DNA of 64,000 nt from Botrimarina mediterranea (GTDB taxonomy: Bacteria > Planctomycetota > Planctomycetia > Pirellulales > Lacipirellulaceae). The stretch is taken from positions 2,141,363 through 2,205,362 of the forward strand of contig NZ_CP036349.1 in assembly GCF_007753265.1 (NCBI RefSeq), in the 5' to 3' direction. The notes below the pieces were generated by a model that searched no databases, had not been told where the DNA came from, and was given only the letters and a program-made list of their open reading frames with translations. The translations under genes and the position numbers were made by a program. Shown one piece after another: positions 1 to 64,000 of the stretch; the first letter of the stretch is position 1, and the number at the start of each line of letters is the position of its first letter.

Positions 1-41
1 CCACGAATGACGAGCCCGGCCGCTTGGCCCCGCTGCTATGA
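1..41 (+). CDS. possible 3' end of an upstream gene (partial)
   Basis: A frame open from the left edge reads T-N-D-E-P-G-R-L-A-P-L-L and stops at a TGA (39-41) that overlaps the ATG of the next gene (38-40) in an ATGA junction. Such overlaps are typical of translationally coupled genes, which is the only reason to propose it. Twelve codons are too few to name a family, and the frame could be open by chance. Confidence 0.3.
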   Translation, partial: TNDEPGRLAPLL

Positions 42-373
42 CCTGCCACGAATTGGCCGAGCGTATCCAACAGCTCCAGCCCGAAGCGACTCCTCAGGAT
101 GTCGCCCGGCTCTGCTTGCTGTTGACTAACACGCAACGCGACATCGACCAACTTACCGACTCGCGCAACCTCCAATCGGCATGGCGCCAGGTGGGGCTCC
201 AGCTCCAACTTGCGACCGACCAGCACGCCGCGATGACCGGCGAGCTCGAGGAACTGGCGTCTTCGGACCCGAAAGAGTTCTCGCCTGAGCAGGTCTGGGT
301 CTTGATCCGCGCGATCAAAGTGCAGAGCCAAGTCCTGCAGATGTATGTAGGGCACCCGGTGCTGGATGTCTGA
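38..373 (+). CDS. hypothetical protein, 111 aa
   Basis: A small acidic, helix-rich protein rich in Gln, Leu and Glu, with no signal peptide, membrane segment or recognisable catalytic motif. The ATG at 38 overlaps a possible upstream stop (ATGA), suggesting it is the last gene of an operon that lies mostly outside the window. A short hairpin (AGCGGC-ttac-GCCGCT) begins at the stop codon and a long palindrome follows before the convergent mgtE. The codon use and uninterrupted frame look real, but I do not recognise the family. An all-helical regulatory or chaperone-like role would be a guess. Confidence 0.6.
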   Translation: MTCHELAERIQQLQPEATPQDVARLCLLLTNTQRDIDQLTDSRNLQSAWRQVGLQLQLATDQHAAMTGELEELASSDPKEFSPEQVWVLIRAIKVQSQVLQMYVGHPVLDV

Positions 374-420
374 GCGGCTTACGCCGCTGGGACGAGGGGT
401 TAGGGACGAGGGGCTGAGGG
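373..420. repeat. short hairpin plus GGGACGAGG-type repeat
   Basis: An AGCGGC/GCCGCT hairpin (373-388) directly after the stop of the small upstream gene is followed by an unpaired run of GGGACGAGGGG units (389-420). The same wording recurs as a full palindrome between serC and serA (6234-6351) and in part at 34421-34458, so this is one arm of a dispersed intergenic family. Confidence 0.6.
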
Positions 421-426
421 ATAACT

Positions 427-502
427 GGCGAGCCGGGAGCGTCAGCGACCGGAGTGTGCTTGGTACCCGCTTTCCTCCGGTCTCTGACGCTCCCGGCTCG
501 CC
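427..502. repeat. family A palindrome (GGCGAGCC...GGCTCGCC)
   Basis: An imperfect inverted repeat: the left arm (427-454) carries GGCGAGCCGG then GCGTCAGCG then CCGGAG, and the right arm (475-502) carries the complementary CTCCGG, CTGACGC and CCGGCTCGCC. It lies between two convergent genes and its outer end directly abuts the mgtE stop codon (503-505). Further copies or arms lie at 27615-27690, 34476-34511, 38878-38954 and 45256-45352. It may act as a bidirectional terminator, but no T-run follows. Confidence 0.85.
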
Positions 503-1915
503 TCACATCCCTGCGATCATCGCGGTCGCCACGGTCATGTAGATGACGATCCCGGCGATGTCGATGATGCCCGCGACGAATGGGTTGCTCATCAGTGCCG
601 GGTCGAGCCCTAGCTTCTGGAACAGCAGCGGCAGCGCGCCGCCGCAGAGGGTGCCGCAGACGACCACCAACAGGATCGTTACGGGCACGACCACCATCTC
701 GTACGAGGTCGGCGAGAGGTGTGGCTCGGGCGCTTGGCGTGTGAGCAGGAGGGCGCTGCCGTAGCCGACGATCGCGAGGCCGGCGCCCAGGAAGAGCCCC
801 ATCGCCAGTTCTCGCCACAGCACGCGGCGCCAGTCTTCGAGCCTCACTTCGCCGTCGTTGAGGCCGCGGATGACGAGGGTCGCCGATTGGCTGCCGGAGT
901 TGCCGCCGCTCGAAATCACCAGCGGGATGAAGAGGACCAGCCACCAGACCTTGTCGAAGCCCTCTTCGTACCGCAGCAGGGCGTAGGCTGTGAGCAGCGC
1001 AGCGAAGAACATCACCCCCAGCCAGATCCCCCGGCTGTAGGCGAGCGTGAACCAGTGCGTCTTGAGGTAGCCGTTCTCGAGCGGCGCCACACCGGCGGCG
1101 AGCAGGGCGTCCTCGGTCGCCTCTTCCCGAAAAACGTCGATGATGTCGTCGTGCGTGACGATGCCCAGCAGGCGGCGGTTCTCATCAACGACGGGGATCG
1201 CCAGGAAGTCGTAGTCGGCGACCTTCTCGGCGACGGCCTCTTGGTCGTCCATCGCCAGGACCGTGACCACGTCGCGCTGCATCAGCTCGCTGATCAACTG
1301 GTTGGGGTTCAGGTAGTGGGTCACCAGCTGCCGCGCGGAGAGCAGCCCCAGGAGACGCCGGTCGTCGTCCACCACGTAGGTGTAGTAAACGGTCTCGACC
1401 TCTTGGGCCTGCTTGCTGATCTCGGTGAGCGCCTCGGCGACCGACAGGTGTTCGGGGAGGCAGACCATCTCCGTTGTCATCACCGAGCCGGCCGTCCCCT
1501 CCGGGAAGCCCCGCAGCCGCAGCGTCTCGCGGCGGTCGTCGGGCGGCAGCAGCGGGATCAACTCTTCGACGACGTGGTCGTCCACGTCGCGGAGGAGGTC
1601 CACCCGGTCGTCCGCCGGCAGGTCCGCCACCAGCCCGCTGATGGCGTCGGCGTCGCCCGCGCCGACGAGGGCATGGACAAGGGCGGTCTGCTTCTCGGGC
1701 TCGAAGTAGCCGAAGACCTCGACCCGCCGTTCGGGGTCGGCCACTTGGAGCACCCGCCACGACTCGACGGCGTCGAGCCCCTCCATGAACTCCGCCACAC
1801 GGGCCGGCATCAGCGCATCGACGAACTCACGGAGCGACGCGTCGTCGTCCGTGGCGATCATCTCCCTCAACTCGGGCAGGTAGAGCGTGTTCAACGTGGA
1901 GGCGGACGAGGACAC
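503..1915 (-). CDS. mgtE: magnesium transporter MgtE
   Basis: Inner-membrane Mg2+ channel/transporter of the MgtE family. The order is standard: an N-terminal helical Mg-sensing domain (about residues 10-140), two CBS domains (about 145-275; the first begins MTTEMVCLPEH, the second MQRDVVTVLAM) and a C-terminal membrane domain with about five helices (from about 290). The SGGNSGSQ stretch in the membrane part is typical of the pore region. I chose the GTG at 1915, giving 470 aa, because the family normally begins close to the LNTLYLPELREMI segment. An upstream ATG at 2035 would add 40 residues of unlikely composition. The gene is divergent from rnc, with 176 bases between the starts. Confidence 0.92.
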   Translation of the reverse strand: MSSSASTLNTLYLPELREMIATDDDASLREFVDALMPARVAEFMEGLDAVESWRVLQVADPERRVEVFGYFEPEKQTALVHALVGAGDADAISGLVADLPADDRVDLLRDVDDHVVEELIPLLPPDDRRETLRLRGFPEGTAGSVMTTEMVCLPEHLSVAEALTEISKQAQEVETVYYTYVVDDDRRLLGLLSARQLVTHYLNPNQLISELMQRDVVTVLAMDDQEAVAEKVADYDFLAIPVVDENRRLLGIVTHDDIIDVFREEATEDALLAAGVAPLENGYLKTHWFTLAYSRGIWLGVMFFAALLTAYALLRYEEGFDKVWWLVLFIPLVISSGGNSGSQSATLVIRGLNDGEVRLEDWRRVLWRELAMGLFLGAGLAIVGYGSALLLTRQAPEPHLSPTSYEMVVVPVTILLVVVCGTLCGGALPLLFQKLGLDPALMSNPFVAGIIDIAGIVIYMTVATAMIAGM

Positions 1916-2091
1916 AGGGCGGCCGGGGCAGGCGGAGCGGTTCGGGCGAGCCGTCACTGTAAAAGCTGCGCCGCCGCCTGGGCAGTGCTCTCGCCGGCTT
2001 TCCTTCTCTGTGCGGCGCGGATTGACCGCCCCCACCCCCGCCAGCTAGCCTGCCCCATTGGCCGCCGTTTTCCACTGCGTTCCCTCGCCCT

Positions 2092-2823
2092 GTGTCCGAA
2101 GAACTGACCCCCGATGTCGTGGACTTTGACGCCTGTGAGGCGGCATTGGGCTACCGATTCCGCGACCGGGCCCTGTTGGAGTCGGCCCTGACGCACGCCT
2201 CGGGCGCCGACCACCGGCTGGGATCGAACGAGCGGATGGAGTTCCTCGGCGACGCGATCCTCGGCGCCATCGTCTGCGAGCAGCTCTACGAGCGGTTCCC
2301 GCACTTTCTCGAAGGGGACCTCACCAAGGTCAAGAGCGTTGTCGTCAGCCGGATGACCTGTGCGAAGCTCAGCAAGCGCCTCGGCTTGCAGCCGTTCTTG
2401 ATCCTCGGCAAGGGGATGACGACTTCGCCCACGGTGCCGCCTAGCGTCATGGCGGACGTGTTCGAGTCGCTCGTCGCGGCGATCTACCTCGACGGCGGGC
2501 GCGACGCGGCCGCCGAGTTCGTCATGCCGCTGACGCTCCGAGAGATCGAGCACGCGGCCGCCGAGGGCGTCGGCGGCGAGAACCACAAGTCACTCCTTCA
2601 GCAGCTTGTGCAACGCGAAGAGGGAACGACGCCCAACTACTGCCTGCTCGACGAGAAGGGCCCCGACCACAGCAAGGCGTTCCAAGTCGCCGTGCAGGTT
2701 GGCGGCAAGCGGTACACCCCGGCCTGGGGGAAGACGAAGAAGGAAGCCGAGCAACGCGCCGCCGCCAACGCGCTGGCGGAGATGGAAGACGAAGAGCCTC
2801 CCTTTGTTGGCGCCGAGGTGTAA
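2092..2823 (+). CDS. rnc: ribonuclease III
   Basis: Double-strand-specific endoribonuclease that processes rRNA precursors and structured mRNAs. The signature NERMEFLGDAILG (residues 46-58) carries the first catalytic acidic cluster, and MADVFESLVAAIYLDGG (about 123-139) the second essential Glu. A C-terminal dsRNA-binding domain (about 165-235) ends with KKEAEQRAAANAL. At 243 aa it has the normal family length. The start is a GTG at 2092. The gene is divergent from mgtE and convergent with the ClC gene after only 33 bases. Given the many long palindromes in this window, the enzyme is a likely processor of transcripts that carry them (inference). Confidence 0.95.
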   Translation: MSEELTPDVVDFDACEAALGYRFRDRALLESALTHASGADHRLGSNERMEFLGDAILGAIVCEQLYERFPHFLEGDLTKVKSVVVSRMTCAKLSKRLGLQPFLILGKGMTTSPTVPPSVMADVFESLVAAIYLDGGRDAAAEFVMPLTLREIEHAAAEGVGGENHKSLLQQLVQREEGTTPNYCLLDEKGPDHSKAFQVAVQVGGKRYTPAWGKTKKEAEQRAAANALAEMEDEEPPFVGAEV

Positions 2824-2856
2824 CGCCGGCAAGGCTCGGCGAGTGTTGCTGTTGGA

Positions 2857-4794
2857 TCAATGCCGCTTGAGCATCTCTTGCCGATAGCGACGCATCACGT
2901 CGGCTCGCAGCAGAAGCCCCACGAGGCGCCGGCTCTCGCCGACGCCGACTTCGACGGGAAGCGTCTCCACGTCGCGGGCGCCGAAGTCACGCATCGCCTC
3001 GATCAGGTTTGCCGACGGCAACACCGACAGCGGCGCGCGGAGAGCGATGTCTTCGGCGTTCACCAGCGCGGGCGTCAGGTCGCTGTCGAGGACGCGGTGC
3101 AGGTCCTCGGCACGGATGATGCCAATCAATTTGCCGTCGGCGCCGAGCACCGGCAGGCTCTCGATCGCCGGGTTTTCGCGCGCGATCTTGATGATTTGCG
3201 CGGCGTTGTCCCCGGGCCGGAGCGTCGGGAAGTGGCGGACCATCACGTCGCGGACCATCACGTGGTCGAGGTTGTGCAGGTCGTGCCCGCGCGAGATGAA
3301 TTCGCCGCGGCGGCTGAGCTTCTTGTAGTAGATGCTGTCGGTTTCAAGCATCTTCGTGACGACGCTCGACACGCCGGCGGCCGCCATGATCGGCAGGATG
3401 ATCTCGTACTGGTCGGTCATCTCGTAAACGATCAGGATCGCCGAGAGCACCCCGTGGGTGGCGCCGGCGACGACGGCCGCCATGCCGACAATCGCGTACA
3501 CGCCCGGCGCGTGGGAGTAGGCCGGCATCACGAGGTTCACCAGCAAACCGAACGTCCCGCCGAGCGTGGCGCCGAGGAACAGCGACGGCGCAAAGACGCC
3601 CCCCGAGCCCCCGCCGGCGATCGTCAGGCCCGTCATGACGGGCTTCAACAGCACCAACGGCGCCAACCACAGCAACTCGTTCCACAGTCGGTCCTGCGGC
3701 ACGACGACCGCCCGTTCGGGCGCCATGCGGAACATACCGCTGAAGAACTCGAACTCCTTCTTCGACGAGGGCTTCTCGTGCCCCTCGATTGTCAGGTGCA
3801 GCGCGTGATCGACGACCGGGTAGCCGACGCCCATGATCGGCGGCAAGTGCATCAGCGACGCGGTTTGCGAGTCCTCCGACGCCGCCGGAGGCGGCACGGG
3901 ATAGAAGGCGCCGACGAGCCCGACGATCGCCCCGAGCGCAAGCGCGCGCTTGCGCCAGTCGGGAATCCAGCGTTCGGTGACGTCCTGGAGGCCGTAGAGC
4001 ACCTTGATAAAGCCCGCCGCGGCGACGCCCGCGACGAGGCCCAAGAGCAGGTAGCTCGGCAGTTCCACCCAGGCGCCGGCGAATTGGAACTCGAGGTCCT
4101 TGAACGCGGGGTCGAAGCGGTGCTCGCCGATATGCTGCTGCACGACGTCGGCGAGGACGCTGGCGAGCACGATCGGCGTCAGCGACTCGACGGCGAACGA
4201 GCCGAGGATGATCTCGCTGGCGAAGATCACCCCGGCGAGCGGCGCGTTGAACGTCGCGCTGATGCCTGCGGCGGCGCCGGCCGCGACGAGCACCTTGATG
4301 TTCTTCGCCGAGAGCCGCATCAGCTGGCCGGCTGCGCTGCCGACGGCGGAGCCGATCTGAACGATGGGCCCTTCACGCCCGACGGAGCCGCCCATGCCGA
4401 TCGAGATGCCGCTCGCGAGGATTTTGACGACCGCGGCCCGAGGCCGGATGACGCCGTCGTGCCGGGCCACCGCGGCGATGACCTCGGGCACCCCCAGGCC
4501 CATCGCCTCGGGGGCGAAGGTCCGCGTCACCCACGCCACCACCAGCATGCCGATTGGCGGGCTGAGAACGATCACCAGCGTCCAGAGCCACCAGCTGGTA
4601 GCCGGGTCGAGCCGCGACTCGGCCGCCAAGCCGAAGGTGTGGTCGGTGAAAAACTCGATCAGCGTCCCAAAAAAGGCCGCTCCCACGCCGGCGGCCAAAC
4701 CCACGACGCCAGCGAGCAGGATCGTCAAGTGATCCCCCGAGATTACGCCACGTCCAGCGAGGGGGCGAAACCAGTCGATGAAGCGGGCGTACAC
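2857..4794 (-). CDS. ClC-family chloride channel/antiporter with CBS pair
   Basis: Membrane ClC protein of 645 aa. The ion-path motifs are present: GLGVPEV (the GSGIP-loop equivalent, about residue 100), GREGPIVQIG (about 140, with the gating Glu) and GGSGGVFAPSLFLGA (about 400). About ten hydrophobic helices precede a cytoplasmic C-terminal CBS pair (about 515-640; the first begins VMVRDVMVRHFPTL) that could bind adenine nucleotides. The gating Glu suggests either an antiporter or a Glu-gated channel; sequence alone does not settle this. The start is a GTG at 4794. The 293-base gap to serC shows no repeat and presumably holds the two divergent promoters. Confidence 0.92.
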   Translation of the reverse strand: MYARFIDWFRPLAGRGVISGDHLTILLAGVVGLAAGVGAAFFGTLIEFFTDHTFGLAAESRLDPATSWWLWTLVIVLSPPIGMLVVAWVTRTFAPEAMGLGVPEVIAAVARHDGVIRPRAAVVKILASGISIGMGGSVGREGPIVQIGSAVGSAAGQLMRLSAKNIKVLVAAGAAAGISATFNAPLAGVIFASEIILGSFAVESLTPIVLASVLADVVQQHIGEHRFDPAFKDLEFQFAGAWVELPSYLLLGLVAGVAAAGFIKVLYGLQDVTERWIPDWRKRALALGAIVGLVGAFYPVPPPAASEDSQTASLMHLPPIMGVGYPVVDHALHLTIEGHEKPSSKKEFEFFSGMFRMAPERAVVVPQDRLWNELLWLAPLVLLKPVMTGLTIAGGGSGGVFAPSLFLGATLGGTFGLLVNLVMPAYSHAPGVYAIVGMAAVVAGATHGVLSAILIVYEMTDQYEIILPIMAAAGVSSVVTKMLETDSIYYKKLSRRGEFISRGHDLHNLDHVMVRDVMVRHFPTLRPGDNAAQIIKIARENPAIESLPVLGADGKLIGIIRAEDLHRVLDSDLTPALVNAEDIALRAPLSVLPSANLIEAMRDFGARDVETLPVEVGVGESRRLVGLLLRADVMRRYRQEMLKRH

Positions 4795-5087
4795 GGGTGG
4801 GGATGGACTCGTTGGCTAGGGTGCGCGGGCGCGAGAGAGCTATGCGTATGAAACTATGCGGCTTCGGCCCGCAGGGATAGGCGAGGCGGCGGTGTAAGTC
4901 GTCGGAGTTTGGCCGCGTTGTCGTCAATCCCTCGCCAGGAGGACGCCACTGCCGCGGCGTTTCGCCACAGCGAACCTCCACCGCCCGCCCATCGTCAATC
5001 CGGCGACCCACCGTTAAACTTTTGGGTCTCAGAAGTGCCGCCAGGCGTCCACCCACTAGCGAGCCACCCCACCTAACGCCCAAGCCG

Positions 5088-6227
5088 ATGTCGACCGCCA
5101 CCGCCGCCGATCAGCGTGTCTACAACTTCTCCGCCGGCCCGGCGGTGCTCCCCGTCCCGGTCCTGGAGCAGGCCCGCGACGAGATGCTCTGCCTCCCCGG
5201 CGTCGGCGCCAGCATCCTCGAGATCAGCCACCGCAGCGCCGCGTTCACAGCGATCATCGAGGCGGCCGAGGCCAACATCCGCAAGCTGCTCGGCGTCCCG
5301 GACGATTACGCCGTACTGTTCCTCCAGGGCGGCGGGCGGCTGCAGTTCTGGATGACTGCGGCAAACCTGATCGGCGAGCTCGGCGCCTTCAAGGGCAAGA
5401 GTGCGGACTACCTGCTCACCGGCTCGTGGGGAAAGCAGGCGATGGCCGAGGCCAAGAAGGTCGCCCCGGTCCGCGTCGCCTATGACTCGTCCGGTTCGAA
5501 CTACGACCGCCTCCCGGCGCCCTTCTGTGCGGGCGAGCCGGCAATGGACCTCGACCCGGACGCGGCGTACGTCCACTACACCTGCAACGAAACGATCCAG
5601 GGCGTTCAGTTCCCCAGCGAGCCGGACACGGGCGGCGTGCCGCTGGTCTGCGACGCGTCGAGCGACTTCATGCACAAGAAGCTCGACGTCACCAAGTACG
5701 GGCTGATCTACGCCTGTGCCCAGAAGAACGCCGGGCCGGCGGGCGTGACGATCGTTATCGTCAATAAGGCGCTCGTCGCCGACGCCAGCCCCAACTTGCC
5801 CATCTACTGCAACTACAACACGCACATCGCCGAGAAGTCGCTGAACAACACGGCGCCGACGTTCTCGATCTACATCGTGAAGCTCGTCACCGAATGGCTG
5901 CTGCGGGAGTTCGGCGACCTCGACGCGGTCTACAAGCAGAACCAGATGAAGGCCAAGCTGCTGTACGACGTGATGGACGCGGCGCCCGACTTCTACATCG
6001 GCCACGCAAGGCGCGAGTGTCGCAGCCTGATGAACGTCGCGTTCCGCCTGCCGTCGGACGAGTTGACCGACGCGTTCCTCAGCGGCGCCAAGAAGCGCGG
6101 CCTCAGCGACCTCAAGGGCCACCGCTCGGTTGGCGGCGCCCGGGCGTCGATCTACAACGCGATGCCCGTCGCAGGCGTCGAGTGCCTGCGTGACTACATG
6201 CTCGAGTTCAAGAACCAGCAAGGCTGA
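5088..6227 (+). CDS. serC: phosphoserine aminotransferase
   Basis: PLP enzyme that converts 3-phosphohydroxypyruvate to phosphoserine, the second step of serine synthesis. The N-terminus has the family hallmark NFSAGPAVLP, and the PLP lysine sits in AQKNAGPAGVT (about residue 215). The ATG at 5088 gives 379 aa, close to the usual 360-370. An upstream ATG at 5022 would add 22 residues with no family counterpart. It is followed, after a 129-base palindrome-filled gap, by serA, so two consecutive pathway steps are adjacent. Confidence 0.95.
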   Translation: MSTATAADQRVYNFSAGPAVLPVPVLEQARDEMLCLPGVGASILEISHRSAAFTAIIEAAEANIRKLLGVPDDYAVLFLQGGGRLQFWMTAANLIGELGAFKGKSADYLLTGSWGKQAMAEAKKVAPVRVAYDSSGSNYDRLPAPFCAGEPAMDLDPDAAYVHYTCNETIQGVQFPSEPDTGGVPLVCDASSDFMHKKLDVTKYGLIYACAQKNAGPAGVTIVIVNKALVADASPNLPIYCNYNTHIAEKSLNNTAPTFSIYIVKLVTEWLLREFGDLDAVYKQNQMKAKLLYDVMDAAPDFYIGHARRECRSLMNVAFRLPSDELTDAFLSGAKKRGLSDLKGHRSVGGARASIYNAMPVAGVECLRDYMLEFKNQQG

Positions 6228-6233
6228 CGCCCT

Positions 6234-6351
6234 GAGGGACGAGGGACGGGGGACGAGGGACGAGGGTTCCTGTGTTCGCGGTCGCTCGTCCTACTCAGGC
6301 GAAGCCTGATGCCGCTTTCCCTCGTCCCCCGTCCCTAACCCCTCGCCCCTC
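6234..6351. repeat. GGGACGAGG palindrome between serC and serA
   Basis: Left arm 6234-6266 is a run of GAGGGACGAGGGACGGGG-type units. Right arm 6319-6351 is its approximate complement (CCCTCGTCCCCCGTCCC). A loop of about 50 bases separates them. It fills almost the whole serC-serA gap and ends 5 bases before the serA start, so it must lie in the serA leader if the two genes are co-transcribed. Confidence 0.8.
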
Positions 6352-6356
6352 CCCAC

Positions 6357-7976
6357 ATGCCCAGCATCATCGTTCTTGACGACCTCTCGCCCGAAGGCCT
6401 TGCGCTGTTGGACGCCGCCGAGGGGGTCTCGTACGAAGTCCGCACCGGATTGAAGGGGGACGCCCTCAAGAGCGCGCTGAACGAGTTCGACGGCGCCATC
6501 TGCCGCAGCGGCGTGAAGCTCACGCCCGACGTGCTCGAAGGGAACACGCGGCTGCGGGCGGTCGTCCGGGCGGGCGTCGGCACCGACAACATCGACAAGA
6601 CCGCCGCCACGCGCGCCGGCATCGTCGTGATGAACACGCCGGCCGGCAACACGATCAGCACCGCCGAGCACGCCATCGCCCTGATGTTCGCGCTGAGCCG
6701 CAACATCCCGGCGGCGAACCAGTCGCTCGTCGAGGGCCGCTGGGACCGCAAGAAGTTCATGGGCGCCCAGCTCGCCGGCAAGACGCTCGGCATCGTCGGC
6801 CTCGGTCGCATCGGCCTGGCCGTCGCCTCGCGCGCAAGAGCGATGGAGATGGACCTCATTGGCTACGACCCCTTCATGTCGGCCGACATGGCGAAGTCGC
6901 TCGGCATCGAGCTGGTGGAAAAGGTCGAGGACATGCTGCCGCGTGTCGACTACCTGACCGTTCACACACCGCTCACCGACGAGACCCGCGGCCTGATCAG
7001 CGACGCGGCGCTGGAGAAGATCAAGCCGGGCTGCCGCCTAATCAACTGCGCCCGCGGCGGCATCTTCGACGAGGCCGCCCTCAAGAAGGGCCTCGAGTCG
7101 GGCAAGCTCGGCGGCGTCGCCCTCGACGTCTACCCCGACGAGCCTTGCACCGACAGCCCGCTGTTCGGCATGCCGAACGTCGTCTGCACCCCGCACCTCG
7201 GCGCGAGCACCGAGGAAGCGCAAACACAGGTCGCCGTCGAAGCCGTCGAGCTGCTCACCGCCTACCTCAAGACCGGCGCTATCCGGTGTGCGGTCAACGC
7301 CGCCGCTCTCGACCCGAAGACGCTCGCTTCGCTCCGCGGCTATATCGACGTGGCGCACCGCTTGGGCCGCTTGGCCGAAGGCCTCACTCCCAGCGGCGTC
7401 GGTTCGTGCCGGATCATCTACCGCGGCACCTTGGCCGAGGGGGACACCAAGATCCTCACCGCCGCGTTCGCCGTGGGCCTGTTGGAGCACGCCATGGGCG
7501 ATGAGGTGAACCTCATCAACGCCGAGTCGCTGCTCACCGAGCGCGGCATCCAGTTCGTCACCGAGTCGAGCGCGCAGCAGGGCGCCTTCCGGGCGTCGAT
7601 GTCGGTCGAAGTGGCGACCGGCGAGGCCTCGCACCAGCTCACCGCCACGCTCCTAGGCGCCGACATGCCCCGCCTGGTGGCGATCGACGGCTACCGCCTC
7701 GAGGCGTTCCTCGACGGCTGCCTGATCATCTTCACTCACAAGGACGTGCCCGGCATTATCGGTTCGATCGGCACTGTTCTGGGTAAGCACGGCGTCAACA
7801 TCGCCCAGATGGCGGTCGGCCGGAACCAGCGGGGCGGCGACGCGGTCGGCGTCCTCAACGTCGATGGCGAGCCCTCCGAAGCCGCCATCGAGGCGATCCG
7901 TGGCATCGAGGCAATCACCAGCGCCCGCGTCGTTCGGCTCCCCGAAGCGGGAACCGTGCCCCCTTGGCTGGGCTGA
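6357..7976 (+). CDS. serA: D-3-phosphoglycerate dehydrogenase
   Basis: NAD-dependent enzyme that oxidises 3-phosphoglycerate, committing it to serine. Domains in order are the substrate-binding and NAD-binding lobes (GLGRIGLAVASRA, about residues 147-159), the catalytic Arg in NCARGGIFDEAAL (about 228), the catalytic His in TPHLGASTEEAQ (about 278), an intervening allosteric substrate-binding domain (about 320-450) and a C-terminal ACT domain (about 455-530) that usually senses serine. At 539 aa it is the long type I form. It lies just downstream of serC. Confidence 0.96.
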   Translation: MPSIIVLDDLSPEGLALLDAAEGVSYEVRTGLKGDALKSALNEFDGAICRSGVKLTPDVLEGNTRLRAVVRAGVGTDNIDKTAATRAGIVVMNTPAGNTISTAEHAIALMFALSRNIPAANQSLVEGRWDRKKFMGAQLAGKTLGIVGLGRIGLAVASRARAMEMDLIGYDPFMSADMAKSLGIELVEKVEDMLPRVDYLTVHTPLTDETRGLISDAALEKIKPGCRLINCARGGIFDEAALKKGLESGKLGGVALDVYPDEPCTDSPLFGMPNVVCTPHLGASTEEAQTQVAVEAVELLTAYLKTGAIRCAVNAAALDPKTLASLRGYIDVAHRLGRLAEGLTPSGVGSCRIIYRGTLAEGDTKILTAAFAVGLLEHAMGDEVNLINAESLLTERGIQFVTESSAQQGAFRASMSVEVATGEASHQLTATLLGADMPRLVAIDGYRLEAFLDGCLIIFTHKDVPGIIGSIGTVLGKHGVNIAQMAVGRNQRGGDAVGVLNVDGEPSEAAIEAIRGIEAITSARVVRLPEAGTVPPWLG

Positions 7977-8310
7977 GAGCCACAACCAATTCTGCGAATC
8001 GAAGAGCGGTGAGCCCCGCGACGTTAGTCCGGGGAGGGCAGCGGGCGCCAACGACCCTCCCCGGACTAACGTCGCGGGGCTCGCCTTTGAACGAGCGGTT
8101 GCGCGTCTTGCCGCCGCCGGCCTTGTCTGTTGGCGTTCCACCCCGCAAGAGTTGTGCGACCCGCACGTTTCGGCGGCGAATCCGCGACGGGAGGCGGCTG
8201 CGCCGTGTCGCGGGCGCGCCACAGCGACCGATATTTCGAGAGTCCGCTTCCGCGCTGCTCTCCCAAAGATGGCGCGTCCCTCCCCACTGGCCTCTCGCCG
8301 TCTCTCTGAC
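7977..8310. other. intergenic region with palindrome, no gene seen
   Basis: The 334 bases between serA and the BON-domain gene hold the family D palindrome (8008-8085). The remaining 225 bases show no tRNA-like fold, no obvious terminator and no convincing frame. A frame is open from within serA into the BON gene, but its composition here is not protein-like. A promoter for the BON gene is expected in 8090-8300. Confidence 0.5.
8008..8085. repeat. family D palindrome after serA
   Basis: Two arms of about 30 bases (8008-8038 and 8055-8085) are complementary apart from two or three positions, around a 16-base loop. Key words are GAGCCCCGCGACGTTAGTCC on the left and GGACTAACGTCGCGGGGCTC on the right. 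A related element with the same layout but an ACGATGTTAATCGTGG core occurs at 33490-33564. The stem is long enough to terminate transcription or stall RNA polymerase, but no T-run follows. Confidence 0.9.
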
Positions 8311-8556
8311 ATGGTCGCTCTCCAAAACCCGGCCGCTAAGGCGGCCTGTCCGCTCCACGACGCCGTCACCGCCGCCCTGGCGTCGAGCCCCTACGTCGCC
8401 CCTACGGCTCGGCTCCGCATCGAGGCGGGCGACGGCCGTGTCCGCCTGCACGGCGACGTCGGCACCTTCTTCGAGAAGCAGATGGCCCAAGAGGTCGTCC
8501 GCCGGATCGACGGGGTGCAACAGGTCGAGAACCTGCTCCAAGTCGCCTGGACTTGA
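8311..8556 (+). CDS. BON-domain protein, 81 aa
   Basis: A small protein made almost entirely of one BON domain. The RLRIEAGDGRVRLHGDV strand, a helix with VVRRIDGVQQVENLL and the closing VAWT match the usual beta-alpha-beta arrangement. BON domains are associated with membranes or phospholipids, yet this copy has no signal peptide or lipobox, so it should be cytoplasmic unless exported by other means. I set the start at the ATG at 8311. The frame continues upstream to 7864 without a stop, but that part overlaps serA and lacks protein-like composition. Confidence 0.7.
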   Translation: MVALQNPAAKAACPLHDAVTAALASSPYVAPTARLRIEAGDGRVRLHGDVGTFFEKQMAQEVVRRIDGVQQVENLLQVAWT

Positions 8557-8833
8557 TCATCGGTTTGGTGCGTTAAGGGTTCTGCCTGATAGCGGTTCGA
8601 CTGTTGGCGGTCGGACCGTGTAGGGGCCTGCAAAGCCCGTGCGGAACGGCCGCCGCTTGTTTTATCCCGGCAAGCTTGCCGCTGTCGCCATAACCGGCGC
8701 CACCGGACCACGCCCGGCGAGTCTCTCGGTATCGTCGATCGATAACGGTCGTCCCGTTTGCCGATCCTCTGACAAGAGGCGGCGGAGCGAGTCTATCGTC
8801 CTCCATTGAGGGACTGGCACGGAGGGACTGCAA

Positions 8834-9265
8834 GTGCGCGGTTACATCTTGGCGATCGCTGCGGCGGCCCTGGCGACGCCCACGCTCGGCGCCGGCTACT
8901 ACAACATGCCGACCTCGCTGCCGCAGTGTCTCGGCATGGGCTTCGGTCCGGGTTACCACGCGCCACTGGTGCTGGGGCCGAAGATGAAGGCCGGCATCGC
9001 CGCCCAGCCGGTGCAGCGCATCCCCGCCGCCCTGGCGCCGCCAGCGGATTGTGGGTTCGACGCGCCGACGTTCTGGAGCGAAGCCCCCCAAGAAGTCCTC
9101 TCGGTCGAGCCCTCGCATGGCGCGATGCCCACGCAAGCGTCGCCATTCGCCGGTAGTGGCCCGATCATCGGCAGGGGCTCCATCGTCGATGGTGGCTCTA
9201 TCGTCGGTAGCGGCTATGGCGGCGGCGTCCGGGTCCTCCCCGCGACGGCGCCCGTCGCCCGGTAG
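8834..9265 (+). CDS. small secreted protein, Gly/Pro/Ala-rich
   Basis: A 143-aa protein starting at GTG 8834, preceded by a good GGAGGG ribosome-binding site 7 bases away. The N-terminus (MRGYILAIAAAALATPTLGA) is a signal peptide with a cleavage site near residue 20. The mature part has two cysteines and a C-terminal stretch of GS-I-V-G/D repeats (about 107-128: SGPIIGRGSIVDGGSIVGSG) that resembles a low-complexity or short beta-repeat tail. I do not recognise the family. Export to the periplasm or surface is the only supported inference. Confidence 0.6.
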   Translation: MRGYILAIAAAALATPTLGAGYYNMPTSLPQCLGMGFGPGYHAPLVLGPKMKAGIAAQPVQRIPAALAPPADCGFDAPTFWSEAPQEVLSVEPSHGAMPTQASPFAGSGPIIGRGSIVDGGSIVGSGYGGGVRVLPATAPVAR

Positions 9266-9330
9266 AACCCGCCGCCCGGTAGAATCGGGGCGTCCCCACC
9301 CCGTAGCCCGACTCGGCGCCGCTATCGATT

Positions 9331-9810
9331 GTGTTTTGGATCCTGTTCTGCATCGCGGTTGTGGCAGCGCTGGTGGCGTTGGCGTTTGGTTGGTTGGTGC
9401 TCGGCGTCCGCCGCGCCCGCAAGTCACAGCGAACGAGCGCCATCGCCCTCGCCGCCTTCCACCGCGACCGAGCCGAGCTCGCCGAGTCCTTCCGCGTCGC
9501 CGCCGAAGCGACCGGCAAACCCCGCGGCTTGGCCTGGAAGCGGTGCGAGCTCGCCGACGGGGCGCCGCTGGTCGCGATCGACAAGGCGACCGGTGAGCTC
9601 GTGGCGCTGGTGGGCGTGACGATCTCGTTCGCCGCGATACCCGGCGGCGGGATGGAAGAGGTCGAGGCGGTCGGCGATCTTCGCGACGCCACCGCCGTCT
9701 TCCACTGGCGTGAGGGCTGTTGGCAAACCGAAGGCCGCGCCGTCTTCAACCACTCGCCCGAACAAACGCTGAAGCGCTACCGCCAAAGCCTCACGCCTCA
9801 CCTTCCCTAA
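9331..9810 (+). CDS. membrane-anchored hypothetical protein, 159 aa
   Basis: GTG start at 9331. One N-terminal membrane helix (about residues 2-25, ending in GVRRARKS) is followed by a soluble domain of about 130 residues. The soluble part has an acidic/aromatic core with AIPGGGMEEVEAVGDLRDATAVFHW and ends KRYRQSLTPHLP. No motif of a known enzyme is visible. Its stop lies 29 bases from the end of the convergent LamG gene. It may belong to a planctomycete-specific family. Confidence 0.6.
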   Translation: MFWILFCIAVVAALVALAFGWLVLGVRRARKSQRTSAIALAAFHRDRAELAESFRVAAEATGKPRGLAWKRCELADGAPLVAIDKATGELVALVGVTISFAAIPGGGMEEVEAVGDLRDATAVFHWREGCWQTEGRAVFNHSPEQTLKRYRQSLTPHLP

Positions 9811-9839
9811 CGCCGGGCCCCTCAATCCCTGGCCCGTTG

Positions 9840-12800
9840 CTAAGGATTGGCTGCCTCCTCCCACCGTACGATCCGCACACTCGGGTAAACATTCGCCCCG
9901 AGGTACAGCGCCGTGGCCTCGTCGTCGGAGAGCGGGCGGTTGTAGAGGCGCACGTCGTGCATCTGCCCCTCGAAGAATTCGTCGGACCCCCAGCTGCTGG
10001 CGCCGATCCAGTTGGTGGTGCGGACCGCGATCGGCACGGGCGCTCGTGTCGCCGAACCGAGCAGCACGCCGTTGCGGTACAGGCGCATCTCGCCGCTGGG
10101 GTCCATCGTCATTGTGTAATGACGCCACGCGTTGTCGTGCAGCGCACCGGGGCGAACGTGATCGGAGCCCGGATCGACGATCCCACGCAGGTCGGACGAC
10201 GTTCCCCGGCGGCCGAGGTCGATGGCGTTGCTCGTCCCTATCGACAGCTGCATCAATTTGGCGAAGTTCTTCGCCGCGGTCGGACGCATCCAACCGGCGA
10301 TCGTGACGCCGTTCTCGAATGTGTCATCGATCGTCGGTAGAGACACCCGGTCATCGACGCCGTCGAACGAAGCCGCCAGCGACCCCGACCCCGGCCCCGC
10401 CGCGGCGAGCGTCGGCGAGCCCTGGTAGGTCCCGTGGCGCGCCTTGCCGGACGAGTCGGTCGCGACCGTGCCGCTGGTCTCGTCAAGCTTCCACTGACCC
10501 ACCAGGCCGTGCAGCTCGGCGATCTCGGCGTGCGAGAGGGCGACGTTGTAAACGCGGGCATCGAACAGGCCCCCCTCCCAGTTGCGCTGCGACACCTGGG
10601 CGTTCCTGCCGATCGTCACGGGATGATCATTCGTGCTGATCGATCCCGTGCTGGTGTGCGAGACGTCGAGCCTGCCGTCGACGTACAACCGAATCTCGCT
10701 CCCGTCGTAAACGCCGGCGACGTGATGCCAGGCGCCGTCGTTGACCTCGATATCGCCGTAGAGGCTCACGTGGCTGAGGCCGGTGCAGGCGAAGTGGAGG
10801 AAGTTGGTGCTCGCGTCGCGCGAGATACGCCACGCGCTGTCCCCCTTCGCGATGATTGTCTGGAAGTGGTGGTCGAAGGCGTCAATCTTGAACCACGCCG
10901 CGACGGTGATCGGGCCCGTGATGTCGTAGAGGCTTTCGTTAGGGACTTCGACCGCGTCGTCGGCGCCGTCGAAGTCGGCCGCCACGGCGCCGTCGCCCGG
11001 GTAGGGGCCCGACTCGTTCAGCGTCACGCCGCCCGTATAGGTCCCGTCATTGCCGGTGGACGAGCTATCGACGGCGGTCGTGCCACTCGTCTCGTCGAGT
11101 CGCCAGTGACCGACGAGCCCTGGCGACGCGAACGCGGCGAGCTCCTCGTCGGTCACCGCGCGGTTGTAGATCCGAACGTCGTCGATGACGCCGTCGCACG
11201 GGTATCCCCAGTCGTAACCGCCCGGCTCGCCGACGCCGATCCGCCAAGGGGCCGACCCGTATTCACGCGCTGCGGCGCCGGGCGTGAAGTTCGTGGTGTT
11301 CTTCAAGACGCCATCCACGTAGACCTTCACGGTTCCGGCCGTGCGATTCACGACGCCCGCGACGTGGTGGAAGGTCCCCGGCGCATAGACCTCGCCGTCC
11401 GTACCGACCCCCGACCAGATATCGCCCGAACGCCAGTGGTCCATCTGGAACTCACCGGCGTTGTTGTAGAGGAGGCCTGAGTGCCAACCTTCCTTCGCAA
11501 CCACCGTATAGGTCGAGTCATTCGCGCTACCCGTACCGGGCGGCGTCGAGTTGGGCTTGAAGTACGCCATCACGGTGTAGTCCCCCTCTTGCACGTCGTT
11601 GAGGGCCGTGTTGGTTGGCGCCGTAAAGTACTCCTCACCGTCGGGGTAGTAGAAGCTGTGCCCGTTGGCGTCCTTCGCCGCGGTCCAACCCACTGTGCCG
11701 GTGCGTGTGGCGTCGTTGTTCGCCAGCGAGCTGTCGTTCGCCGTCGCGCCGCTCGACTCGTCAAGCTTCCAGTGCGCAATCAGGCCGTAGACCTCGGCGA
11801 TCTCTGACTCACTCAAAGCGCGGCCGTAAACGCGGACGTCATCGACGCGGCCGTCGAGGTTGTATGAGGCGATCGGGTAGCTCGTTCCCCCGACGGCCGT
11901 GGTCGCGCCGATGTTCGCGGCCCAGTCGATCGAGTCGGTCGTGTTGGTTGTGGCCACCAGCACGCCATCGATATAGAGCTTCAGCGTGTTCGCCGCGTCG
12001 TCGAAGACGCCGACGTAGTGCCGCCAGCCGCCGCCGACCGCCGCGGCGCCGCCGCTCGACCAGCGGAAGCTGCTGCCGGAGTGATTGAACGCGATCGCTG
12101 GTCGGCCGCCATTCGTTGGTTCGTCCATCACCAGCGCGATGTGGTCGCCGACGCTCAGCGCGACGCCGCCGGCGGCCCCGACCGCGTCGCAATCGACCCA
12201 CGCCGCCACGGTGAAGCTCGTCGGCTCGCCGAGCAGGCTGCTGACGGTCGCTTTCGCGCCCGAAGCGATATCGACGCCGCCGTTGCGGCGGCCGTCCACC
12301 CAGGTCATCGACCCGGTGATCGCGCCGTGGCAGTTGTTGCCCGAGCTGTCGTTGACGGTCGAGCCGCCCGTCTCGTCGAGCCTCCAGTGCAGCCGTGGGC
12401 CGGGCTTCGTCGCGGCCCAGGCGATCGCCTGTTGGCCGATCTGCGCGCCGTACGAGTTCAAGGCGTAAATGTTGAAGCTGTCGCCGCCCCACGGCAGCCG
12501 CACCCGCCGCCCCGCGGCGTAACCGCCCCCCGCCAACGCGCCGCCGGCGTCGATGACGCCCAGCATGTTCCCCGCAGCCAGATTCTGTTTCGAGAGCACC
12601 ATCATCCCGGGCGCGATCGTGTCGTTCATCAGCGCCAGCGGTTGGCTCGAGCTGACGATGGTCACGTACCCGGTGGGAAGCCCCGACGTCACGGGGTGGC
12701 TGTTGCTGAGAACTTCGGTTTGCGTGTAGTTGTTGTTCCAACCCAGCGCCGTGGAGAACCCCATGTTGACATCCATGTAACGCTCCTCGCACACGACGCC

Positions 12801-13076
12801 CTTCGTGGTTGATTTGAGCTTGGTGCTGAGCTCCCATTCCTGAACCGTGACGGGGATATAGACCGCATCGACGTTCGCGAGCGCCGCGTCGAAGTTCGCC
12901 TGCGAGTCGCTATCGACGATCGTCGTGACGGCATGGCCCCAGGACTGCATCTGGAGCCTGCGATCCGACTCGTCACCGGTGAGCGTGCCGGCGCCGGTCA
13001 CCAGCAGCACGTTGGCGGCGGGGGCGTGGAGGGCGCCCGCTAGGAGGGCGAGCAAGAGCGCAGCGTAGCGGATCAT
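9840..13076 (-). CDS. secreted protein with four LamG-like domains
   Basis: A 1078-aa exported protein. The start at ATG 13076 gives a clean signal peptide (MIRYAALLLALLAGALHAPA); an upstream ATG at 13112 would put 12 charged residues ahead of it. Residues about 20-220 resemble a Rossmann-like or ThuA-type domain (NVLLVTGAGTLTGDE). Four concanavalin-like LamG domains follow, each opening with a variant of HWRLDETSG.T..DSSG and closing with DVRVYNRALS.EEIA. Such domains bind carbohydrate or protein ligands. There is no PEP-CTERM tail, dockerin or LPXTG motif, so retention at the surface, if any, must use another route. It is the last gene of the minus-strand surface island. Confidence 0.85.
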   Translation of the reverse strand: MIRYAALLLALLAGALHAPAANVLLVTGAGTLTGDESDRRLQMQSWGHAVTTIVDSDSQANFDAALANVDAVYIPVTVQEWELSTKLKSTTKGVVCEERYMDVNMGFSTALGWNNNYTQTEVLSNSHPVTSGLPTGYVTIVSSSQPLALMNDTIAPGMMVLSKQNLAAGNMLGVIDAGGALAGGGYAAGRRVRLPWGGDSFNIYALNSYGAQIGQQAIAWAATKPGPRLHWRLDETGGSTVNDSSGNNCHGAITGSMTWVDGRRNGGVDIASGAKATVSSLLGEPTSFTVAAWVDCDAVGAAGGVALSVGDHIALVMDEPTNGGRPAIAFNHSGSSFRWSSGGAAAVGGGWRHYVGVFDDAANTLKLYIDGVLVATTNTTDSIDWAANIGATTAVGGTSYPIASYNLDGRVDDVRVYGRALSESEIAEVYGLIAHWKLDESSGATANDSSLANNDATRTGTVGWTAAKDANGHSFYYPDGEEYFTAPTNTALNDVQEGDYTVMAYFKPNSTPPGTGSANDSTYTVVAKEGWHSGLLYNNAGEFQMDHWRSGDIWSGVGTDGEVYAPGTFHHVAGVVNRTAGTVKVYVDGVLKNTTNFTPGAAAREYGSAPWRIGVGEPGGYDWGYPCDGVIDDVRIYNRAVTDEELAAFASPGLVGHWRLDETSGTTAVDSSSTGNDGTYTGGVTLNESGPYPGDGAVAADFDGADDAVEVPNESLYDITGPITVAAWFKIDAFDHHFQTIIAKGDSAWRISRDASTNFLHFACTGLSHVSLYGDIEVNDGAWHHVAGVYDGSEIRLYVDGRLDVSHTSTGSISTNDHPVTIGRNAQVSQRNWEGGLFDARVYNVALSHAEIAELHGLVGQWKLDETSGTVATDSSGKARHGTYQGSPTLAAAGPGSGSLAASFDGVDDRVSLPTIDDTFENGVTIAGWMRPTAAKNFAKLMQLSIGTSNAIDLGRRGTSSDLRGIVDPGSDHVRPGALHDNAWRHYTMTMDPSGEMRLYRNGVLLGSATRAPVPIAVRTTNWIGASSWGSDEFFEGQMHDVRLYNRPLSDDEATALYLGANVYPSVRIVRWEEAANP

Positions 13077-13254
13077 CAATCGTCGTCGTTCCGAGGCCTT
13101 GGTGGGGTCCACGGAAGGTTACGATCCGCCGGCGGGGCGCCCCGTCCGGGCGCGAAAAGCTACCGCCGCCACAGGGGCCGGAAACGCCGGTTGTGACGGT
13201 CCTGCGGCCTTTGGAGTACGCGTTTCGCTTTGCGGTCCCGAACACCCCATTTAG

Positions 13255-13275
13255 CCCCCGGTCAATGACCGGGGG
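13255..13275. repeat. perfect short hairpin upstream of the LamG gene
   Basis: CCCCCGGTC-aat-GACCGGGGG, a 9-base perfect stem with a 3-base loop followed on the plus strand by TTAATTA. It lies between the terminator of the upstream PEP-CTERM gene and the LamG gene start. It could be a second terminator or a leader hairpin. Confidence 0.7.
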
Positions 13276-13300
13276 TTAATTACCGCGCCCGTCCCCCAAC

Positions 13301-13332
13301 AAAAAAACGCCCCGGCCGCAGGGGCCGGGGCG
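13301..13332 (-). terminator. intrinsic terminator of the PEP-CTERM gene at 13373
   Basis: Read on the minus strand, CGCCCCGGCC pairs with GGCCGGGGCG over a short loop (stem 13308-13332) and is followed directly by seven T (13307-13301). This is a textbook Rho-independent terminator about 40 bases after the stop codon. Confidence 0.93.
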
Positions 13333-13372
13333 TCGTCGTCAGATAGCGTTTAATGGCTTGAATTTGCGTCGA

Positions 13373-14137
13373 TTAGCGCCGACGGCACATTCCTACCCCA
13401 ACGGCACAAAAGGCCGCCAGAAGGGCCGTGGTGGGCTCTGGGACCAGCGTTAGGCTGATGTTGTCGAACTTCACCCCGCCGCCAGCCGAACTCAGGTCCG
13501 AGGGGCCGCCGAGGCGGATTTGATTGAAGCCGAAGGCGCCGTTCTGGAGGATCGTCGCCGTGTATGTCGAGTCGATCGACCCGTCATCGCCCAAGTCGAG
13601 CATGAAGGTCACGTCCGAGTCGGTGATCTCGGCCTGGAAATTGTGCCAGCCCTCGACCGAGACGTTGACGCCTTCGAACGTCGGCGTGCCCGGCATGGCG
13701 ACCCAGGCGGCGTCGCTGCCCGCGCCGAACAGAACGGTGCGGATAGCGTAGTGGGCGGGGCTGTTGTACATGCCCATCTCGATGATGTTGGCGCCGGCCG
13801 CGTCGCGGAGCCCAATCGAGACGCGCTTGTTCTCGCTCGTCCCGTCGTCGTAGAAGTCACCCGAGAGGATCAGCTTCTCGCCGGGACCCGGGTACATGGT
13901 CGGGAAGCTGACGGTATTGGTGTTGCCACCGGTGAAAGCACCCGCGGTGCCGGGATGGTTGAAAGACTGGCTCGGGTTGCCGTTGGCGGCATCGAGCGTG
14001 CCTTCGCTGAGCGTCCAGACGGCGCCGAGGGCGGCGGTGTCGGCGTACGAATCAAAATCGTCCGCGAAGATGACAGCGGCGCTGGAGAGCGCCGGGGTCG
14101 CCATGACGGCGACGGCACAAGCAAGGATGCGTCTCAT
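13373..14137 (-). CDS. PEP-CTERM sorting-domain surface protein
   Basis: 254 aa, starting at an ATG with GAGG 7 bases upstream. A signal peptide (MRRILACAVAVMATPALSSA) leads into a beta-rich domain opening DDFDSYADTAALGAVW and closing GGGVKFDNISLTL. The C-terminus VPEPTTALLAAFCAVGVG followed by MCRRR is a PEP-CTERM signal: a PEP motif, a hydrophobic helix and an Arg cluster, normally processed by an exosortase. No exosortase gene lies in this window. The ectodomain is paralogous to the N-terminal part of the protein at 15614-16765, but this copy lacks the dockerin-like insert. Ligand unknown. Confidence 0.88.
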   Translation of the reverse strand: MRRILACAVAVMATPALSSAAVIFADDFDSYADTAALGAVWTLSEGTLDAANGNPSQSFNHPGTAGAFTGGNTNTVSFPTMYPGPGEKLILSGDFYDDGTSENKRVSIGLRDAAGANIIEMGMYNSPAHYAIRTVLFGAGSDAAWVAMPGTPTFEGVNVSVEGWHNFQAEITDSDVTFMLDLGDDGSIDSTYTATILQNGAFGFNQIRLGGPSDLSSAGGGVKFDNISLTLVPEPTTALLAAFCAVGVGMCRRR

Positions 14138-14228
14138 TAGTCTACCTCAGGATCAAAGGGGAACAGGCAAGGAAGTAAAGGCGAGGGGGGCTTCCGATCC
14201 GCAACGCTCCATTCAGATTAAACAGCTT

Positions 14229-14263
14229 CGGCGGGCGCCGCCAATAAAAGGCGACGCCCGCCG
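14229..14263 (-). terminator. hairpin after the DUF1559 gene at 14270
   Basis: CGGCGGGCG-c-CGCC pairs with GGCG-a-CGCCCGCCG around an AATAAAA loop, starting 6 bases after the stop on the minus strand. The tract beyond it (AAGCTGTTTAAT on the minus strand) is only moderately T-rich, so termination may be incomplete. Confidence 0.7.
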
Positions 14264-14269
14264 ATGGGG

Positions 14270-15379
14270 TCAATTGTCGGTGATCGCTTCGCCGCCGTTG
14301 CGAGTGGCGAGCGATACCCAGTAAGCCGGATCGATATCCGTCCGCAGGAAATGGACGCTGCCGTCTCCGTAAGCGAAGTTGGCGCCGCCGGGGTGGAAGC
14401 TACCGAAAGGCAGCTCGTTAGTAGTCATATCCTGGGCGACCCCAGGCGGAACTGGACCCGGCCGGTTCCAATCTTCGTGAGCGAAGTAGTAACCGATCTT
14501 GCTCAGCGGGGCGCTCGGCGTGTAGGGGCCTCTGACAGCGGTGGTGGAGAAGATCGACCCGCCGATGGGGCGGTCCGGCTCAGCAAAAACGCCATTGGTA
14601 CGGCGAGCCATCATGTAAGCTCGATCGGCTGCGTCTAGCGTCGTCAGAGCCCAGTATCCGCCGACGGTCCACTTCCGAAGTTGGTACCAGCGCTCGCCCA
14701 TCAGTAGCGTTTTACTCAATCCATCCGAGACTTCGGCAGTACGCGCTCCCTTAGCGGGCAGCATGATGCCGTCGAGCGGCTGCGTCCCCTTGTAATCGAC
14801 TCCCGCTTCGGCCGTTATGCGGGGATCGCTATCGAAGTCGAGATTGCGAGTACGCCCAGCACCCATGACCGCGTAGTAGTTCGACGCCGGGTCCCCGCGG
14901 CCGGTAGCGCCGAGTCCGGGCACGTTGTCCGTGGCGTCACCGTCAGAGGGGCATTCATAGATACTGCTGACCTCGAAGGTCGCCGGATCCAGGACGTCGT
15001 CGTATGGATTTAAGGGGCGTGCAGGGTCGGCAGCAAGCGCCTTCGCCTTTTCGTTGTCGATGAAATCGGCGATCGCCGATTCTTCCATATAGCGGAGCAC
15101 CTCGACTTGCCAGCTGAAGCCGTTGTAGCCAACTTCAGGACGGGTCGAGTAACGCATGCCCGGAGGGAACCTCTTGAAGGTGCCCTCGTAAGTGATGGCC
15201 CCAAGCGCACAGTTCTTGAGGTTGTTCACACACGAGTTGCGCCGCGCCGCTTCGCGCGCCGCCTGCACCGCCGGGAGCAGTAGCGCCACCAGAATCCCGA
15301 TGATTGCGATCACCACCAAGAGCTCCACCAGAGTGAAACCCCCGCGGGAGGGACGATCGCTTGCTCCGTTCATACGCAT
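14270..15379 (-). CDS. DUF1559 prepilin-like protein (H-x9-DG type)
   Basis: 369 aa. The N-terminus has a type IV prepilin leader and helix ([19 protein letters not shown]) expected to be cut before the Phe by a prepilin peptidase. The DUF1559 body follows, and the C-terminus has the H-x9-DG motif (HPGGANFAYGDG, about residues 336-347). The ATG at 15379 is chosen because AAGGA lies 6 bases upstream. The frame is open to 15586, but that extension puts charged residues before the leader. Four DUF1559 genes are present in the window. Their function is unproven; a pseudopilin-like surface role is inferred. Confidence 0.9.
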   Translation of the reverse strand: MRMNGASDRPSRGGFTLVELLVVIAIIGILVALLLPAVQAAREAARRNSCVNNLKNCALGAITYEGTFKRFPPGMRYSTRPEVGYNGFSWQVEVLRYMEESAIADFIDNEKAKALAADPARPLNPYDDVLDPATFEVSSIYECPSDGDATDNVPGLGATGRGDPASNYYAVMGAGRTRNLDFDSDPRITAEAGVDYKGTQPLDGIMLPAKGARTAEVSDGLSKTLLMGERWYQLRKWTVGGYWALTTLDAADRAYMMARRTNGVFAEPDRPIGGSIFSTTAVRGPYTPSAPLSKIGYYFAHEDWNRPGPVPPGVAQDMTTNELPFGSFHPGGANFAYGDGSVHFLRTDIDPAYWVSLATRNGGEAITDN

Positions 15380-15613
15380 AGTGATTCCTTGTGACGCTGC
15401 CGCTGCCTGTTCCACTCTCACGCTCTTAATGGCGTGTTTCCGCTGGCCCGCCTGGGTCCACCCCGCAGAAACACGTTCATCTCCTCTCTGTACGTCTGAA
15501 CCCCCCGGGGAGGTTGTCCGCAATCTCTTTCGAGAGCGCCGCCTCGGTCGTTCCGAATGGAGGCCGTCGTCGGCGCCGGGAGGCATTCTCCCGACGCCGG
15601 ACGATGACTTCTC

Positions 15614-16765
15614 TCAGCGGCGCCGCGCCACGGCAACGAGGCCCAGAGCGACCAGCGCCAGGCTTGTCGGCTCGGGGATCGTGACCGAACCCGAAGCGGC
15701 CGGAGTCGAAGTCGCGCCGTAGTTGGTCGCCCAGAATTCGTAATCCGAGCCGGCGCCCGGCCCATCGATGATGCCGTTCTCGTTGGCGTCAGCGCCGGTG
15801 CCCGCGGTGACGGAGGTGTTCAGCGTGTCCCGCCAGACGGTGTAGTCCGCGGCGTCGACGGCGCCGTCGCCGTTGAAGTCGCCGACCAATGGTTCCGCCG
15901 CGGCGTCGACGAGCGACACCTTGATGTTGTCGAAGATCGCGCCGCCGTAGAATCCGTTGCCGAGCGACGACACATTCGATGGGCCGCCGAAGCGGACGTT
16001 GTTGTAGCCGCCCGCCGTCGAGGCTAGTTCGTAGGTGACCGTGCCGTCGTAACCGGCCTCGCCCGTAGCGGCGTTAATGCCGTCGCGCTTCAGGTCGATC
16101 TCGTAGGTGATCGTTTCCGGCGTCACCGTGACCCGGTAGTTGTGCCAAGCCTGGCCGATGTCGGCGATCGAGACGATCTCGTCGGCGTCGTCAACGCGGT
16201 CGAGCTCGATCGGCAGTTCCCACGCCGCCCAGTTGGGATTGGGGTTCTCGACCGTGCTGGGGAAGAGGATGCCGCGGTGCTGATAGCCGGAGAGGTCCCC
16301 GTTGTAGAGGCCGGCTTCGATGATGTTTTCGGCCGGCGACGTGTTGCGGATGCCGACCGCTAGGCGCTTGTTGCCGAGGGCGCCGACATCGAAGATGTCC
16401 CCTTCGAGGACGATCGACTGGCTTGCGGTCGGGACCAGCGGTGAGCCCCCGTTGAGGGCCGCTAGGTCCAGTTCCAGCACACCTTGGCCAAGATGCTCAA
16501 CGCCCTTGCCCCCCTCGGGGAACGCCTGGGCGCCAATCGGACGCGGCTCGATATCATCGAGGCTGACGAATTGCGTGAAGGTCTCGTCGACGAGCGTCCC
16601 GTTATCGGCGCCGTTGATCGACCAGACGGCTTTCATAGCCGACGTGTCGCTGTAAGACTCGAAGTCCTCATTGAGGAGGACAACGTTGACAGCCGGGGCC
16701 ACGCCGCAAAGGGAGGCTCCGCAAACAAGGGCGAAGGCCGCACGACTCAATGTTCCGATCTTCAT
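15614..16765 (-). CDS. PEP-CTERM protein with dockerin-like segment
   Basis: 383 aa, start at ATG 16765, signal peptide MKIGTLSRAAFALVCGASLC. The first 270 residues match the ectodomain of the 13373-14137 protein in layout (EDFESYSDTSAMKAVW ... FGGPSNVSSLGNG ... FDNIKVSL). A dockerin-type calcium-loop segment follows (GDFNGDGAVDAADYTVWRDT, about 292-311; a second loop DANENGIIDG), then the sorting signal IPEPTSLALVALGLVAVARR. Dockerins normally bind cohesins, but no cohesin is seen here; in planctomycetes such loops often occur without one. Surface anchoring through an exosortase system is inferred. Confidence 0.88.
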   Translation of the reverse strand: MKIGTLSRAAFALVCGASLCGVAPAVNVVLLNEDFESYSDTSAMKAVWSINGADNGTLVDETFTQFVSLDDIEPRPIGAQAFPEGGKGVEHLGQGVLELDLAALNGGSPLVPTASQSIVLEGDIFDVGALGNKRLAVGIRNTSPAENIIEAGLYNGDLSGYQHRGILFPSTVENPNPNWAAWELPIELDRVDDADEIVSIADIGQAWHNYRVTVTPETITYEIDLKRDGINAATGEAGYDGTVTYELASTAGGYNNVRFGGPSNVSSLGNGFYGGAIFDNIKVSLVDAAAEPLVGDFNGDGAVDAADYTVWRDTLNTSVTAGTGADANENGIIDGPGAGSDYEFWATNYGATSTPAASGSVTIPEPTSLALVALGLVAVARRR

Positions 16766-17136
16766 AGGAGGGGTCCTGGCGTTTCTCGGGTGGCCTGGGT
16801 AAGTCGTCAAGCGTCGGCCTCGACCGCGCCGCCCGGTCGGGCGTGTCATCGCTGACGCTTAAGGGGATGAGGTGTCGGTTGGATCGCGGCGAGGGGTGAC
16901 GACGCCGGCGTTCTCCAACACTTCCCATCGTAAGCAGCCGCTCCAAAATCCGCGCCCTTTTTACTGCGCAAGTCTGTCGCCCCTTCGCGCATTTCCGAAG
17001 CTGCTGACACCGGTCATCCCGTCCGCGCGACAAAAAAAGCCTGCGGGGAGAGGTTCCCCGCAGGCTCTGAGAAGTTATCGCCGCAATCGATCGTGATACC
17101 CGCAATCCCTGCCAATACGGCAGGGCAGGCGACCGC
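16766..17136. other. intergenic region, terminator plus probable promoter
   Basis: 371 bases between two minus-strand surface genes. The right end holds the intrinsic terminator at 17032-17065. The rest (16766-17030) is the expected promoter and leader of the PEP-CTERM gene at 15614-16765. I see no repeat and no convincing coding frame in it. Confidence 0.5.
17032..17065 (-). terminator. intrinsic terminator of the DUF1559 gene at 17137
   Basis: On the minus strand GCCTGCGGGG pairs with CCCCGCAGGC (17065-17039) and is followed by seven T (17038-17032). It lies about 70 bases after the stop codon, so the DUF1559 gene and the next PEP-CTERM gene are separate transcription units. Confidence 0.92.
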
Positions 17137-18282
17137 TCAGCGGCCGGCCGTGATGATATGGGCGTTGACGTCGCCCTCGTCGTTACGAATCGCTTGCTCC
17201 CGGTGGAAGGTCGGATCGATGTCGTAGGAGACTTGCTGTACCGAACCGTCACAGAACGCCATGTTAAGGCCGCCGGCATGGGCGCTGCCAAAGGCTGACA
17301 CGGTCTTGATCTCATCCGCGTCGTTGTCGGCGGAGGGCTGAAAGTCTTCTGGATCGTTCGCGCCGTAGACCGACAATGAATGGCGAGGACGGTAAGCAAC
17401 TCGCTGATTGTCCCATTCGTATCCGGAGTACATCGATTGGTTGTCGCCGTAGCGGCCAACACTGTTCGGGCCGTAGGCCGAAGGATCGGCGTAAACCTTC
17501 GGCGCGACGAACTTTTCACCGATCAAGTACGTCTTACTCAAGCCGTCAACGATCTGAGCGGGTTTGACCTCGCTGTGGAAACCGATGACACCGTTTTGAT
17601 AGTTCCCATTTTCAGAAAGCCCAATCTGAATTGCAGACGTGTTGGGCCAATCGAAAGCAGCGGCCGTCGCCAAGCTGCCTGGCACGGGGATATTCTCGGC
17701 TGATGTGGGACCCGAACTAGCGTGTCGTTTCGAGTCGCCGCTGTTGCCGGCGTAGTCTCCCTTCGCGGCGGGCTCCCCATTCAAGAACGCGAACTCAGCG
17801 CCGTGGCCGCCGGCGACGCCAACGGCAACCGCCCGCCGGCTTGGGCAGTTAAACGTGCCAACAGGTGTCGCAACCAGTTGACGCAACGACGCTTGCCAGT
17901 CTGGGCTGCCTACCGCTTGGCCGCGACCGAGATCACGTAGGCCGTTCTCTTCAAGGTAGCTGAAGACGCTGTAGTACCAGCTTCCGGGCTGCTTTTCGCC
18001 GTAGCCGCGATTGGGCTCGGCCGAGAAACGCGTCCCCCAGCCTCCGGATGGGAAGAACCCGTGGGTGTCTTCGTGCAGCAAGCACGCCAAGCCCATCTGC
18101 TTGAGCTGGTTCTTGCACTGGCTCCGCCGGGCCGCTTCGCGGGCGGCCTGGACCGCCGGCAAGAGTAGCGCCACCAGGATGCCGATAATGGCGATCACCA
18201 CCAAGAGCTCCACGAGGGTGAAGCCCTTCAAGGGGGTCAAGCCGCGGCGGGCGGTTGTGTTGTGGGGGTCCGTCTTACGCAT
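17137..18282 (-). CDS. DUF1559 prepilin-like protein (H-x9-DG type)
   Basis: 381 aa starting at an ATG with AGGAG 7 bases upstream. The prepilin leader ends [12 protein letters not shown], then the DUF1559 body, and [12 protein letters not shown] (about residues 346-357) supplies the H-x9-DG motif. The first 60 residues are nearly identical to the other DUF1559 proteins here, while the body has diverged, as expected of an expanded paralogous family. The gene lies 77 bases downstream of a lipoprotein gene on the same strand, a pairing repeated at 54681-56285. Confidence 0.9.
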
Positions 18283-18359
18283 CGATCGCTCCTAAGCCCT
18301 TCTCAATTCGCACTCAAGGAAAGCCACGCCAAGCCACACCTGTGTGGCGGGGAGACGGG

Positions 18360-18779
18360 CTACGGTTTCTCCAACTCAAACAACAAATCGTCGCGATCGC
18401 CTGTGACCTCGACCGTGAACGGGGTGTCGTCACGGAAGGTGTATTTTTCGGGGACCAGCAGGCCGCCGGCCTTGGGGTCCTTGAGGATCATAAACGTGAC
18501 GGCGTACTTGCCCTTGTAGACGCCGTCGCCCGCCTTCCGCCTCACCAGGGTGAACGAGCCGTCATCGGCGATGCTTCCCGACGCCGACTGGCGGACTTCG
18601 GCCGTCGTGTCGTCGGTCGGCACGAAGATGATCGAGCGGACCGCCCCTTTAATCGGCGAGCCGTCATCGAATCGGGCGTGGCCGCTCACCTGGGCGGTAG
18701 GACCGCCGCAGCCGACGGCCACGGAGATGACCGCGCCGAGACAGAGCAAGCGGCAACGAGTGAGGCTATTGGGGCTCAA
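18360..18779 (-). CDS. lipoprotein, carboxypeptidase-regulatory-like
   Basis: 139 aa with a lipoprotein signal peptide; the lipobox is VAVGC-GG (Cys near residue 24). The mature part has a transthyretin-like beta sandwich pattern: VSGHARFDDGSPIKGA, then a DDGSFTL strand, then YKGKYAVTFMIL. Proteins of this type often accompany DUF1559 genes in planctomycetes, and here it sits between two of them. It should be anchored in the periplasmic face of a membrane. Function unknown; a structural partner of the prepilin-like protein is only a guess. Confidence 0.75.
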   Translation of the reverse strand: MSPNSLTRCRLLCLGAVISVAVGCGGPTAQVSGHARFDDGSPIKGAVRSIIFVPTDDTTAEVRQSASGSIADDGSFTLVRRKAGDGVYKGKYAVTFMILKDPKAGGLLVPEKYTFRDDTPFTVEVTGDRDDLLFELEKP

Positions 18780-18859
18780 TTCTACGGATTGGTATTAAGT
18801 TCTACGCACTGAGGACGTGACAGTTCGGTCTCGATTAAGCCCTCGACACTCCCTTTTTC

Positions 18860-20038
18860 TCAACGACCCGCAGTCGCCGGCCGGAACTCGCCGTCAGAGA
18901 TCATGATCATGTGATCCCAGGCAGCGCAGCAGCGGCCGAAAAAGCCGGTGGTCTCGATGTCGTCCGAGAGGAACTTGACGCTGCCATCGACCATGGCGAC
19001 CGTTACGCCCGCGGGGTGCAGGCTGCGCGGAGCTGCCTGAGAGAATCCATAGGCGTCACTCTGCTTGGTGCAGGTCATGCACTCGTCCAGGAGTGCGGCG
19101 GAGCAGGCGAAGCTGCTGTCGAGCAGGGTTGACGACATGTCGTCGGCGCTTCCCTGGGGGAAGCAATTGTTGGGGCCGTTGGCGTCGCCGCCCGAGCCGT
19201 GTCCGGCGAGGGTGCTCGATCCCGCGTACGGTAAAGCCCAGACGCCGCGCGGGTCGCCGACAGCGACGCCGGCCCGGACCTCACCGATCATCATGGTCTT
19301 GCTTGTGCCGTCCGATACTTTCGCGATAGTTACGGTCGAGTTGGGCCCGAACACACCCTTAACATTGGTAGGCCAGTTGACGTTGGTTGAGGTTCCCTTC
19401 CACATCGGGTTTGGCGAACCCGCTGTCGTCCCATTGGCTCCGTTCGACAGAATGGCTCCTGGGCTTTGCGAAGTACTACCCGCCCAGTTGTAGGTCTCAC
19501 CTGGTCCGATGTTTCCTGCGTAATTGCCACGGGCCCAGTCGGAGCCCAGCGTGTTGCTGCTGAAGGGGACGGCGTTGTTGGGGTCCGAAGGGCACTTGAG
19601 GACCGCGATTTCCGAACTGCGAGCCTGGATGTTCGTGTAGTTGGCCGCGGTCGTTTGCGCGAGCGTCCCGCCGGGGATATTCTGCGCCGGGTTGATGAGA
19701 TCGTAGACCGCTTGCGATTCGAGGTACGGCAGCGTGTCGATCAGCCAGGTGCTGTCGTAGGTGACGTTGACGCCGAGGTTGGTGATCGGAGTTTCTTGCG
19801 AGATCGCAGCGGGAAACTCTTTCCTCGCCGACTCGTAATTTAGAACCGCCAGCGCGACGTTCTTGATGTTCGCCATGCACTGGGCGCGGCGGGCGGCCTC
19901 TCGAGCTGCCTGGACGGCCGGCAAGAGCAGCGCCACGAGGATGCCGATGATGGCGATCACCACCAGCAACTCGACAAGAGTGAAAGCAAGACGTTTTGCA
20001 GATGTGGCGCGCGAGATTTTCATTTCTCGATGCAGCAT
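18860..20038 (-). CDS. DUF1559 prepilin-like protein (H-x9-DG type)
   Basis: 392 aa. The start at ATG 20038 is supported by AGGAG about 7 bases upstream; an internal ATG at 20023 is a weaker choice. The leader [17 protein letters not shown], the DUF1559 body and HPAGVTVAMVDG (about residues 356-367, H-x9-DG) define the family. It contains a pair of cysteines in DECMTCTK and several others, more than its paralogues, hinting at disulfides in the exported body. It is the first of a DUF1559-lipoprotein-DUF1559 run and is separated from the PEP-CTERM gene upstream by a strong terminator. Confidence 0.9.
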   Translation of the reverse strand: MLHREMKISRATSAKRLAFTLVELLVVIAIIGILVALLLPAVQAAREAARRAQCMANIKNVALAVLNYESARKEFPAAISQETPITNLGVNVTYDSTWLIDTLPYLESQAVYDLINPAQNIPGGTLAQTTAANYTNIQARSSEIAVLKCPSDPNNAVPFSSNTLGSDWARGNYAGNIGPGETYNWAGSTSQSPGAILSNGANGTTAGSPNPMWKGTSTNVNWPTNVKGVFGPNSTVTIAKVSDGTSKTMMIGEVRAGVAVGDPRGVWALPYAGSSTLAGHGSGGDANGPNNCFPQGSADDMSSTLLDSSFACSAALLDECMTCTKQSDAYGFSQAAPRSLHPAGVTVAMVDGSVKFLSDDIETTGFFGRCCAAWDHMIMISDGEFRPATAGR

Positions 20039-20190
20039 GCCGCTCTCCTAGCGAAGGAACCTTTCGGTCTCTGAAGGCCTGTCGTGATTCGACTTCGGAT
20101 GAGCGAAGCCGATGCCGGGTAGCGCGCCTGTACTCTTTTCCTGCAGCGAAGCTTATCGATGTCCTGTAGCCAAAGAGGCGAGAAGAAATC

Positions 20191-20224
20191 AAAACGCGTG
20201 GCGGGCGGAGCGCCCGCCACGCGT
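20191..20224 (-). terminator. strong intrinsic terminator of the PEP-CTERM gene at 20246
   Basis: A perfect 14-base stem, ACGCGTGGCGGGCG with its complement, around a 3-base loop (20194-20224) is followed on the minus strand by TTTTGATTTCTT. It lies 21 bases after the stop codon. Confidence 0.92.
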
Positions 20225-20245
20225 CGTCAAGTCACATTCAATCGG

Positions 20246-22141
20246 TTAGCGGCGTGAACGAGTCGCCAGACCCGCCAAGCCAAACAAGCACAGCAGCGCG
20301 GCGGTCGGCTCGGGGACGGCCGCCGAACTCGAAGGAGCCGAGGTGGCGCCGTAGTTGTTGGCCCAGGTCAAGTAACCGCCATCGCCGCCATTGGCCTCGG
20401 GGTTGTCACGCCAGACGGTGTAATCGGCCGCATCGACCGTGCCGTCGCCGTTGTAGTCCCCGGCCAACACTTCAAGCTCGAGGAGCGAGAAGGTGCCCCC
20501 ACTGCCGGTGGTGGCGATGAAGCTGCCGCCGCGCGAGTAGTACTCGAGCCGCTCGGAGACGTTCTCCGAGTAGTAGAGGTTGCCCGCTGCATCGGTCTGG
20601 ATATCGCTGAAAGAACCGGCAGATCCCTGGTTAGCAAGAGTGAAGATCGGGGTGATACCTGTTAGGAAGTCATCCGAGGTGTCTTCAGGAGTGCCGTTGT
20701 CGTCGATGCCGATGACCGGCAGACCGTTCTCATCCAGCGGGATCTCGAGGATTTTCGCGCCCAAGCCGCTATCGGCGCCGAGGATCGGGTTCTCACCCAG
20801 AACCTGACGACGATGAACATACATCTTCGTGTTGTCAGGCGAGAACCACACGTTGTGCGCGTTGCGAAAGATGTCGTTGGCGACATCCTCTGAGGCTGCA
20901 AAAATCGGGTCGGTTACGTCTACGTAGCCGTCCAGTCCGTTGTCGATCGAGAACTGCTTCGAGGACCAATCGACAACGATGTCCTTGCCATCGCCGCCAG
21001 GGCCTTCCGGAGTAAGGATGACAAGGCTTGAAGAATCGTCACCATTGAAGCGGGAACCCGACAGGTACCACTTGTCAAAGTGCTCATTGTAGTGAGCGTT
21101 CGCGGTAACGCCGACGTTCAGGTTGAGGAACACGGGGGAACCGTCCGTGTGCTGACCGGTCGTGGCGCCAGGAGACGTCAGCGAGCCGACGCCGACTTCC
21201 AGGGTCGGGGCGCCGGCGAAGTCGGTCAGGGTCGAACCAACGTTCCACCGCCAAACGCTGTTGCCGTCGTTGGCCGTGTTGAGCACCAGATCGACGTCCA
21301 TGTCCTCGTCCATCGCGGCGACGGAGAGGTCAACGCCCCAGGTGCCGGTAGCATTCGGCCGACCATTGATCGAGCCGTGTAGCGGCAGCAGGCCAAACTC
21401 GTCCGAGTCATCGCTCAGCGGAATGGTAGGCCGGGTGCCGCCTTCACCACGGAGCAAGACGCCACCGGTTGTCAGGTCGGCCGACATCACCTTGAGGCCA
21501 CCGGTCGCATCGGTCCAGTCGGACAGCAGCAGGTTGCCGCCGTCGTCCATACCGATACGGTAGATCGAGCTGGAACTGGTGGTGGAGGTTTGAATGCCCG
21601 GGGGGAGCTTGGCGAGCGTGGGGTCGTTCGCGTCCGCGGGAACGGTCCAGTCGGTCAGATTCACACCCAGGCGGTCAGCTGTCAGCGAGTAGACGCCGTT
21701 GCCCATCTCCCGTCCTGAAACCGTAAGCACGGGGACACCAGCCGAGACTTCGCTACGGTTTTGGTTGACGTAGATCGTGCCGAAATACGGGCTGGCCGGG
21801 TTGGTGTTGACGGCCAAACCGCCGGGACGCTCGAAATGCGTAAAAAGGTTGGCTTCATCGTCGAGACGGGTGAAGCCCGGGGTCGAGCTGCTCGCGACGG
21901 CGATGTCAAACGCGCCGGCGGCGCTGAAGGTGTGCCGACCGGCAGGCAGTGCGCCGAGGTCCGTCGAACCGCCGCCGCCTAAGTTAATGGTGACGTTGGT
22001 CGCCGCCTCGTTGAGGACGAACTCGTAGTTGTTGCCGCCCGTGTTCCGCAGGCCTGAGGCGTAGGAGGCGGCAAACGAATCGCTTGCTAGGCCTACCGCG
22101 GCCGCAGCCGCGGCCGAAAAGGCAATGAATTGTCGCTTCAT
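20246..22141 (-). CDS. large PEP-CTERM protein with dockerin-like segment
   Basis: 631 aa from ATG 22141, with AGGAA 9 bases upstream. The signal peptide (MKRQFIAFSAAAAAAVGLAS) precedes a domain rich in beta strands with recurring NHL- or propeller-like phrases (FEGTIYVNQNRSEV-type, WFSPDNTKMYVHRR). It holds many Asp/Gly calcium-loop sequences, then a dockerin-like GDYNGDGTVDAADYTVWRD (about 575-593) and the sorting signal VPEPTAALLCLFGLAGLA. A beta-propeller ectodomain fits but is not proven. The leader region carries three poly-C tracts on the coding strand (see findings), so expression may be variable. Confidence 0.85.
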   Translation of the reverse strand: MKRQFIAFSAAAAAAVGLASDSFAASYASGLRNTGGNNYEFVLNEAATNVTINLGGGGSTDLGALPAGRHTFSAAGAFDIAVASSSTPGFTRLDDEANLFTHFERPGGLAVNTNPASPYFGTIYVNQNRSEVSAGVPVLTVSGREMGNGVYSLTADRLGVNLTDWTVPADANDPTLAKLPPGIQTSTTSSSSIYRIGMDDGGNLLLSDWTDATGGLKVMSADLTTGGVLLRGEGGTRPTIPLSDDSDEFGLLPLHGSINGRPNATGTWGVDLSVAAMDEDMDVDLVLNTANDGNSVWRWNVGSTLTDFAGAPTLEVGVGSLTSPGATTGQHTDGSPVFLNLNVGVTANAHYNEHFDKWYLSGSRFNGDDSSSLVILTPEGPGGDGKDIVVDWSSKQFSIDNGLDGYVDVTDPIFAASEDVANDIFRNAHNVWFSPDNTKMYVHRRQVLGENPILGADSGLGAKILEIPLDENGLPVIGIDDNGTPEDTSDDFLTGITPIFTLANQGSAGSFSDIQTDAAGNLYYSENVSERLEYYSRGGSFIATTGSGGTFSLLELEVLAGDYNGDGTVDAADYTVWRDNPEANGGDGGYLTWANNYGATSAPSSSAAVPEPTAALLCLFGLAGLATRSRR

Positions 22142-22158
22142 CTTTGGAAGTTCCTGCT

Positions 22159-22206
22159 GGGGGGGGTCCAGGGGGGGGTCAAGGTTGTGGCAGGCCGTCG
22201 GGGGGG
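22159..22206 (-). promoter_or_regulatory. three poly-C tracts in the leader of the PEP-CTERM gene
   Basis: On the coding (minus) strand the leader holds C8 (22166-22159), C8 (22178-22171) and C7 (22206-22200), the nearest ending 17 bases before the ATG and directly upstream of the AGGAA site. Homopolymer tracts of this length are prone to slipped-strand changes, and in other bacteria such tracts switch surface genes on and off. Here that is an inference. Confidence 0.45.
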
Positions 22207-22343
22207 TGACGGTGTCTCGCAGCAGAAAAGAAAAGCCAGCACTCCTTAGGCTAACGAGAAAGTTCCCAAACTCTTCATCTAATCCGCGCAGCACTATCAC
22301 CGAAGTGCGCAGCGGATACCCACGATCAGAAACCCTTGTCACG

Positions 22344-25300
22344 TCAGAACTTCCGTTCGAACGCCGACCAGATTTCGGTAAGTCCTTCCGAGGCAATCTC
22401 CTCGAAATGCGCAGTGCCGGAGCGCCGTTGCGTCTCAATAGAAGGCAAAGCTGGCGAGGCGTCACCGTCGTCGGTGAGCAGCAGCAAGGCCGCATCGAAT
22501 GCCGCAGGACGAGCTGTCGGCTGATAGTGGTTTCGGCCCATGCGTGTCGCCGCAGACGTCGAGTCGACATCTACGGGGGCGCCAACCACGACTCGAGCGA
22601 TAGGCGTTGAAGTCGCCGAACTTTCGACGGCGACCGGCAATGCTTGGCTCGTGGACGAAGTTAACAAATTCGAGTAGGTCACGGCGGCAGGTGGCGAGAT
22701 GACCATGCCGTAGGTGTCGAGCCAGACTTGGCGATCAGCGGCGTCTATGAAACCGCTTCCATCGGCGTCGGCGCCCGAGTACGGGACGACCGACTGATCG
22801 AGCGTGTCGCGCCACACCGTGTAGTCGGCGGCGTTGACGACGCCATCACGGTTGAAGTCGCCATTAGGGTCGGGGGAGACTCCGCTGACATCGATCCGCA
22901 CTTGATCGGCAATCAGGATTGAAAAGTTGGCGCCTGTCGACGCCGCGGCGTCGAGCGTCACGGTGACGGGGCCCGACGCGTCTGAAAATGTGCCGAGCGA
23001 AACCCAAGTGAAATCGTTCTGTTGCTGATTGATGACGACACTCCGCGACTCGTCGCCAACGGTGACGGTGTAGTGCGCGCCGGTGGCGCGGTTGAAACCG
23101 GCGTCGTACTGGACGAAGACCTCCGCTTCCCCCGCGAAGGGGAGCATCCCCGACCAGGTGGCGGTGGTGGGCGTGCCGATGAGAGTAAACTTCTGGGCGC
23201 CACCGCCGATGCCTGGCTCGGCGAGCGTGTTCCACGGGGACGACTCGACGTACACCGGCATGCCGCTGTCGTTGTCGAGCACCTGGGAGACAGTCTCTAC
23301 CGTTTCGGTAGACAACCCGAAGTAGTCGAGCACTCGGGCCATCACGTCGCGCTGGTTGTTCTCTCCGGTAAGCGACTCGAACGGGAAGCCCATCACCACG
23401 AGCTGTTGGCCGGAAACGGCGCCGTACTGAATCGCCGCGGCTCCGCCCGCCCCGCCGTTGTAGCCCAGAGCTGTGGTCGCGCCGCCGAGCGGGGCGATCA
23501 CGTCGGGGTAGGCGATGTCGAACGACGCCGAGCCGTCGTCGAACTGCACGCTCAGGCCCTCGAAGATCGAGCCCACCGCGCCCGCGGCGCTGTATGTGCC
23601 AGCGTCGTCGGCCACATAGTCGGCCTTCAGCGAGTTGTTGTAAAAGGAGCGGCCGTTGTTGAGGTTGTCGAGGTCCCAGGCGATCTCGGCGCCGGAGATG
23701 AACAGCTTGCCACCGCCGCTAAGGTACGCCGCCACGGCCGACTGCTCGGCGGCGTTGAGCGACTGGTCCTTGGAAGACTCCGTGCCGCCGATCCAGACGA
23801 CGGCGTCGTAGTCGTCGAGGTCGACCGCACCGCTGCCGACCGCTTCATTCGACGCGCTGGCGATCGCGGCGGTCGAGCCGGCCGCTTTCATTGCGGTGGC
23901 GACTTCGATCACGTAGTCGCGCGTGTTGCCGCCGTAGAGCCGCACCCGATCGGACGTGAGCGTCGGGCTGTTGCGGTACTGCTCTTTCTCGACCATCGAG
24001 TTGTCTTCGCGGTCGAAGCCATTGACGATCAGCACGCGCTCGGTCGAGGCCGACGGCTTGACCGCGACGACCTCCGAGCCCGCCGACGCGCCACCGCCAT
24101 TCACCGCGACGACACGGTAGTAGTACGTTTCGCCCGGCGTCAGGCCGGTGAGCGTGTGCGTGGTCGTGGCGCCGCCGGCGACGTAGGTCCCTCCGTCGAA
24201 GCCGTAGCCATTGGTCGAGGCGTAGACTATGTACCCGGTGGGCGCGCCGCCGGCGAAGCTGGAGGGCGTCCCGGGCGACCACTGGAGCGTAACCTCTCCG
24301 GGGTTGTTTGACTCGGCGCTCAGCGACGCGACCGTCGGCGGGGCGTCGATGTCTGGCGTCGTGGCGCCATCGACGGCGCGGAAGTAATTCACCAGCGATT
24401 GCGTCGTCGCTTTGGCGACGGCTTCGCGTAGACTCGGGTCGCGCAGCAGCGAGGCGTCGGTCGCGTTGTCGTGGAACGCGACCTCGATGATCGTGGCGTC
24501 GAACTCGTTGTTGATGACGGAGTTGTTGATCTCGCCGTAGTTGAAATCGGCCTGATAGGTGATGTTGTTGTTGCGGTTGAACCAGTTGGCGACGAACTCG
24601 CCGTTCTGCGCCACGAGATCGTCGTTGATTTCCTTGCCGGTCAGCTGAGCCAAGAGGAGCTGGTTCGGCGTGGCGCCGCCGCTACCCGTGTTGTGGAGGC
24701 TCACCGTGCCTCGACCGCCGCCGGCGTTGGAGTGGTAACTGATAAAGACCCGGTCGGACAGCGAGCCGATGCCCTGCTGGTTCATGAAGGTCGCGTAGCG
24801 CGTCGGCGCCGAAACCGTCGAGGTCCCGTGGGTGCTCGACGAAATGCCCTGGCTGCGCTGGACGTGCCACTGGAGCCAATAGAGAGAAGCCTCGTTCTCG
24901 CGCGACTCACCGGAGATCGAGCCGCCGACGGCGATGTCGCCCATGCCGTTGCCGAAGCGGATCATGTCGGCGATGACGACCTTGCCCGCTTCGCTCGACT
25001 TGTTGGAGATCTCGACATACCCCTCGGTCCCTTCGTCGAAGTAGTAAGTGCCGAGATACACCAAGCCGTTGCCCACCATCTGGTGGTTGACCTTCACTTC
25101 GGTGGCGCCTCCCGAATGGTGAACACGGTAGAGTTGATCCGTCGCCCGGTCCGTGCCAGGCCGCGCCCAGGTGTAGACGGGATAGAAACCTGCTTCGGGC
25201 AGGTCGGGGCGGTATTGCACCGTCGCGGTCTCGGTCAGCGAGGTCGAGGCGTACCTGTACGGCACGTCGCCGGCGTCGCCGAAGTAGATCGAGGACGTGC

Positions 25301-25721
25301 TGTTGCTCCAGCCGCCCGAAAACGTGACGCCGGCGTCGTCGTTGTCGAGCACCGCTTCGTTGAGTTGGTGCCCAACTGGTCGCAGCGGCACAACCGTGGC
25401 CCCGGCGTTCCAGAGCGACTCGGCAAGTTCGGACATCTGGTCCTGGTTGCCGTGGTCTTCGATCATGTCCAGCAGCAGCGGACGCTGGTATCCCCAGCCG
25501 TTGCCGCTGTTGGTGATGCCGTGGCCGCCATGGAGGTAGACCACCTTGCCCGTTAGGGCGCCATCGGGCTGGGCGCCGACGGGGACGAGGCCAGCGGCAT
25601 CAAGCAGCTCGCGCTTCTCAAGCGGCTCCGCGGCGAGCACGCGGTGCTTCGAACGCGGCGTGTCGGGCGCAGCAAACAACGATACAAAAAGCGAAAACAT
25701 CCAGAGGCGCCTTGATCTCAT
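22344..25721 (-). CDS. multidomain secreted N-acetylmuramoyl-L-alanine amidase
   Basis: About 1125 aa. Order from ATG 25721: a hydrophobic N-terminus, an LEPR-XLL-like surface motif (EPLEKRELLDA, about 33-43), an amidase_3 domain (zinc HGGHG about 64-68; FISYHSNAG; the catalytic Glu in ATIIEVAFHDNA) interrupted by a golvesin-like domain (YRYASTSLTETATVQYRPDL to ADMIRFG), then a fibronectin type III domain (about 465-550), a Rossmann-like segment, a second golvesin-like domain and dockerin-like loops (GDFNRDGVVNAADYTVWRDT). It should cleave peptide stems from glycan strands. A GTG at 25757 and an ATG at 25700 are alternative starts. There is no PEP-CTERM tail. Confidence 0.82.
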   Translation of the reverse strand: MRSRRLWMFSLFVSLFAAPDTPRSKHRVLAAEPLEKRELLDAAGLVPVGAQPDGALTGKVVYLHGGHGITNSGNGWGYQRPLLLDMIEDHGNQDQMSELAESLWNAGATVVPLRPVGHQLNEAVLDNDDAGVTFSGGWSNSTSSIYFGDAGDVPYRYASTSLTETATVQYRPDLPEAGFYPVYTWARPGTDRATDQLYRVHHSGGATEVKVNHQMVGNGLVYLGTYYFDEGTEGYVEISNKSSEAGKVVIADMIRFGNGMGDIAVGGSISGESRENEASLYWLQWHVQRSQGISSSTHGTSTVSAPTRYATFMNQQGIGSLSDRVFISYHSNAGGGRGTVSLHNTGSGGATPNQLLLAQLTGKEINDDLVAQNGEFVANWFNRNNNITYQADFNYGEINNSVINNEFDATIIEVAFHDNATDASLLRDPSLREAVAKATTQSLVNYFRAVDGATTPDIDAPPTVASLSAESNNPGEVTLQWSPGTPSSFAGGAPTGYIVYASTNGYGFDGGTYVAGGATTTHTLTGLTPGETYYYRVVAVNGGGASAGSEVVAVKPSASTERVLIVNGFDREDNSMVEKEQYRNSPTLTSDRVRLYGGNTRDYVIEVATAMKAAGSTAAIASASNEAVGSGAVDLDDYDAVVWIGGTESSKDQSLNAAEQSAVAAYLSGGGKLFISGAEIAWDLDNLNNGRSFYNNSLKADYVADDAGTYSAAGAVGSIFEGLSVQFDDGSASFDIAYPDVIAPLGGATTALGYNGGAGGAAAIQYGAVSGQQLVVMGFPFESLTGENNQRDVMARVLDYFGLSTETVETVSQVLDNDSGMPVYVESSPWNTLAEPGIGGGAQKFTLIGTPTTATWSGMLPFAGEAEVFVQYDAGFNRATGAHYTVTVGDESRSVVINQQQNDFTWVSLGTFSDASGPVTVTLDAAASTGANFSILIADQVRIDVSGVSPDPNGDFNRDGVVNAADYTVWRDTLDQSVVPYSGADADGSGFIDAADRQVWLDTYGMVISPPAAVTYSNLLTSSTSQALPVAVESSATSTPIARVVVGAPVDVDSTSAATRMGRNHYQPTARPAAFDAALLLLTDDGDASPALPSIETQRRSGTAHFEEIASEGLTEIWSAFERKF

Positions 25722-25970
25722 GTTCCGTGACAGAGCGAGCCGGTAGAAGTAGCCCACTAATTGGCCCGCGTGGCGGTACCTTTAGAGTAGTCAGGATAAC
25801 GGAATTCGCACACGCTTTTGCGCACGCCCGTCACGTCTCAGGGTCGAGAGGCCGGCCGTGAGCGGCCGGCGGCGCCCTCCGAAGCGGGGTGAAGGCGGTT
25901 GCCGGATCGGCCCGCAACGTGCTAGGGAAACGCCCGAAACAATTGCCTCACTCCTGCCCTCGACCCGCCG

Positions 25971-28343
25971 ATGCGCCTCGCAATCGTCCATCACCACCTC
26001 AACCGCGGGGGCGTCACGTCGGTCATCGTCAACCACCTCCGCAGCCTGGCAACGCTCCCGGCTGAGCGGCGGCCGGAACGTGTTGTGGTCCTTTACGACG
26101 GCCAGCGCGACGGCTGGCCCGACGCGTTGCCAGACGAGTTCCCGATCGAACTGGTCGTCGAACCGGCCCTCGCCTACGACCCACTCGATGCGAAAGCCGA
26201 CCCAGCCAAGCTCGCCATGACGCTCGCCCAACGCCTCGCCGATTGCGGCCTGGCGGCGGATAACACGCTCCTCCATACCCACAACCATTCTCTCGGTAAG
26301 AACGCGTCGCTCCCTGGCGCGTTGCAACGGTTGGCCGGCGATGGCTGGCGGATGCTGCTCCAGGTCCACGACTTCGCCGAGGACAACCGGCCCGACAACT
26401 ACCGCCACTTGCAAGACGCGATTGGCGAGACCGATCCCGATCGCCTCGGCGAGGTGGTCTATCCGCAGGGGAGCGGCCTTCATTACGCAACACTCACCGA
26501 ACGCGACGCGGACATCCTCCTGTCGGCGGGCGTCGCTGCGGAGCGCGTTCATCCGCTACCCAATCCCGCGGCGGAGTTTGGCGAGATGCCTTCGCAGGAC
26601 GAGGCGCGGGGGCGGGTCTTTGGGGCCCTTGGGCTGCCGTCCACGGCTAGGCTCGTCGTGTATCCGGTGCGGGGGATTCGGCGGAAGAACTTGGGGGAGA
26701 TGCTGCTCCTCTCGGCGCTTGCGCCGGAAGGGACCTACTTTGCCGTGACGCTGCGGCCGAAGAACCCCGTCGAAGCGGCGTCGTTCGACCGCTGGCGGCT
26801 GTTGGCGGAGTCGCTCGACCTGCCGTGCCGGTTCGACATCGGCTCGCCGCGCGAAGAAGGAGGCTACGGCTGCGACTTCAAAGACGCCCTCGCTGCCGCC
26901 GATGCGATCCTCACCACGAGCGTCGCCGAGGGGTTTGGGATGGTCTTCCTCGAGGCCTGGCTCGCCGGCAAGCCGCTGATCGGTCGCGATTTGCCGGAGA
27001 TCACCAGCGAGTTCAAAGCGGCTGGGATGCGGTTCCGATCGCTGTGGGCCGAGCTCCGCGCCGCGGCGTGCCTTGACGCGGACTTCGCCCAACTCACGCC
27101 CGCCGAGCAGGCCAACGTTATCCGCCAGACGACGCGCCCCGCCGTGCCGCTGGACCTTGGGATCGAAACCGCCGCAGCTGACGTCGCCGCCAACGCCGCG
27201 GTGGTCCGCGATGTCTACAGCGTCACGCGCTTGGGAGAACGGCTTGCTGAGGTGTATGGCCGCGTTCAAGCCGACGACAGTGAGGTGAACGCTGCCATTA
27301 GTGGCGCCGCCATCCTCGACTACTTTCAGAAGCCAGTACGGCAGCACGCCATCCGTATTGAGGGCGCCACAGCCGCCGAGGAGCAATCCCTCGTTACGAT
27401 CGTCCACCACAGCCGGCGGCCGCTCGACCCCCAGCCCACCGGCGAAGAGTCCGTCCTGCCGAAGCTGCCAGGCATCCGCGCCGTCGTCTTCGACGTGTAC
27501 GGCACGCTCCTCATCAGCGCGAGCGGCGACATCTCGCTGGCGAGTGAAGGGGCGCGTGGCGCGGCGGCGCTTGCTGCGCTTGAAGCGGTCTTCGGCGATC
27601 CAATGCGAGCAGCAGGTGAGCTGCAAGCGTCAGCGCCCGGAGTAGCGCAGGGCGCCGGCTTCACTCCGCGCTCTGACGCGTATGGCTCGCGAAGCGCGAG
27701 CGCCGGTTCGCGCTTTTTCGGTGATGAGATCGTCAAGCACCTTCACGCCGCCATCCATACTGCTCACTCCGAGTCGTCGAGCGCGCATCCCGAAGTCGAG
27801 ATCGTCGAAATCTGGAAACGCGTCCTCGCCAAGCTGTCGATCGCCGGGACCGAGGCTCAAGTCCGGCGGCTTGCCGTTGAGTTCGAGGTCCGGGCGAACC
27901 CCGTCGGGCCGATGCCCGGGGTGGCGGAGATGCTCGGCGAGCTCAACGAGGCGGGCCTCACGCTCGGGATCATCAGCAACGCCCAGTTCTACACCCCGTT
28001 GGCGATCGCGGCGCTGAGCGGCAAGCCGCTCGAGGTTTGGGGCTTTGAGACGCGGCACTGCCACTGGTCGTATCGGTGGGGCGAGGCGAAGCCGGGCAAG
28101 TTCCTCTACGAGAAGTGCGTGGAGGCTTTTGCGAACGAGGGCGTCACGCCGCAGGAGATTCTTTATATCGGCAACGACGTTCGCAACGACATCTGGCCTG
28201 CCCAAGAGGTCGGCATGCGGACCGCTCTTTTCGCCGGCGACGCACGCAGTCTGCGCTGGCGGCGTGACGACCAGCGGCTGGCCGAGGTGCGGCCAGACGC
28301 GGTCGTGACCGAGCTGCACCAGCTGCTGGAGATTGCCTTGTAG
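25971..28343 (+). CDS. glycosyltransferase fused to HAD-family phosphatase
   Basis: 790 aa. Residues 1-460 are a GT4-like glycosyltransferase (HHHLNRGGVTSVI at the N-terminus; the nucleotide-sugar motif EGFGMVFLEAWLAGKPLI at about 320). Residues 500-790 are a HAD hydrolase with all four motifs: VVFDVYGTLL (about 503), GIISNAQ (about 665), the lysine in EAKPGKFLYEKC (about 706) and YIGNDVRNDIWPA (about 725). Synthase plus phosphatase in one chain would transfer a sugar to a phosphorylated acceptor and remove the phosphate, matching the osmolyte genes that follow. Residues about 548-583 derive from a family A intergenic palindrome inserted in frame. Exact substrate unproven. Confidence 0.82.
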   Translation: MRLAIVHHHLNRGGVTSVIVNHLRSLATLPAERRPERVVVLYDGQRDGWPDALPDEFPIELVVEPALAYDPLDAKADPAKLAMTLAQRLADCGLAADNTLLHTHNHSLGKNASLPGALQRLAGDGWRMLLQVHDFAEDNRPDNYRHLQDAIGETDPDRLGEVVYPQGSGLHYATLTERDADILLSAGVAAERVHPLPNPAAEFGEMPSQDEARGRVFGALGLPSTARLVVYPVRGIRRKNLGEMLLLSALAPEGTYFAVTLRPKNPVEAASFDRWRLLAESLDLPCRFDIGSPREEGGYGCDFKDALAAADAILTTSVAEGFGMVFLEAWLAGKPLIGRDLPEITSEFKAAGMRFRSLWAELRAAACLDADFAQLTPAEQANVIRQTTRPAVPLDLGIETAAADVAANAAVVRDVYSVTRLGERLAEVYGRVQADDSEVNAAISGAAILDYFQKPVRQHAIRIEGATAAEEQSLVTIVHHSRRPLDPQPTGEESVLPKLPGIRAVVFDVYGTLLISASGDISLASEGARGAAALAALEAVFGDPMRAAGELQASAPGVAQGAGFTPRSDAYGSRSASAGSRFFGDEIVKHLHAAIHTAHSESSSAHPEVEIVEIWKRVLAKLSIAGTEAQVRRLAVEFEVRANPVGPMPGVAEMLGELNEAGLTLGIISNAQFYTPLAIAALSGKPLEVWGFETRHCHWSYRWGEAKPGKFLYEKCVEAFANEGVTPQEILYIGNDVRNDIWPAQEVGMRTALFAGDARSLRWRRDDQRLAEVRPDAVVTELHQLLEIAL
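27615..27715. repeat. family A palindrome inside a coding sequence
   Basis: The left arm (27615-27643: GGTGAGC, AAGCGTCAGCG, CCCGGAGT) and right arm (27659-27690: ACTCCG, CTCTGACGC, GGCTCGC) match the family A palindrome at 427-502. A second small hairpin, AAGCGCGA/TCGCGCTT followed by TTTTC (27692-27719), adjoins it. The whole lies in frame within the HAD half of the fusion gene, encoding the low-complexity stretch between MRAAGE and FFGDEIVKHL. Confidence 0.8.
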
Positions 28344-28504
28344 AGCCTTTGTGGCTTGCCCGGCCCCGGTTTGGAAGCCATTTTGTCATGTCGGCGCCAG
28401 ACGTGTAGGCGGTACGCTTCGGACGCCGAACCCGCCTCAAGAGGGGCCGCCCGCCCCCACTTCCCGCCCCACCGTCCGCCCCGCTCCCCGCCTGATCTGC
28501 CCCG

Positions 28505-29791
28505 ATGCCAGACTCGCCCGAGAAAATCGGCCACAACATCGGCTTCGTCGGCACCCGCTTCGCCGGGACCGACGGCGTCTCGCTCGAAGCCTCCAAGTGG
28601 GCGGCGGTCCTCTGGCGTTACCAGCACGTCAGCTACTGGTTCGCTGGCAAGCTCGACACCGACCCCGGTGTCAGCATGCTGGTGCCCCACGCCTACTTCG
28701 GGCACCCCGACATCCAGTGGATCAACGACCGCGTCTACGGCCGCACGACGCGCGACCCCGAGGTGACGCGACGCATCTACGCGATCGCCGACCACCTCAA
28801 GCGCTCGCTCTACGAGTTCGTCCGCAAGTACAACATCGAGATCCTTTGCGTCCAGAACGCCAGCTGCATCCCGATGAATGTGCCGCTGGGCGTCGCGATC
28901 GCGACGTTCTGCGCCGAGACGGGCTTCCCGACGATCGCCCACCACCACGACTTCTATTGGGAGCGCGACCGCTTCACGGTCAACGCCATCGGCGACATCC
29001 TGCGGATGGCGTTCCCTTGCACGGTGCCCTGCATCCAGCACGTGACAATCAACAGCGAGGCCCAACGCGCCCTGTCGCACCGCCGCGGCACTTCGAGCGT
29101 GCTGGTCCCCAACGTGCTCGACTTCGAGAGCCCTCCCCACGCCATCGACGACTACAACGCCGACTTCCGCCAGTCGGTCGGCCTCGAGCCCGATGACGTT
29201 ATCTTCCTGCAACCGACGCGCGTCGTTCCGCGGAAGGGGATCGAACACGCCATCGCGCTGATCCGGGCGCTCGACAACCCCAAGTGCAAGCTCGTCGTCT
29301 CGCACGAGTCGGGCGACGAGGGGAACGACTACCTGAACATGCTCCAAGACCTGGCGCAGAGCCAGGGCGTCGACATGCGCTACATCCCGGCGCGGATCGG
29401 CGAGGAGCGGGGCTACAACGAGCACGGCCAAAAGCTCTATCTGCTCAGCGACGCCTACGCCCACGCCGACTTTATCACCTATCCGAGCCTCTATGAAGGT
29501 TTCGGCAACGCCCTGATCGAAGCCTTCTACTACCGCAAGCCGGTGCTGGTGAACCGCTACTCGATCTTCGTATCGGACATCGAGCCCAAGGGCTTCAAAG
29601 TCATCACGATGAACGGCTACATGACCCGCGATGTGGTCCAGAAGGTCCGCGCCGTGATCGACGACCCGGAGTACCGCGAACAGATGGTCGAGCACAACTA
29701 CGAACTCGGCAAACGCTTCTTCAGCTACGCGGTGCTGCGCCGCAAACTCCGCGCGCTCGTAACGAATGTGACGGGCATGGAAGACCTCTAA
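28505..29791 (+). CDS. GT4 glycosyltransferase of osmolyte cluster
   Basis: 428 aa GT-B fold enzyme. The acceptor-side lobe (1-210) begins [20 protein letters not shown]. The donor-side lobe carries [14 protein letters not shown] (about 237-250) and the E-x7-E motif in [19 protein letters not shown] (about 330). The context (GT-HAD fusion upstream, GH13_18 phosphorylase and GpgS-like synthase downstream) suggests a role in adding a second sugar to a glucosylglycerate-type solute, as in mannosylglucosylglycerate synthesis. That role is inferred from neighbours, not from a diagnostic residue. The 161-base gap upstream shows no repeat. Confidence 0.8.
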
Positions 29792-29907
29792 CGATCGAAA
29801 GGCTCTCAGCCGAGGGCGGCAGCGCCCGGCGCACCACGAACCAACGCCGCTACACTAAACACCGACGGCCAACGCCGCCGGATCGCCATCTACGAAGGAA
29901 CAACGGA

Positions 29908-31635
29908 TTGTCACTCGCCGACCGCGTCACGTCGCTCACCGTCCGACTCCGCCGCATCTACGGCGACAGGGCTGACGAAGCGCTGCGGGCGATGGAGGCG
30001 GAGTTTGCCGACCTCTCCGCCGCTCCCACGGACGAGGCGGGGCCGCGCTGGAACGAGCGTGACGTGGTGCTGATCACTTACGCCGACCAACTCCGCAGCG
30101 ACGAAGGCGCGCAGTCGCCACTCGTGGCGCTGCGGGAGTGGCTCGTCGAGAACGGCTTGGAAAAGGTGCTCAGCACGGTGCACCTGCTGCCGTTCTGTCC
30201 GTACTCTTCGGACGACGGCTTCTCGGTCATCGACTACTTGGCGGTTGATCCCGACTCGGGGACGTGGGAAGACATCGCCGCGCTGGGTGAGCCGTTCGAG
30301 CTGATGTTCGACCTGGTGCTCAACCACATCTCGCAGCACAGCGAGTGGTATGCCGCCTACAAGCGGGGCGAATCGCCCTACGACCGGTTCTTCATCGAGG
30401 CCGACCCGGCGCTCGACTACACGCAGGTGACGCGGCCACGGAGCCTGCCGCTGCTCACCGCCGTCGAGACCAGCCGCGGCCCGCGGCACGTCTGGACGAC
30501 GTTCTCGGATGATCAGATCGACCTCAATTACGGCGAGCCCTTGGTGCTCGCGCGGATGCTGCGGATCCTCGTCGAGTACGCGATGCGCGGCGCGCGGATC
30601 GTGCGGCTTGATGCGATCACTTACCTCTGGAAGCGTCTCGGCACGACCTGCGTGCATCTGCCGGAGACCCACGAGGTCGTGAAGCTCATGCGCGACGTGC
30701 TTGCCGCGTACTCACCCCAGACGCTGGTGCTGACCGAGACCAACGTCCCGCACGTCGAGAACATCTCGTACTTCGGGCAACTCGACCCGCGCACCGGCGA
30801 GGCGGACGAGGCCCACATGGTCTACCAGTTCAGCCTGCCGCCACTCTTGTTGGAGGCGTTCCTGTCGGGTGACGCCACGGCGCTGCGGGACTGGCTGACG
30901 AACCTCGATCCACCGCCGCCGGGCTGCACGTTCTTCAACTTCACCGCGTCGCACGACGGCGTCGGCGTGCGGCCGCTGGAGGGCCTCGTGTCCGACGAGC
31001 GCCTCGCCGCAATGGTCGAAGCGGTCAAACGCCGCGGCGCTATTGTTAACACGCGCCGCCAAGCCGACGGCAGCGATTCGCCCTACGAGCTCTGCGTCGC
31101 CTACTTCAGCGCGCTCTCTCCAGAGACCCTCGACGAAGAGCTGCACCTTCGCCGCTTCCTCTCATCACAAGCGGTGATGCTCGCCCTCCGCGGCATGCCG
31201 GCGGTCTACTTCCACAGCCTCGTCGGCACGCCCAACGACATCGCCGGCGCCGAGTCGAGCGGCATCGCCCGCCGCATCAATCGCCGGAAGTACGAGCGTG
31301 GCGAACTCGATGAGTTGCTTCGTGAGGGGACACTTCAACGGCGTGTCTTCGAAGGCTATCGCGATCTGTTGGCAAAACGCATCGATGAACCCGCGTTCCA
31401 TCCCGATGCCGATCAGCGTGTCATCCAATCAGGGTCCGCCTTGCTAGCGTTCGAACGAAAGCAACATGACGCAGAGCGTTCCGTCCTAGTCGCGGTCAAT
31501 GTGACGGACGACTCATTCGATTTCGAGCTGCCTCCTCCCTATCATTCTTCGAGAGACCTGATCACTGGCGATAGGTCGGCGGGGGGACAGATTGTCTTGC
31601 AAGGAGGGCAGTGCGTATGGCTAACCCCAAGTTAA
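29908..31635 (+). CDS. GH13_18 sugar phosphorylase (glucosylglycerate/sucrose phosphorylase-like)
   Basis: 575 aa starting at TTG 29908 with AAGGAA 7 bases upstream. Catalytic residues of GH13 are visible: the nucleophile Asp in RIVRLDAITYLWK (about 232), the acid/base Glu in LVLTETNVPHVEN (about 275) and the transition-state Asp in TASHDGVGVRPLEG (about 350). The family uses phosphate to split an alpha-glucoside to glucose-1-phosphate. At 575 aa it is longer than classical sucrose phosphorylases (about 490-500) and nearer the glucosylglycerate-phosphorylase group. The adjacent GpgS-like gene favours glucosylglycerate as substrate, i.e. turnover of the osmolyte. Confidence 0.85.
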   Translation: MSLADRVTSLTVRLRRIYGDRADEALRAMEAEFADLSAAPTDEAGPRWNERDVVLITYADQLRSDEGAQSPLVALREWLVENGLEKVLSTVHLLPFCPYSSDDGFSVIDYLAVDPDSGTWEDIAALGEPFELMFDLVLNHISQHSEWYAAYKRGESPYDRFFIEADPALDYTQVTRPRSLPLLTAVETSRGPRHVWTTFSDDQIDLNYGEPLVLARMLRILVEYAMRGARIVRLDAITYLWKRLGTTCVHLPETHEVVKLMRDVLAAYSPQTLVLTETNVPHVENISYFGQLDPRTGEADEAHMVYQFSLPPLLLEAFLSGDATALRDWLTNLDPPPPGCTFFNFTASHDGVGVRPLEGLVSDERLAAMVEAVKRRGAIVNTRRQADGSDSPYELCVAYFSALSPETLDEELHLRRFLSSQAVMLALRGMPAVYFHSLVGTPNDIAGAESSGIARRINRRKYERGELDELLREGTLQRRVFEGYRDLLAKRIDEPAFHPDADQRVIQSGSALLAFERKQHDAERSVLVAVNVTDDSFDFELPPPYHSSRDLITGDRSAGGQIVLQGGQCVWLTPS

Positions 31636-31712
31636 GACATCCGCGTTCATCCGTGGCTAATCACCTCTAAGCCGCAAGCGGCTGCCATCCGAAATTCCCA
31701 ATCCGCAAGCGC

Positions 31713-32939
31713 ATGCCCGACTTCTCCCAACGCGGCCCGATCACCACGCTGCACGACCTCGGGCTCACCGATTCGGCGCGGCTCGAAGCGATGCTCCGTA
31801 AGGCGGTGCGAGAGTATCCGCTGGGGCTCGTACTGCCGCTGACTGCGTCGGACATGCGGGCGGCGCCCTTCGCGCAGATGGCGGAGAAGCTCGCCGAGGC
31901 GGACTACGTCGCCACGACCGTCGTGGTGCTCAACCGCACCGAGTCCGTTGACGACTATGTCGAGGCCAAGCGTTTGCTCGCGCCGTTGGGCGACCGCGCC
32001 AAGGTCCTCTGGACCGACGGGCCGCGCGGCAGCGAAGCCCTGGCGGACCTCGAAGCGGGCGGCTTCAACGTCTCCGTGCCGGGAAAGGGGAGGGCGGTCT
32101 GGTTCGCCTTCGGCTTCTTGCTCGCCGATCCGCGTCTCAAGGCGTTCGTCCTCCAAGACGGCGACATCGAGAACTACGACAACGACATGCTCGTGCGGCT
32201 CGCGCTGCCAATGGCGCACCCCGGCATGGACTTCCAGTTCTGCAAGGCCTACTACGCCCGCTGCACGACCAAGATGAACGGCCGTGTCGTGCGGTTGCTG
32301 GTGGTGCCGCTCTTGCGGGCGTTGATCTCGGTGATGGGGAACGATCCCTACTTGGTGTTCCTGCGGAGCTTCCGTTACCCGCTGGCCGGTGAGTTCGCGA
32401 TCTCGTCGCTGCTCGCCCGTTCCAACCGCATCCCCTGCGACTGGGGCCTCGAGATGGGGACGCTCAGCGAGGTATTCCGCAACACGTCCCCCAAACGCGT
32501 CGCGCAGGTCGATATCGCCCGCCTGTACGACCATAAGCACCAACCGCTGTCGCTTGAGGACAAGTCGGGCGGCCTGATGAAGATGGCGAAGGACATCCTG
32601 GCGAACATCTTCCGCACGCTCGCCAGCCGCGGCATGGTCTTTAGCAAGGGACACTTCATCACGATCCAGACGGCGTACCTGCGGCTCGCGCAGGATGCGA
32701 TCCGTCAGTACCACGCCGACTCGCTGATGAACGCCCTAGAGTACGACCGCCACGTCGAGGAGCAGACCGTCGAAGGGTTCGCCGAACTGATCACCGAGAC
32801 GGGCGAAGCGGTCTATCAAGACCCGTCGGGGCGGCCGTCGCTGCCGACGTGGACGCGGGTCGTGACGGCGATGCCCGACTTCCCGCGCCGGCTCCGTGAG
32901 ATCGCCGACGCCGACGCGGACGAGTTCGCGGCCTCTTAG
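31713..32939 (+). CDS. glucosyl-3-phosphoglycerate synthase-like glycosyltransferase
   Basis: 408 aa, resembling GpgS (GT81), which joins glucose from a nucleotide sugar to 3-phosphoglycerate. Supporting segments are GKGRAVWFAFGFLL (about 127-140), the metal-binding QDGDIENYDND (about 148, in place of the usual DSD), RSFRYPLAGEFAISSLL (about 221), DWGLEMGTLSEVF (about 246) and VAQVDIARLYDHKHQPLSLE (about 265), each matching the order of motifs I know from actinobacterial GpgS. The product would be the phosphorylated precursor of glucosylglycerate, to be dephosphorylated by the HAD domain encoded at the start of the cluster. It lies 77 bases downstream of the phosphorylase. Confidence 0.78.
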   Translation: MPDFSQRGPITTLHDLGLTDSARLEAMLRKAVREYPLGLVLPLTASDMRAAPFAQMAEKLAEADYVATTVVVLNRTESVDDYVEAKRLLAPLGDRAKVLWTDGPRGSEALADLEAGGFNVSVPGKGRAVWFAFGFLLADPRLKAFVLQDGDIENYDNDMLVRLALPMAHPGMDFQFCKAYYARCTTKMNGRVVRLLVVPLLRALISVMGNDPYLVFLRSFRYPLAGEFAISSLLARSNRIPCDWGLEMGTLSEVFRNTSPKRVAQVDIARLYDHKHQPLSLEDKSGGLMKMAKDILANIFRTLASRGMVFSKGHFITIQTAYLRLAQDAIRQYHADSLMNALEYDRHVEEQTVEGFAELITETGEAVYQDPSGRPSLPTWTRVVTAMPDFPRRLREIADADADEFAAS

Positions 32940-33108
32940 CGACTGGCAAGCCTCACAAGCCGCGCAATCGCTCCCAGCGGTCCTGGCTCTTGTACGACCA
33001 GCCGCACCGATCGACGGAACCGCAATCGCGCCATCCCGGTGTGCTATTCGTTTCAGTAGCCGGCGTGTCGGTAGCGCCGCGATCGTTGTCATCGGCAGCT
33101 GGCCCGCG

Positions 33109-33456
33109 ATGCGCCACCAACCCCCGTCCAACCGCCGCGGCTTCTCCCTCATGGAGTTGCTCGCTGTCGTGACGATCCTCGGGATCATCGCGGCGATCAT
33201 CGTGCCGCGCGTCGCGGCGAGTTCTGAGGTCGCCAAGCAAAAGACCTGCGTCTACAACTGCGGCCACATCCACTCGGCCGTCGAGCGTTACCGCGACGCC
33301 ACCGGCGCTTGGCCCAGCGCCGACCTGCACGAGATCGACATCCTCGAGTACTTCCCCGACGGCATCCCCGTCTGCCCCGTCTCGGGCGCGGCCTACACGC
33401 TGAATGTCACCGGCGACGTCTACCGGGTGCAGGGACACACCGACGGCAATCATTGA
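33109..33456 (+). CDS. type II secretion / type IV pilus pseudopilin, GspG-like
   Basis: 115 aa from ATG 33109. A prepilin leader (MRHQPPSNRRG) is followed by FSLMELLAVVTILGIIAAII, the methylation/cleavage site and N-terminal helix, then a short globular domain with GAWPSADLHEIDILEYFPDG and two cysteine pairs (CVYNCG, VCPVSG). The C-terminus has a small beta hairpin. The frame is open upstream to 32896, overlapping the previous gene, but lacks a leader there. It is a lone pseudopilin, distant from the gsp operon at the right end, so it may serve that or another machine. Prepilin peptidase is not in the window. Confidence 0.8.
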   Translation: MRHQPPSNRRGFSLMELLAVVTILGIIAAIIVPRVAASSEVAKQKTCVYNCGHIHSAVERYRDATGAWPSADLHEIDILEYFPDGIPVCPVSGAAYTLNVTGDVYRVQGHTDGNH

Positions 33457-33489
33457 GTTTCGACGTGGGTTTCGTGCACACGAGCACTT

Positions 33490-33564
33490 GGCGAGTCCAC
33501 GATGTTAATCGTGGGTGTGTTGCGCGATCCAAGGTCCACCCACGATTAACATCGTGGGCTCGCC
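33490..33564. repeat. family D-like palindrome between convergent genes
   Basis: 28-base arms (33490-33517 and 33537-33564), complementary but for one position. The left arm contains TCCACGATGTTAATCGTGG, itself partly palindromic, and the outer ends are GGCGAG / CTCGCC as in families A and D. It lies between the pseudopilin gene and the convergent TatD-like gene, fitting a bidirectional terminator role, though no T-run follows. Confidence 0.9.
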
Positions 33565-33599
33565 GTCAATCGTGGTGGTGACGTTGATAATTGGGTGAG

Positions 33600-34418
33600 C
33601 TAACCCGCCACGCGCGCCGGTGGCGTGAACCGCTTGCAGCGCCCAAAGAACTCTAAGGGGTTCTCCAGCACGACGCGGCGGATCGTTGCTTCGGAGTGGC
33701 CCCGGGCGCGCATCTCGAAGATGAAGTCGGGCACCGCTGTCGGGCGCGACGGCCCCCAGTCGCCGGCGGAGTTCACAAACAAACGCTCGGGGCCGTACTT
33801 CTCAATGATGTCGGCCGCGCGGGCGGGCGTGCACTTGCTCGTCGGGTAGAGCGTCATGCCGGCCCAGTAGCCTTCGTCGAGGACGTAGCCCACGGTGTGC
33901 TCCTCGACGTGATCGACCAGCACGTCCTCGCGCGCGAGGCGGCCGTCGTCACGCAGCAGGTCGAGGATCATGCGCGTCCCTTGTAGCTTGTCCGCCAGGT
34001 GCGGCGTGTGGATCAGCACGAGTTCGCCCAGCCGCGCGGCGAGGTCTACGTGCTCTGCGAAGACGACCGCTTCGTTGGGCGTGTTCTTGTTGAGCCCGAT
34101 CTCGCCGATCCCCAACACGCCGGGGCGGTCGAGGAACTCGGGGATCATCGCGATCACCTCGCGCGACAGGGCGACGTTCTCCGCTTCCTTGGCGTTGATG
34201 CAGAGCCACGTGTAATGGGCGATGCCGTGCTGTTTGGCGCGGGAGGGCTCGAACTCGGTGAGCTGGCAGAAGTAGTCGCGAAAGCCATCGACGCTCCCCC
34301 GGTCGTACCCCGCCCAGAAAGCCGGCTCGCTCACCGCGACGCAGCCCATCCGCGCGAGGGTCGCGTAGTCGTCGGTGGTGCGCGACACCATGTGGAGGTG
34401 CGGGTCGAAGAAGTCCAT
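33600..34418 (-). CDS. TatD-family metal-dependent hydrolase, EboB-like
   Basis: 272 aa TIM-barrel amidohydrolase. The N-terminal HxH metal site is DPHLHMVSRTTDDY (about 5-18). GIGEIGLNKNTPNEAV (about 102) carries the bridging Glu, VLIHTPH (about 134-140) and VLVDHVEEHT (about 166) the further metal His residues, and VNSAGDWGPS (about 216) the last acidic ligand. The overall wording matches the TatD-like protein of eustigmatophyte/bacterial ebo clusters rather than the TatD DNase. None of the other ebo genes is seen within 30 kb on either side in this window. Substrate unknown. Confidence 0.82.
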   Translation of the reverse strand: MDFFDPHLHMVSRTTDDYATLARMGCVAVSEPAFWAGYDRGSVDGFRDYFCQLTEFEPSRAKQHGIAHYTWLCINAKEAENVALSREVIAMIPEFLDRPGVLGIGEIGLNKNTPNEAVVFAEHVDLAARLGELVLIHTPHLADKLQGTRMILDLLRDDGRLAREDVLVDHVEEHTVGYVLDEGYWAGMTLYPTSKCTPARAADIIEKYGPERLFVNSAGDWGPSRPTAVPDFIFEMRARGHSEATIRRVVLENPLEFFGRCKRFTPPARVAG

Positions 34419-34420
34419 TC

Positions 34421-34511
34421 GGGGAGGGGACAGGGGTTAGGGGCTGAGGGGATAAGGGTACAAAGGCGGCTGCATGCGAGCCGGATGGCGTCAGCCCCCG
34501 GAGTGAAGCGG
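34421..34511. repeat. two repeat arms upstream of the TatD-like gene
   Basis: 34421-34458 is a GGGGACAGGGGTTAGGGG-type run as at 389-420. 34476-34511 is the left arm of family A (GCGAGCCGG, GGCGTCAGC, CCCGGAGTGAAGCGG). No matching right arm is visible, so these are solo or decayed copies, placed between two minus-strand genes. Confidence 0.65.
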
Positions 34512-34540
34512 AGACAATCACCCACTTCAGGTATGCGTAC

Positions 34541-35005
34541 TCAACTATCCGCGCTGATCGCGAATGCGTCGCGCCAGTTGGGGTCGTAGGGGCGGCTCAG
34601 GCGCTCCAGGACCCGTCGGGCGCGGTTGCCGTCGTTGTTTTCGAGGAGCAGGCGAAGCAGCGTCTCCGCTTGCGTACGGGCCTCAGAGGGGCCTTCGGTG
34701 GGGCCTGCAGCGGCGTCGAGGCGGTCGAGGCGGTCGAGCGTTGCGGCGATATCGAGGATCGACGCCCGCAAGGCGGGCCATTCGCGGGCAGCCAGCTCGC
34801 TAGCCGAGAGGGTAGCGGGAGCGGCGGGGGCGGGGGCTTCGGGCACGGCGGTGTTTGTGGCGGGCAGGGTGACAGCGGACAATCGTGATAGCGGAACAAT
34901 CGGCACAACCAGTGTGCTCGTGTCGGCGTCATCCGACAACTCCGCCAACTCTTCCAAATCGGTCGGACGCGTTCGGTAAGCGCTACCAGCGCCGCTTGAT
35001 TCCAA
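34541..35005 (-). CDS. hypothetical protein, about 154 aa
   Basis: An acidic N-terminal part (DLEELAELSDDADTSTLVVP), an Ala/Pro-rich linker and a helical C-terminal region ending LLRLLLENNDGNRARRVLERL and SRPYDPNWRDAF. Composition and codon choice in this stretch look protein-coding, whereas the continuation upstream (to 35569) does not, and that part is antisense to the HEAT gene. I therefore propose the TTG at 35005, but its ribosome-binding site is poor and the start is uncertain. It runs divergently from the HEAT-repeat gene with almost no gap. Family not recognised. Confidence 0.5.
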   Translation of the reverse strand: MESSGAGSAYRTRPTDLEELAELSDDADTSTLVVPIVPLSRLSAVTLPATNTAVPEAPAPAAPATLSASELAAREWPALRASILDIAATLDRLDRLDAAAGPTEGPSEARTQAETLLRLLLENNDGNRARRVLERLSRPYDPNWRDAFAISADS

Positions 35006-35026
35006 CCCCTCTGGCGGACGACTTAC

Positions 35027-36727
35027 TTGACGAAGCGCGGCCGTAGCGGATGGCCAGCGCGCCAGGCAACGACCCCCCCCCGGACCGGCGTTGTGGCTGT
35101 CGGGATCGAGCTCACGCTGCGGACGCTGCTCGGCTCTCCCAACCCACGGGCGACCGACTTGCTGGCGATCGCGCTGGGGTCGTCGGAGGTGGCGTTGCGG
35201 CTCGGGGCGGTCCGGGCTTTGGCGATACGGGACGACGAAGCCGGCCATCGGCGGCTGGTGGACGATTGGCCCAAACTCCCCGCCGATGCGCGGGCGGCGC
35301 TGGGCGACTTGCCGCCGCGGTCGAGCCTGACGGCGACCCTTTCGAAGGTGATCCGCGATGGCACGCCCAAGCAGGTCCGTCGCGCCAGCGAGATCGCCGC
35401 GACGCTCAACATCGTGGACGCGTTGCCGGCGATCGTCGAGGCGGCGAGCCGGCCGCGGATGGAGGGCGCCGCGATCCTCGCCGCCGACGCCTACCAGCTT
35501 GCTTGTCGACTGACCGAAGCGGTTGACCTCTACGACCCGCTCGCCAAGGTCGATGGCGGGCAGCACCAACCCGACCCCGCGTTCGCTCGGCGTCCCGCGG
35601 TCAACGCTCTCGTGACAGCGCTAGAAACTTACGGCGACCACCGTCAGCTCGACCTGTTGCAGGCGTTGCTGCTTCTGACGCCCGGCGATGAGCCGGCGCT
35701 CTTGCGGGCGCTCGGTGACGAGGGGCACTCCGCCCATGAGGCGTTGCTTAAGGCAATCCGAACCAGCCGTTGCCGCGGCGTCATCGAGGTCCTGGCCAGC
35801 GCGTTGGTCGATCTACGCTCGCCGCAACCGCTGCTGGAGATCGCCGCCGAGCGCTGTGACCGCGAAGGACTTGAGGCGCTGCTGGCGCATCTCACTTACC
35901 CAATTGGGCTGCGCATCCGTGAGAACTGCCGCCGAGTGGCGTCGTTTGCCTGGCTCGAAGAGAGTCGTCGCGGCGTGATCTGCGAGCTGCCGGGGCCGCT
36001 GCAAGCGACGGCGGTGCAGCTCGCCGCGGCGTCGCAGGCCGATCCCCGCGACATCGCTGGCGTCATCGAGTTGGTGCTCGACAGCGACGACGCGCCTGCG
36101 CGTCTGGCCGCTTGTCGGGCCATCGAGGCGTTGCCACAGCGGGCCGCGGTTGAGCCGATCCGCCGCGCGCTCGACGCCGACGACCCCGCCGTCGTCGCTT
36201 TCGCGGTCAAGATGGTGCGGGCGAAGAACTACCCCGGCGCCACCGCTCTGCTGGTCGGGATGCTCAACAACCCGGACGCGAAAGTCCGCAGCGCCGCCGG
36301 CAAGTCGCTCCGTGAGCTGTCGTTCGCCACTTTCCGTGACTCTTACGCAGAGCTCCCCGAATCATCACGGTCGGTGGTTGGCAAGCTCGTCGGCAAAGCC
36401 GACCCGATGGCGGCGCCATCTCTCCGCGCTGAGCTCGGCTCGGGCGCGGTTGCGCGGCGGCTGCGGGCGTTGGAGCTGATCGGCCTGATGGGTCTAGCCG
36501 ATAACCTTGCCGAAGAACTGATCGCTTGCGTGACGGATGACAAGGACCTTGGCGTCAGGGTCGAAGCTGCCGGGCTGCTCGGCGAGTTGACGCTGCGCGA
36601 CGAAGCCGTCGAGGCGCTCGTCGAGGCTACCGGCGCCCGGTCGACAGCGCTCCGGGCGACGGCCGAGAAGAGCCTCCAGAGATTGACGGGTCAAACACTC
36701 GCCGAACTAACGGGACCCCGGTCATGA
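35027..36727 (+). CDS. HEAT-repeat protein
   Basis: 566 aa built of paired amphipathic helices throughout, with recurring Ala/Leu/Arg-rich repeats such as DAPARLAACRAIEALPQRA (about 355-373) and NPDAKVRSAAGKSLRELS (about 413-430), typical of HEAT or PBS-lyase-like repeats. Such solenoids bind proteins. No signal peptide is seen. The start may be TTG 35027 or GTG 35093; the first 22 residues are of doubtful composition. Its TGA overlaps the ATG of the following membrane protein (ATGA at 36724-36727), so the two are translationally coupled and probably act together. Confidence 0.72.
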   Translation: MTKRGRSGWPARQATTPPRTGVVAVGIELTLRTLLGSPNPRATDLLAIALGSSEVALRLGAVRALAIRDDEAGHRRLVDDWPKLPADARAALGDLPPRSSLTATLSKVIRDGTPKQVRRASEIAATLNIVDALPAIVEAASRPRMEGAAILAADAYQLACRLTEAVDLYDPLAKVDGGQHQPDPAFARRPAVNALVTALETYGDHRQLDLLQALLLLTPGDEPALLRALGDEGHSAHEALLKAIRTSRCRGVIEVLASALVDLRSPQPLLEIAAERCDREGLEALLAHLTYPIGLRIRENCRRVASFAWLEESRRGVICELPGPLQATAVQLAAASQADPRDIAGVIELVLDSDDAPARLAACRAIEALPQRAAVEPIRRALDADDPAVVAFAVKMVRAKNYPGATALLVGMLNNPDAKVRSAAGKSLRELSFATFRDSYAELPESSRSVVGKLVGKADPMAAPSLRAELGSGAVARRLRALELIGLMGLADNLAEELIACVTDDKDLGVRVEAAGLLGELTLRDEAVEALVEATGARSTALRATAEKSLQRLTGQTLAELTGPRS

Positions 36728-37107
36728 AACTGCTCGCCAACGGCATCGACGCCTGGAAGCATCTTGGGGATCGCTTCTCCGGCGAACACCTCCGTGTGCA
36801 GACCAGCGACATCGTCGGCCTGGTGCTGCTGGCGGTGGGGCTCGCCGCCGGGTTCTGGCTGCTCGCCTTCCTCAGTAAGTGGCAGCGCCTCCACCGCGCC
36901 CACAGCGCCCGCGCCGTCACGCCGCGGAACCTGTTCAGCGCCTTGGTGCGTGCGCACGGACTCAGCCGGAGAGAACGCAGCGTGTGCCAGCAAGTCGCGG
37001 CCGAGTTGGGCCTAACCGATCCGGCGGAGTTGTTCGTGCGTCCCGAGACGGCGCGCCCAGTTCTTGCAGCACGTGACCGGGCGCTTGCCGAACGACTGTT
37101 TTGCTAA
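36724..37107 (+). CDS. membrane-anchored hypothetical protein, 127 aa
   Basis: Begins at an ATG overlapping the stop of the HEAT-repeat gene. A short amphipathic N-terminus, one membrane helix (about residues 31-51, GLVLLAVGLAAGFWLLAFL) and a cytoplasmic basic C-terminal domain of about 75 residues with LSRRERSVCQQVAAELGL and DPAELFVRPETARPVL. The pairing suggests it tethers or recruits the HEAT-repeat protein to the membrane. Ends 20 bases from a convergent gene. Family not recognised. Confidence 0.65.
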   Translation: MKLLANGIDAWKHLGDRFSGEHLRVQTSDIVGLVLLAVGLAAGFWLLAFLSKWQRLHRAHSARAVTPRNLFSALVRAHGLSRRERSVCQQVAAELGLTDPAELFVRPETARPVLAARDRALAERLFC

Positions 37108-37127
37108 GCAGCCGGGGCTGGCAGGCC

Positions 37128-38486
37128 TTACGGCGTCCGGAAGCGGAAGCTACGCGGCGCGGCGCCCGCGGCGGGGCCCGCCGAGCCCGATCCGCCCGAG
37201 AATCGAACGGTTCCTTCGGCCGGCTTGTAGCCCATCCGGTTGAGAAACTCGGTAAGCGATATCGTCTCGACGCCCAGGGTGGCCGCTTCGCGGCTCATCT
37301 CCTGATATTTGTCGCGGTACATCGCCTTGCTGGGCTGGTCGGGCGAATCGCCGAGGACGAGGTAGCGGGTGTCGACCGTCATCTCGCCGTCGACCGTGCC
37401 GTCTTCTTCAAGCGACACGTCGAGCGTGGCGCCGTTCATCGCGATCAGGTCTTTGACGCGTTGCAGGTCGCTGACGCCGTCGCCATCGATGTCGATGAAT
37501 CCAGTCAGGCCGAACCGCAGGGCCTTTCCGCGTTGCCACACCTGGCTGTAGATGCGGTCGCCGGGCAGGATGGGGTTCCGCGGGTCGTCAGAGGTGATCT
37601 TCGCTTCGGCGATGTGGTCGCCCAAGAGGCGTGTTACCTCGACGCTCCCCTTCTTTTCCGCTTTGGCGGCGTCGGAGAGGGCCGAGTCGAAGACGCTGAA
37701 TGTCACCTGACGGCGTAGCGAGTCGGCCTCACCCAGATCGATCCAGGCGGTTTGCGTCCCTTGGTTGACGTAGGTGATCTCGCCATCGGCGACCTCGGAA
37801 CTGGGGGTCTCTTGTTTGCGCTCGGCGAGCAGCGTAGCCCGTGAACGCTCGGCCTTGGTCAGGGCGTCTTCGGCTTGTGATTGCGAGGACCGTGCCGCGG
37901 CGACCTGCTGGCTGAACTGCGCTTCCTTCTCGGCGAGAGTCTGCGCGAGCTGCTTCTTCTGGCGGTCGATGTTGTCACGCTCTTCTTTGAAGCGGGCCCG
38001 CTCGGACGCGAGGTCTAGGTTGGCCTTGTTGAGCGCGTCGTCGCGTTCCTTGATCTGGGCGTCCTTCTCGGCTTCGAGCGTGACGAGTTGTTGCTCGAGC
38101 GACTTGACCTGCTTCTTCGCCTCGTTCTCTTGCTGGGCGGTCTTGGCGATCTCGGTCGAGAGGTAGTCCAGCGCGTTGCGATAGGTCTGCGTCCCTTCCT
38201 CGAAGGTCGACATGAATTGCTTCTTGTCGGCCTCGTAGCGTTCCTGGACCTCGGTGAAGGTCGCACCGCTATCCATGCCGAGCATCTGCAGCATCTGCTC
38301 CGCCTCTTGGACCTTCTGCCGCGCGGCGTTCTCGGCCTGCGTCTTCTGCGTGGCGAGCTCGGCGGCTTCAGCCGCGGCCTTCTTGCCCTCGCTCCACGTG
38401 AGGTAGGCGACGATTGCGAGGACGAGGATCAGAATCGAGCAGACGACGATAATGATCGTCTGGCTTTGGTCCTGGCGAGCGGCCAT
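37128..38486 (-). CDS. membrane-anchored coiled-coil protein
   Basis: 452 aa from ATG 38486 (AAGGA 6 bases upstream). One membrane helix at about residues 9-30 (TIIIVVCSILILVLAIVAYL) is followed by about 200 residues of coiled coil (AAEAAELATQKTQAENAARQ through AEFSQQVAAARSSQSQAED-like heptads). Then comes a beta-rich domain with VADGEITYVNQGTQTAWIDLGEADSL-type phrases (about 240-400) and a Gly/Ala/Pro-rich tail. The architecture recalls proteins that bridge the envelope, with the coiled coil in the periplasm or cytoplasm. No known family motif is visible. The repeat of EGKK/EAxE heptads makes antisense frames look artificially long here. Confidence 0.7.
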   Translation of the reverse strand: MAARQDQSQTIIIVVCSILILVLAIVAYLTWSEGKKAAAEAAELATQKTQAENAARQKVQEAEQMLQMLGMDSGATFTEVQERYEADKKQFMSTFEEGTQTYRNALDYLSTEIAKTAQQENEAKKQVKSLEQQLVTLEAEKDAQIKERDDALNKANLDLASERARFKEERDNIDRQKKQLAQTLAEKEAQFSQQVAAARSSQSQAEDALTKAERSRATLLAERKQETPSSEVADGEITYVNQGTQTAWIDLGEADSLRRQVTFSVFDSALSDAAKAEKKGSVEVTRLLGDHIAEAKITSDDPRNPILPGDRIYSQVWQRGKALRFGLTGFIDIDGDGVSDLQRVKDLIAMNGATLDVSLEEDGTVDGEMTVDTRYLVLGDSPDQPSKAMYRDKYQEMSREAATLGVETISLTEFLNRMGYKPAEGTVRFSGGSGSAGPAAGAAPRSFRFRTP

Positions 38487-39101
38487 GCGGAGTCCTTCGA
38501 ACGCTTGCGAGCGGTAGCGAGTCGTGCGGTCTCCCCAGCGTCGCCGGGCGTCCGAAGAGACGCGGCGGATTAGGGGGACCGGGGTGAACCGGTAAGGAGT
38601 GGGGTCTGCGGTGGGAGTGAGTGTCGGCTGCGGGGCCGACAAACACAACTAGCGTCACGCCCGAAGGCGCGGTTCTGGGTATTGGTAGGGCTTCCCCAGC
38701 CGGTCCGCCCGGGGGCGTCGGTGATGAAGACCTAAGTCGAAACTAGTTAGGGGATTAACGCCTGTCAACGAACGGGGTAGAGTCCCCCCCAGAGGGCCGC
38801 AGAACCGGCGCCGCCGGAACCAGCGGGGCCGATAGGGGTCGAATCATTGGGGTTGGGCGGGTTGGTGGGTCACTCCAGGCGCTGACGAGTTCCGGCTCGC
38901 TGCGCAATTTTGAGTTCAGTTTCACACTTTTGGCGAGCCGTCGGCGTCAGCGCCCGGATTGAATTACCCGACAACTCTCCAGCCACGTCCAAGCTCCGCT
39001 TCCTAACGGACGAGGCTCAAAAAACCACTCTCTCCGCCTCCTTACGGAAGCGGCTCGACAAAGTTCTTCCACCAACCCCCGCCTCGTCCGCCTTGTCCGA
39101 G
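38487..39101. other. divergent intergenic region upstream of polA
   Basis: 615 bases between the coiled-coil gene and the proposed polA ATG. It contains the family A palindrome at 38878-38954 and otherwise no recognisable element. The polA frame is open from TTG 38910, so up to 64 further residues could belong to Pol I, but part of them would be encoded by the repeat. Both promoters are expected between about 38490 and 38870. Confidence 0.5.
38878..38954. repeat. family A palindrome, arms in reversed order
   Basis: A right-type arm (38878-38900: GGCGCTGAC then CCGGCTCGC) precedes a left-type arm (38932-38954: GCGAGCCG then GGCGTCAGCGCC), the opposite order to the copy at 427-502. The pair still forms a stem, with an AT-rich 31-base loop. 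It lies in the leader or 5' end of polA. Confidence 0.75.
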
Positions 39102-41834
39102 ATGCTCCCCGCCGGATCGACCGTTTACGTCGTCGATTGCCATTCGCTCATCTTCCAGGTGTTCCACGCCATCCCGGAGATGACGAGCCCCCGGGGCGAG
39201 CCGGTGAACGCCGTTTTCGGATTTACGAAGGACCTGCTGAAGCTGATCGAGGACAAGCGGCCCGACGCTTTGATCTGTGCGTTCGACCCCCCCGGCGACA
39301 CGTTCCGTCACGAGCTCTACCCGGTCTACAAAGGGGAACGCAGCGAGACGCCGACCGAGCTGCGGTCGCAGTTCCCCAAGATCCACCAGATCGTTGAGGC
39401 CCTGCGGATCCCGATCATCTCGGTTCCGAAGTTCGAGGCGGACGACGTGCTTGCGACCGTGGCCCGGTTGTGCGACGAGTCGCAGGTCTTCTGCCGGCTG
39501 GTGACGGGGGACAAGGACTCCCGCCAGCTGATCACGAACCACGTCGCCGTCTACAACATCCGCAAGGACCACGTTTACGACGAGGTTGCGCTGCTGGCGG
39601 ACTGGGGTGTCCGGCCCGATCAGGTCGTCGATTTCCAGTCGCTGGTGGGCGACAAGATCGACAACATCCCCGGCGTGCCGCTGATCGGGCCGAAGATCGC
39701 CAAGGAACTGCTCGACGAGTTCGGAACGCTCGATCGGGTGCTCGACAACGCCGACCGTGTCAAAGGCGCCAAGCGGCAACAGAACCTGAAAGAGGGCCGC
39801 GAGCTGGCCCTGATCTCACGGCAGCTGGTGCGGCTCGATCAGTACGTGCCCGTCGAGATCGACTGGCAGGCGGCGCGGGTCGGCGACTTCGACGCCGAAC
39901 GTCTCGCCGAGCTGTGCGCTGATTTCGGCTTCCGCAGCATCGCCGAACGGATGGCGGCCCTCTCTAGCGGCGGCGCGGCAGATACGGCGCCGAGCGACTG
40001 GGAGGCCAACTACCGGGCCATCGACACGCCCGAGGCGCTGGCGGAACTGGCGAAGACGCTCGCCGCTTGCGAGGTGATCTCGGTCGATACCGAGACCACC
40101 AGCGTCAACCCGCGCGAGGCGGAGCTGGTGGGCTTCTCGTTCGCCTGGGCCGAGGGCGAGGCGGCGTACGTCCCCGTCCGCGGGCCGGCGGGCGACCGTG
40201 TGCTGCCGCTGGCGGATGTCCTGGCGGTGCTCGGGCCGATCCTTGAGGACGAGTCGATCAAGAAGATCGGGCAGAACCTGAAGTACGACATGATCGTGCT
40301 CCGCGGCGCCGGCGTGACGATGCGCGGGCTGTCGTTCGACACGATGATCGCCAGTTATCTGCTCGACGCCGGCGAGCGGACGCACAACCTCGACGTGCTC
40401 TCCGACCGCTACCTCGGCCACACGACAGTCAAGATCAGCGAGCTGATCGGCTCGGGCAAGAACCAGAAGCGGATGGACGAGGTCCCCGTCGCCCAGATTG
40501 CCGAGTACGCCGCCGAAGACGCCGACGTGCCGCTGCGGCTCTGGCCGATGCTGCACGAACGGCTCGACCGCGACGGGCTGCTGCCGCTGTCGGACGACCT
40601 CGAAACGCCGCTCGTCGAAGTGCTCGCCGAGATGGAGTGGAACGGCGTCCGCGTCGATGTCGATCGCCTCGCCGAGCTGAGCAAGCAGTTCGCGTTGCGC
40701 TCGCAGGAGCTTGCCGAACAGATCGAAGAGATCGTCGGCCACCCGTTCAACCTGGCGTCGCCGAAGCAACTTGCCGAGGTGCTATTCCAAGAGATCGGCC
40801 TCAAGCCGATCAAGCGCACGAAGACGGGCCCCTCGACCGACGCCGCGGTGCTCGAAGAGCTCGCCGCGCTGCACCCGTTGCCGCGGCTGATCGTGGAGCA
40901 CCGCCAGTACGCCAAGCTACGCGGCACCTACGTCGATGCACTGCCGCAGCTGGTGAACGCCAAGACGGGCCGCGTCCACTGCTCGTTCAATCAAGTCGTC
41001 GCGGCGACGGGGCGGCTGAGCTGCAGCGACCCGAACCTGCAGAACATCCCGATCCGCACCGACGAAGGCCGTCAGATCCGCTCGGCGTTTACCGCCGGTG
41101 AGGCGGGTTGGAAGCTCGTCGCGGCGGACTACTCGCAGATCGAGCTGCGCGTGCTGGCCCACTTCAGCGAGGACGAAACGCTCTGCAAGGCGTTCGCCGA
41201 GGGGCAGGACATCCACACGCTCGTCGCCAGCCAGGTGAACGGCGTCGGGCTCGACGAGGTCACCTCCGAGCAACGCCGCGGCGCCAAGGCGGTCAACTTC
41301 GGCATCATCTACGGCCAGAGCCCGTTCGGCCTAGCCAAGACGCTCGGCATCCCCAAAGAAGTCGCGGCGCAATTCATCGCCGACTACTTCGCGCGCTACC
41401 CGGGCGTCATGGACTTCATGCTCGACACGCTCGACACAGCCGCGCGGCAGGGATACGTGGAGACGTTGCTGGGTCGGCGTCGGGCGATCGCCGGCGTCCG
41501 CAAACCGGGACCACCGAAGGGCGCGCTCTTCGACGACCGCCCGCAGCCGCTCCAGATGAACCTCCCCGAGCGCACCGCCGTCAACACAGTGATTCAAGGC
41601 ACTGCGGCCGACCTGATCAAACTAGCAATGCTCGCCGTCAGCCGCCGCCTCAAGGACGAGGGCCTGCGCACGAAGCTGATCCTTCAGATCCACGACGAAC
41701 TGGTGTTCGACGCACCGGAAGAAGAAGTCGAACAGCTGACCACCCTGATCACCGAAGAGATGCAAGGCGTCGCCAACCTCCGCACGCCGCTGGCGGTCGA
41801 CATCGGCGTAGCGGACAACTGGGCGGAGTGCTGA
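39102..41834 (+). CDS. polA: DNA polymerase I
   Basis: 910 aa from ATG 39102. Three modules: 5'-3' flap nuclease (about 1-285, VYVVDCHSLIFQVFHAI, EADDVLATVA, GDKIDNIPGVPLIGPK), 3'-5' proofreading exonuclease (about 315-500), and polymerase (about 510-905). Proofreading residues are intact: VDTETTS (about 329), IGQNLKYDMIVL and YAAEDADVPL. Polymerase motifs are DYSQIELRVLAHF (A, about 676), AVNFGIIYGQSPFGL (B, about 731) and QIHDELVFD (C, about 863). The length matches the E. coli enzyme. The start could lie further upstream (frame open from 38910). It functions in repair and Okazaki fragment maturation. Confidence 0.95.
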   Translation: MLPAGSTVYVVDCHSLIFQVFHAIPEMTSPRGEPVNAVFGFTKDLLKLIEDKRPDALICAFDPPGDTFRHELYPVYKGERSETPTELRSQFPKIHQIVEALRIPIISVPKFEADDVLATVARLCDESQVFCRLVTGDKDSRQLITNHVAVYNIRKDHVYDEVALLADWGVRPDQVVDFQSLVGDKIDNIPGVPLIGPKIAKELLDEFGTLDRVLDNADRVKGAKRQQNLKEGRELALISRQLVRLDQYVPVEIDWQAARVGDFDAERLAELCADFGFRSIAERMAALSSGGAADTAPSDWEANYRAIDTPEALAELAKTLAACEVISVDTETTSVNPREAELVGFSFAWAEGEAAYVPVRGPAGDRVLPLADVLAVLGPILEDESIKKIGQNLKYDMIVLRGAGVTMRGLSFDTMIASYLLDAGERTHNLDVLSDRYLGHTTVKISELIGSGKNQKRMDEVPVAQIAEYAAEDADVPLRLWPMLHERLDRDGLLPLSDDLETPLVEVLAEMEWNGVRVDVDRLAELSKQFALRSQELAEQIEEIVGHPFNLASPKQLAEVLFQEIGLKPIKRTKTGPSTDAAVLEELAALHPLPRLIVEHRQYAKLRGTYVDALPQLVNAKTGRVHCSFNQVVAATGRLSCSDPNLQNIPIRTDEGRQIRSAFTAGEAGWKLVAADYSQIELRVLAHFSEDETLCKAFAEGQDIHTLVASQVNGVGLDEVTSEQRRGAKAVNFGIIYGQSPFGLAKTLGIPKEVAAQFIADYFARYPGVMDFMLDTLDTAARQGYVETLLGRRRAIAGVRKPGPPKGALFDDRPQPLQMNLPERTAVNTVIQGTAADLIKLAMLAVSRRLKDEGLRTKLILQIHDELVFDAPEEEVEQLTTLITEEMQGVANLRTPLAVDIGVADNWAEC

Positions 41835-41844
41835 CGCAGATTTA

Positions 41845-41977
41845 GTTAACCACAAAGGAACTAAGGAACGAAGGAAGCAATTGCCCACGAATCACACGAA
41901 TCATCACTTAGCTTTCTTATTCGTGTGATTCGTGGGCTCTTATAACGTCCTTTGTTCCTTCGTTCCTTTGTGGTTCA
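41845..41977. repeat. family B nested palindrome between polA and coaE
   Basis: Outer arms (41845-41875: GTTAACCACAAAGGAACTAA...; 41948-41977: ...CCTTTGTGGTTCA) enclose a second pair (41884-41903: CCCACGAATCACACGAAT; 41918-41938: ATTCGTGTGATTCGTGGG). The outer words recur at 44588-44739, 50686-50863, 60274-60425 and 61670-61748; the inner CACGAAT words recur at 44625-44695. Confidence 0.9.
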
Positions 41978-42000
41978 CTTTCTTTGAATAAAGCGCGGGC

Positions 42001-42612
42001 ATGATCATCCTCGGCCTCACCGGCGGCGTCGCCAGCGGGAAGTCGTTCGCCGGCGGGCTGCTTGCCGAGCGCGGCGCCGTTGTGCTCGACGCTGATCGCC
42101 ACGCACACGCCGTGCTTGGTGAGCGGGCGGTCCTTGAGGCGCTGGTTGAGCGTTGGGGCGACTCGATCTTGGCGGAGGATGGCGCCCTGCGGCGTAGTGA
42201 GGTCGCCAAGCAGGTCTTTGGCGATAGCCCCGAAGCGATCGCCGAGCGGCGGTTCTTGGAGGGGCTCGTCCACCCGCGGGTCCGCGAGCGGCTGAAGGCG
42301 GAGCTTGCCAATGCGGCGCAGCGCGGCGTCGCGGTCGCGGTGCTCGACATCCCGTTGCTGTTCGAAGCCGGTTGGGCCGACGAGTGCGACGCGGTTCTGT
42401 TTGTCGAGACGCCGCTGGAGATTCGCCGGCAGCGGGCCGCCGTGCGGGGCTGGTCGGCGGAGGAACTGGCCCGTCGGGAAGCGTCGCAGATGCCGATCGA
42501 GGAGAAGCGGGCGGCCGCTGACGAGATCATCCCGGGGGATAGCGAAACCGCCGCCCGGGAGGCGGTGGAGCGGGTCTGGCGGACTTGGGTTACCGGTGAG
42601 GCCCAGGGTTAA
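42001..42612 (+). CDS. coaE: dephospho-CoA kinase
   Basis: 203 aa, last enzyme of coenzyme A synthesis, phosphorylating the ribose 3'-OH of dephospho-CoA. The Walker A loop GLTGGVASGKS is at residues 5-15, the LDADRHAHAVL segment (about 30) holds the acidic residue for CoA binding, and VLDIPLLFEAGW (about 115) and IRRQRAAVRGWSAEE (about 142) form the lid region. The length is normal. The start is the ATG at 42001; no strong ribosome-binding site is seen. It lies downstream of polA across a nested palindrome, a common bacterial neighbour pair. Confidence 0.93.
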   Translation: MIILGLTGGVASGKSFAGGLLAERGAVVLDADRHAHAVLGERAVLEALVERWGDSILAEDGALRRSEVAKQVFGDSPEAIAERRFLEGLVHPRVRERLKAELANAAQRGVAVAVLDIPLLFEAGWADECDAVLFVETPLEIRRQRAAVRGWSAEELARREASQMPIEEKRAAADEIIPGDSETAAREAVERVWRTWVTGEAQG

Positions 42613-43030
42613 CCCAGCCCTACCAAACCGGGCGATTGCGTTTTCCCTCAAATCGGACTCTTCGAGCGCCGATTTCGCTACCAACGGCAGCACGGGTTTG
42701 GCATACTGAGACGGTCCGGTCGGCGGACGGTTCTCGCTTGCCGCCCGGACGCCCCGCGACAGGCCTTCGCCCACCGCGATGGCCGCTGGGGTGTGACCCC
42801 CGCTGCTCCCACTGACGCGACCCGCTTCGTTTCGGTGGTCCTGCCCGCCCGTGTGGCGAACCATTCCTACTCCTACATCCCACCTCGACCTCTCCGGCTC
42901 GGCTGGCCCTCGGCGTTCGCCCTGGCCCGTCTGCTGGACCTTCCCGATGTCCCCGTGCAGCTCTTTTCCTGCCTCCCGGTAGGTAGAACCGTCGATCTAG
43001 GACGACTGCGCGGCGACTGGAGCCCTCATC
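42613..43030 (+). promoter_or_regulatory. rho leader region, C-rich and G-poor stretch
   Basis: 418 non-coding bases before rho. Around 42862-42897 the plus strand is C-rich and poor in G (ATTCCTACTCCTACATCCC), with many YC dimers, the composition of a Rho-utilisation site. Rho in other bacteria limits its own expression through such leaders. A hairpin with CCGGTCGGCGG/CCGCCCGG-like halves lies at about 42715-42755. A GACTGGAG site precedes the ATG. Function inferred from composition only. Confidence 0.4.
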
Positions 43031-44584
<1,554 letters not shown>

Positions 44585-44587
44585 AAG

Positions 44588-44739
44588 AGAACCACAAAGA
44601 CACGAAGGACACGAAGAACAAAGAGCCCACGAATCAAACGAATTGACTCGAATCTTATGCAACGGATTCGTGATAATTCGTGGAATTCGTGGGCTCTTTC
44701 CTTTCACCGTCCTTTGTGCTCTTTGTGTCGTCGTGGTTC
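44588..44739. repeat. family B nested palindrome between rho and ribH
   Basis: Outer arms GAACCACAAAGACACGAAGG (from 44588) and GTCCTTTGTGCTCTTTGTG...GTGGTTC (to 44739) enclose a CCCACGAAT / ATTCGTGGG pair and the words AAAGAGC / GCTCTTT. Layout and inner words match the copy at 41845-41977, while the loops are unrelated. Confidence 0.88.
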
Positions 44740-44773
44740 CCTAAACAGCCCCAACGAGTGAGTCTGCGACCCG

Positions 44774-45250
44774 ATGCCGAACGTGATTGAACCCGCCGCT
44801 GACGCCGCCAAGAACGCCCGCTATGCGGTCGTCGTCTCGGAGTGGAACAAGGCCGTCACCGCCAAGCTCGCCGACGGCGCCGTCGCGAGCTTTAAGGAAG
44901 CGGGCGTTGCGGAAGAGGGGGTCGATGTCGTTTGGGTGCCGGGCGCTTGGGAGATCCCTGTCGTTGTGCAGCGGCTCGCCGACACGTGCCGCTATGCGGG
45001 GATCGTGACCCTCGGCGCGGTCATCAAGGGCGAGACGGCCCATGACCACTGGATCAACCACGGCGTCACCGAAGCCCTGATGCGGATCGCCACCGAGCAC
45101 TCGCTGCCGGTGTTGTTCGGCGTGCTGATGTGCGACACGATGGAGCAAGCCCTCAGCCGCGCCGGCGGCGCCGTGGGCAACAAGGGCGTCGAGTGCGCCG
45201 AAGCCGCTTTGCGGATGGCGGCGATCCTCAAGGCGCTGCCCACGTCGTAG
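44774..45250 (+). CDS. ribH: 6,7-dimethyl-8-ribityllumazine synthase
   Basis: 158 aa, penultimate enzyme of riboflavin synthesis, joining the pyrimidine intermediate to 3,4-dihydroxy-2-butanone 4-phosphate. Substrate-binding motifs are VVSEWNKAVTAKL (about 19-31), VPGAWEIPVVVQ (about 55), and the phosphate/His motif GAVIKGETAHDHWINHG (about 80-96), where the His of HDHW is the likely catalytic residue. PVLFGVLMCDTMEQA follows. The length is normal for the icosahedral or pentameric enzyme. nusB follows, as in many bacteria, though separated by 312 bases. Confidence 0.95.
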   Translation: MPNVIEPAADAAKNARYAVVVSEWNKAVTAKLADGAVASFKEAGVAEEGVDVVWVPGAWEIPVVVQRLADTCRYAGIVTLGAVIKGETAHDHWINHGVTEALMRIATEHSLPVLFGVLMCDTMEQALSRAGGAVGNKGVECAEAALRMAAILKALPTS

Positions 45251-45255
45251 TTGCC

Positions 45256-45352
45256 GGTTCGCCGGGAGCGTCAGCGACCGGAGTGAAGCGGGTACCCCCC
45301 TGGCCAGCCGTGACCCCCGACGCACTCCGGGCGCTCACGCTGACGGCTCGCC
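45256..45352. repeat. family A palindrome between ribH and nusB
   Basis: Left arm 45256-45297 (GCCGGGAGCGTCAGCGACC then GGAGTGAAGCGGGTACCC) and right arm 45322-45352 (GCACTCCGGGCG, CACGCTGACGGCTCGCC) begin 5 bases after the ribH stop. The rest of the 312-base gap (45353-45562) shows no other structure and should hold the nusB promoter. Confidence 0.85.
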
Positions 45353-45562
45353 TGCGTCGGACCGCGCCAGACCCGCGCCAGATCGCCGAGGATGCGTTCT
45401 AGCGGACGTTTGCGCTGCCGGTGGACAAAGTCCGATTCGGCGATTCGCGGGAAATGCAAGCCATTGAGCAGCATCGCGCCCCCGCCCCTTGGCGTTCTCC
45501 GCTCCCCCGCGGTTATCATGGAAGACTAAGCCGCCGCTCCGAAAACCGCTGCCCCCACGCTG

Positions 45563-45976
45563 ATGTCCCTACGCCGCCGCGCCCGTGAAGTCGCCCTCCA
45601 GATCCTCTTCGAGGACGACGTGAACCCGCGCGGCACGGCCGCCGAGCTGACCGAGTTCCTCCACGGCCGGCTCAACAACCAGGACGGCGAGGACTTTGCC
45701 CTGCGGCTGGTGCTCGGTGTCCGGCAGAACCGCGAGGCCCTCGACGAGCGGCTCGGCCAGATCGCCCAGAACTGGAGCCTCAAGCGGATGGCGGGCGCCG
45801 AACGCAACATCCTGCGGATCGCCGCTTACGAGGTGATTCACGGCGAGACGCCGTTCGCTGTCGCCGTGAACGAGGCGATCGAGCTAGCAAAGCGTTACGG
45901 CAGCGCCCAGTCGGGCGGCTTTGTGAACGGGATCTTGGACCGACTTAAGTCGGTTGAGGCTGAGGGGAAGGCCTGA
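45563..45976 (+). CDS. nusB: transcription antitermination protein NusB
   Basis: 137 aa all-helical RNA-binding protein that pairs with NusE (S10) on boxA RNA in rRNA transcription. Family features are RRRAREVALQILFEDD (about 3-18), FALRLVLGVRQNREALDERL (about 48) and the C-terminal ERNILRIAAYEVIHGETPFAVAVNEAIELAKRYG (about 79-112, quoted here as two overlapping elements: ILRIAAYEV and VAVNEAIELAKRYG). It ends at a TGA directly followed by a palindrome and then ftsY. Confidence 0.93.
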   Translation: MSLRRRAREVALQILFEDDVNPRGTAAELTEFLHGRLNNQDGEDFALRLVLGVRQNREALDERLGQIAQNWSLKRMAGAERNILRIAAYEVIHGETPFAVAVNEAIELAKRYGSAQSGGFVNGILDRLKSVEAEGKA

Positions 45977-46057
45977 GGCTTGAGACTTGAGGCCTGAGGC
46001 AAGACAATCGAGGGCTTCGCCATCGGTGCGCGTCCTCAAGCCTGTCGCCTCAAGCCT
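45977..46057. repeat. GGCTTGAG palindrome between nusB and ftsY
   Basis: Left arm 45977-46000 (GGCTTGAGACTTGAGGCC) and right arm 46033-46057 (CCTCAAGCCTGTCGCCTC) form an imperfect stem starting at the first base after the nusB stop codon and ending 12 bases before the ftsY ATG. It is a separate family, seen once here. Confidence 0.8.
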
Positions 46058-46069
46058 CACCCCCTCCAC

Positions 46070-47002
46070 ATGGGCTTTTTCAGCCGCATCAAAGCCGGTC
46101 TCAAAAAGACGGGCGCCGTCCTCAACACGGACATCCGCGACCTCTTCAAGAGCGAGGGGCGGCTGATCGACGAGGGGTTCTTGGAGGAGATCCGCGGCAT
46201 CCTCTTCCGAACCGATATGGGCTACGACTCGACCGAGGCCCTCGTCGCCGAGATCGGCAAACAGCTCCGCGGCCGTGTCGTGCAACTCGAAGAGGTCGTC
46301 GAGGTCCTCAAGGCGAAGCTCAAAGAGCTGATGCACCAGCCCGCATCGCCGATCGAGTTCGCCACGAGTGGCCCGACGGTCGTGATGGTCTGCGGCGTCA
46401 ACGGCGCGGGGAAGACAACCTCGATCGCCAAGCTCGCCAGCCAATTCAAGCGGGACGGCAAGAGCGTGCTGCTCGGCGCTGGCGACACGTTCCGCGCGGC
46501 GGCCGTGCAGCAGCTGACGATCTGGGCCGAGCGTCTCGGCGCCGGCATCGTCACCGCCCCGAGCGGCACCCACCCGGCGACGGTTGGCTATCAGACCGTC
46601 GAGAAGGCGCTCGGCGAAGAGATCGACGTGGCGATCATCGACACAGCCGGCCGGTTGCAGACGCAGTCGAACCTCATGGCCGAGCTGACGAAGATCCGCG
46701 CGGCGCTCGCCAAGGCCCTCCCCGGCGCGCCGCACGAGGTGCTGCTGGTGCTCGACGCCACGACGGGCCAGAACGGCATTAGCCAAGCGAGCAAGTTCGC
46801 CGAGGCGGCGGGATGCACGGGCATTGTCTTGGCGAAGCTCGACGGCACCGCGAAGGGGGGCGTCGTCGTCTCGATCCGCCAACAGATGGGACTGCCGGTG
46901 AAGTACGTCGGCCTCGGCGAGAGCCACGAAGACTTGGCGCCGTTCAACCCCGACGAGTTCGTCGATGCCCTCTTCGCCGACGTGCTCAACGCCACGGCGT
47001 AG
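46070..47002 (+). CDS. ftsY: signal recognition particle receptor FtsY
   Basis: 310 aa SRP GTPase that docks ribosome-nascent chain complexes at the membrane. The short N-terminus (MGFFSRIKAGLKKTGAVL) is a basic amphipathic membrane-targeting helix, without the long acidic A domain of E. coli FtsY. The NG domain has GVNGAGKTTSIAKLA (G1, about 107-121), DTFRAAAVQQL (G2, about 141), IIDTAGRLQT (G3, about 189), LAKLDGTAKGG (G4, about 253) and GLGESHEDLAPF (about 284). Followed by a terminator formed from a family C palindrome. Confidence 0.96.
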   Translation: MGFFSRIKAGLKKTGAVLNTDIRDLFKSEGRLIDEGFLEEIRGILFRTDMGYDSTEALVAEIGKQLRGRVVQLEEVVEVLKAKLKELMHQPASPIEFATSGPTVVMVCGVNGAGKTTSIAKLASQFKRDGKSVLLGAGDTFRAAAVQQLTIWAERLGAGIVTAPSGTHPATVGYQTVEKALGEEIDVAIIDTAGRLQTQSNLMAELTKIRAALAKALPGAPHEVLLVLDATTGQNGISQASKFAEAAGCTGIVLAKLDGTAKGGVVVSIRQQMGLPVKYVGLGESHEDLAPFNPDEFVDALFADVLNATA

Positions 47003-47022
47003 ACGCGTTGGTGAGGTCAAAT

Positions 47023-47115
47023 TGTGGGAGGGGTCTCCAGACCCCGATTACGGTGTCCATGCTTTAACGGCATGGTGCGCGTAATCGGGGTCTGGAGACC
47101 CCTCCCACATTTTTT
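47023..47115 (+). terminator. family C palindrome plus T-run after ftsY
   Basis: Perfect 30-base arms (47023-47052 with GGGGTCTCCAGACCCCGATT; 47080-47109, its complement), an inner CCATGC/GCATGG-like loop stem, and six T (47110-47115) directly after. This is a long version of a Rho-independent terminator for ftsY. A near-copy without T-run lies at 51725-51812. Confidence 0.88.
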
Positions 47116-47320
47116 GCCCAACCGTTAGCCCTTCGCGCTCCGGCAAGGTCTAACGCGGCGCCAGCATTTCTAGCAGGCGACTCCGCTTCTCGGTTCATCC
47201 GTGGCCCGCTGCTTGGCGATATCTGTGCTAGCTAGCGACGCAGGCCTTGCGGTGGTCTGCGCCCGATTCCCTCTCTTGGCAGCTAGCCCCCGCCCACCCG
47301 CTCCTGGAGCTGCGAGTCCT

Positions 47321-48748
47321 ATGAAGCGTCACGCCCTTGCCGGGCTGACGGCGTTTGCCGTCGCCGGGTATGCGGCGGCCGACCAAGTCGCCCAACCGGC
47401 CTCGGTCGCCCCCGCCCCGCTGCAGTACGAAACTTACTACAACCAGCCGGTCGATACGCTGCCGTCGGTCACGCCGCCGAATCCCGCCGTGACGAGCGAT
47501 GTGGCGTACAACATTGCGCCGAGCAGCGGCTACGAGCCGAGCTGCACGGCCGAACCCAACTGTGCGGTCGAGCCTAATTGCGCCGCGGAGCCCTCTTGCG
47601 GCCTCGAGTCTTGCTGCGGCGACGCCTGCGGTTGCGGCTCGACGTGCGGCCTGTTGGGCGACTGCTGCCTGGGCGACCCCTGGACGCTCCAGGGTTACCT
47701 CGACCCGTGCGGCTGCAGCCCGATTACGTTCGGCGGTTGGACCCAGATCGGTTTCCACACGCAGAACACCCGCTTCTCGCGTGACGACAACGACGCCTTC
47801 GCGTTCAACGACCACCCCGGCCGCCTGAACCTGCACCAGCAGTGGTTCTACGCCGAGAAGGTCGCCGAGGCGCCTTGCTGCGGCGTCGACTGGGGCTTCC
47901 GCGCCGACCTGATGTACGGCACCGACGCGGTGAAGACCCAGTCGTTCGGCAACCCGGCCGGCTCGTGGGACTTCCAGAACGGCTGGGACGAGGGCGCCGG
48001 CTACGGCTGGGCCATGCCGCAGCTGTACGGCGAAGTCGCCTGGGGCGATTGGTCGGTGAAGGTCGGCCACTTCTTCACGCTGATCGGTTACGAAGTCGTT
48101 ACCGCCCCGGATAACTTCTTCTACAGCCACGCGTTCACGATGTTCAACAGCGAGCCGTTCACGCACACCGGCGCCATCGCGACCTACAACGGTTTCGACG
48201 ACGTCACGCTGTACGGCGGTTGGACCGCGGGCTGGGACACGGGCTTCGACAGCTTCAACGACGGCAGCAACTTCCTCGGTGGTTTCAGCACCGGCCTCAC
48301 CGACGACATCACCTTCACCTACATGCTGACCGCCGGCAACTTCGGCAAGCGTTCGGCGGGTGGTGACGGCTACAGCCACTCGGTGGTGGTGGACTTCGCC
48401 CTGACCGACGACCTGAACTACGTCCTGCAGTCGGACCTGGTGGACATCGACGACCAGAACGGCAACGTGACGGCGAACGATCAGGTCGGCATCAACCAGT
48501 ACCTGTTCTACACGATGAACGACTGCTGGGCCGTTGGCGCCCGGCTCGAGTGGTGGAAGACCGACGGCTTCTCGTACCAAGAGATGACCTACGGCCTCAA
48601 CTACCGCCCGCACGCCAACGTCGTGATCCGCCCCGAGATCCGCTACGACTGGACCGCCAGCGACGCCGCCGCCAACAACGTCGGCTTCGCGGACGCCGAA
48701 GAGTTCAACAGCGCTAAGTTCGGCATGGACGCGATCTTCACGTTCTGA
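47321..48748 (+). CDS. outer-membrane porin, BBP2/OmpL-like, with Cys-rich segment
   Basis: 475 aa from ATG 47321 with a signal peptide (MKRHALAGLTAFAVAGYAAA). Residues about 85-150 are rich in Cys (more than 15, e.g. CGLESCCGDACGCGSTCG), followed by a beta-barrel portion (about 155-475) with alternating amphipathic strands, many aromatic girdle residues (GGWTQIGFHTQNTRF, YGEVAWGDWSVKVGHFFT) and a C-terminal Phe (DAIFTF), a usual barrel ending. It should form a diffusion channel in the outer membrane. The frame extends upstream to 47201, but that part lacks a signal peptide. A strong terminator follows. Confidence 0.82.
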   Translation: MKRHALAGLTAFAVAGYAAADQVAQPASVAPAPLQYETYYNQPVDTLPSVTPPNPAVTSDVAYNIAPSSGYEPSCTAEPNCAVEPNCAAEPSCGLESCCGDACGCGSTCGLLGDCCLGDPWTLQGYLDPCGCSPITFGGWTQIGFHTQNTRFSRDDNDAFAFNDHPGRLNLHQQWFYAEKVAEAPCCGVDWGFRADLMYGTDAVKTQSFGNPAGSWDFQNGWDEGAGYGWAMPQLYGEVAWGDWSVKVGHFFTLIGYEVVTAPDNFFYSHAFTMFNSEPFTHTGAIATYNGFDDVTLYGGWTAGWDTGFDSFNDGSNFLGGFSTGLTDDITFTYMLTAGNFGKRSAGGDGYSHSVVVDFALTDDLNYVLQSDLVDIDDQNGNVTANDQVGINQYLFYTMNDCWAVGARLEWWKTDGFSYQEMTYGLNYRPHANVVIRPEIRYDWTASDAAANNVGFADAEEFNSAKFGMDAIFTF

Positions 48749-48836
48749 TCCAGCGTCTGATTAAGCGATCGTCTGATCAAATGATGGGGGTTGGTTGAGA
48801 GACGCGGGAAAAGAGTTGGCAATCGGAGTGAAACCA

Positions 48837-48872
48837 CCGCGGGCCGTCAAAGTGACGGCCCGCGGTTTTTTG
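48837..48872 (+). terminator. intrinsic terminator of the porin gene
   Basis: CCGCGGGCCGTCA-aag-TGACGGCCCGCGG, a 13-base perfect stem (48837-48865), followed by six T. This is a textbook Rho-independent terminator about 90 bases after the porin stop. Confidence 0.95.
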
Positions 48873-48882
48873 TTTGGTAATC

Positions 48883-48958
48883 GCCGAGCCGCGACCGTCA
48901 GGGAGCGACCAAGAGAGTAGCAACGTCGATGGTCGCTCCCTGACGGTCGCGGCTCGGC
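48883..48958. repeat. perfect 28-base palindrome next to cdd
   Basis: Arms 48883-48910 and 48931-48958 are exact complements (outer words GCCGAGCCGCGACCGTCAGG / CCTGACGGTCGCGGCTCGGC). The loop is 20 bases. It lies just after the porin terminator and one base from the convergent cdd stop, so it probably ends cdd transcription. A related element (CGCGCCCGTCAGG) is at 57404-57472. Confidence 0.9.
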
Positions 48959-48959
48959 A

Positions 48960-49364
48960 TCAACTGCTCAAACGAAACCCACTCGGCAGGAACTCATCGA
49001 GCGTTGCGGTGTGTTTCACTGCGCCCGTCTCGCTGTCCACCAGCAGCACCGTGCATCGCGGGCCGAACTCGTACAGGAATTGGCGGCAAGCCCCGCACGG
49101 CGCCGCGGCGCCGGGGGTTGCGACGGCGACGGCGACGAACTCCTTGGCGCCGGCCGTGATCGCGGTTCCGGCGGCGGTGCGTTCGGCGCAGATCGTCAGG
49201 CCGTACGAGCTGTTCTCGACGTTGACGCCGCTGAAGACGCGGCCCTCGTTGTCGAGGATCGCGGCGCCGACGTAGAACTTCGAGAACGGGGCGTACGCCA
49301 TTCCCCGAACTGCGATCGCGACGGCGACGAGCTCGTCGATCTGATCTTGAGTCGGTTCAGCCAT
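48960..49364 (-). CDS. cdd: cytidine deaminase
   Basis: 134 aa homotetramer-type zinc enzyme converting cytidine and deoxycytidine to uridines. Zinc/catalytic motifs are TICAERTAAGTAI (about 57-69, Cys plus the catalytic Glu) and PCGACRQFLYEFG (about 90-102, two Cys ligands). FYVGAAILDNEGRVFSGVNVEN (residues about 29-50, start of the substrate loop) also fits. First in a minus-strand line of salvage genes. The upstream pyrimidine phosphorylase stops only 23 bases away, so these two are likely co-transcribed. Confidence 0.95.
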   Translation of the reverse strand: MAEPTQDQIDELVAVAIAVRGMAYAPFSKFYVGAAILDNEGRVFSGVNVENSSYGLTICAERTAAGTAITAGAKEFVAVAVATPGAAAPCGACRQFLYEFGPRCTVLLVDSETGAVKHTATLDEFLPSGFRLSS

Positions 49365-49387
49365 CGCGTCATCGCTTCGGGGGAAGG

Positions 49388-50674
49388 TTAGTCAACGCGT
49401 TCAACAATCAGCGGCGGAGCTTCTCGTGGCTCATCCGACAGCGTGATGGCGCCAGTTGTCATCGCGCTAGCTGCGTCGCGGCCCTTGGCGTTAGCGAAGA
49501 GCTTGACTAGCGGCTGGCCCGCTTCGACGCGGTCGCCGAGCCGTACGAGCATCTCCAGGCCGACCGAGTAGTCGAGCTCGTCCTCTTTCTGCTTGCGTCC
49601 GCCGCCGAGTTCGATGATCGCGTACCCAAGAGCCTCGGTGTCGATCGCCGTGACGTAACCACCGCGATCTGCTTTCACTATCTGCTCCGCCGCGCGCGGC
49701 CGTGGGGCGTCGAGGTCGCCGCCTTGGGCCCGCACCATTTGCGCGAGCTTCTCGCGCGCCGAGCCGTCATCGAGCGATTTGGCGATTCCCGCGCGTCCCT
49801 CTTCCGTTGAGGACGCGACTTTGGCGAGCACCAGCGCCTCGGCGCCTTGAGCGATGACAAGTTCGCGAAGGTCGGCAGGACCGCCCCCTTCGAGGCACGC
49901 GACCGACTCGTCGATCTCGACGGCGTTGCCCGCCAGGCGGCCGAGCGGCTGGTTCATGTCGGTGATCAACGCGGCGGTGGCGACGCCCATCCGTTTGCCG
50001 GTGTCCACAAGCGACCGCGCCAGGCCGCGGGCGTCGTCGAGCGTCTTCATGAAAGCGCCGCTGCCGCACTTCACGTCGAGCACCAGGGCGTCGAGCCCTT
50101 CGGCGAGCTTCTTGCTCATGATGCTCGCGGTGATCAGCGCGATCGACGGCACGGTCCCCGTCACGTCACGCAGCGCGTAGAGCTTGCGGTCGGCCGGCAC
50201 GAGCCGCGGCGACGCGCTGACGATGACGCAGCCCACTTCGTCGGCCAAACGCTGCGCGTCCTCGAGGTCGTAATCGACGCGATAGCCGGGGATCGATTCG
50301 AGCTTGTCGAGCGTCCCACCCGTGGCGCCGAGGCCGCGGCCGCTGATCATCGGCACCCGTACTCCGCAGCACGCCAGCGCCGGCGCCAGCGGGATCGAGA
50401 CCTTGTCGCCGATGCCGCCCGACGAGTGCTTATCGGCGTTCGGCGGTCCACCAGCGGGCGAGCCGGCGAACTTCGCGCCCGAGTCGAGCATCGCCTCGGT
50501 GAGCGCCGCGATCTCGGCCGTCGTCATGCCGCGGATGAAGACGGCCATCGCCCACGCGGCCATTTGGTAATCGGGCAACTCGTCGGCGGCGTAAGCGGCG
50601 ATCAGGCCGCCGATCTCGTCGCGCGAAAGCTCGGCGCCGTCACGCTTCTTGGCGATCAACTGAGCGACGTTCAT
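49388..50674 (-). CDS. deoA: pyrimidine-nucleoside / thymidine phosphorylase
   Basis: 428 aa, cleaves thymidine or uridine with phosphate to the base and (deoxy)ribose-1-phosphate. Signature segments: DKHSSGGIGDKVSIPLAPAL (about 82-101), GRGLGATGGTLDKLESIPG (about 114), DVKCGSGAFM (about 200) and a C-terminal barrel-like lobe with RLGDRVEAGQPL. The length equals that of the thymidine/pyrimidine phosphorylase family. Which pyrimidine is preferred cannot be told from sequence with confidence. Starts at ATG 50674. cdd follows closely, and a family B palindrome separates it from the purine phosphorylase upstream. Confidence 0.93.
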   Translation of the reverse strand: MNVAQLIAKKRDGAELSRDEIGGLIAAYAADELPDYQMAAWAMAVFIRGMTTAEIAALTEAMLDSGAKFAGSPAGGPPNADKHSSGGIGDKVSIPLAPALACCGVRVPMISGRGLGATGGTLDKLESIPGYRVDYDLEDAQRLADEVGCVIVSASPRLVPADRKLYALRDVTGTVPSIALITASIMSKKLAEGLDALVLDVKCGSGAFMKTLDDARGLARSLVDTGKRMGVATAALITDMNQPLGRLAGNAVEIDESVACLEGGGPADLRELVIAQGAEALVLAKVASSTEEGRAGIAKSLDDGSAREKLAQMVRAQGGDLDAPRPRAAEQIVKADRGGYVTAIDTEALGYAIIELGGGRKQKEDELDYSVGLEMLVRLGDRVEAGQPLVKLFANAKGRDAASAMTTGAITLSDEPREAPPLIVERVD

Positions 50675-50685
50675 TCAGAGGGAAC

Positions 50686-50863
50686 CACAGATGGACGGGG
50701 ATGAACACAGATTTTGTTAACCACAAAGGAATGAAGGAATAAAGGAAGTGGTTAGTCCGATAGTCTGGTAGACCGATAGGAAAGAGCTTGCCGAACAACT
50801 CTAACGGTCTATCGGACTACCCACCTACCGTCCTTCTTGGTTCCTTTGTTCCTTTGTGGTTCA
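50686..50863. repeat. family B nested palindrome in the salvage cluster
   Basis: Outer words TTAACCACAAAGGAATGAAG (from 50717) and GGTTCCTTTGTTCCTTTG...GTGGTTCA (to 50862) enclose TAGTCCGATAGTCTG / ...GTCTATCGGACTA. GAACCACAGATGGACGGGG (50691) is a further variant. The minus-strand stop codon of the purine phosphorylase (50861-50863) is the TGA of the repeat word TGAACCACAAAGG. Confidence 0.88.
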
Positions 50864-51691
50864 CTTAAGCAGAACGACGGCTTCGACGATCGCTCGGAGT
50901 TTTTTGCCAGCTGAGGCGGCGGCGGTTACGACTTCTTCGTGCGACGTTTCGCTGAGTTGGTCGGGGGAGCAGGCGTTGGTGATTGTGGAGAGGCCGAGGA
51001 CTCGGACGCCGCAGTGCTGGGCGGCGATCACCTCGGGGACGGTGGACATGCCGGCCGCGTCGCCGCCGAGGCGGCGGGCCATGCGGTACTCGGCCCGAGT
51101 CTCGTAGGTCGGGCCGAGCATGCCGACGTAAACGCCCCGCGGGCAGAAGAAGCCAGCACGCCGCGCCACGGACTCGGCCAATTCGATCAGTGCGCGGTCG
51201 TACGGCGCCGACATGTCCGGGAACCTTGGCCCGAGGCGATCGTCGTTCACGCCCGTCAGCGGGTTCTTGAACATGAAGTTGATGTGATCGTCGATCAACA
51301 TCACGTCGCCGACTTCGTAGGACGGGTTGAGCCCGCCGGCGGCGTTGGAGACGACGAGCGTTTCAATACCGAGCCGCTTCAGCACCCACACCGGGAAGGC
51401 GGCCTGCTGCGCGGTCCAACCTTCGTAGAGGTGGAAACGCCCCTGTAGCGCGACAACTTGCCGTCCCGTGTCGCGAAGCGTGCCGACGATCAGCTTTCCG
51501 GCATGTCCCGCTGCGGTCGAGCGCGGGAAGTGAGGCAGGTCCGCGTAGGGGATCGCGGTGGCGTCGTCGATGCGATCGGCCAGCGCGCCGAGTCCCGAGC
51601 CGAGGATGACGCCGACTTTTGCCGCTAAGCCGCGAGCGGCACTACAGATCGCGTCAGCCGCGGCGTCGATCTGATCGGCTAGTCCTTCCAC
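50861..51691 (-). CDS. purine nucleoside phosphorylase, Asn type
   Basis: 276 aa trimeric-type (class I) purine nucleoside phosphorylase. Motifs: VILGSGLGALADRI (phosphate loop, about 28-41), RFHLYEGW (about 85), VVSNAAGGLNPSYEVGDVML (base site, about 115), GPTYETRAEYRMAR (Glu, about 197) and STITNACSPDQ (Asn, about 240). The Asn and Glu are the residues that in mammalian enzymes select 6-oxopurines (guanosine, inosine). Start is GTG 51691, whose AAGGAA site lies inside a repeat word. The stop codon too is within a repeat. Confidence 0.92.
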   Translation of the reverse strand: MEGLADQIDAAADAICSAARGLAAKVGVILGSGLGALADRIDDATAIPYADLPHFPRSTAAGHAGKLIVGTLRDTGRQVVALQGRFHLYEGWTAQQAAFPVWVLKRLGIETLVVSNAAGGLNPSYEVGDVMLIDDHINFMFKNPLTGVNDDRLGPRFPDMSAPYDRALIELAESVARRAGFFCPRGVYVGMLGPTYETRAEYRMARRLGGDAAGMSTVPEVIAAQHCGVRVLGLSTITNACSPDQLSETSHEEVVTAAASAGKKLRAIVEAVVLLK

Positions 51692-51724
51692 TTGGTTCCT
51701 TTGTTAACCACAGAGCCCCAGTCG

Positions 51725-51812
51725 TGTAGGAGGCGTCTCCAGACGCCGATTACGCGCACCACGCCGTATCCGGCCAAGTGATCGTAATCGGCGTCTGGAG
51801 ACGCCTCCTACA
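51725..51812. repeat. family C palindrome between the two purine phosphorylases
   Basis: Perfect 30-base arms (51725-51754 with GGCGTCTCCAGACGCCGATT; 51783-51812) around a loop of 28 bases. It is the same design as at 47023-47109, differing by compensatory base changes in both arms (GGGG/CCCC versus GGCG/CGCC), so pairing has been maintained. No T-run on either side. Confidence 0.92.
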
Positions 51813-51828
51813 TTTAGGCGATGAGTCT

Positions 51829-52665
51829 TCAGCCCTTCTTCTTTGCTTCGTAATCGAGGATCCCCTCCACCAGCGCCCGCAGTTTGGGCTCGGCGGAGTT
51901 GGCGATGCGGATGATTTCTTCGACGACGGCTGGCTCGAGCGCGTCGGGGAGGCACATGTCGGTCACCACTGCCATGCCGAAGACACGCAGGCCGCAGTGG
52001 ATCGCGGTAATGACTTCCGGGACGGTGGACATGCCGACCACGTCGGCGCCGATGTTGCGGAGGAAGCGGTACTCGGCGCGCGTTTCGAGGCAAGGGCCCA
52101 ATACCGCGACACTGACGCCGCGATGCACGACGAAGTCGCCGCGCCGCGCGATCGCTTGGCCTTCGGCCAGCAGCTCGAAGTCGTACGGCTGGGACATGTC
52201 GGGGAAACGCGGGCCGAGGCGGTCGTCGTTGACGCCGACCAGCGGGTTGTCGCCGAGCAGGTTGATGTGATCATCGATCAGCATCACGTCGCCGGGCTTG
52301 TAGTAGGGATTCATTCCCCCCACGGCCTGCGATACGACGAGCAGCTCGGCGCCGAGGGCCTTCATCACCCGCACCGGCAGCGTAATCTGGCTGATCGGGT
52401 AGCCCTCGTAAGCGTGGAACCGCCCCTCCATGACCATCACCGGCAGGCCCCTGAGCGTGCCGAACACGAAACGCCCGCGGTGGCTCGTGGCGGTCGAGAC
52501 GGGGAAATGGGGGATGTCGCCGTAGTCGAGCGTCGCCTCGACGGTGATTTTCTCAGCGAAATTGCCGAGGCCCGTGCCGAGGATGATGCCGGCGTGGGGC
52601 TTCTTGTCCCACACGGAGTGAATCTTGGCGACGGCCTCTTGGATCTGTTCGTACAAATGCAGCAT
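51829..52665 (-). CDS. purine nucleoside phosphorylase, divergent Asp type
   Basis: 278 aa paralogue of the neighbouring enzyme with the same fold: IILGTGLGNFAEKI (phosphate loop), RFHAYEGYPI, GPCLETRAEYRFLR (Glu kept). The base site differs: NAAGG is replaced by QAVGG, and the Asn of TITNACSPD is replaced by Asp in VVTDMCLPD. In mammalian PNP an Asn-to-Asp change at this place shifts preference toward 6-aminopurines, and MTA phosphorylases naturally have Asp. I therefore suspect adenosine or a related nucleoside as substrate. Start ATG 52665. Catalytic phosphate site looks intact. Confidence 0.88.
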   Translation of the reverse strand: MLHLYEQIQEAVAKIHSVWDKKPHAGIILGTGLGNFAEKITVEATLDYGDIPHFPVSTATSHRGRFVFGTLRGLPVMVMEGRFHAYEGYPISQITLPVRVMKALGAELLVVSQAVGGMNPYYKPGDVMLIDDHINLLGDNPLVGVNDDRLGPRFPDMSQPYDFELLAEGQAIARRGDFVVHRGVSVAVLGPCLETRAEYRFLRNIGADVVGMSTVPEVITAIHCGLRVFGMAVVTDMCLPDALEPAVVEEIIRIANSAEPKLRALVEGILDYEAKKKG

Positions 52666-52711
52666 AGGGCGAGGGTGTCGTTAACCGTACTGTGGAGTTG
52701 GTAGGTGCGCT

Positions 52712-52792
52712 AATGACGAAGCCCGAATGACGAATGACGAACGCAGGCGACAGGCTTCGTCATTCGTCACTCGTCATTCGGGCTTCGTCATT
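52712..52792. repeat. AATGACGAA palindrome between deoC and purine phosphorylase
   Basis: Left arm 52712-52741 (AATGACGAAGCCCGAATGAC) and right arm 52756-52792 (TTCGTCATTCG, ACTCGTCATTCGGGCTTC) form a long imperfect stem built of direct GAATGAC units. It is a separate family, here occurring once, positioned between two minus-strand genes. Confidence 0.85.
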
Positions 52793-52797
52793 CCTGT

Positions 52798-53499
52798 TCA
52801 GTAAGAGTCGCCGGAGGCGCCTTTGGCGATCGCTTCGGTGGCGCTGGTGCCGAGGCGCGTGGCGCCGGCTTCGACCATGCGAAGCGCGTCTTCGTAGCTG
52901 CGGATGCCGCCGGACGCTTTGACTTGCACGGCGGGGCTGCACGTGGCGCGCATCAGCGTGATGTCTTCAACCGTCGCGCCGGTCGAGACCAGGGCGCCCG
53001 CGGCGTCTTTGACAAAGCCGAATCCGGTCGAAGTCTTCACGAACGCGGCGCCGGCGGCTTCGCTTAACTCGCAGAGCTTCCGCTTGTGCTCGTCGGACGG
53101 CATCAGGCCGGTCTCGAAGATCACCTTAGTGATCGCGCCATTTTGCTTGGCGGCGGCAGCGACCGAGGCGATGTCGTCGCCGACGTAGCCCCAGTCGCCC
53201 TCCAACGCGCGGCCGATGTTGACGACCATGTCGACTTCTTTCGCCCCCTGCTCGCACGCGCGGAGAGTCTCGGCGACCTTCGCGGCGCGGCTCGCGCCGC
53301 CGTGGGGGAAGCCGATCACGGTGCTGGGCAGCACGTTGGAGCCGGCGAGCAGCTCCGTCGTCAGCGCGACGTACGAAGGCTTCACGCAAACGCTGGCGAT
53401 CCCCAGCCGGACGGCCATCTCGCACGCGCTGCGGACATCGGCGGATGTCTGCGTCGGGTGCAGGACGGCGTGGTCAATCAGCGATACGACGTTGGTCAT
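52798..53499 (-). CDS. deoC: deoxyribose-phosphate aldolase
   Basis: 233 aa TIM-barrel class I aldolase, splitting deoxyribose-5-phosphate to acetaldehyde and glyceraldehyde-3-phosphate, the step after nucleoside phosphorolysis. Schiff-base Lys in AAFVKTSTGFG (about 152-162), the second Lys in VKASGGIRSYEDAL (about 187) and the C-terminal GATRLGTSATEAI phosphate site all fit. VVNIGRALEGDW (about 96) is the usual catalytic Asp region. Its place beside deoA and the purine phosphorylases makes a complete route from deoxynucleosides to glycolysis, apart from phosphopentomutase, which is not seen. Confidence 0.94.
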   Translation of the reverse strand: MTNVVSLIDHAVLHPTQTSADVRSACEMAVRLGIASVCVKPSYVALTTELLAGSNVLPSTVIGFPHGGASRAAKVAETLRACEQGAKEVDMVVNIGRALEGDWGYVGDDIASVAAAAKQNGAITKVIFETGLMPSDEHKRKLCELSEAAGAAFVKTSTGFGFVKDAAGALVSTGATVEDITLMRATCSPAVQVKASGGIRSYEDALRMVEAGATRLGTSATEAIAKGASGDSY

Positions 53500-53529
53500 G
53501 GCCGGATGATAAATAGAACCGGCGACAAA

Positions 53530-53645
53530 GAATAGGACGCGGATTTACGTGGATTGACGGGATTGGCGAGGATGGAAAAAGAGAAGGGCTTTCGTCGTCA
53601 TCCGCGTCAATCCATTAAACCCCGTTAGATCCGTGTCCCATTCTT
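53530..53645. repeat. GCGGATT/ATCCGCG palindrome upstream of deoC
   Basis: Left arm 53530-53574 (GGACGCGGATTTACGTGG, ATTGACGGGATTGG) and right arm 53599-53645 (CATCCGCGTCAATCC, GTTAGATCCGTGTCC) form a poor stem. Words such as ATCCGCGTTCATCCGTG at 31645-31660 look related. It lies between deoC's start and the end of the phosphatase gene. Confidence 0.7.
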
Positions 53646-53661
53646 CAAGGAGCGGCGGGCA

Positions 53662-54672
53662 CTACTTCGGAGGGAGGGCGAGATCGACCACGATCGGGAA
53701 GTGGTCCGAGGTGTCGAGGCCGACGACATGGCTGATGAAGACGCGCCGGACGTGCGGGGCGAGCTCCTTCGGCAGCAGCACGTGGTCGATCATCGTGTAG
53801 ACGTCGTCTCCGTCGGCGGCGCCGTTCTCGTTCCAATCCCAGTGCGATGTGTAGCGGTCCGTCTTGCGGGGGATCCATTGGGCCGCGTTTACCAGTTCGT
53901 CGCCGGGCTTCTTCGTGTCGTAGTCCTTGATCCGTTTGATGACGTCCGTCTTGGTGTCGCGGGTGTCGTCGCGGTCGGGGACGTCGGGGTCGTAGTCGTT
54001 GAGGTCGCCCAGCACGATAGGCAGGTAGCCACGGGGGACGATCTCGCCGCGGATCGCTCGACCGACGAGCTCGGCCTCGGCGCCACGCTTGCCGTTGGAG
54101 TAGGCGTCGTCGGGATTCGACTTCAGGTGCAGGCCGAAGAAGCCGAGCTTCCAGCCGTTCACCGTCGCGAAGTACATCGAGTTACGGGAGAGGGACGTGC
54201 CGCCGTTGCGTTTCTCGCCGCGCTCGGTGAACGAGAACGCCTGGCTCCAGGTCGGGTCCCCCTTCGGCGAGTAGATCGTACGGATCTCCTCGCCATCAAT
54301 CTCGTCGAGCGGGAATCGCGAGATCACGCCGACATCCATACCGCTGAAGCCATCGTTCGATTCGACGTGGTAGCCGCGGTAATCCTTCATCCCTTTCTCG
54401 TGAAGGATATCGACGACTTGGTCGACGGCCTCACGGCTAGTGACCTCGACGAAATTTAGCACATCGGGCGAGAGGGTCTCGATCACGTCGGCGACGCGCT
54501 CGAGGTGACCCTTGCGCGCGAAGTCGAAGCGAAACTTCTGCAACTGCCCCGCGCGGACGCCGGGAGCGGTGAGGATCTCGGCGTTGAAGGTGACGATGCG
54601 GAGAGGGGTGGTGTCGTCGGCGAGGCCCGGCGAAACAAAGACGATCAGGGTGAGAATCAAGTAGCGGATCAT
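53662..54672 (-). CDS. secreted endonuclease/exonuclease/phosphatase-family protein
   Basis: 336 aa from ATG 54672, with an N-terminal signal peptide (MIRYLILTLIVFVSPGLA). The EEP fold is evident: IVTFNAEIL (about 26-34), LNFVEVTSREAV (about 72, metal Glu), GLHLKSNPDD (about 182), IVLGDLNDYDPDVPDRDD (about 226, catalytic Asp and Asn) and TSDHFPIVVDLAL at the end (His). Such enzymes hydrolyse phosphodiesters or phosphomonoesters (DNase, sphingomyelinase, phosphoinositide phosphatase), and export points to a periplasmic or external substrate. Substrate not determinable. An upstream ATG at 54903 would overlap the next gene and lack the signal. Confidence 0.82.
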   Translation of the reverse strand: MIRYLILTLIVFVSPGLADDTTPLRIVTFNAEILTAPGVRAGQLQKFRFDFARKGHLERVADVIETLSPDVLNFVEVTSREAVDQVVDILHEKGMKDYRGYHVESNDGFSGMDVGVISRFPLDEIDGEEIRTIYSPKGDPTWSQAFSFTERGEKRNGGTSLSRNSMYFATVNGWKLGFFGLHLKSNPDDAYSNGKRGAEAELVGRAIRGEIVPRGYLPIVLGDLNDYDPDVPDRDDTRDTKTDVIKRIKDYDTKKPGDELVNAAQWIPRKTDRYTSHWDWNENGAADGDDVYTMIDHVLLPKELAPHVRRVFISHVVGLDTSDHFPIVVDLALPPK

Positions 54673-54680
54673 AGAGCGAG

Positions 54681-55739
54681 CTATTCGTTCGAAGTATCGC
54701 CTGCGGCGCGGGTGAAGAGCGTTACGAACAGCTCGTTGTTGAGGTCTTCGCCATGGAAGTGGACCGAACCGTCGCCGTACAGGAAGTTTGCGCCGCCAGG
54801 GTGGAAGGCGTAGATCTCGTCCCAGTTGCTGCAGTTCATCACCGTCGTGGCGCCACATGACGATGAGAAGCCCCAGACGAAGTACGAGTCGGGGTCCGCC
54901 CAACCACCACCGCCGCCGCCATTGGTTCTTGAGATCACAGGAGTGACCAAGTCGCGGGCTCCATTGACGAAGTGCAACGGGCGGCCGGCGTCTTCGAAGA
55001 GCATGAACGTCTTCGAAAGTCCATCCGTGACTTTTCGTAGACTCGTTGGTCTGTCTTGGAGCAGCCCCGGCAACTCTTCGATCCCGCGCGAGTTCACTAA
55101 ATTGGCGTCGACATTTTCGCAGAATGCATCCTGAAGGATGTCTACACAGACCGCGTAGTCACTGGTGGCTTCCCCGATGTACACGTCCAGGTTGCCCACA
55201 ACCTTTTGAAATCCGGCCCGCTCACTAGCGCTTGGCGCCGATGGACAAATCAACTCACCGATGGGGGTGGTGCACGCCTTCAAATTGCCCGTGCCTTGGG
55301 CGTATCCGGTGCTGTCGAACCAATGCCGGTTGAAGTCGATTTCGTCGTAGATCGCCTGCTGCTCGAAGTAGGGGAGAATGAACGAGATGAGATTGTGCTG
55401 ACGCTTACGATTCGGGCAAATCAGTGGTCCGCCGATCGAGGCGTTGTCGCAGTCGCCGACTTCCTCCCTACCGCAATCCAATCCGTCAACCCTTACTCGA
55501 CCGGTCGTCGGCACGTAGTTGGGCGTGTAGGCGAGTGGCAGTTCTTTTTGACTCGACTCGTAATTTAGGATCGCCAACCCCAGCTGCTTGAATTGATTGG
55601 TGCACTGGATTCGCCGGGCTGCCTCGCGCGCCGACTGCACCGCAGGCAGCAATAGCGCCACCAGAATGCCGATGATGGCGATCACTACTAGGAGTTCGAC
55701 CAGAGTAAATCCGGTGCGGCGGTTCATCGCGGATTGCAT
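54681..55739 (-). CDS. DUF1559 prepilin-like protein (H-x9-DG type)
   Basis: 352 aa from ATG 55739, though ATG 55757 is possible; the leader [18 protein letters not shown] is the same in both. The DUF1559 body follows, with [12 protein letters not shown] (about 324-335) completing the H-x9-DG motif. A stretch of five Gly residues ([13 protein letters not shown]) is peculiar to this copy. It is separated by about 100 bases from a lipoprotein gene upstream, repeating the lipoprotein/DUF1559 pairing seen at 17137-18779. Its stop is 9 bases from the start of the phosphatase gene, so these two may be co-transcribed. Confidence 0.9.
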
Positions 55740-55838
55740 AAGGAGCGGTCCCTGCATCGGGAATGGAGGTCTTGAACGCCTGTGCTTATTGTCGCCTGTT
55801 GCGAGAGCGGGCGTTGTCGCCCGTCAGAACTCGACCCT

Positions 55839-56285
55839 CTAGAGTGCGAATGGGGGGATCTCGGTCGCACCCTCTTCAACCGTCGCGGTAAGGCCGCTTG
55901 TGTCGGGCTTGCTATATTTTGAATCAATCGGCGGACGCCGACCCCATTCCGCTTGATCAGGTTTACGCGGGTCGGGCTTGGCCGTGCGGATCATCACTTG
56001 GTAATCCCCGGCGGGGGCGCCGTCGCTATCGACGAAGGTCTTCATCGAGAATCGCCCGTCCATGCCCGTAATGCCAAAGGGGCGTTCCTTCTGGAAGGAC
56101 TCGCTGCCGCCAACCGGGACGAGCATGACCTTGGCGCCCGGGTAGGGCTTGCCGCCAACCGTGACGGTCCCTGTCGCAGGATAGGTCTTGATCTTCCCAT
56201 CGCCGCAGCCCGTGAGGGCGGAGGCGAGCGCGGCAAGCGCGAGGCAAGTGACAGAACGGCAAACAGCTGGGCGGCGATCAAACAC
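55839..56285 (-). CDS. lipoprotein, carboxypeptidase-regulatory-like
   Basis: 148 aa with signal peptide and lipobox ALTGC-GD (Cys about residue 27). The mature part has the transthyretin-like pattern GTVTVGGKPYPGAKVMLVPV, then GMDGRFSMKTF and GDYQVMIRTA, then a Pro/Lys-rich tail. It is the second partner lipoprotein next to a DUF1559 gene, distantly similar to the one at 18360. Periplasmic. The 196-base gap to the nucleosidase shows no strong terminator or repeat. Confidence 0.75.
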   Translation of the reverse strand: MFDRRPAVCRSVTCLALAALASALTGCGDGKIKTYPATGTVTVGGKPYPGAKVMLVPVGGSESFQKERPFGITGMDGRFSMKTFVDSDGAPAGDYQVMIRTAKPDPRKPDQAEWGRRPPIDSKYSKPDTSGLTATVEEGATEIPPFAL

Positions 56286-56481
56286 GGGGGGCGGGGGCTC
56301 GGCGTGTGGACGTCGCGGATGGGGGGAAGGCGGGGCCCCCGGTCGGCGGGGGACACACCCGAGGGTCCGGGCATCATAGCCGTGTGCTAGCCCCGCCGTC
56401 CAACATGTCGCTACGGTTTTTCCACAACCAGGTCGGGCCTTTTGGCAAACCAGGAGGCCTTCTCAGCAAACCTGCGGGATC

Positions 56482-57288
56482 TCAGTACCGGAAGTGCTTA
56501 ATCTCCTCGCCCTGATCGTCGATGTCCGTCAGGGCGTCGATCCCTAGCTCGAGATGCGTGACGGCCCAGTCGCGGCTGACGGCGGCGTCGCTGGCGGTGG
56601 TTTTGACCCCCTCGGGGGTCGTCGGGACGTCCGACACCAGCAGCAACGCCCCGCGGGCGATCTGGTTGGCGTGGCCGACAATGAACAGGGTGGCCGTCTC
56701 CATGTCGATCCCGATCGGCGTGTACGACTGGAGCCGCTGGCGGAACTTCTCGTCGTGCTCCCAGACGCGGCGGTTGGTCGTGTAGACGACGCCGGTGCGG
56801 TAGTCGAGGCCGCGCTCGACGAGCTTCTGCGAGACGTACTTGTGGAGCTTGAACGAGGGCAGGGCCGGCACCAGGGGGTCCATGTAGTCGTCCGAGGTTC
56901 CTTCGCCCCGGATGGCGCCGATCGGCAAGATGAAGTGCCCGATCTCGGTCGAGTGCTTGAGCCCGCCGCATTTCCCCAGGAAGAGCACCCCCTTTGGCCG
57001 GTGGGCCGTCAGCAGGTCCATAACGGTGGCGGCGTTGGGCGACCCAATCCCGAAGTTGATGATCGTCAGCCCGTCGCTATTGGTGGCGGCCTGCATCGGG
57101 CGGTCCTCGCCGCGGACCTCGCAGCTGAACCGGTCGGCGAAGCGGCGGACGTAATCGCGGAAGTTGGTCAGCAGGACGTAGTCGCCGAACTCCGAGAGGG
57201 GCATGCCCGTGTAGCGGGTGAGCCAGTCGCGGGCGATTTTCTCCTTGGTGATCAGCTGATCGCTGCCGGTCGGCAAGACGGGGTCCAT
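56482..57288 (-). CDS. AMP nucleosidase-like protein (short form)
   Basis: 268 aa nucleoside-phosphorylase fold. Segments: INFGIGSPNAATVMDLL (about 74-90), GVLFLGKCGGLK (about 97), ATLFIVGHANQ with IGIDMETAT (about 193, Glu that contacts ribose) and SDVPTTPEGVKTTASD (about 216, including the catalytic Asp). This corresponds to the C-terminal catalytic half of AMP nucleosidase; the regulatory N-terminal domain of E. coli Amn (484 aa) is absent, as in the short Amn-like group. It would split AMP or a related nucleotide into base and ribose-5-phosphate. Together with the purine phosphorylases it adds to purine turnover. Confidence 0.82.
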   Translation of the reverse strand: MDPVLPTGSDQLITKEKIARDWLTRYTGMPLSEFGDYVLLTNFRDYVRRFADRFSCEVRGEDRPMQAATNSDGLTIINFGIGSPNAATVMDLLTAHRPKGVLFLGKCGGLKHSTEIGHFILPIGAIRGEGTSDDYMDPLVPALPSFKLHKYVSQKLVERGLDYRTGVVYTTNRRVWEHDEKFRQRLQSYTPIGIDMETATLFIVGHANQIARGALLLVSDVPTTPEGVKTTASDAAVSRDWAVTHLELGIDALTDIDDQGEEIKHFRY

Positions 57289-57602
57289 GGGGCGTGGTCC
57301 ACAGCACAGTGATGGCGGCCTGTTTTGCGCAAACTACGGCGTCGGGCGGCCTTACCGCAATCCCGACCGCAAAACCCCGGTGTTTTTCACGATCGGTCGT
57401 GTCTTTGAACCGCGCCCGTCAGGAAGCGGAATTCCCCATTCCGACTCCGCTACCTAACGGGCGCGGCTCAAACGGTCCTCGAGCGAAAACACCGGGGATT
57501 CAGCGGCGCCAATCGCTGGGCCCCGGGGTTTAGTACCTTAGAGACGGTCAGCCCCGCGTCGCGGCTGCCGAGACGTTACCCGTGCCCCGACTTTTCTGGA
57601 GA
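57289..57602. other. divergent intergenic region with nested palindrome
   Basis: 314 bases between two divergent genes. An inner palindrome (57404-57472) sits inside a second pair, CCCCGGTGTTTT at 57375-57386 and AAAACACCGGGG at 57487-57498, making a nested structure. Promoters of both genes must flank or overlap it. Nothing else is seen. Confidence 0.6.
57404..57472. repeat. inner palindrome, divergent intergenic region
   Basis: Left arm 57404-57430 (TTTGAACCGCGCCCGTCAGG) and right arm 57446-57472 (AACGGGCGCGGCTCAAA) form a 27-base imperfect stem. It has the CCGTCAGG word in common with the palindrome at 48883-48958. Confidence 0.85.
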
Positions 57603-58394
57603 ATGACGACGACCATGGACGTTTCACGAGTTTTGACCCGTTTTGCGCCGGCTGCGGCGCTGGTGTTTGCCCTGGCGACCGCCGCGACGGCCCAGCCGCC
57701 GGGCGGGTTTGGCGGTGGGCGGGGTGGTTTCGGCGGTCCTGGTGGCGGCCCCGGCGGCGGCATCGGGATGCTCCTCCGTTCTGACGAGGTCCGGGCTGAG
57801 CTCGAACTCGTCGACGACCAAGTCGAGAAACTGCAAGCGATCGAAGAGGAGATGCGCGACAAGATCCGTGAGGAAATGGGCGGTCGGCGCGGCGGCGGGC
57901 GGCCTGATTTCGAGGCCATGCGGGCCACTTTCGACGAGATGCGGAAGGAAGTGGAGACCAAGCTCGGTGAAGTCCTCACCACCCAGCAGATGGACCGCCT
58001 CCGCCAGATCGAGACCCAGCAGCAGATCAATAACGGCGGCGCCCGCTCGCTGATGAACGGCCCGCTGGCCGACAAGCTCGGCCTGACCGACGAGCAGAAG
58101 CAGCAGATGCGTGAGAAAGCTCGGGAGGTTGAGGCCGCCATGCGGGAAAAGATGGCCGCTGCCCGTGCCGAGGCCCGCGAAGAGCTGCTGACAGTCCTCA
58201 CCAGCGAGCAGCGGGCGACGCTGGAGGAGATGACCGGCACGCCTTTCAACATGAGCGAGCAGCCACAGTTCGGCGGCCGCGGCGGCTTCGATCGCGGAGA
58301 TCGGGGTGGCCGTCGTGGCGACCGCGAAGGCGGGCGGGGCCGGGGAGGACGTGGTGGCGGACGTCCCGCGCCTGCCGATGAGCCGGAGCTTTGA
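57603..58394 (+). CDS. secreted LTXXQ-like periplasmic protein with Arg/Gly-rich tail
   Basis: 263 aa. The signal peptide (DVSRVLTRFAPAAALVFALA) is followed by a Gly-rich stretch (GGFGGGRGGFGGPGGGPGGG), then alpha-helical segments with three LT-x-x-Q motifs (LTTQQ, LTDEQ, LTSEQ) as in Spy/CpxP proteins, and an Arg/Gly/Asp-rich tail (about 215-258, RGGRRGDREGGRGRGGRGGG). Spy-like proteins act as periplasmic chaperones or metal sensors. The start may be ATG 57603 or ATG 57615; neither has ideal spacing. It precedes gspE but a hairpin lies between. Confidence 0.72.
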   Translation: MTTTMDVSRVLTRFAPAAALVFALATAATAQPPGGFGGGRGGFGGPGGGPGGGIGMLLRSDEVRAELELVDDQVEKLQAIEEEMRDKIREEMGGRRGGGRPDFEAMRATFDEMRKEVETKLGEVLTTQQMDRLRQIETQQQINNGGARSLMNGPLADKLGLTDEQKQQMREKAREVEAAMREKMAAARAEAREELLTVLTSEQRATLEEMTGTPFNMSEQPQFGGRGGFDRGDRGGRRGDREGGRGRGGRGGGRPAPADEPEL

Positions 58395-58472
58395 TCCGGC
58401 GCCGACGGCGATTTTCAACGGAATCGCCTAAATATTCTGGCCAATCAACGGCTTTGTGAAGACGAATACCAG

Positions 58473-58502
58473 CGCCGGGCGGCTCTCATTTGCCGCCCGG
58501 CG
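58473..58502 (+). terminator. possible terminator between LTXXQ gene and gspE
   Basis: CGCCGGGCGGC pairs perfectly with GCCGCCCGGCG around an 8-base loop. The following bases (TCTGGTCATTGAT) contain no real T-run, so it may only attenuate. Confidence 0.6.
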
Positions 58503-58559
58503 TCTGGTCATTGATAATCAGGGGCTCTTCGACCCCCATTTACCTGCGGAAAGACAAGC

Positions 58560-60266
58560 GTGGACTCGGTCGCCGTCCTGCTGAAACACAACGTCCTCTC
58601 TCAAGAGCGGGCCGACGAGCTCCGTGCGCTCAACGGAGAGGCCGGCGGTAAGCCGCTCCATGAGGTCGCCGTGCAGCGGGGCTACGCCGCCGAGGAGGAT
58701 GTCTTGACCGCCCTGGGGTCGGAGATCGGCGCCGAGCTGATCGACCTCAACCACTGCCAGCCCGACCTATCGCTGCTCGACGCGTTCCCACAGCGGCTGA
58801 TGCACCGCCACGGGATGTTCCCCGTCAGCCGCCAAAATGGCACGCTTTCGATCGCCACGAGCGACCCGCTCGACTTCGAGGCGCTCGACGAAATCGGCGC
58901 CATCACGGGTCTCTCGATCGAGCCGCTCCTGGCGACCCGCCGGCAGATCGCCGAACGGCTGAAGGCCCACCTAGGCGTCGGCAGCGAGACGGTCGAAGGC
59001 TTGGTAGCCGCCCGGCAGGCAGAGAGCGGCGTTGAGCTGCTCGAAGAAATCGACGCCGAAGCCGCCGAACTCGCCGAGGGCGCCCAAGAGGCGTCCGTCG
59101 TTAGGCTCGTGAACGAGATCCTCCTCGAAGCGATCCAGACCCGCGCGTCGGACGTTCATATCGAGTCCGAGGCGGTCGGCATCCGCATCCGCTACCGCAT
59201 CGACGGCCTCCTCGTTGAACAGCCCACCCCGCCGGAGATCAATCACTTCCGCGCCGCGATTACCAGCCGCCTGAAGATCATGGCGCATCTGAACATCGCG
59301 GAAAAACGCCTCCCGCAAGACGGCCGCATCAAGCTGCGTGTCGAAGGCCGCGAGGTCGACGTGCGTGTTTCGGTGATCCCGATGATCCACGGCGAAGGGA
59401 TCGTCATGCGTCTGTTGGACAAGGGACGCATGAAGTTCTCGCTGGCGTCCCTTGGCATGGGCGAGGTGCTCGACGACAAGCTCAACGAACTGATCCGCGC
59501 GCCCCACGGCATTATCCTCGTCACCGGCCCGACCGGTTCCGGCAAGACGACGACGCTCTACAGCGCCCTCACCGAGATCAACGACGAAAACACTAAGATC
59601 ATCACGACCGAAGACCCGGTCGAGTACCAGCTTCCCGGCATCGCGCAGATCCAGGTGCACCCGAAGATCGGCTTGACGTTCGCCGCATCGCTGCGTTCGA
59701 TCCTGCGTCACGACCCGGACGTGGTGCTCGTCGGTGAAATCCGCGACCACGAGACCGCCGAGAACGCCATCCAAGCGGCCCTAACTGGTCACTTGGTGTT
59801 CAGCACCCTACACACCAACGACGCGCCGAGCGCCTACACACGGCTCATCGACATGGGGATCGAGCCATTCCTCGTCGCCAGCACGATCGAGGCGGTGATG
59901 GCCCAGCGGCTCGTGCGTCGCCTTTGCGGCAAGTGCCGCGAAGCTTACACGCCCACCACCGATGATCTGCCGCACGACTTTCCGTGGGACGAGTTTGAAG
60001 CGGCGGGCGGTCAGCTGTTCCGCGCTAAGGGTTGTCGCGCGTGCCGTGAACTGGGCTATACCGGCCGTCAAGGCATCTTCGAGCTGTGCGAAACCACCGA
60101 CCCCGTCCGGCAGCTAGCGCACGACCGCGCAAGCAGCTGGGAGATCCGTAAAGCGGCCCTCTCCTCGGGCATGCGCACGCTGCGTCAAGACGCCTGGCGT
60201 CAATGCATCGCCGGCGTGACGACCGTCGATGAGGTTGTGCGCGTTACTCGTGGTGATAGGACTTAG
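58560..60266 (+). CDS. gspE: type II secretion / type IV pilus assembly ATPase
   Basis: 568 aa hexameric ATPase driving pseudopilus assembly. GTG start at 58560. The N-terminal N1E-like domain (about 1-150) is followed by N2E and a RecA-like core: Walker A GPTGSGKTTTLYS (about 323-335), Asp box TTEDPVEYQL (about 347), Walker B VVLVGEIRDHETAENA (about 387), and the four-Cys metal site CGKCREAY plus CRACRELGYTGRQG (about 458 and 490). GspE and PilB are both possible; linked gspF-J genes favour a T2SS-type role. It is separated from gspF by a 180-base palindrome region. Confidence 0.93.
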   Translation: MDSVAVLLKHNVLSQERADELRALNGEAGGKPLHEVAVQRGYAAEEDVLTALGSEIGAELIDLNHCQPDLSLLDAFPQRLMHRHGMFPVSRQNGTLSIATSDPLDFEALDEIGAITGLSIEPLLATRRQIAERLKAHLGVGSETVEGLVAARQAESGVELLEEIDAEAAELAEGAQEASVVRLVNEILLEAIQTRASDVHIESEAVGIRIRYRIDGLLVEQPTPPEINHFRAAITSRLKIMAHLNIAEKRLPQDGRIKLRVEGREVDVRVSVIPMIHGEGIVMRLLDKGRMKFSLASLGMGEVLDDKLNELIRAPHGIILVTGPTGSGKTTTLYSALTEINDENTKIITTEDPVEYQLPGIAQIQVHPKIGLTFAASLRSILRHDPDVVLVGEIRDHETAENAIQAALTGHLVFSTLHTNDAPSAYTRLIDMGIEPFLVASTIEAVMAQRLVRRLCGKCREAYTPTTDDLPHDFPWDEFEAAGGQLFRAKGCRACRELGYTGRQGIFELCETTDPVRQLAHDRASSWEIRKAALSSGMRTLRQDAWRQCIAGVTTVDEVVRVTRGDRT

Positions 60267-60273
60267 AGACGGG

Positions 60274-60425
60274 TCAACCACAGAGGCGCGGAGGGCACGG
60301 AGTTAAGCACAGAGGATTTTCTTGGACAGGATGAACCGGATCGACGGGATGTTTTTCTAATCATGCAGTTCTTCAACATTCGCGTCTCAGTGCGTCCTCA
60401 GTGCCCACTGTGGCTCTGTGGTTAA
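60274..60425. repeat. family B-type palindrome between gspE and gspF
   Basis: Outer words AACCACAGAGGCGCGGAGGG (from 60276) and TGCCCACTGTGGCTCTGTGG (to about 60422) pair imperfectly. The right end, GGTTAACAAAAGAACC, runs on to the gspF start. Inner words include GGACAGGATGAACCGG. It is a diverged copy of family B (CACAGAGG instead of CACAAAGG). Confidence 0.75.
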
Positions 60426-60446
60426 CAAAAGAACCAACGAAAGACC

Positions 60447-61655
60447 TTGCCAGATTTTGCCTACACCGCCCGCAGTCTCGCCGGCGAGCTCCTCACGGGG
60501 ACGCTCAGCGCTGGGTCTGCGCGCGAGGCGATGGCTCAGCTTTCGGCTAAGGATCTTTTTCCGGTAAAGGTTGAGGCTGCGAAGGGCTCTATCACCGCTG
60601 GGGCTGGTGGATCGATTAGCGTGCCGACGGCGAAGGTCACGCCGGTTTATAGCCAACTGTCGGCGTTGTTGAGGAGCGGCGTGCCGCTCTTGCGATCGCT
60701 AGCGGTCGTGAAGGATCAGGCGTCGCACAAGGCGCTCAAAGCCGTGCTAGAAGACGTCTACGGCCAGGTCGAGCAGGGATCGAGCCTCGCCGAAGCGATG
60801 GCCCGCCACCCGCGGGCGTTCGGGGAATTGGCCGTCAGTATGATCCGCGCTGGCGGCGAGGGCGGCTTCCTCGAGGACGCGCTCGACCGGGTTGCTGCGT
60901 TCACGGAGCAACAAGCTGAGCTTCGCGGCAAAGTCGTCGGCGCCTTGGCGTATCCCGTGATCCTGTCGGTGATCGGCGTGCTTGTGGTGACGGGACTCGT
61001 GGTCTTCGCGGTGCCGATGGTTTCGGAGATCTTCGATAAGATGCGCCAACGAGGCGAGCTTCCGTGGGTCACCGACGCGCTGCTCAACCTCAGCGATTTT
61101 CTCGGCCGCTACGGCATCCTGGTGCTCGCGGCGCTGGGCGGCATCGGGTATGGCGTGTCGAAGTGGATGGTGACGCCGCGCGCCCGCGACATCATCGACC
61201 GCGTCCGTATCAACACCCCGGTGTTTGGTCCGATCAGTCGCAGCCTTTCGGTCGCGCGGTTGTGCCGCGTGTTGGGAACGCTCCTCAAGGGGGGCGTGCC
61301 GATCGTCCGCGCGCTGGATATCGCGGCCGACTCCGCCGGCAATCGCGTCTTGTCGGGAGTCGTGCGTGACGCAGCGGAGAATATCAAGTCGGGCGAGTCG
61401 CTCGCCGCGCCGCTCGGCGCCAGCGGAGACTTCCCGCGCGACGTTTGCGAGATGATCGCCGTCGCCGAACAATCCAACAGCCTCGAGACCGTGCTCGAAC
61501 AGGTAGCGAATAACCTCGAACGCGCCACGTGGCGTAAGATCGAACTCGCGGTGCGGCTCATCGAGCCGTTGATGCTGGTGCTCCTAGCGAGCGCCGTCTT
61601 GGTGGTGGTGATCGCGCTACTGATGCCAATCATCAACGCCGGCGGCACCCTATGA
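60447..61655 (+). CDS. gspF: type II secretion inner-membrane platform protein
   Basis: 402 aa polytopic protein that couples the ATPase to pseudopilin movement. Two GspF domains: about 70-195 (SQLSALLRSGVPLLRSLAVV; MIRAGGEGGFLEDALDRVA) and about 270-395 (LCRVLGTLLKGGVPIVRALD; MIAVAEQSNSLETVLEQVA), each followed by hydrophobic helices (VILSVIGVLVVTGLVVF; PLMLVLLASAVLVVVIALLMP). The start is TTG 60447, with GAAAG a few bases before, and the upstream bases are part of a repeat. The N-terminus DFAYTARSLAGELLTGTLS is typical. Confidence 0.92.
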   Translation: MPDFAYTARSLAGELLTGTLSAGSAREAMAQLSAKDLFPVKVEAAKGSITAGAGGSISVPTAKVTPVYSQLSALLRSGVPLLRSLAVVKDQASHKALKAVLEDVYGQVEQGSSLAEAMARHPRAFGELAVSMIRAGGEGGFLEDALDRVAAFTEQQAELRGKVVGALAYPVILSVIGVLVVTGLVVFAVPMVSEIFDKMRQRGELPWVTDALLNLSDFLGRYGILVLAALGGIGYGVSKWMVTPRARDIIDRVRINTPVFGPISRSLSVARLCRVLGTLLKGGVPIVRALDIAADSAGNRVLSGVVRDAAENIKSGESLAAPLGASGDFPRDVCEMIAVAEQSNSLETVLEQVANNLERATWRKIELAVRLIEPLMLVLLASAVLVVVIALLMPIINAGGTL

Positions 61656-61669
61656 CACTTCCACAAGAG

Positions 61670-61748
61670 GAACCACAAAGGAACTAAGGAACGAAGTAAG
61701 ACGAGAACCGACGCGGCTTCCCGTCGTTCCTTCGTTCCTTTGTGGTTC
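61670..61748. repeat. family B palindrome between gspF and gspG
   Basis: Arms GAACCACAAAGGAACTAAGG (from 61670) and CGTTCCTTCGTTCCTTTGTG...GTTC (to 61748) pair over about 30 bases around a short loop. It is the most compact copy of family B in the window, inside an apparently co-transcribed operon, so read-through of the hairpin must occur. Confidence 0.92.
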
Positions 61749-61776
61749 ATAACTTTCTTGAGATTGAGAGGTTTGC

Positions 61777-62217
61777 ATGGACAGGCGTAAGAGAATGAAT
61801 TTGAGAAGCAAGCGGCGTGCTCTGGCGGCGTTTACGCTGCTGGAGGTCTTGCTGGTGCTGGTGATCCTGGTGGTGCTGGGCTCGATGGCGACGCTTGCCA
61901 TCACTGGGCAGCAGGACAAAGCGGACCGCAACTCGGCGAAAGCCCAGGTGCAGCTGCTGAGCCGCACCATCGAGACGTATCGCTTCGATATGAAGAAGAT
62001 GCCGGAGTCGCTCGAGGACCTCGTCGAGAAGCCCAGTGACTCGAAGATGGCGGACCGTTGGGCGGGCCCGTACCTGAACAAGAAGTCGATCCCGCTCGAC
62101 CCGTGGGACAACGAGTACAAGTACGAGGCGAAGGACAACACCGCTAGGGTTTGGTCGGTGGGACCCGACGGCAGCGACGGGACCGATGACGATGTCACGT
62201 CCGAAGATGAGGCTTGA
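61777..62217 (+). CDS. gspG: major pseudopilin GspG
   Basis: 146 aa. Prepilin leader ending LAAF with the helix TLLEVLLVLVILVVLGSM, then the GspG globular domain: YRFDMKKMPESLEDLV (about 61-76), RWAGPYLNKKSIPLDPWDN (about 88-106) and the closing YEAKDNTARVWSVGPDG with an acidic calcium-binding tail (DGSDGTDDDVTSEDEA). GAGAGG precedes the ATG at 61777. The stop overlaps the next gene, so translation is likely coupled. Confidence 0.93.
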   Translation: MDRRKRMNLRSKRRALAAFTLLEVLLVLVILVVLGSMATLAITGQQDKADRNSAKAQVQLLSRTIETYRFDMKKMPESLEDLVEKPSDSKMADRWAGPYLNKKSIPLDPWDNEYKYEAKDNTARVWSVGPDGSDGTDDDVTSEDEA

Positions 62218-62764
62218 ACGCCGGCGGTCACCGACGGGCTTCACGCTCGTTGAACTGTTGCTGGTCCTCTCGCTGGTGGTAATGCTAGCGGCGATGGTCG
62301 CGCCGTCGCTCACGGGGACGCTTGGCCGCGTGCGGCTCGACGCGGCTGCCGACGCGGTGCGCACCGCGTGGGTCGACGCGCGGCTTGAGGCGATGCGTAG
62401 CGGCGAGCCGATCGTTTTCCAGTGCCAGTTGGGAACGGGTCGGTACACGGTCTCGAAGCTCATCGACGCGTCGGCAGCCGGTGCGGTCGCCGCCGACGAG
62501 GACGCCGCCGGCTCGACCACACTTGCTGACGACGAGCACGAAGACCTCGGCGAAGTAAAGTTCGTCCAACTGTCGGCGGGCAACCCACTAACGGCGGTCG
62601 TCGACCCGGCGGTTGCGGCGTGCTTGGTGTTCCGCCCCGACGGCGCGACCCAAGACGCTTGGGCGGTCATCGAGTCGGCGAATGGACGCCGGCGACGCAT
62701 CACGCTCCGTAGCCTGACCGGCGCGGCGCGGGTTGAAGTGGTCTCAGCAAGTGAGGGGACCTAA
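62186..62764 (+). CDS. gspH: minor pseudopilin, GspH-like
   Basis: 192 aa. The leader [21 protein letters not shown] is followed by a domain with RVRLDAAADAVRTAWVDARLEAMRSGEP, quoted in parts (RLDAAADAVRTAW and ARLEAMRSGEP), typical of GspH/FimT. The start could be ATG 62186, 62192 or 62207; all overlap the end of gspG. Low-complexity acidic linker AADEDAAGSTTLADDEHED near residues 106-124. It is followed by gspI after 5 bases. Confidence 0.82.
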   Translation: MTMSRPKMRLERRRSPTGFTLVELLLVLSLVVMLAAMVAPSLTGTLGRVRLDAAADAVRTAWVDARLEAMRSGEPIVFQCQLGTGRYTVSKLIDASAAGAVAADEDAAGSTTLADDEHEDLGEVKFVQLSAGNPLTAVVDPAVAACLVFRPDGATQDAWAVIESANGRRRRITLRSLTGAARVEVVSASEGT

Positions 62765-62769
62765 CGGCC

Positions 62770-63240
62770 ATGCGTCGCCAGCGAACCAAACGCCGCGCCT
62801 TCACGCTACTCGAGGTGATCCTCGCGCTGGCGATCCTCGGGCTTGCGCTAGCGACGCTTGGCGAAGCGGTGGGCCGTTCCCATCAGAACGCCCGCCGGGC
62901 CGCGGACCAAGCCGAGTTGTGCTTCGCTGCCGCCTCGTTGCTCGACGAGGTGATCGTCGGCTCACGGCAATTGGTTGCGGTGGACAGCGAACCGGTCGCT
63001 GACCCACTCGACCCCACGGCGCCGCCCGTCGCGTTGGTGTCTTTGCGGATCGAGAACGGTCCCCTCGATGGCGTGCTGGTGCTCTACGCTAGCGCGCGAC
63101 CGAACGACCCGTTGGCTAGCGAGCTCGATACGGTTCAGCTGGTGCGCTGGGTGATTGACCCTGCTCTCACGGAGTCGGCTTCGACCTCCTCGGCAGGCGC
63201 TTCGAGCACGAGCTCATCCGGCACGGGGGGAACGCTATGA
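62770..63240 (+). CDS. gspI: minor pseudopilin, GspI-like
   Basis: 156 aa. The leader RAFTLLEVILALAILGLALA (the Glu at +5 present) is followed by a small domain with QAELCFAAASLLDEVIVGS, matching GspI. The C-terminus is a run of Ser/Thr (ESASTSSAGASSTSSSG, about 136-152), an uncommon low-complexity tail. Its TGA overlaps the ATG of the next gene (ATGA at 63237-63240), so the two are translationally coupled. Confidence 0.82.
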   Translation: MRRQRTKRRAFTLLEVILALAILGLALATLGEAVGRSHQNARRAADQAELCFAAASLLDEVIVGSRQLVAVDSEPVADPLDPTAPPVALVSLRIENGPLDGVLVLYASARPNDPLASELDTVQLVRWVIDPALTESASTSSAGASSTSSSGTGGTL

Positions 63241-64000
63241 TGACCCGCCGCGGTTTCTCCTTGATCGAGCTGGTGTTGGCGATCGCGCTGTCGATTGCCC
63301 TTTCGGCGCTGTTGGGGATGGCAATCGACCTGCACCTCGTGCGGCTCGACAGCAGCCGCACGTCGATCGAGCAAGCGCAGATCGCGCGTTCGATTCTCGA
63401 CCTGATCACGGCCGACCTCCGCGCGGCGACCACGGCTCCCTCGCAGGACGTCACGGAACTTCAGAGTGCGGCGGACGCCGCGGCGCAGTTCGACGTTGAC
63501 GAGGTCGATTCGGGCGCCGAGGACGAAGCTCAATCGCAATCGACGACAACCGCCGCCACCAACCAGATTCCAACCGGCCTCAACGGCGATGTCGATTCGC
63601 TGACGATCGACAGCCGGCAACTCACGCAGACCCTGGTGACGGTTGCGGAGGGCGCGGCCCCCGTCGCTCGCATCGATGTGGGTTGGACGCAGATCGGTTA
63701 TGGCATGTCTCTCGTCGCCGCGACGCCGGGCTTGGTCCGGACCGTCGCGCCTCGTGACGCAGTGCGTTGGCGGACCGAGCAGGGCGTCGAAACGCCCGTG
63801 ACCGAGCCGATCGCTCCGGAAGTGAGGGCGATCCAGTTCCGCTACTGGGACGGCACACAGCTCATTGACATGTGGGATATGTCCGAGCAGCAGGCGTTGC
63901 CGATGGCAGTGGAGGTCCGCATCGAGCTTGCGCCAATCGACGCGACCGACGCCGACCACACCAGCACCGCTCGGCAGCAAACCCAAATCTACCGTCGAGT
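63237..64000 (+). CDS. gspJ: minor pseudopilin, GspJ-like (partial, runs off right edge)
   Basis: The frame opens at ATG 63237 (MMTRRGFSLIELVLAIALS) and remains open to the last base, 254 codons. The prepilin leader and helix are followed by DLITADLRAATTAPSQDV (about 55-72) and, after an acidic, Gln-rich insert (about 85-105, VDSGAEDEAQSQS), by PEVRAIQFRYWDGTQLIDMWD (about 197-217), all typical of GspJ. Large for the family (usually about 200 aa), because of the insert. The C-terminus lies outside the window. Confidence 0.8.
   Translation, partial: MMTRRGFSLIELVLAIALSIALSALLGMAIDLHLVRLDSSRTSIEQAQIARSILDLITADLRAATTAPSQDVTELQSAADAAAQFDVDEVDSGAEDEAQSQSTTTAATNQIPTGLNGDVDSLTIDSRQLTQTLVTVAEGAAPVARIDVGWTQIGYGMSLVAATPGLVRTVAPRDAVRWRTEQGVETPVTEPIAPEVRAIQFRYWDGTQLIDMWDMSEQQALPMAVEVRIELAPIDATDADHTSTARQQTQIYRR

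Follow-up and report, generated by a model that had tools for sequence, protein, structure and literature searches.

A REP-like palindrome, probably mobile, within the reading frame of a glycosyltransferase-HAD gene of Botrimarina mediterranea

Background

Protein-coding REP-like elements are already known from Rickettsia and from other bacteria (PMC3733652, PMC10969869), and the case described here is a further example. As far as the account of Di Nocera et al. (2013; PMC3733652) details them, the REPs of the GTAG and CGTC super-families that were found inside genes are small stem-loops, which occur mostly as inverted dimers and mostly between genes, with some in frame; repair genes such as uvrA are prominent among the REP-carrying genes, REPs occupy nearly the same position in two recB genes of Xanthomonas, and the CGTC repeats, which stem from five other phyla, are in that account not tied to transposase genes. 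The class 3 TnpA-Y1 proteins, as characterised in the relevant part of PMC6006769, are found in Planctomycetes, bear a Y----Q signature and are encoded by genes that are flanked by structures, possibly many per genome.

The palindrome studied here resembles the GTAG and CGTC REPs, to the extent that PMC3733652 portrays them, in that it concerns stem-loop inverted dimers that are mostly intergenic and sometimes in frame (uvrA included), and differs from them in that there is no tag at the foot of the stem and CGTC spans stem and loop. Unlike the CGTC REPs, for which the same account gives no transposase link, the palindromes here flank Y1 genes. The likeness to the Rickettsia palindromic elements is one of behaviour: as outlined in PMC10969869 and PMC3733652, these are also palindromes of ~100 bp that occur in frame in unrelated genes and encode a recurrent peptide, whereas here, set against the outline in PMC10969869, the majority of arms lie outside genes, and there are transposase genes that have copies on their flanks. 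With TnpA-Y1 class 3, in so far as PMC6006769 defines it, the system shares the occurrence in Planctomycetes, the Y----Q signature and the flanking structures; the class foot is CnGA, and here the bases before the stem read GCGAG. The enterobacterial RU elements, as summarised in PMC2759123, are likewise small mobile repeats with open frames inside genes, but they are longer (103-168 bp), reside in other bacteria and are not REP dimers. No report of in-frame palindromes in planctomycetes was found in the open-licence literature.

With the present case, protein-coding REP palindromes become known from a planctomycete-like genus as well, in which occupied and empty sites, palindromes of several subtypes and candidate transposases are found together. 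Because of this coexistence, the questions that have been open since the Rickettsia elements (the mode of movement, whether an insert is tolerated or used, and repeated hits at the same site) become testable by species comparison and by a purified-protein assay. The unusual part is the presence of same-site palindromes of different subtype in orthologues.

Results and Discussion

The host gene and the palindrome inside it

We analysed a window of 64,000 nucleotides from B. mediterranea and compared the genome of this species (G000, 5.87 Mb) with other genomes, including three of the same genus (G001, G002 and G003). In all likelihood, a REP-like mobile palindrome has inserted in frame in the HAD half of a glycosyltransferase-HAD gene (Table 1) and is now translated, a HuH/Y1 transposase having acted in trans. 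The palindrome, made of two inverted stem-loop units, would have landed in the loop between HAD motif I and the remaining HAD half; its length would have preserved the frame and, since the frame used has no stop, the insert would be read as a Gly/Ala/Ser-rich stretch. The insertion would have occurred on single-stranded DNA, most likely by a HuH/Y1 transposase of the palindrome-flanked kind.

Table 1. Features of the host gene, its insert and the intergenic copies, in positions of the window
Feature	Position	Strand	Basis and remarks
Glycosyltransferase-HAD fusion gene with insert	25971-28343	+	open frame, 790 aa
Net insertion, about 36 codons	27606-27719 (approximate, edges +/- several codons)	+	protein alignment with 21 relatives; site DNA of G001/G002
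Left arm	27618-27643	+	inverted repeat, GAGC(T/C)...GCGTCAGCGCCCGGAGT; exact family core; peptide GELQASAPGV
Right arm, decayed	27663-27688	-	inverted repeat; 2 mismatches with the core; + strand peptide TPRSDAYGS
Second small hairpin	27692-27715	+	inverted repeat; contains GCCGGTTCGC
Intergenic copy of the HAD-gene palindrome, near perfect	427-502	.	outside high-scoring open frames
Intergenic copy	about 45256-45352	.	just past the open frame ending at 45247; outside high-scoring frames

The first-pass annotation of the window had recognised both arms of a family palindrome within the HAD half, had located other copies between genes and had judged the surrounding HAD motifs to be intact and in frame, and on all of these points it agrees with what we found. 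Pfam matches of the gene to Hydrolase/HAD_2 lay above the cut-off, with PF00702 covering residues 502-748 around the arms; the matches to glycosyltransferase group 1 fell below it. G003 encodes a full-length orthologue (64% identity to the glycosyltransferase-HAD protein). The glycosyltransferase and HAD halves form one open frame in 4/4 genomes of the genus (including L032-L034) and separate frames in many relatives.

The arms are 77% complementary, with a spacer of 19 nt, and the predicted peptide includes GELQASAPGVAQGAGFTPR. The insert is ~10 residues longer than the palindrome, and this surplus (the second hairpin) has no family feature to explain it. The second hairpin had been announced together with a T-run after it, and both are present; that it would be a repeat of its own was rejected, because a search of the genome with up to 3 mismatches returned a single match, the hairpin itself. 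The cap region had been proposed as the place of the insert, and the insert may indeed lie there, judging from its position after HAD motif I and ahead of the later motifs; a model of the HAD half predicted without an alignment had a mean pLDDT of 39.9, too low to be used. The insert is presumably tolerated rather than used.

That the insert might have been retained for its RNA hairpins, acting in the transcript (pausing, termination, stability) with the protein change as a side effect, we consider improbable: two hairpins and a T-run after the second one would suit such a role, but the arms of this copy have decayed to the complementarity given above and the gene runs on for ~600 bases with intact HAD motifs.

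The repeat family

Judged by itself the palindrome is not striking, as the RNA fold of the stretch is modestly unusual (z -1.92, with an equally good fold in 8/200 shuffles) and the raw inverted-repeat score is 12.0 for the insert against 13.0 in a relative without insert (L036). The case therefore rests on family identity and not on the strength of the palindrome. Both values might be taken to mean that the palindrome arose by chance in a native linker that is rich in GC and of low complexity. This was rejected as highly improbable, since the insert carries the exact 17-base arm core GCGTCAGCGNCCGGAGT, which has 59 exact sites in the 5.87-Mb genome and 0 for the reversed pattern, and since the stretch is absent from 17/21 relatives. 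Within the window, the core was found at 11 sites with at most 3 mismatches (shuffles: mean 2.7, maximum 6). With the wider pattern GAGCCGNNNNCGTNAGNNNNCGGNG we recovered 270 arms in G000 (reversed 0), 67 in G001, 29 in G003 and 0 in G002; of the 59 genomes searched, 24 had one arm or more. The reversed controls were empty in most genomes and never exceeded 2 per strand. A genome search with the arms had been suggested as a check, and it thus revealed copies genome-wide.

We class the element as an inverted dimer of the REP type: its copies are many and mainly intergenic, and its units are stem-loops of the 20-40 nt kind that are often inverted dimers, with 53 two-arm pairs among the 141 G000 site clusters around the matches listed and a stem pairing above that of shuffles. 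Each arm can fold on itself into an 8-position stem with a GTNA loop, and in 63 distinct arms 151/252 free stem positions were paired (shuffles: mean 106.9, maximum 126, n=2000); the commonest arm pairs only 2 of its 4 free positions and has two mismatched stem positions. The unpaired CGTC tag 5' of an 8-9 bp stem that marks the CGTC super-family was not found, as the C is part of the stem, closing it around a GTNA loop, nor was GTAG at the stem foot, as in the GTAG super-family; in the copies listed, GCGAG precedes the stem. The consensus palindrome has no stop in 2/3 forward frames.

Other arms in the window include a palindrome of another subtype (GAGCCGCGACCGTCAGGGAGCGACC) between open frames at 48886-48955, with 25/25 arm bases complementary, a lone arm of the CCCGTTAGG subtype at 57445-57469, and two arms in the same orientation at 38994-39056, close to the upstream end of a frame of 982 codons (38886-41831) whose start codon may follow them. 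Elsewhere in G000, the right arms of the pairs at 4094374, 4772905, 5327750, 5781940 and 5829903 finish in GCTGACCAggattatgcaa.ggct and not in the usual tip, which is a recurrent alternative end.

Filled and empty sites in relatives

We collected 30 loci of the gene, of which 22 (21 relatives) could be anchored and aligned; in the other eight an anchor was missing, the first in six and the second in two. The relatives compared are different species, so that each comparison of a filled with an empty site is one between species and not within one. The first-pass annotation had anticipated an insertion absent from homologues, and the alignment bears this out for the majority: 17/21 alignable relatives, G001 and G002 among them, lack some 36 residues between MRAA and FFGDEIV. 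Between the anchors there are 110 residues in the window protein, 73-82 in these 17, 96 in G003 (L032) and 95-116 in L053, L054 and L055 (order-level rows, one other genus); in the latter three the stretch is longer and contains no comparable palindrome. In G003, the insert at the same place is itself a family palindrome. It belongs to a sister subtype, GCCACGTCAGTGGTC, which has further copies elsewhere in G003, so that the HAD-gene palindromes of G000 and G003 differ in subtype. GGCGAG stands before the insert in ilvD and at the HAD site of G001, which are too few sites for a target preference to be derived.

The two filled sites may derive from separate insertions or from one old insertion in the ancestor of G000 and G003, followed by precise loss in G001 and G002 and by later rewriting of the arms per genome (gene conversion or a new element in the old one). 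The old insertion competes with the separate insertions and not with the main reading; we hold it to be possible, though on balance doubtful. It finds support in the 10-mer GCCGGTTCGC, which adjoins the common downstream flank in both genomes, in G003 as the right tip of the palindrome and in G000 as part of the second hairpin (17/2000 shuffles scored as high), and which hints at a shared origin. The Lhr-type helicase speaks for it as well: in one and the same place, G001 and G003 have tail-to-tail arms that are separated by a similar spacer of 18 nt and yet differ in subtype. On the other hand, G001 is the sister of G000 (support 96/96) and has a clean site, so that two exact losses would be required; the G003 arms (26/27 bases complementary) are too well preserved to be a relic, unless they have been rewritten; and the metG linker, which has a left arm in G001, a right arm in G003 and none in G000 or G002, points to separate events. 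Gene by gene, metG is best explained by repeated insertion into tolerant linkers and the helicase by rewriting in place.

More speculatively still, certain protein linkers could be standing docking sites, in which a palindrome is replaced in place by one of another subtype, both arms together and with the frame kept, through gene conversion or the action of a REP transposase; we regard this as rather unlikely. If it were true, the linker peptide would be swapped like a cassette.

Candidate transposases

Matches to PF01797 (Y1 transposase) numbered 5 in G000 and 92 in 12 relatives. We examined 75 Y1 loci, two of them overlapping: the 5 of G000, another 30 that the search supplied and 40 picked by hand. 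The latter were mostly weaker matches, picked after one such gene had been found near arms, and the flanked fraction is therefore not unbiased: arms were present at 11/75 loci (2/5 of G000, 1/30 search-given, 8/40 hand-picked), on both sides in 10 and on one side in 1. The pattern used for the flanks was wider than GAGCCGNNNNCGTNAGNNNNCGGNG, and the 64 arm-less loci were the sole comparison. The flanked genes display the combination known from REP-associated Y1 class 3, i.e. flanking structures together with the Y....Q motif (11/11) and the HuH motif (10/11). As to the class 3 foot CnGA, the bases before the stem are GCGAG, with the unit in a provisional orientation.

In five species (L213, L214, L220, L227, L235) the arms that flank the Y1 gene are of the GCG subtype, as in the HAD-gene palindrome; the L213-type transposase gene is flanked by the GCGTNAGCG subtype. 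Among the 5 loci of G000, the GCGTCAGCG subtype does not border any intact Y1 gene, the arms at the two flanked genes being of other subtypes. The cut-off of REP_Tyr_transpos (NF047646) was not reached, L141 scoring 46.6 bits against 80, and L142 and L207 matched only NF033573 (ncbifam), below its cut-off. The mobility of these elements, which had been proposed from the window, appears well supported at the level of gene neighbourhoods, because palindromes flank both sides of 10/75 Y1 loci.

In-frame arms in other genes

Arms lie in coding frames in 4/115 cases in G000, 7/67 in G001 and 6/29 in G003, far under the shares of random positions in the same loci (57%, 63% and 72%), from which it follows that the arms avoid genes. 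A codon-score test in G000 placed 10 of the 141 sites from the matches listed in a scored open frame, and six were retained: the HAD gene, ilvD, a uvrA-like gene, an EF-G gene, a DNA methylase and one gene without Pfam match in the scanned piece (sigma-like by eye). The sites at 917388, 1961118, 3633048 and 5810748 were dropped as chance, the GAGCC tip being missing (judged by eye). The in-frame arms of G003 are in pheT, metG, a YfbK-like gene, the Lhr-type helicase (twice) and the HAD gene, and those of G001 in metG, ilvD, the helicase, a uvrA, a transporter (twice) and the gene without Pfam match. The gene names derive from family searches on pieces, which supported uvrA, ilvD, EF-G, pheT, metG, helicase, methylase and YfbK; transporter was below the cut-off.

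The in-frame arms would encode mostly GEP.ASA.G on the left and TP.ADA.GSP on the right. With copies in frame in other genes of three species, the suggestion that the element can become protein-coding is upheld, translation being deduced from the open frame. The clean shared case is ilvD, in which one arm (GEPGASATG) is common to G000 and G001 and absent in 7 other relatives; the ilvD of G007 has a longer stretch of unrelated sequence, so that length alone is no proof there. The linkers of EF-G and of the methyltransferase vary in all relatives and therefore offer no clean empty site. In the uvrA-like gene of G000 the UvrA match stops just upstream of the insert, which would thus sit where an additional C-terminal part is joined on.

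A transporter-like gene of G001 (L335, G001:C4:173312-175149) contains a whole GCCAC-subtype palindrome in frame (GEPATSVVGV...PPTTNGAGSP), and its peptide is nearly identical to that of the HAD insert in G003. Eight relatives (L160, L154-L158, L165, L173) have uvrA-like open frames of about 2,350-2,630 codons.
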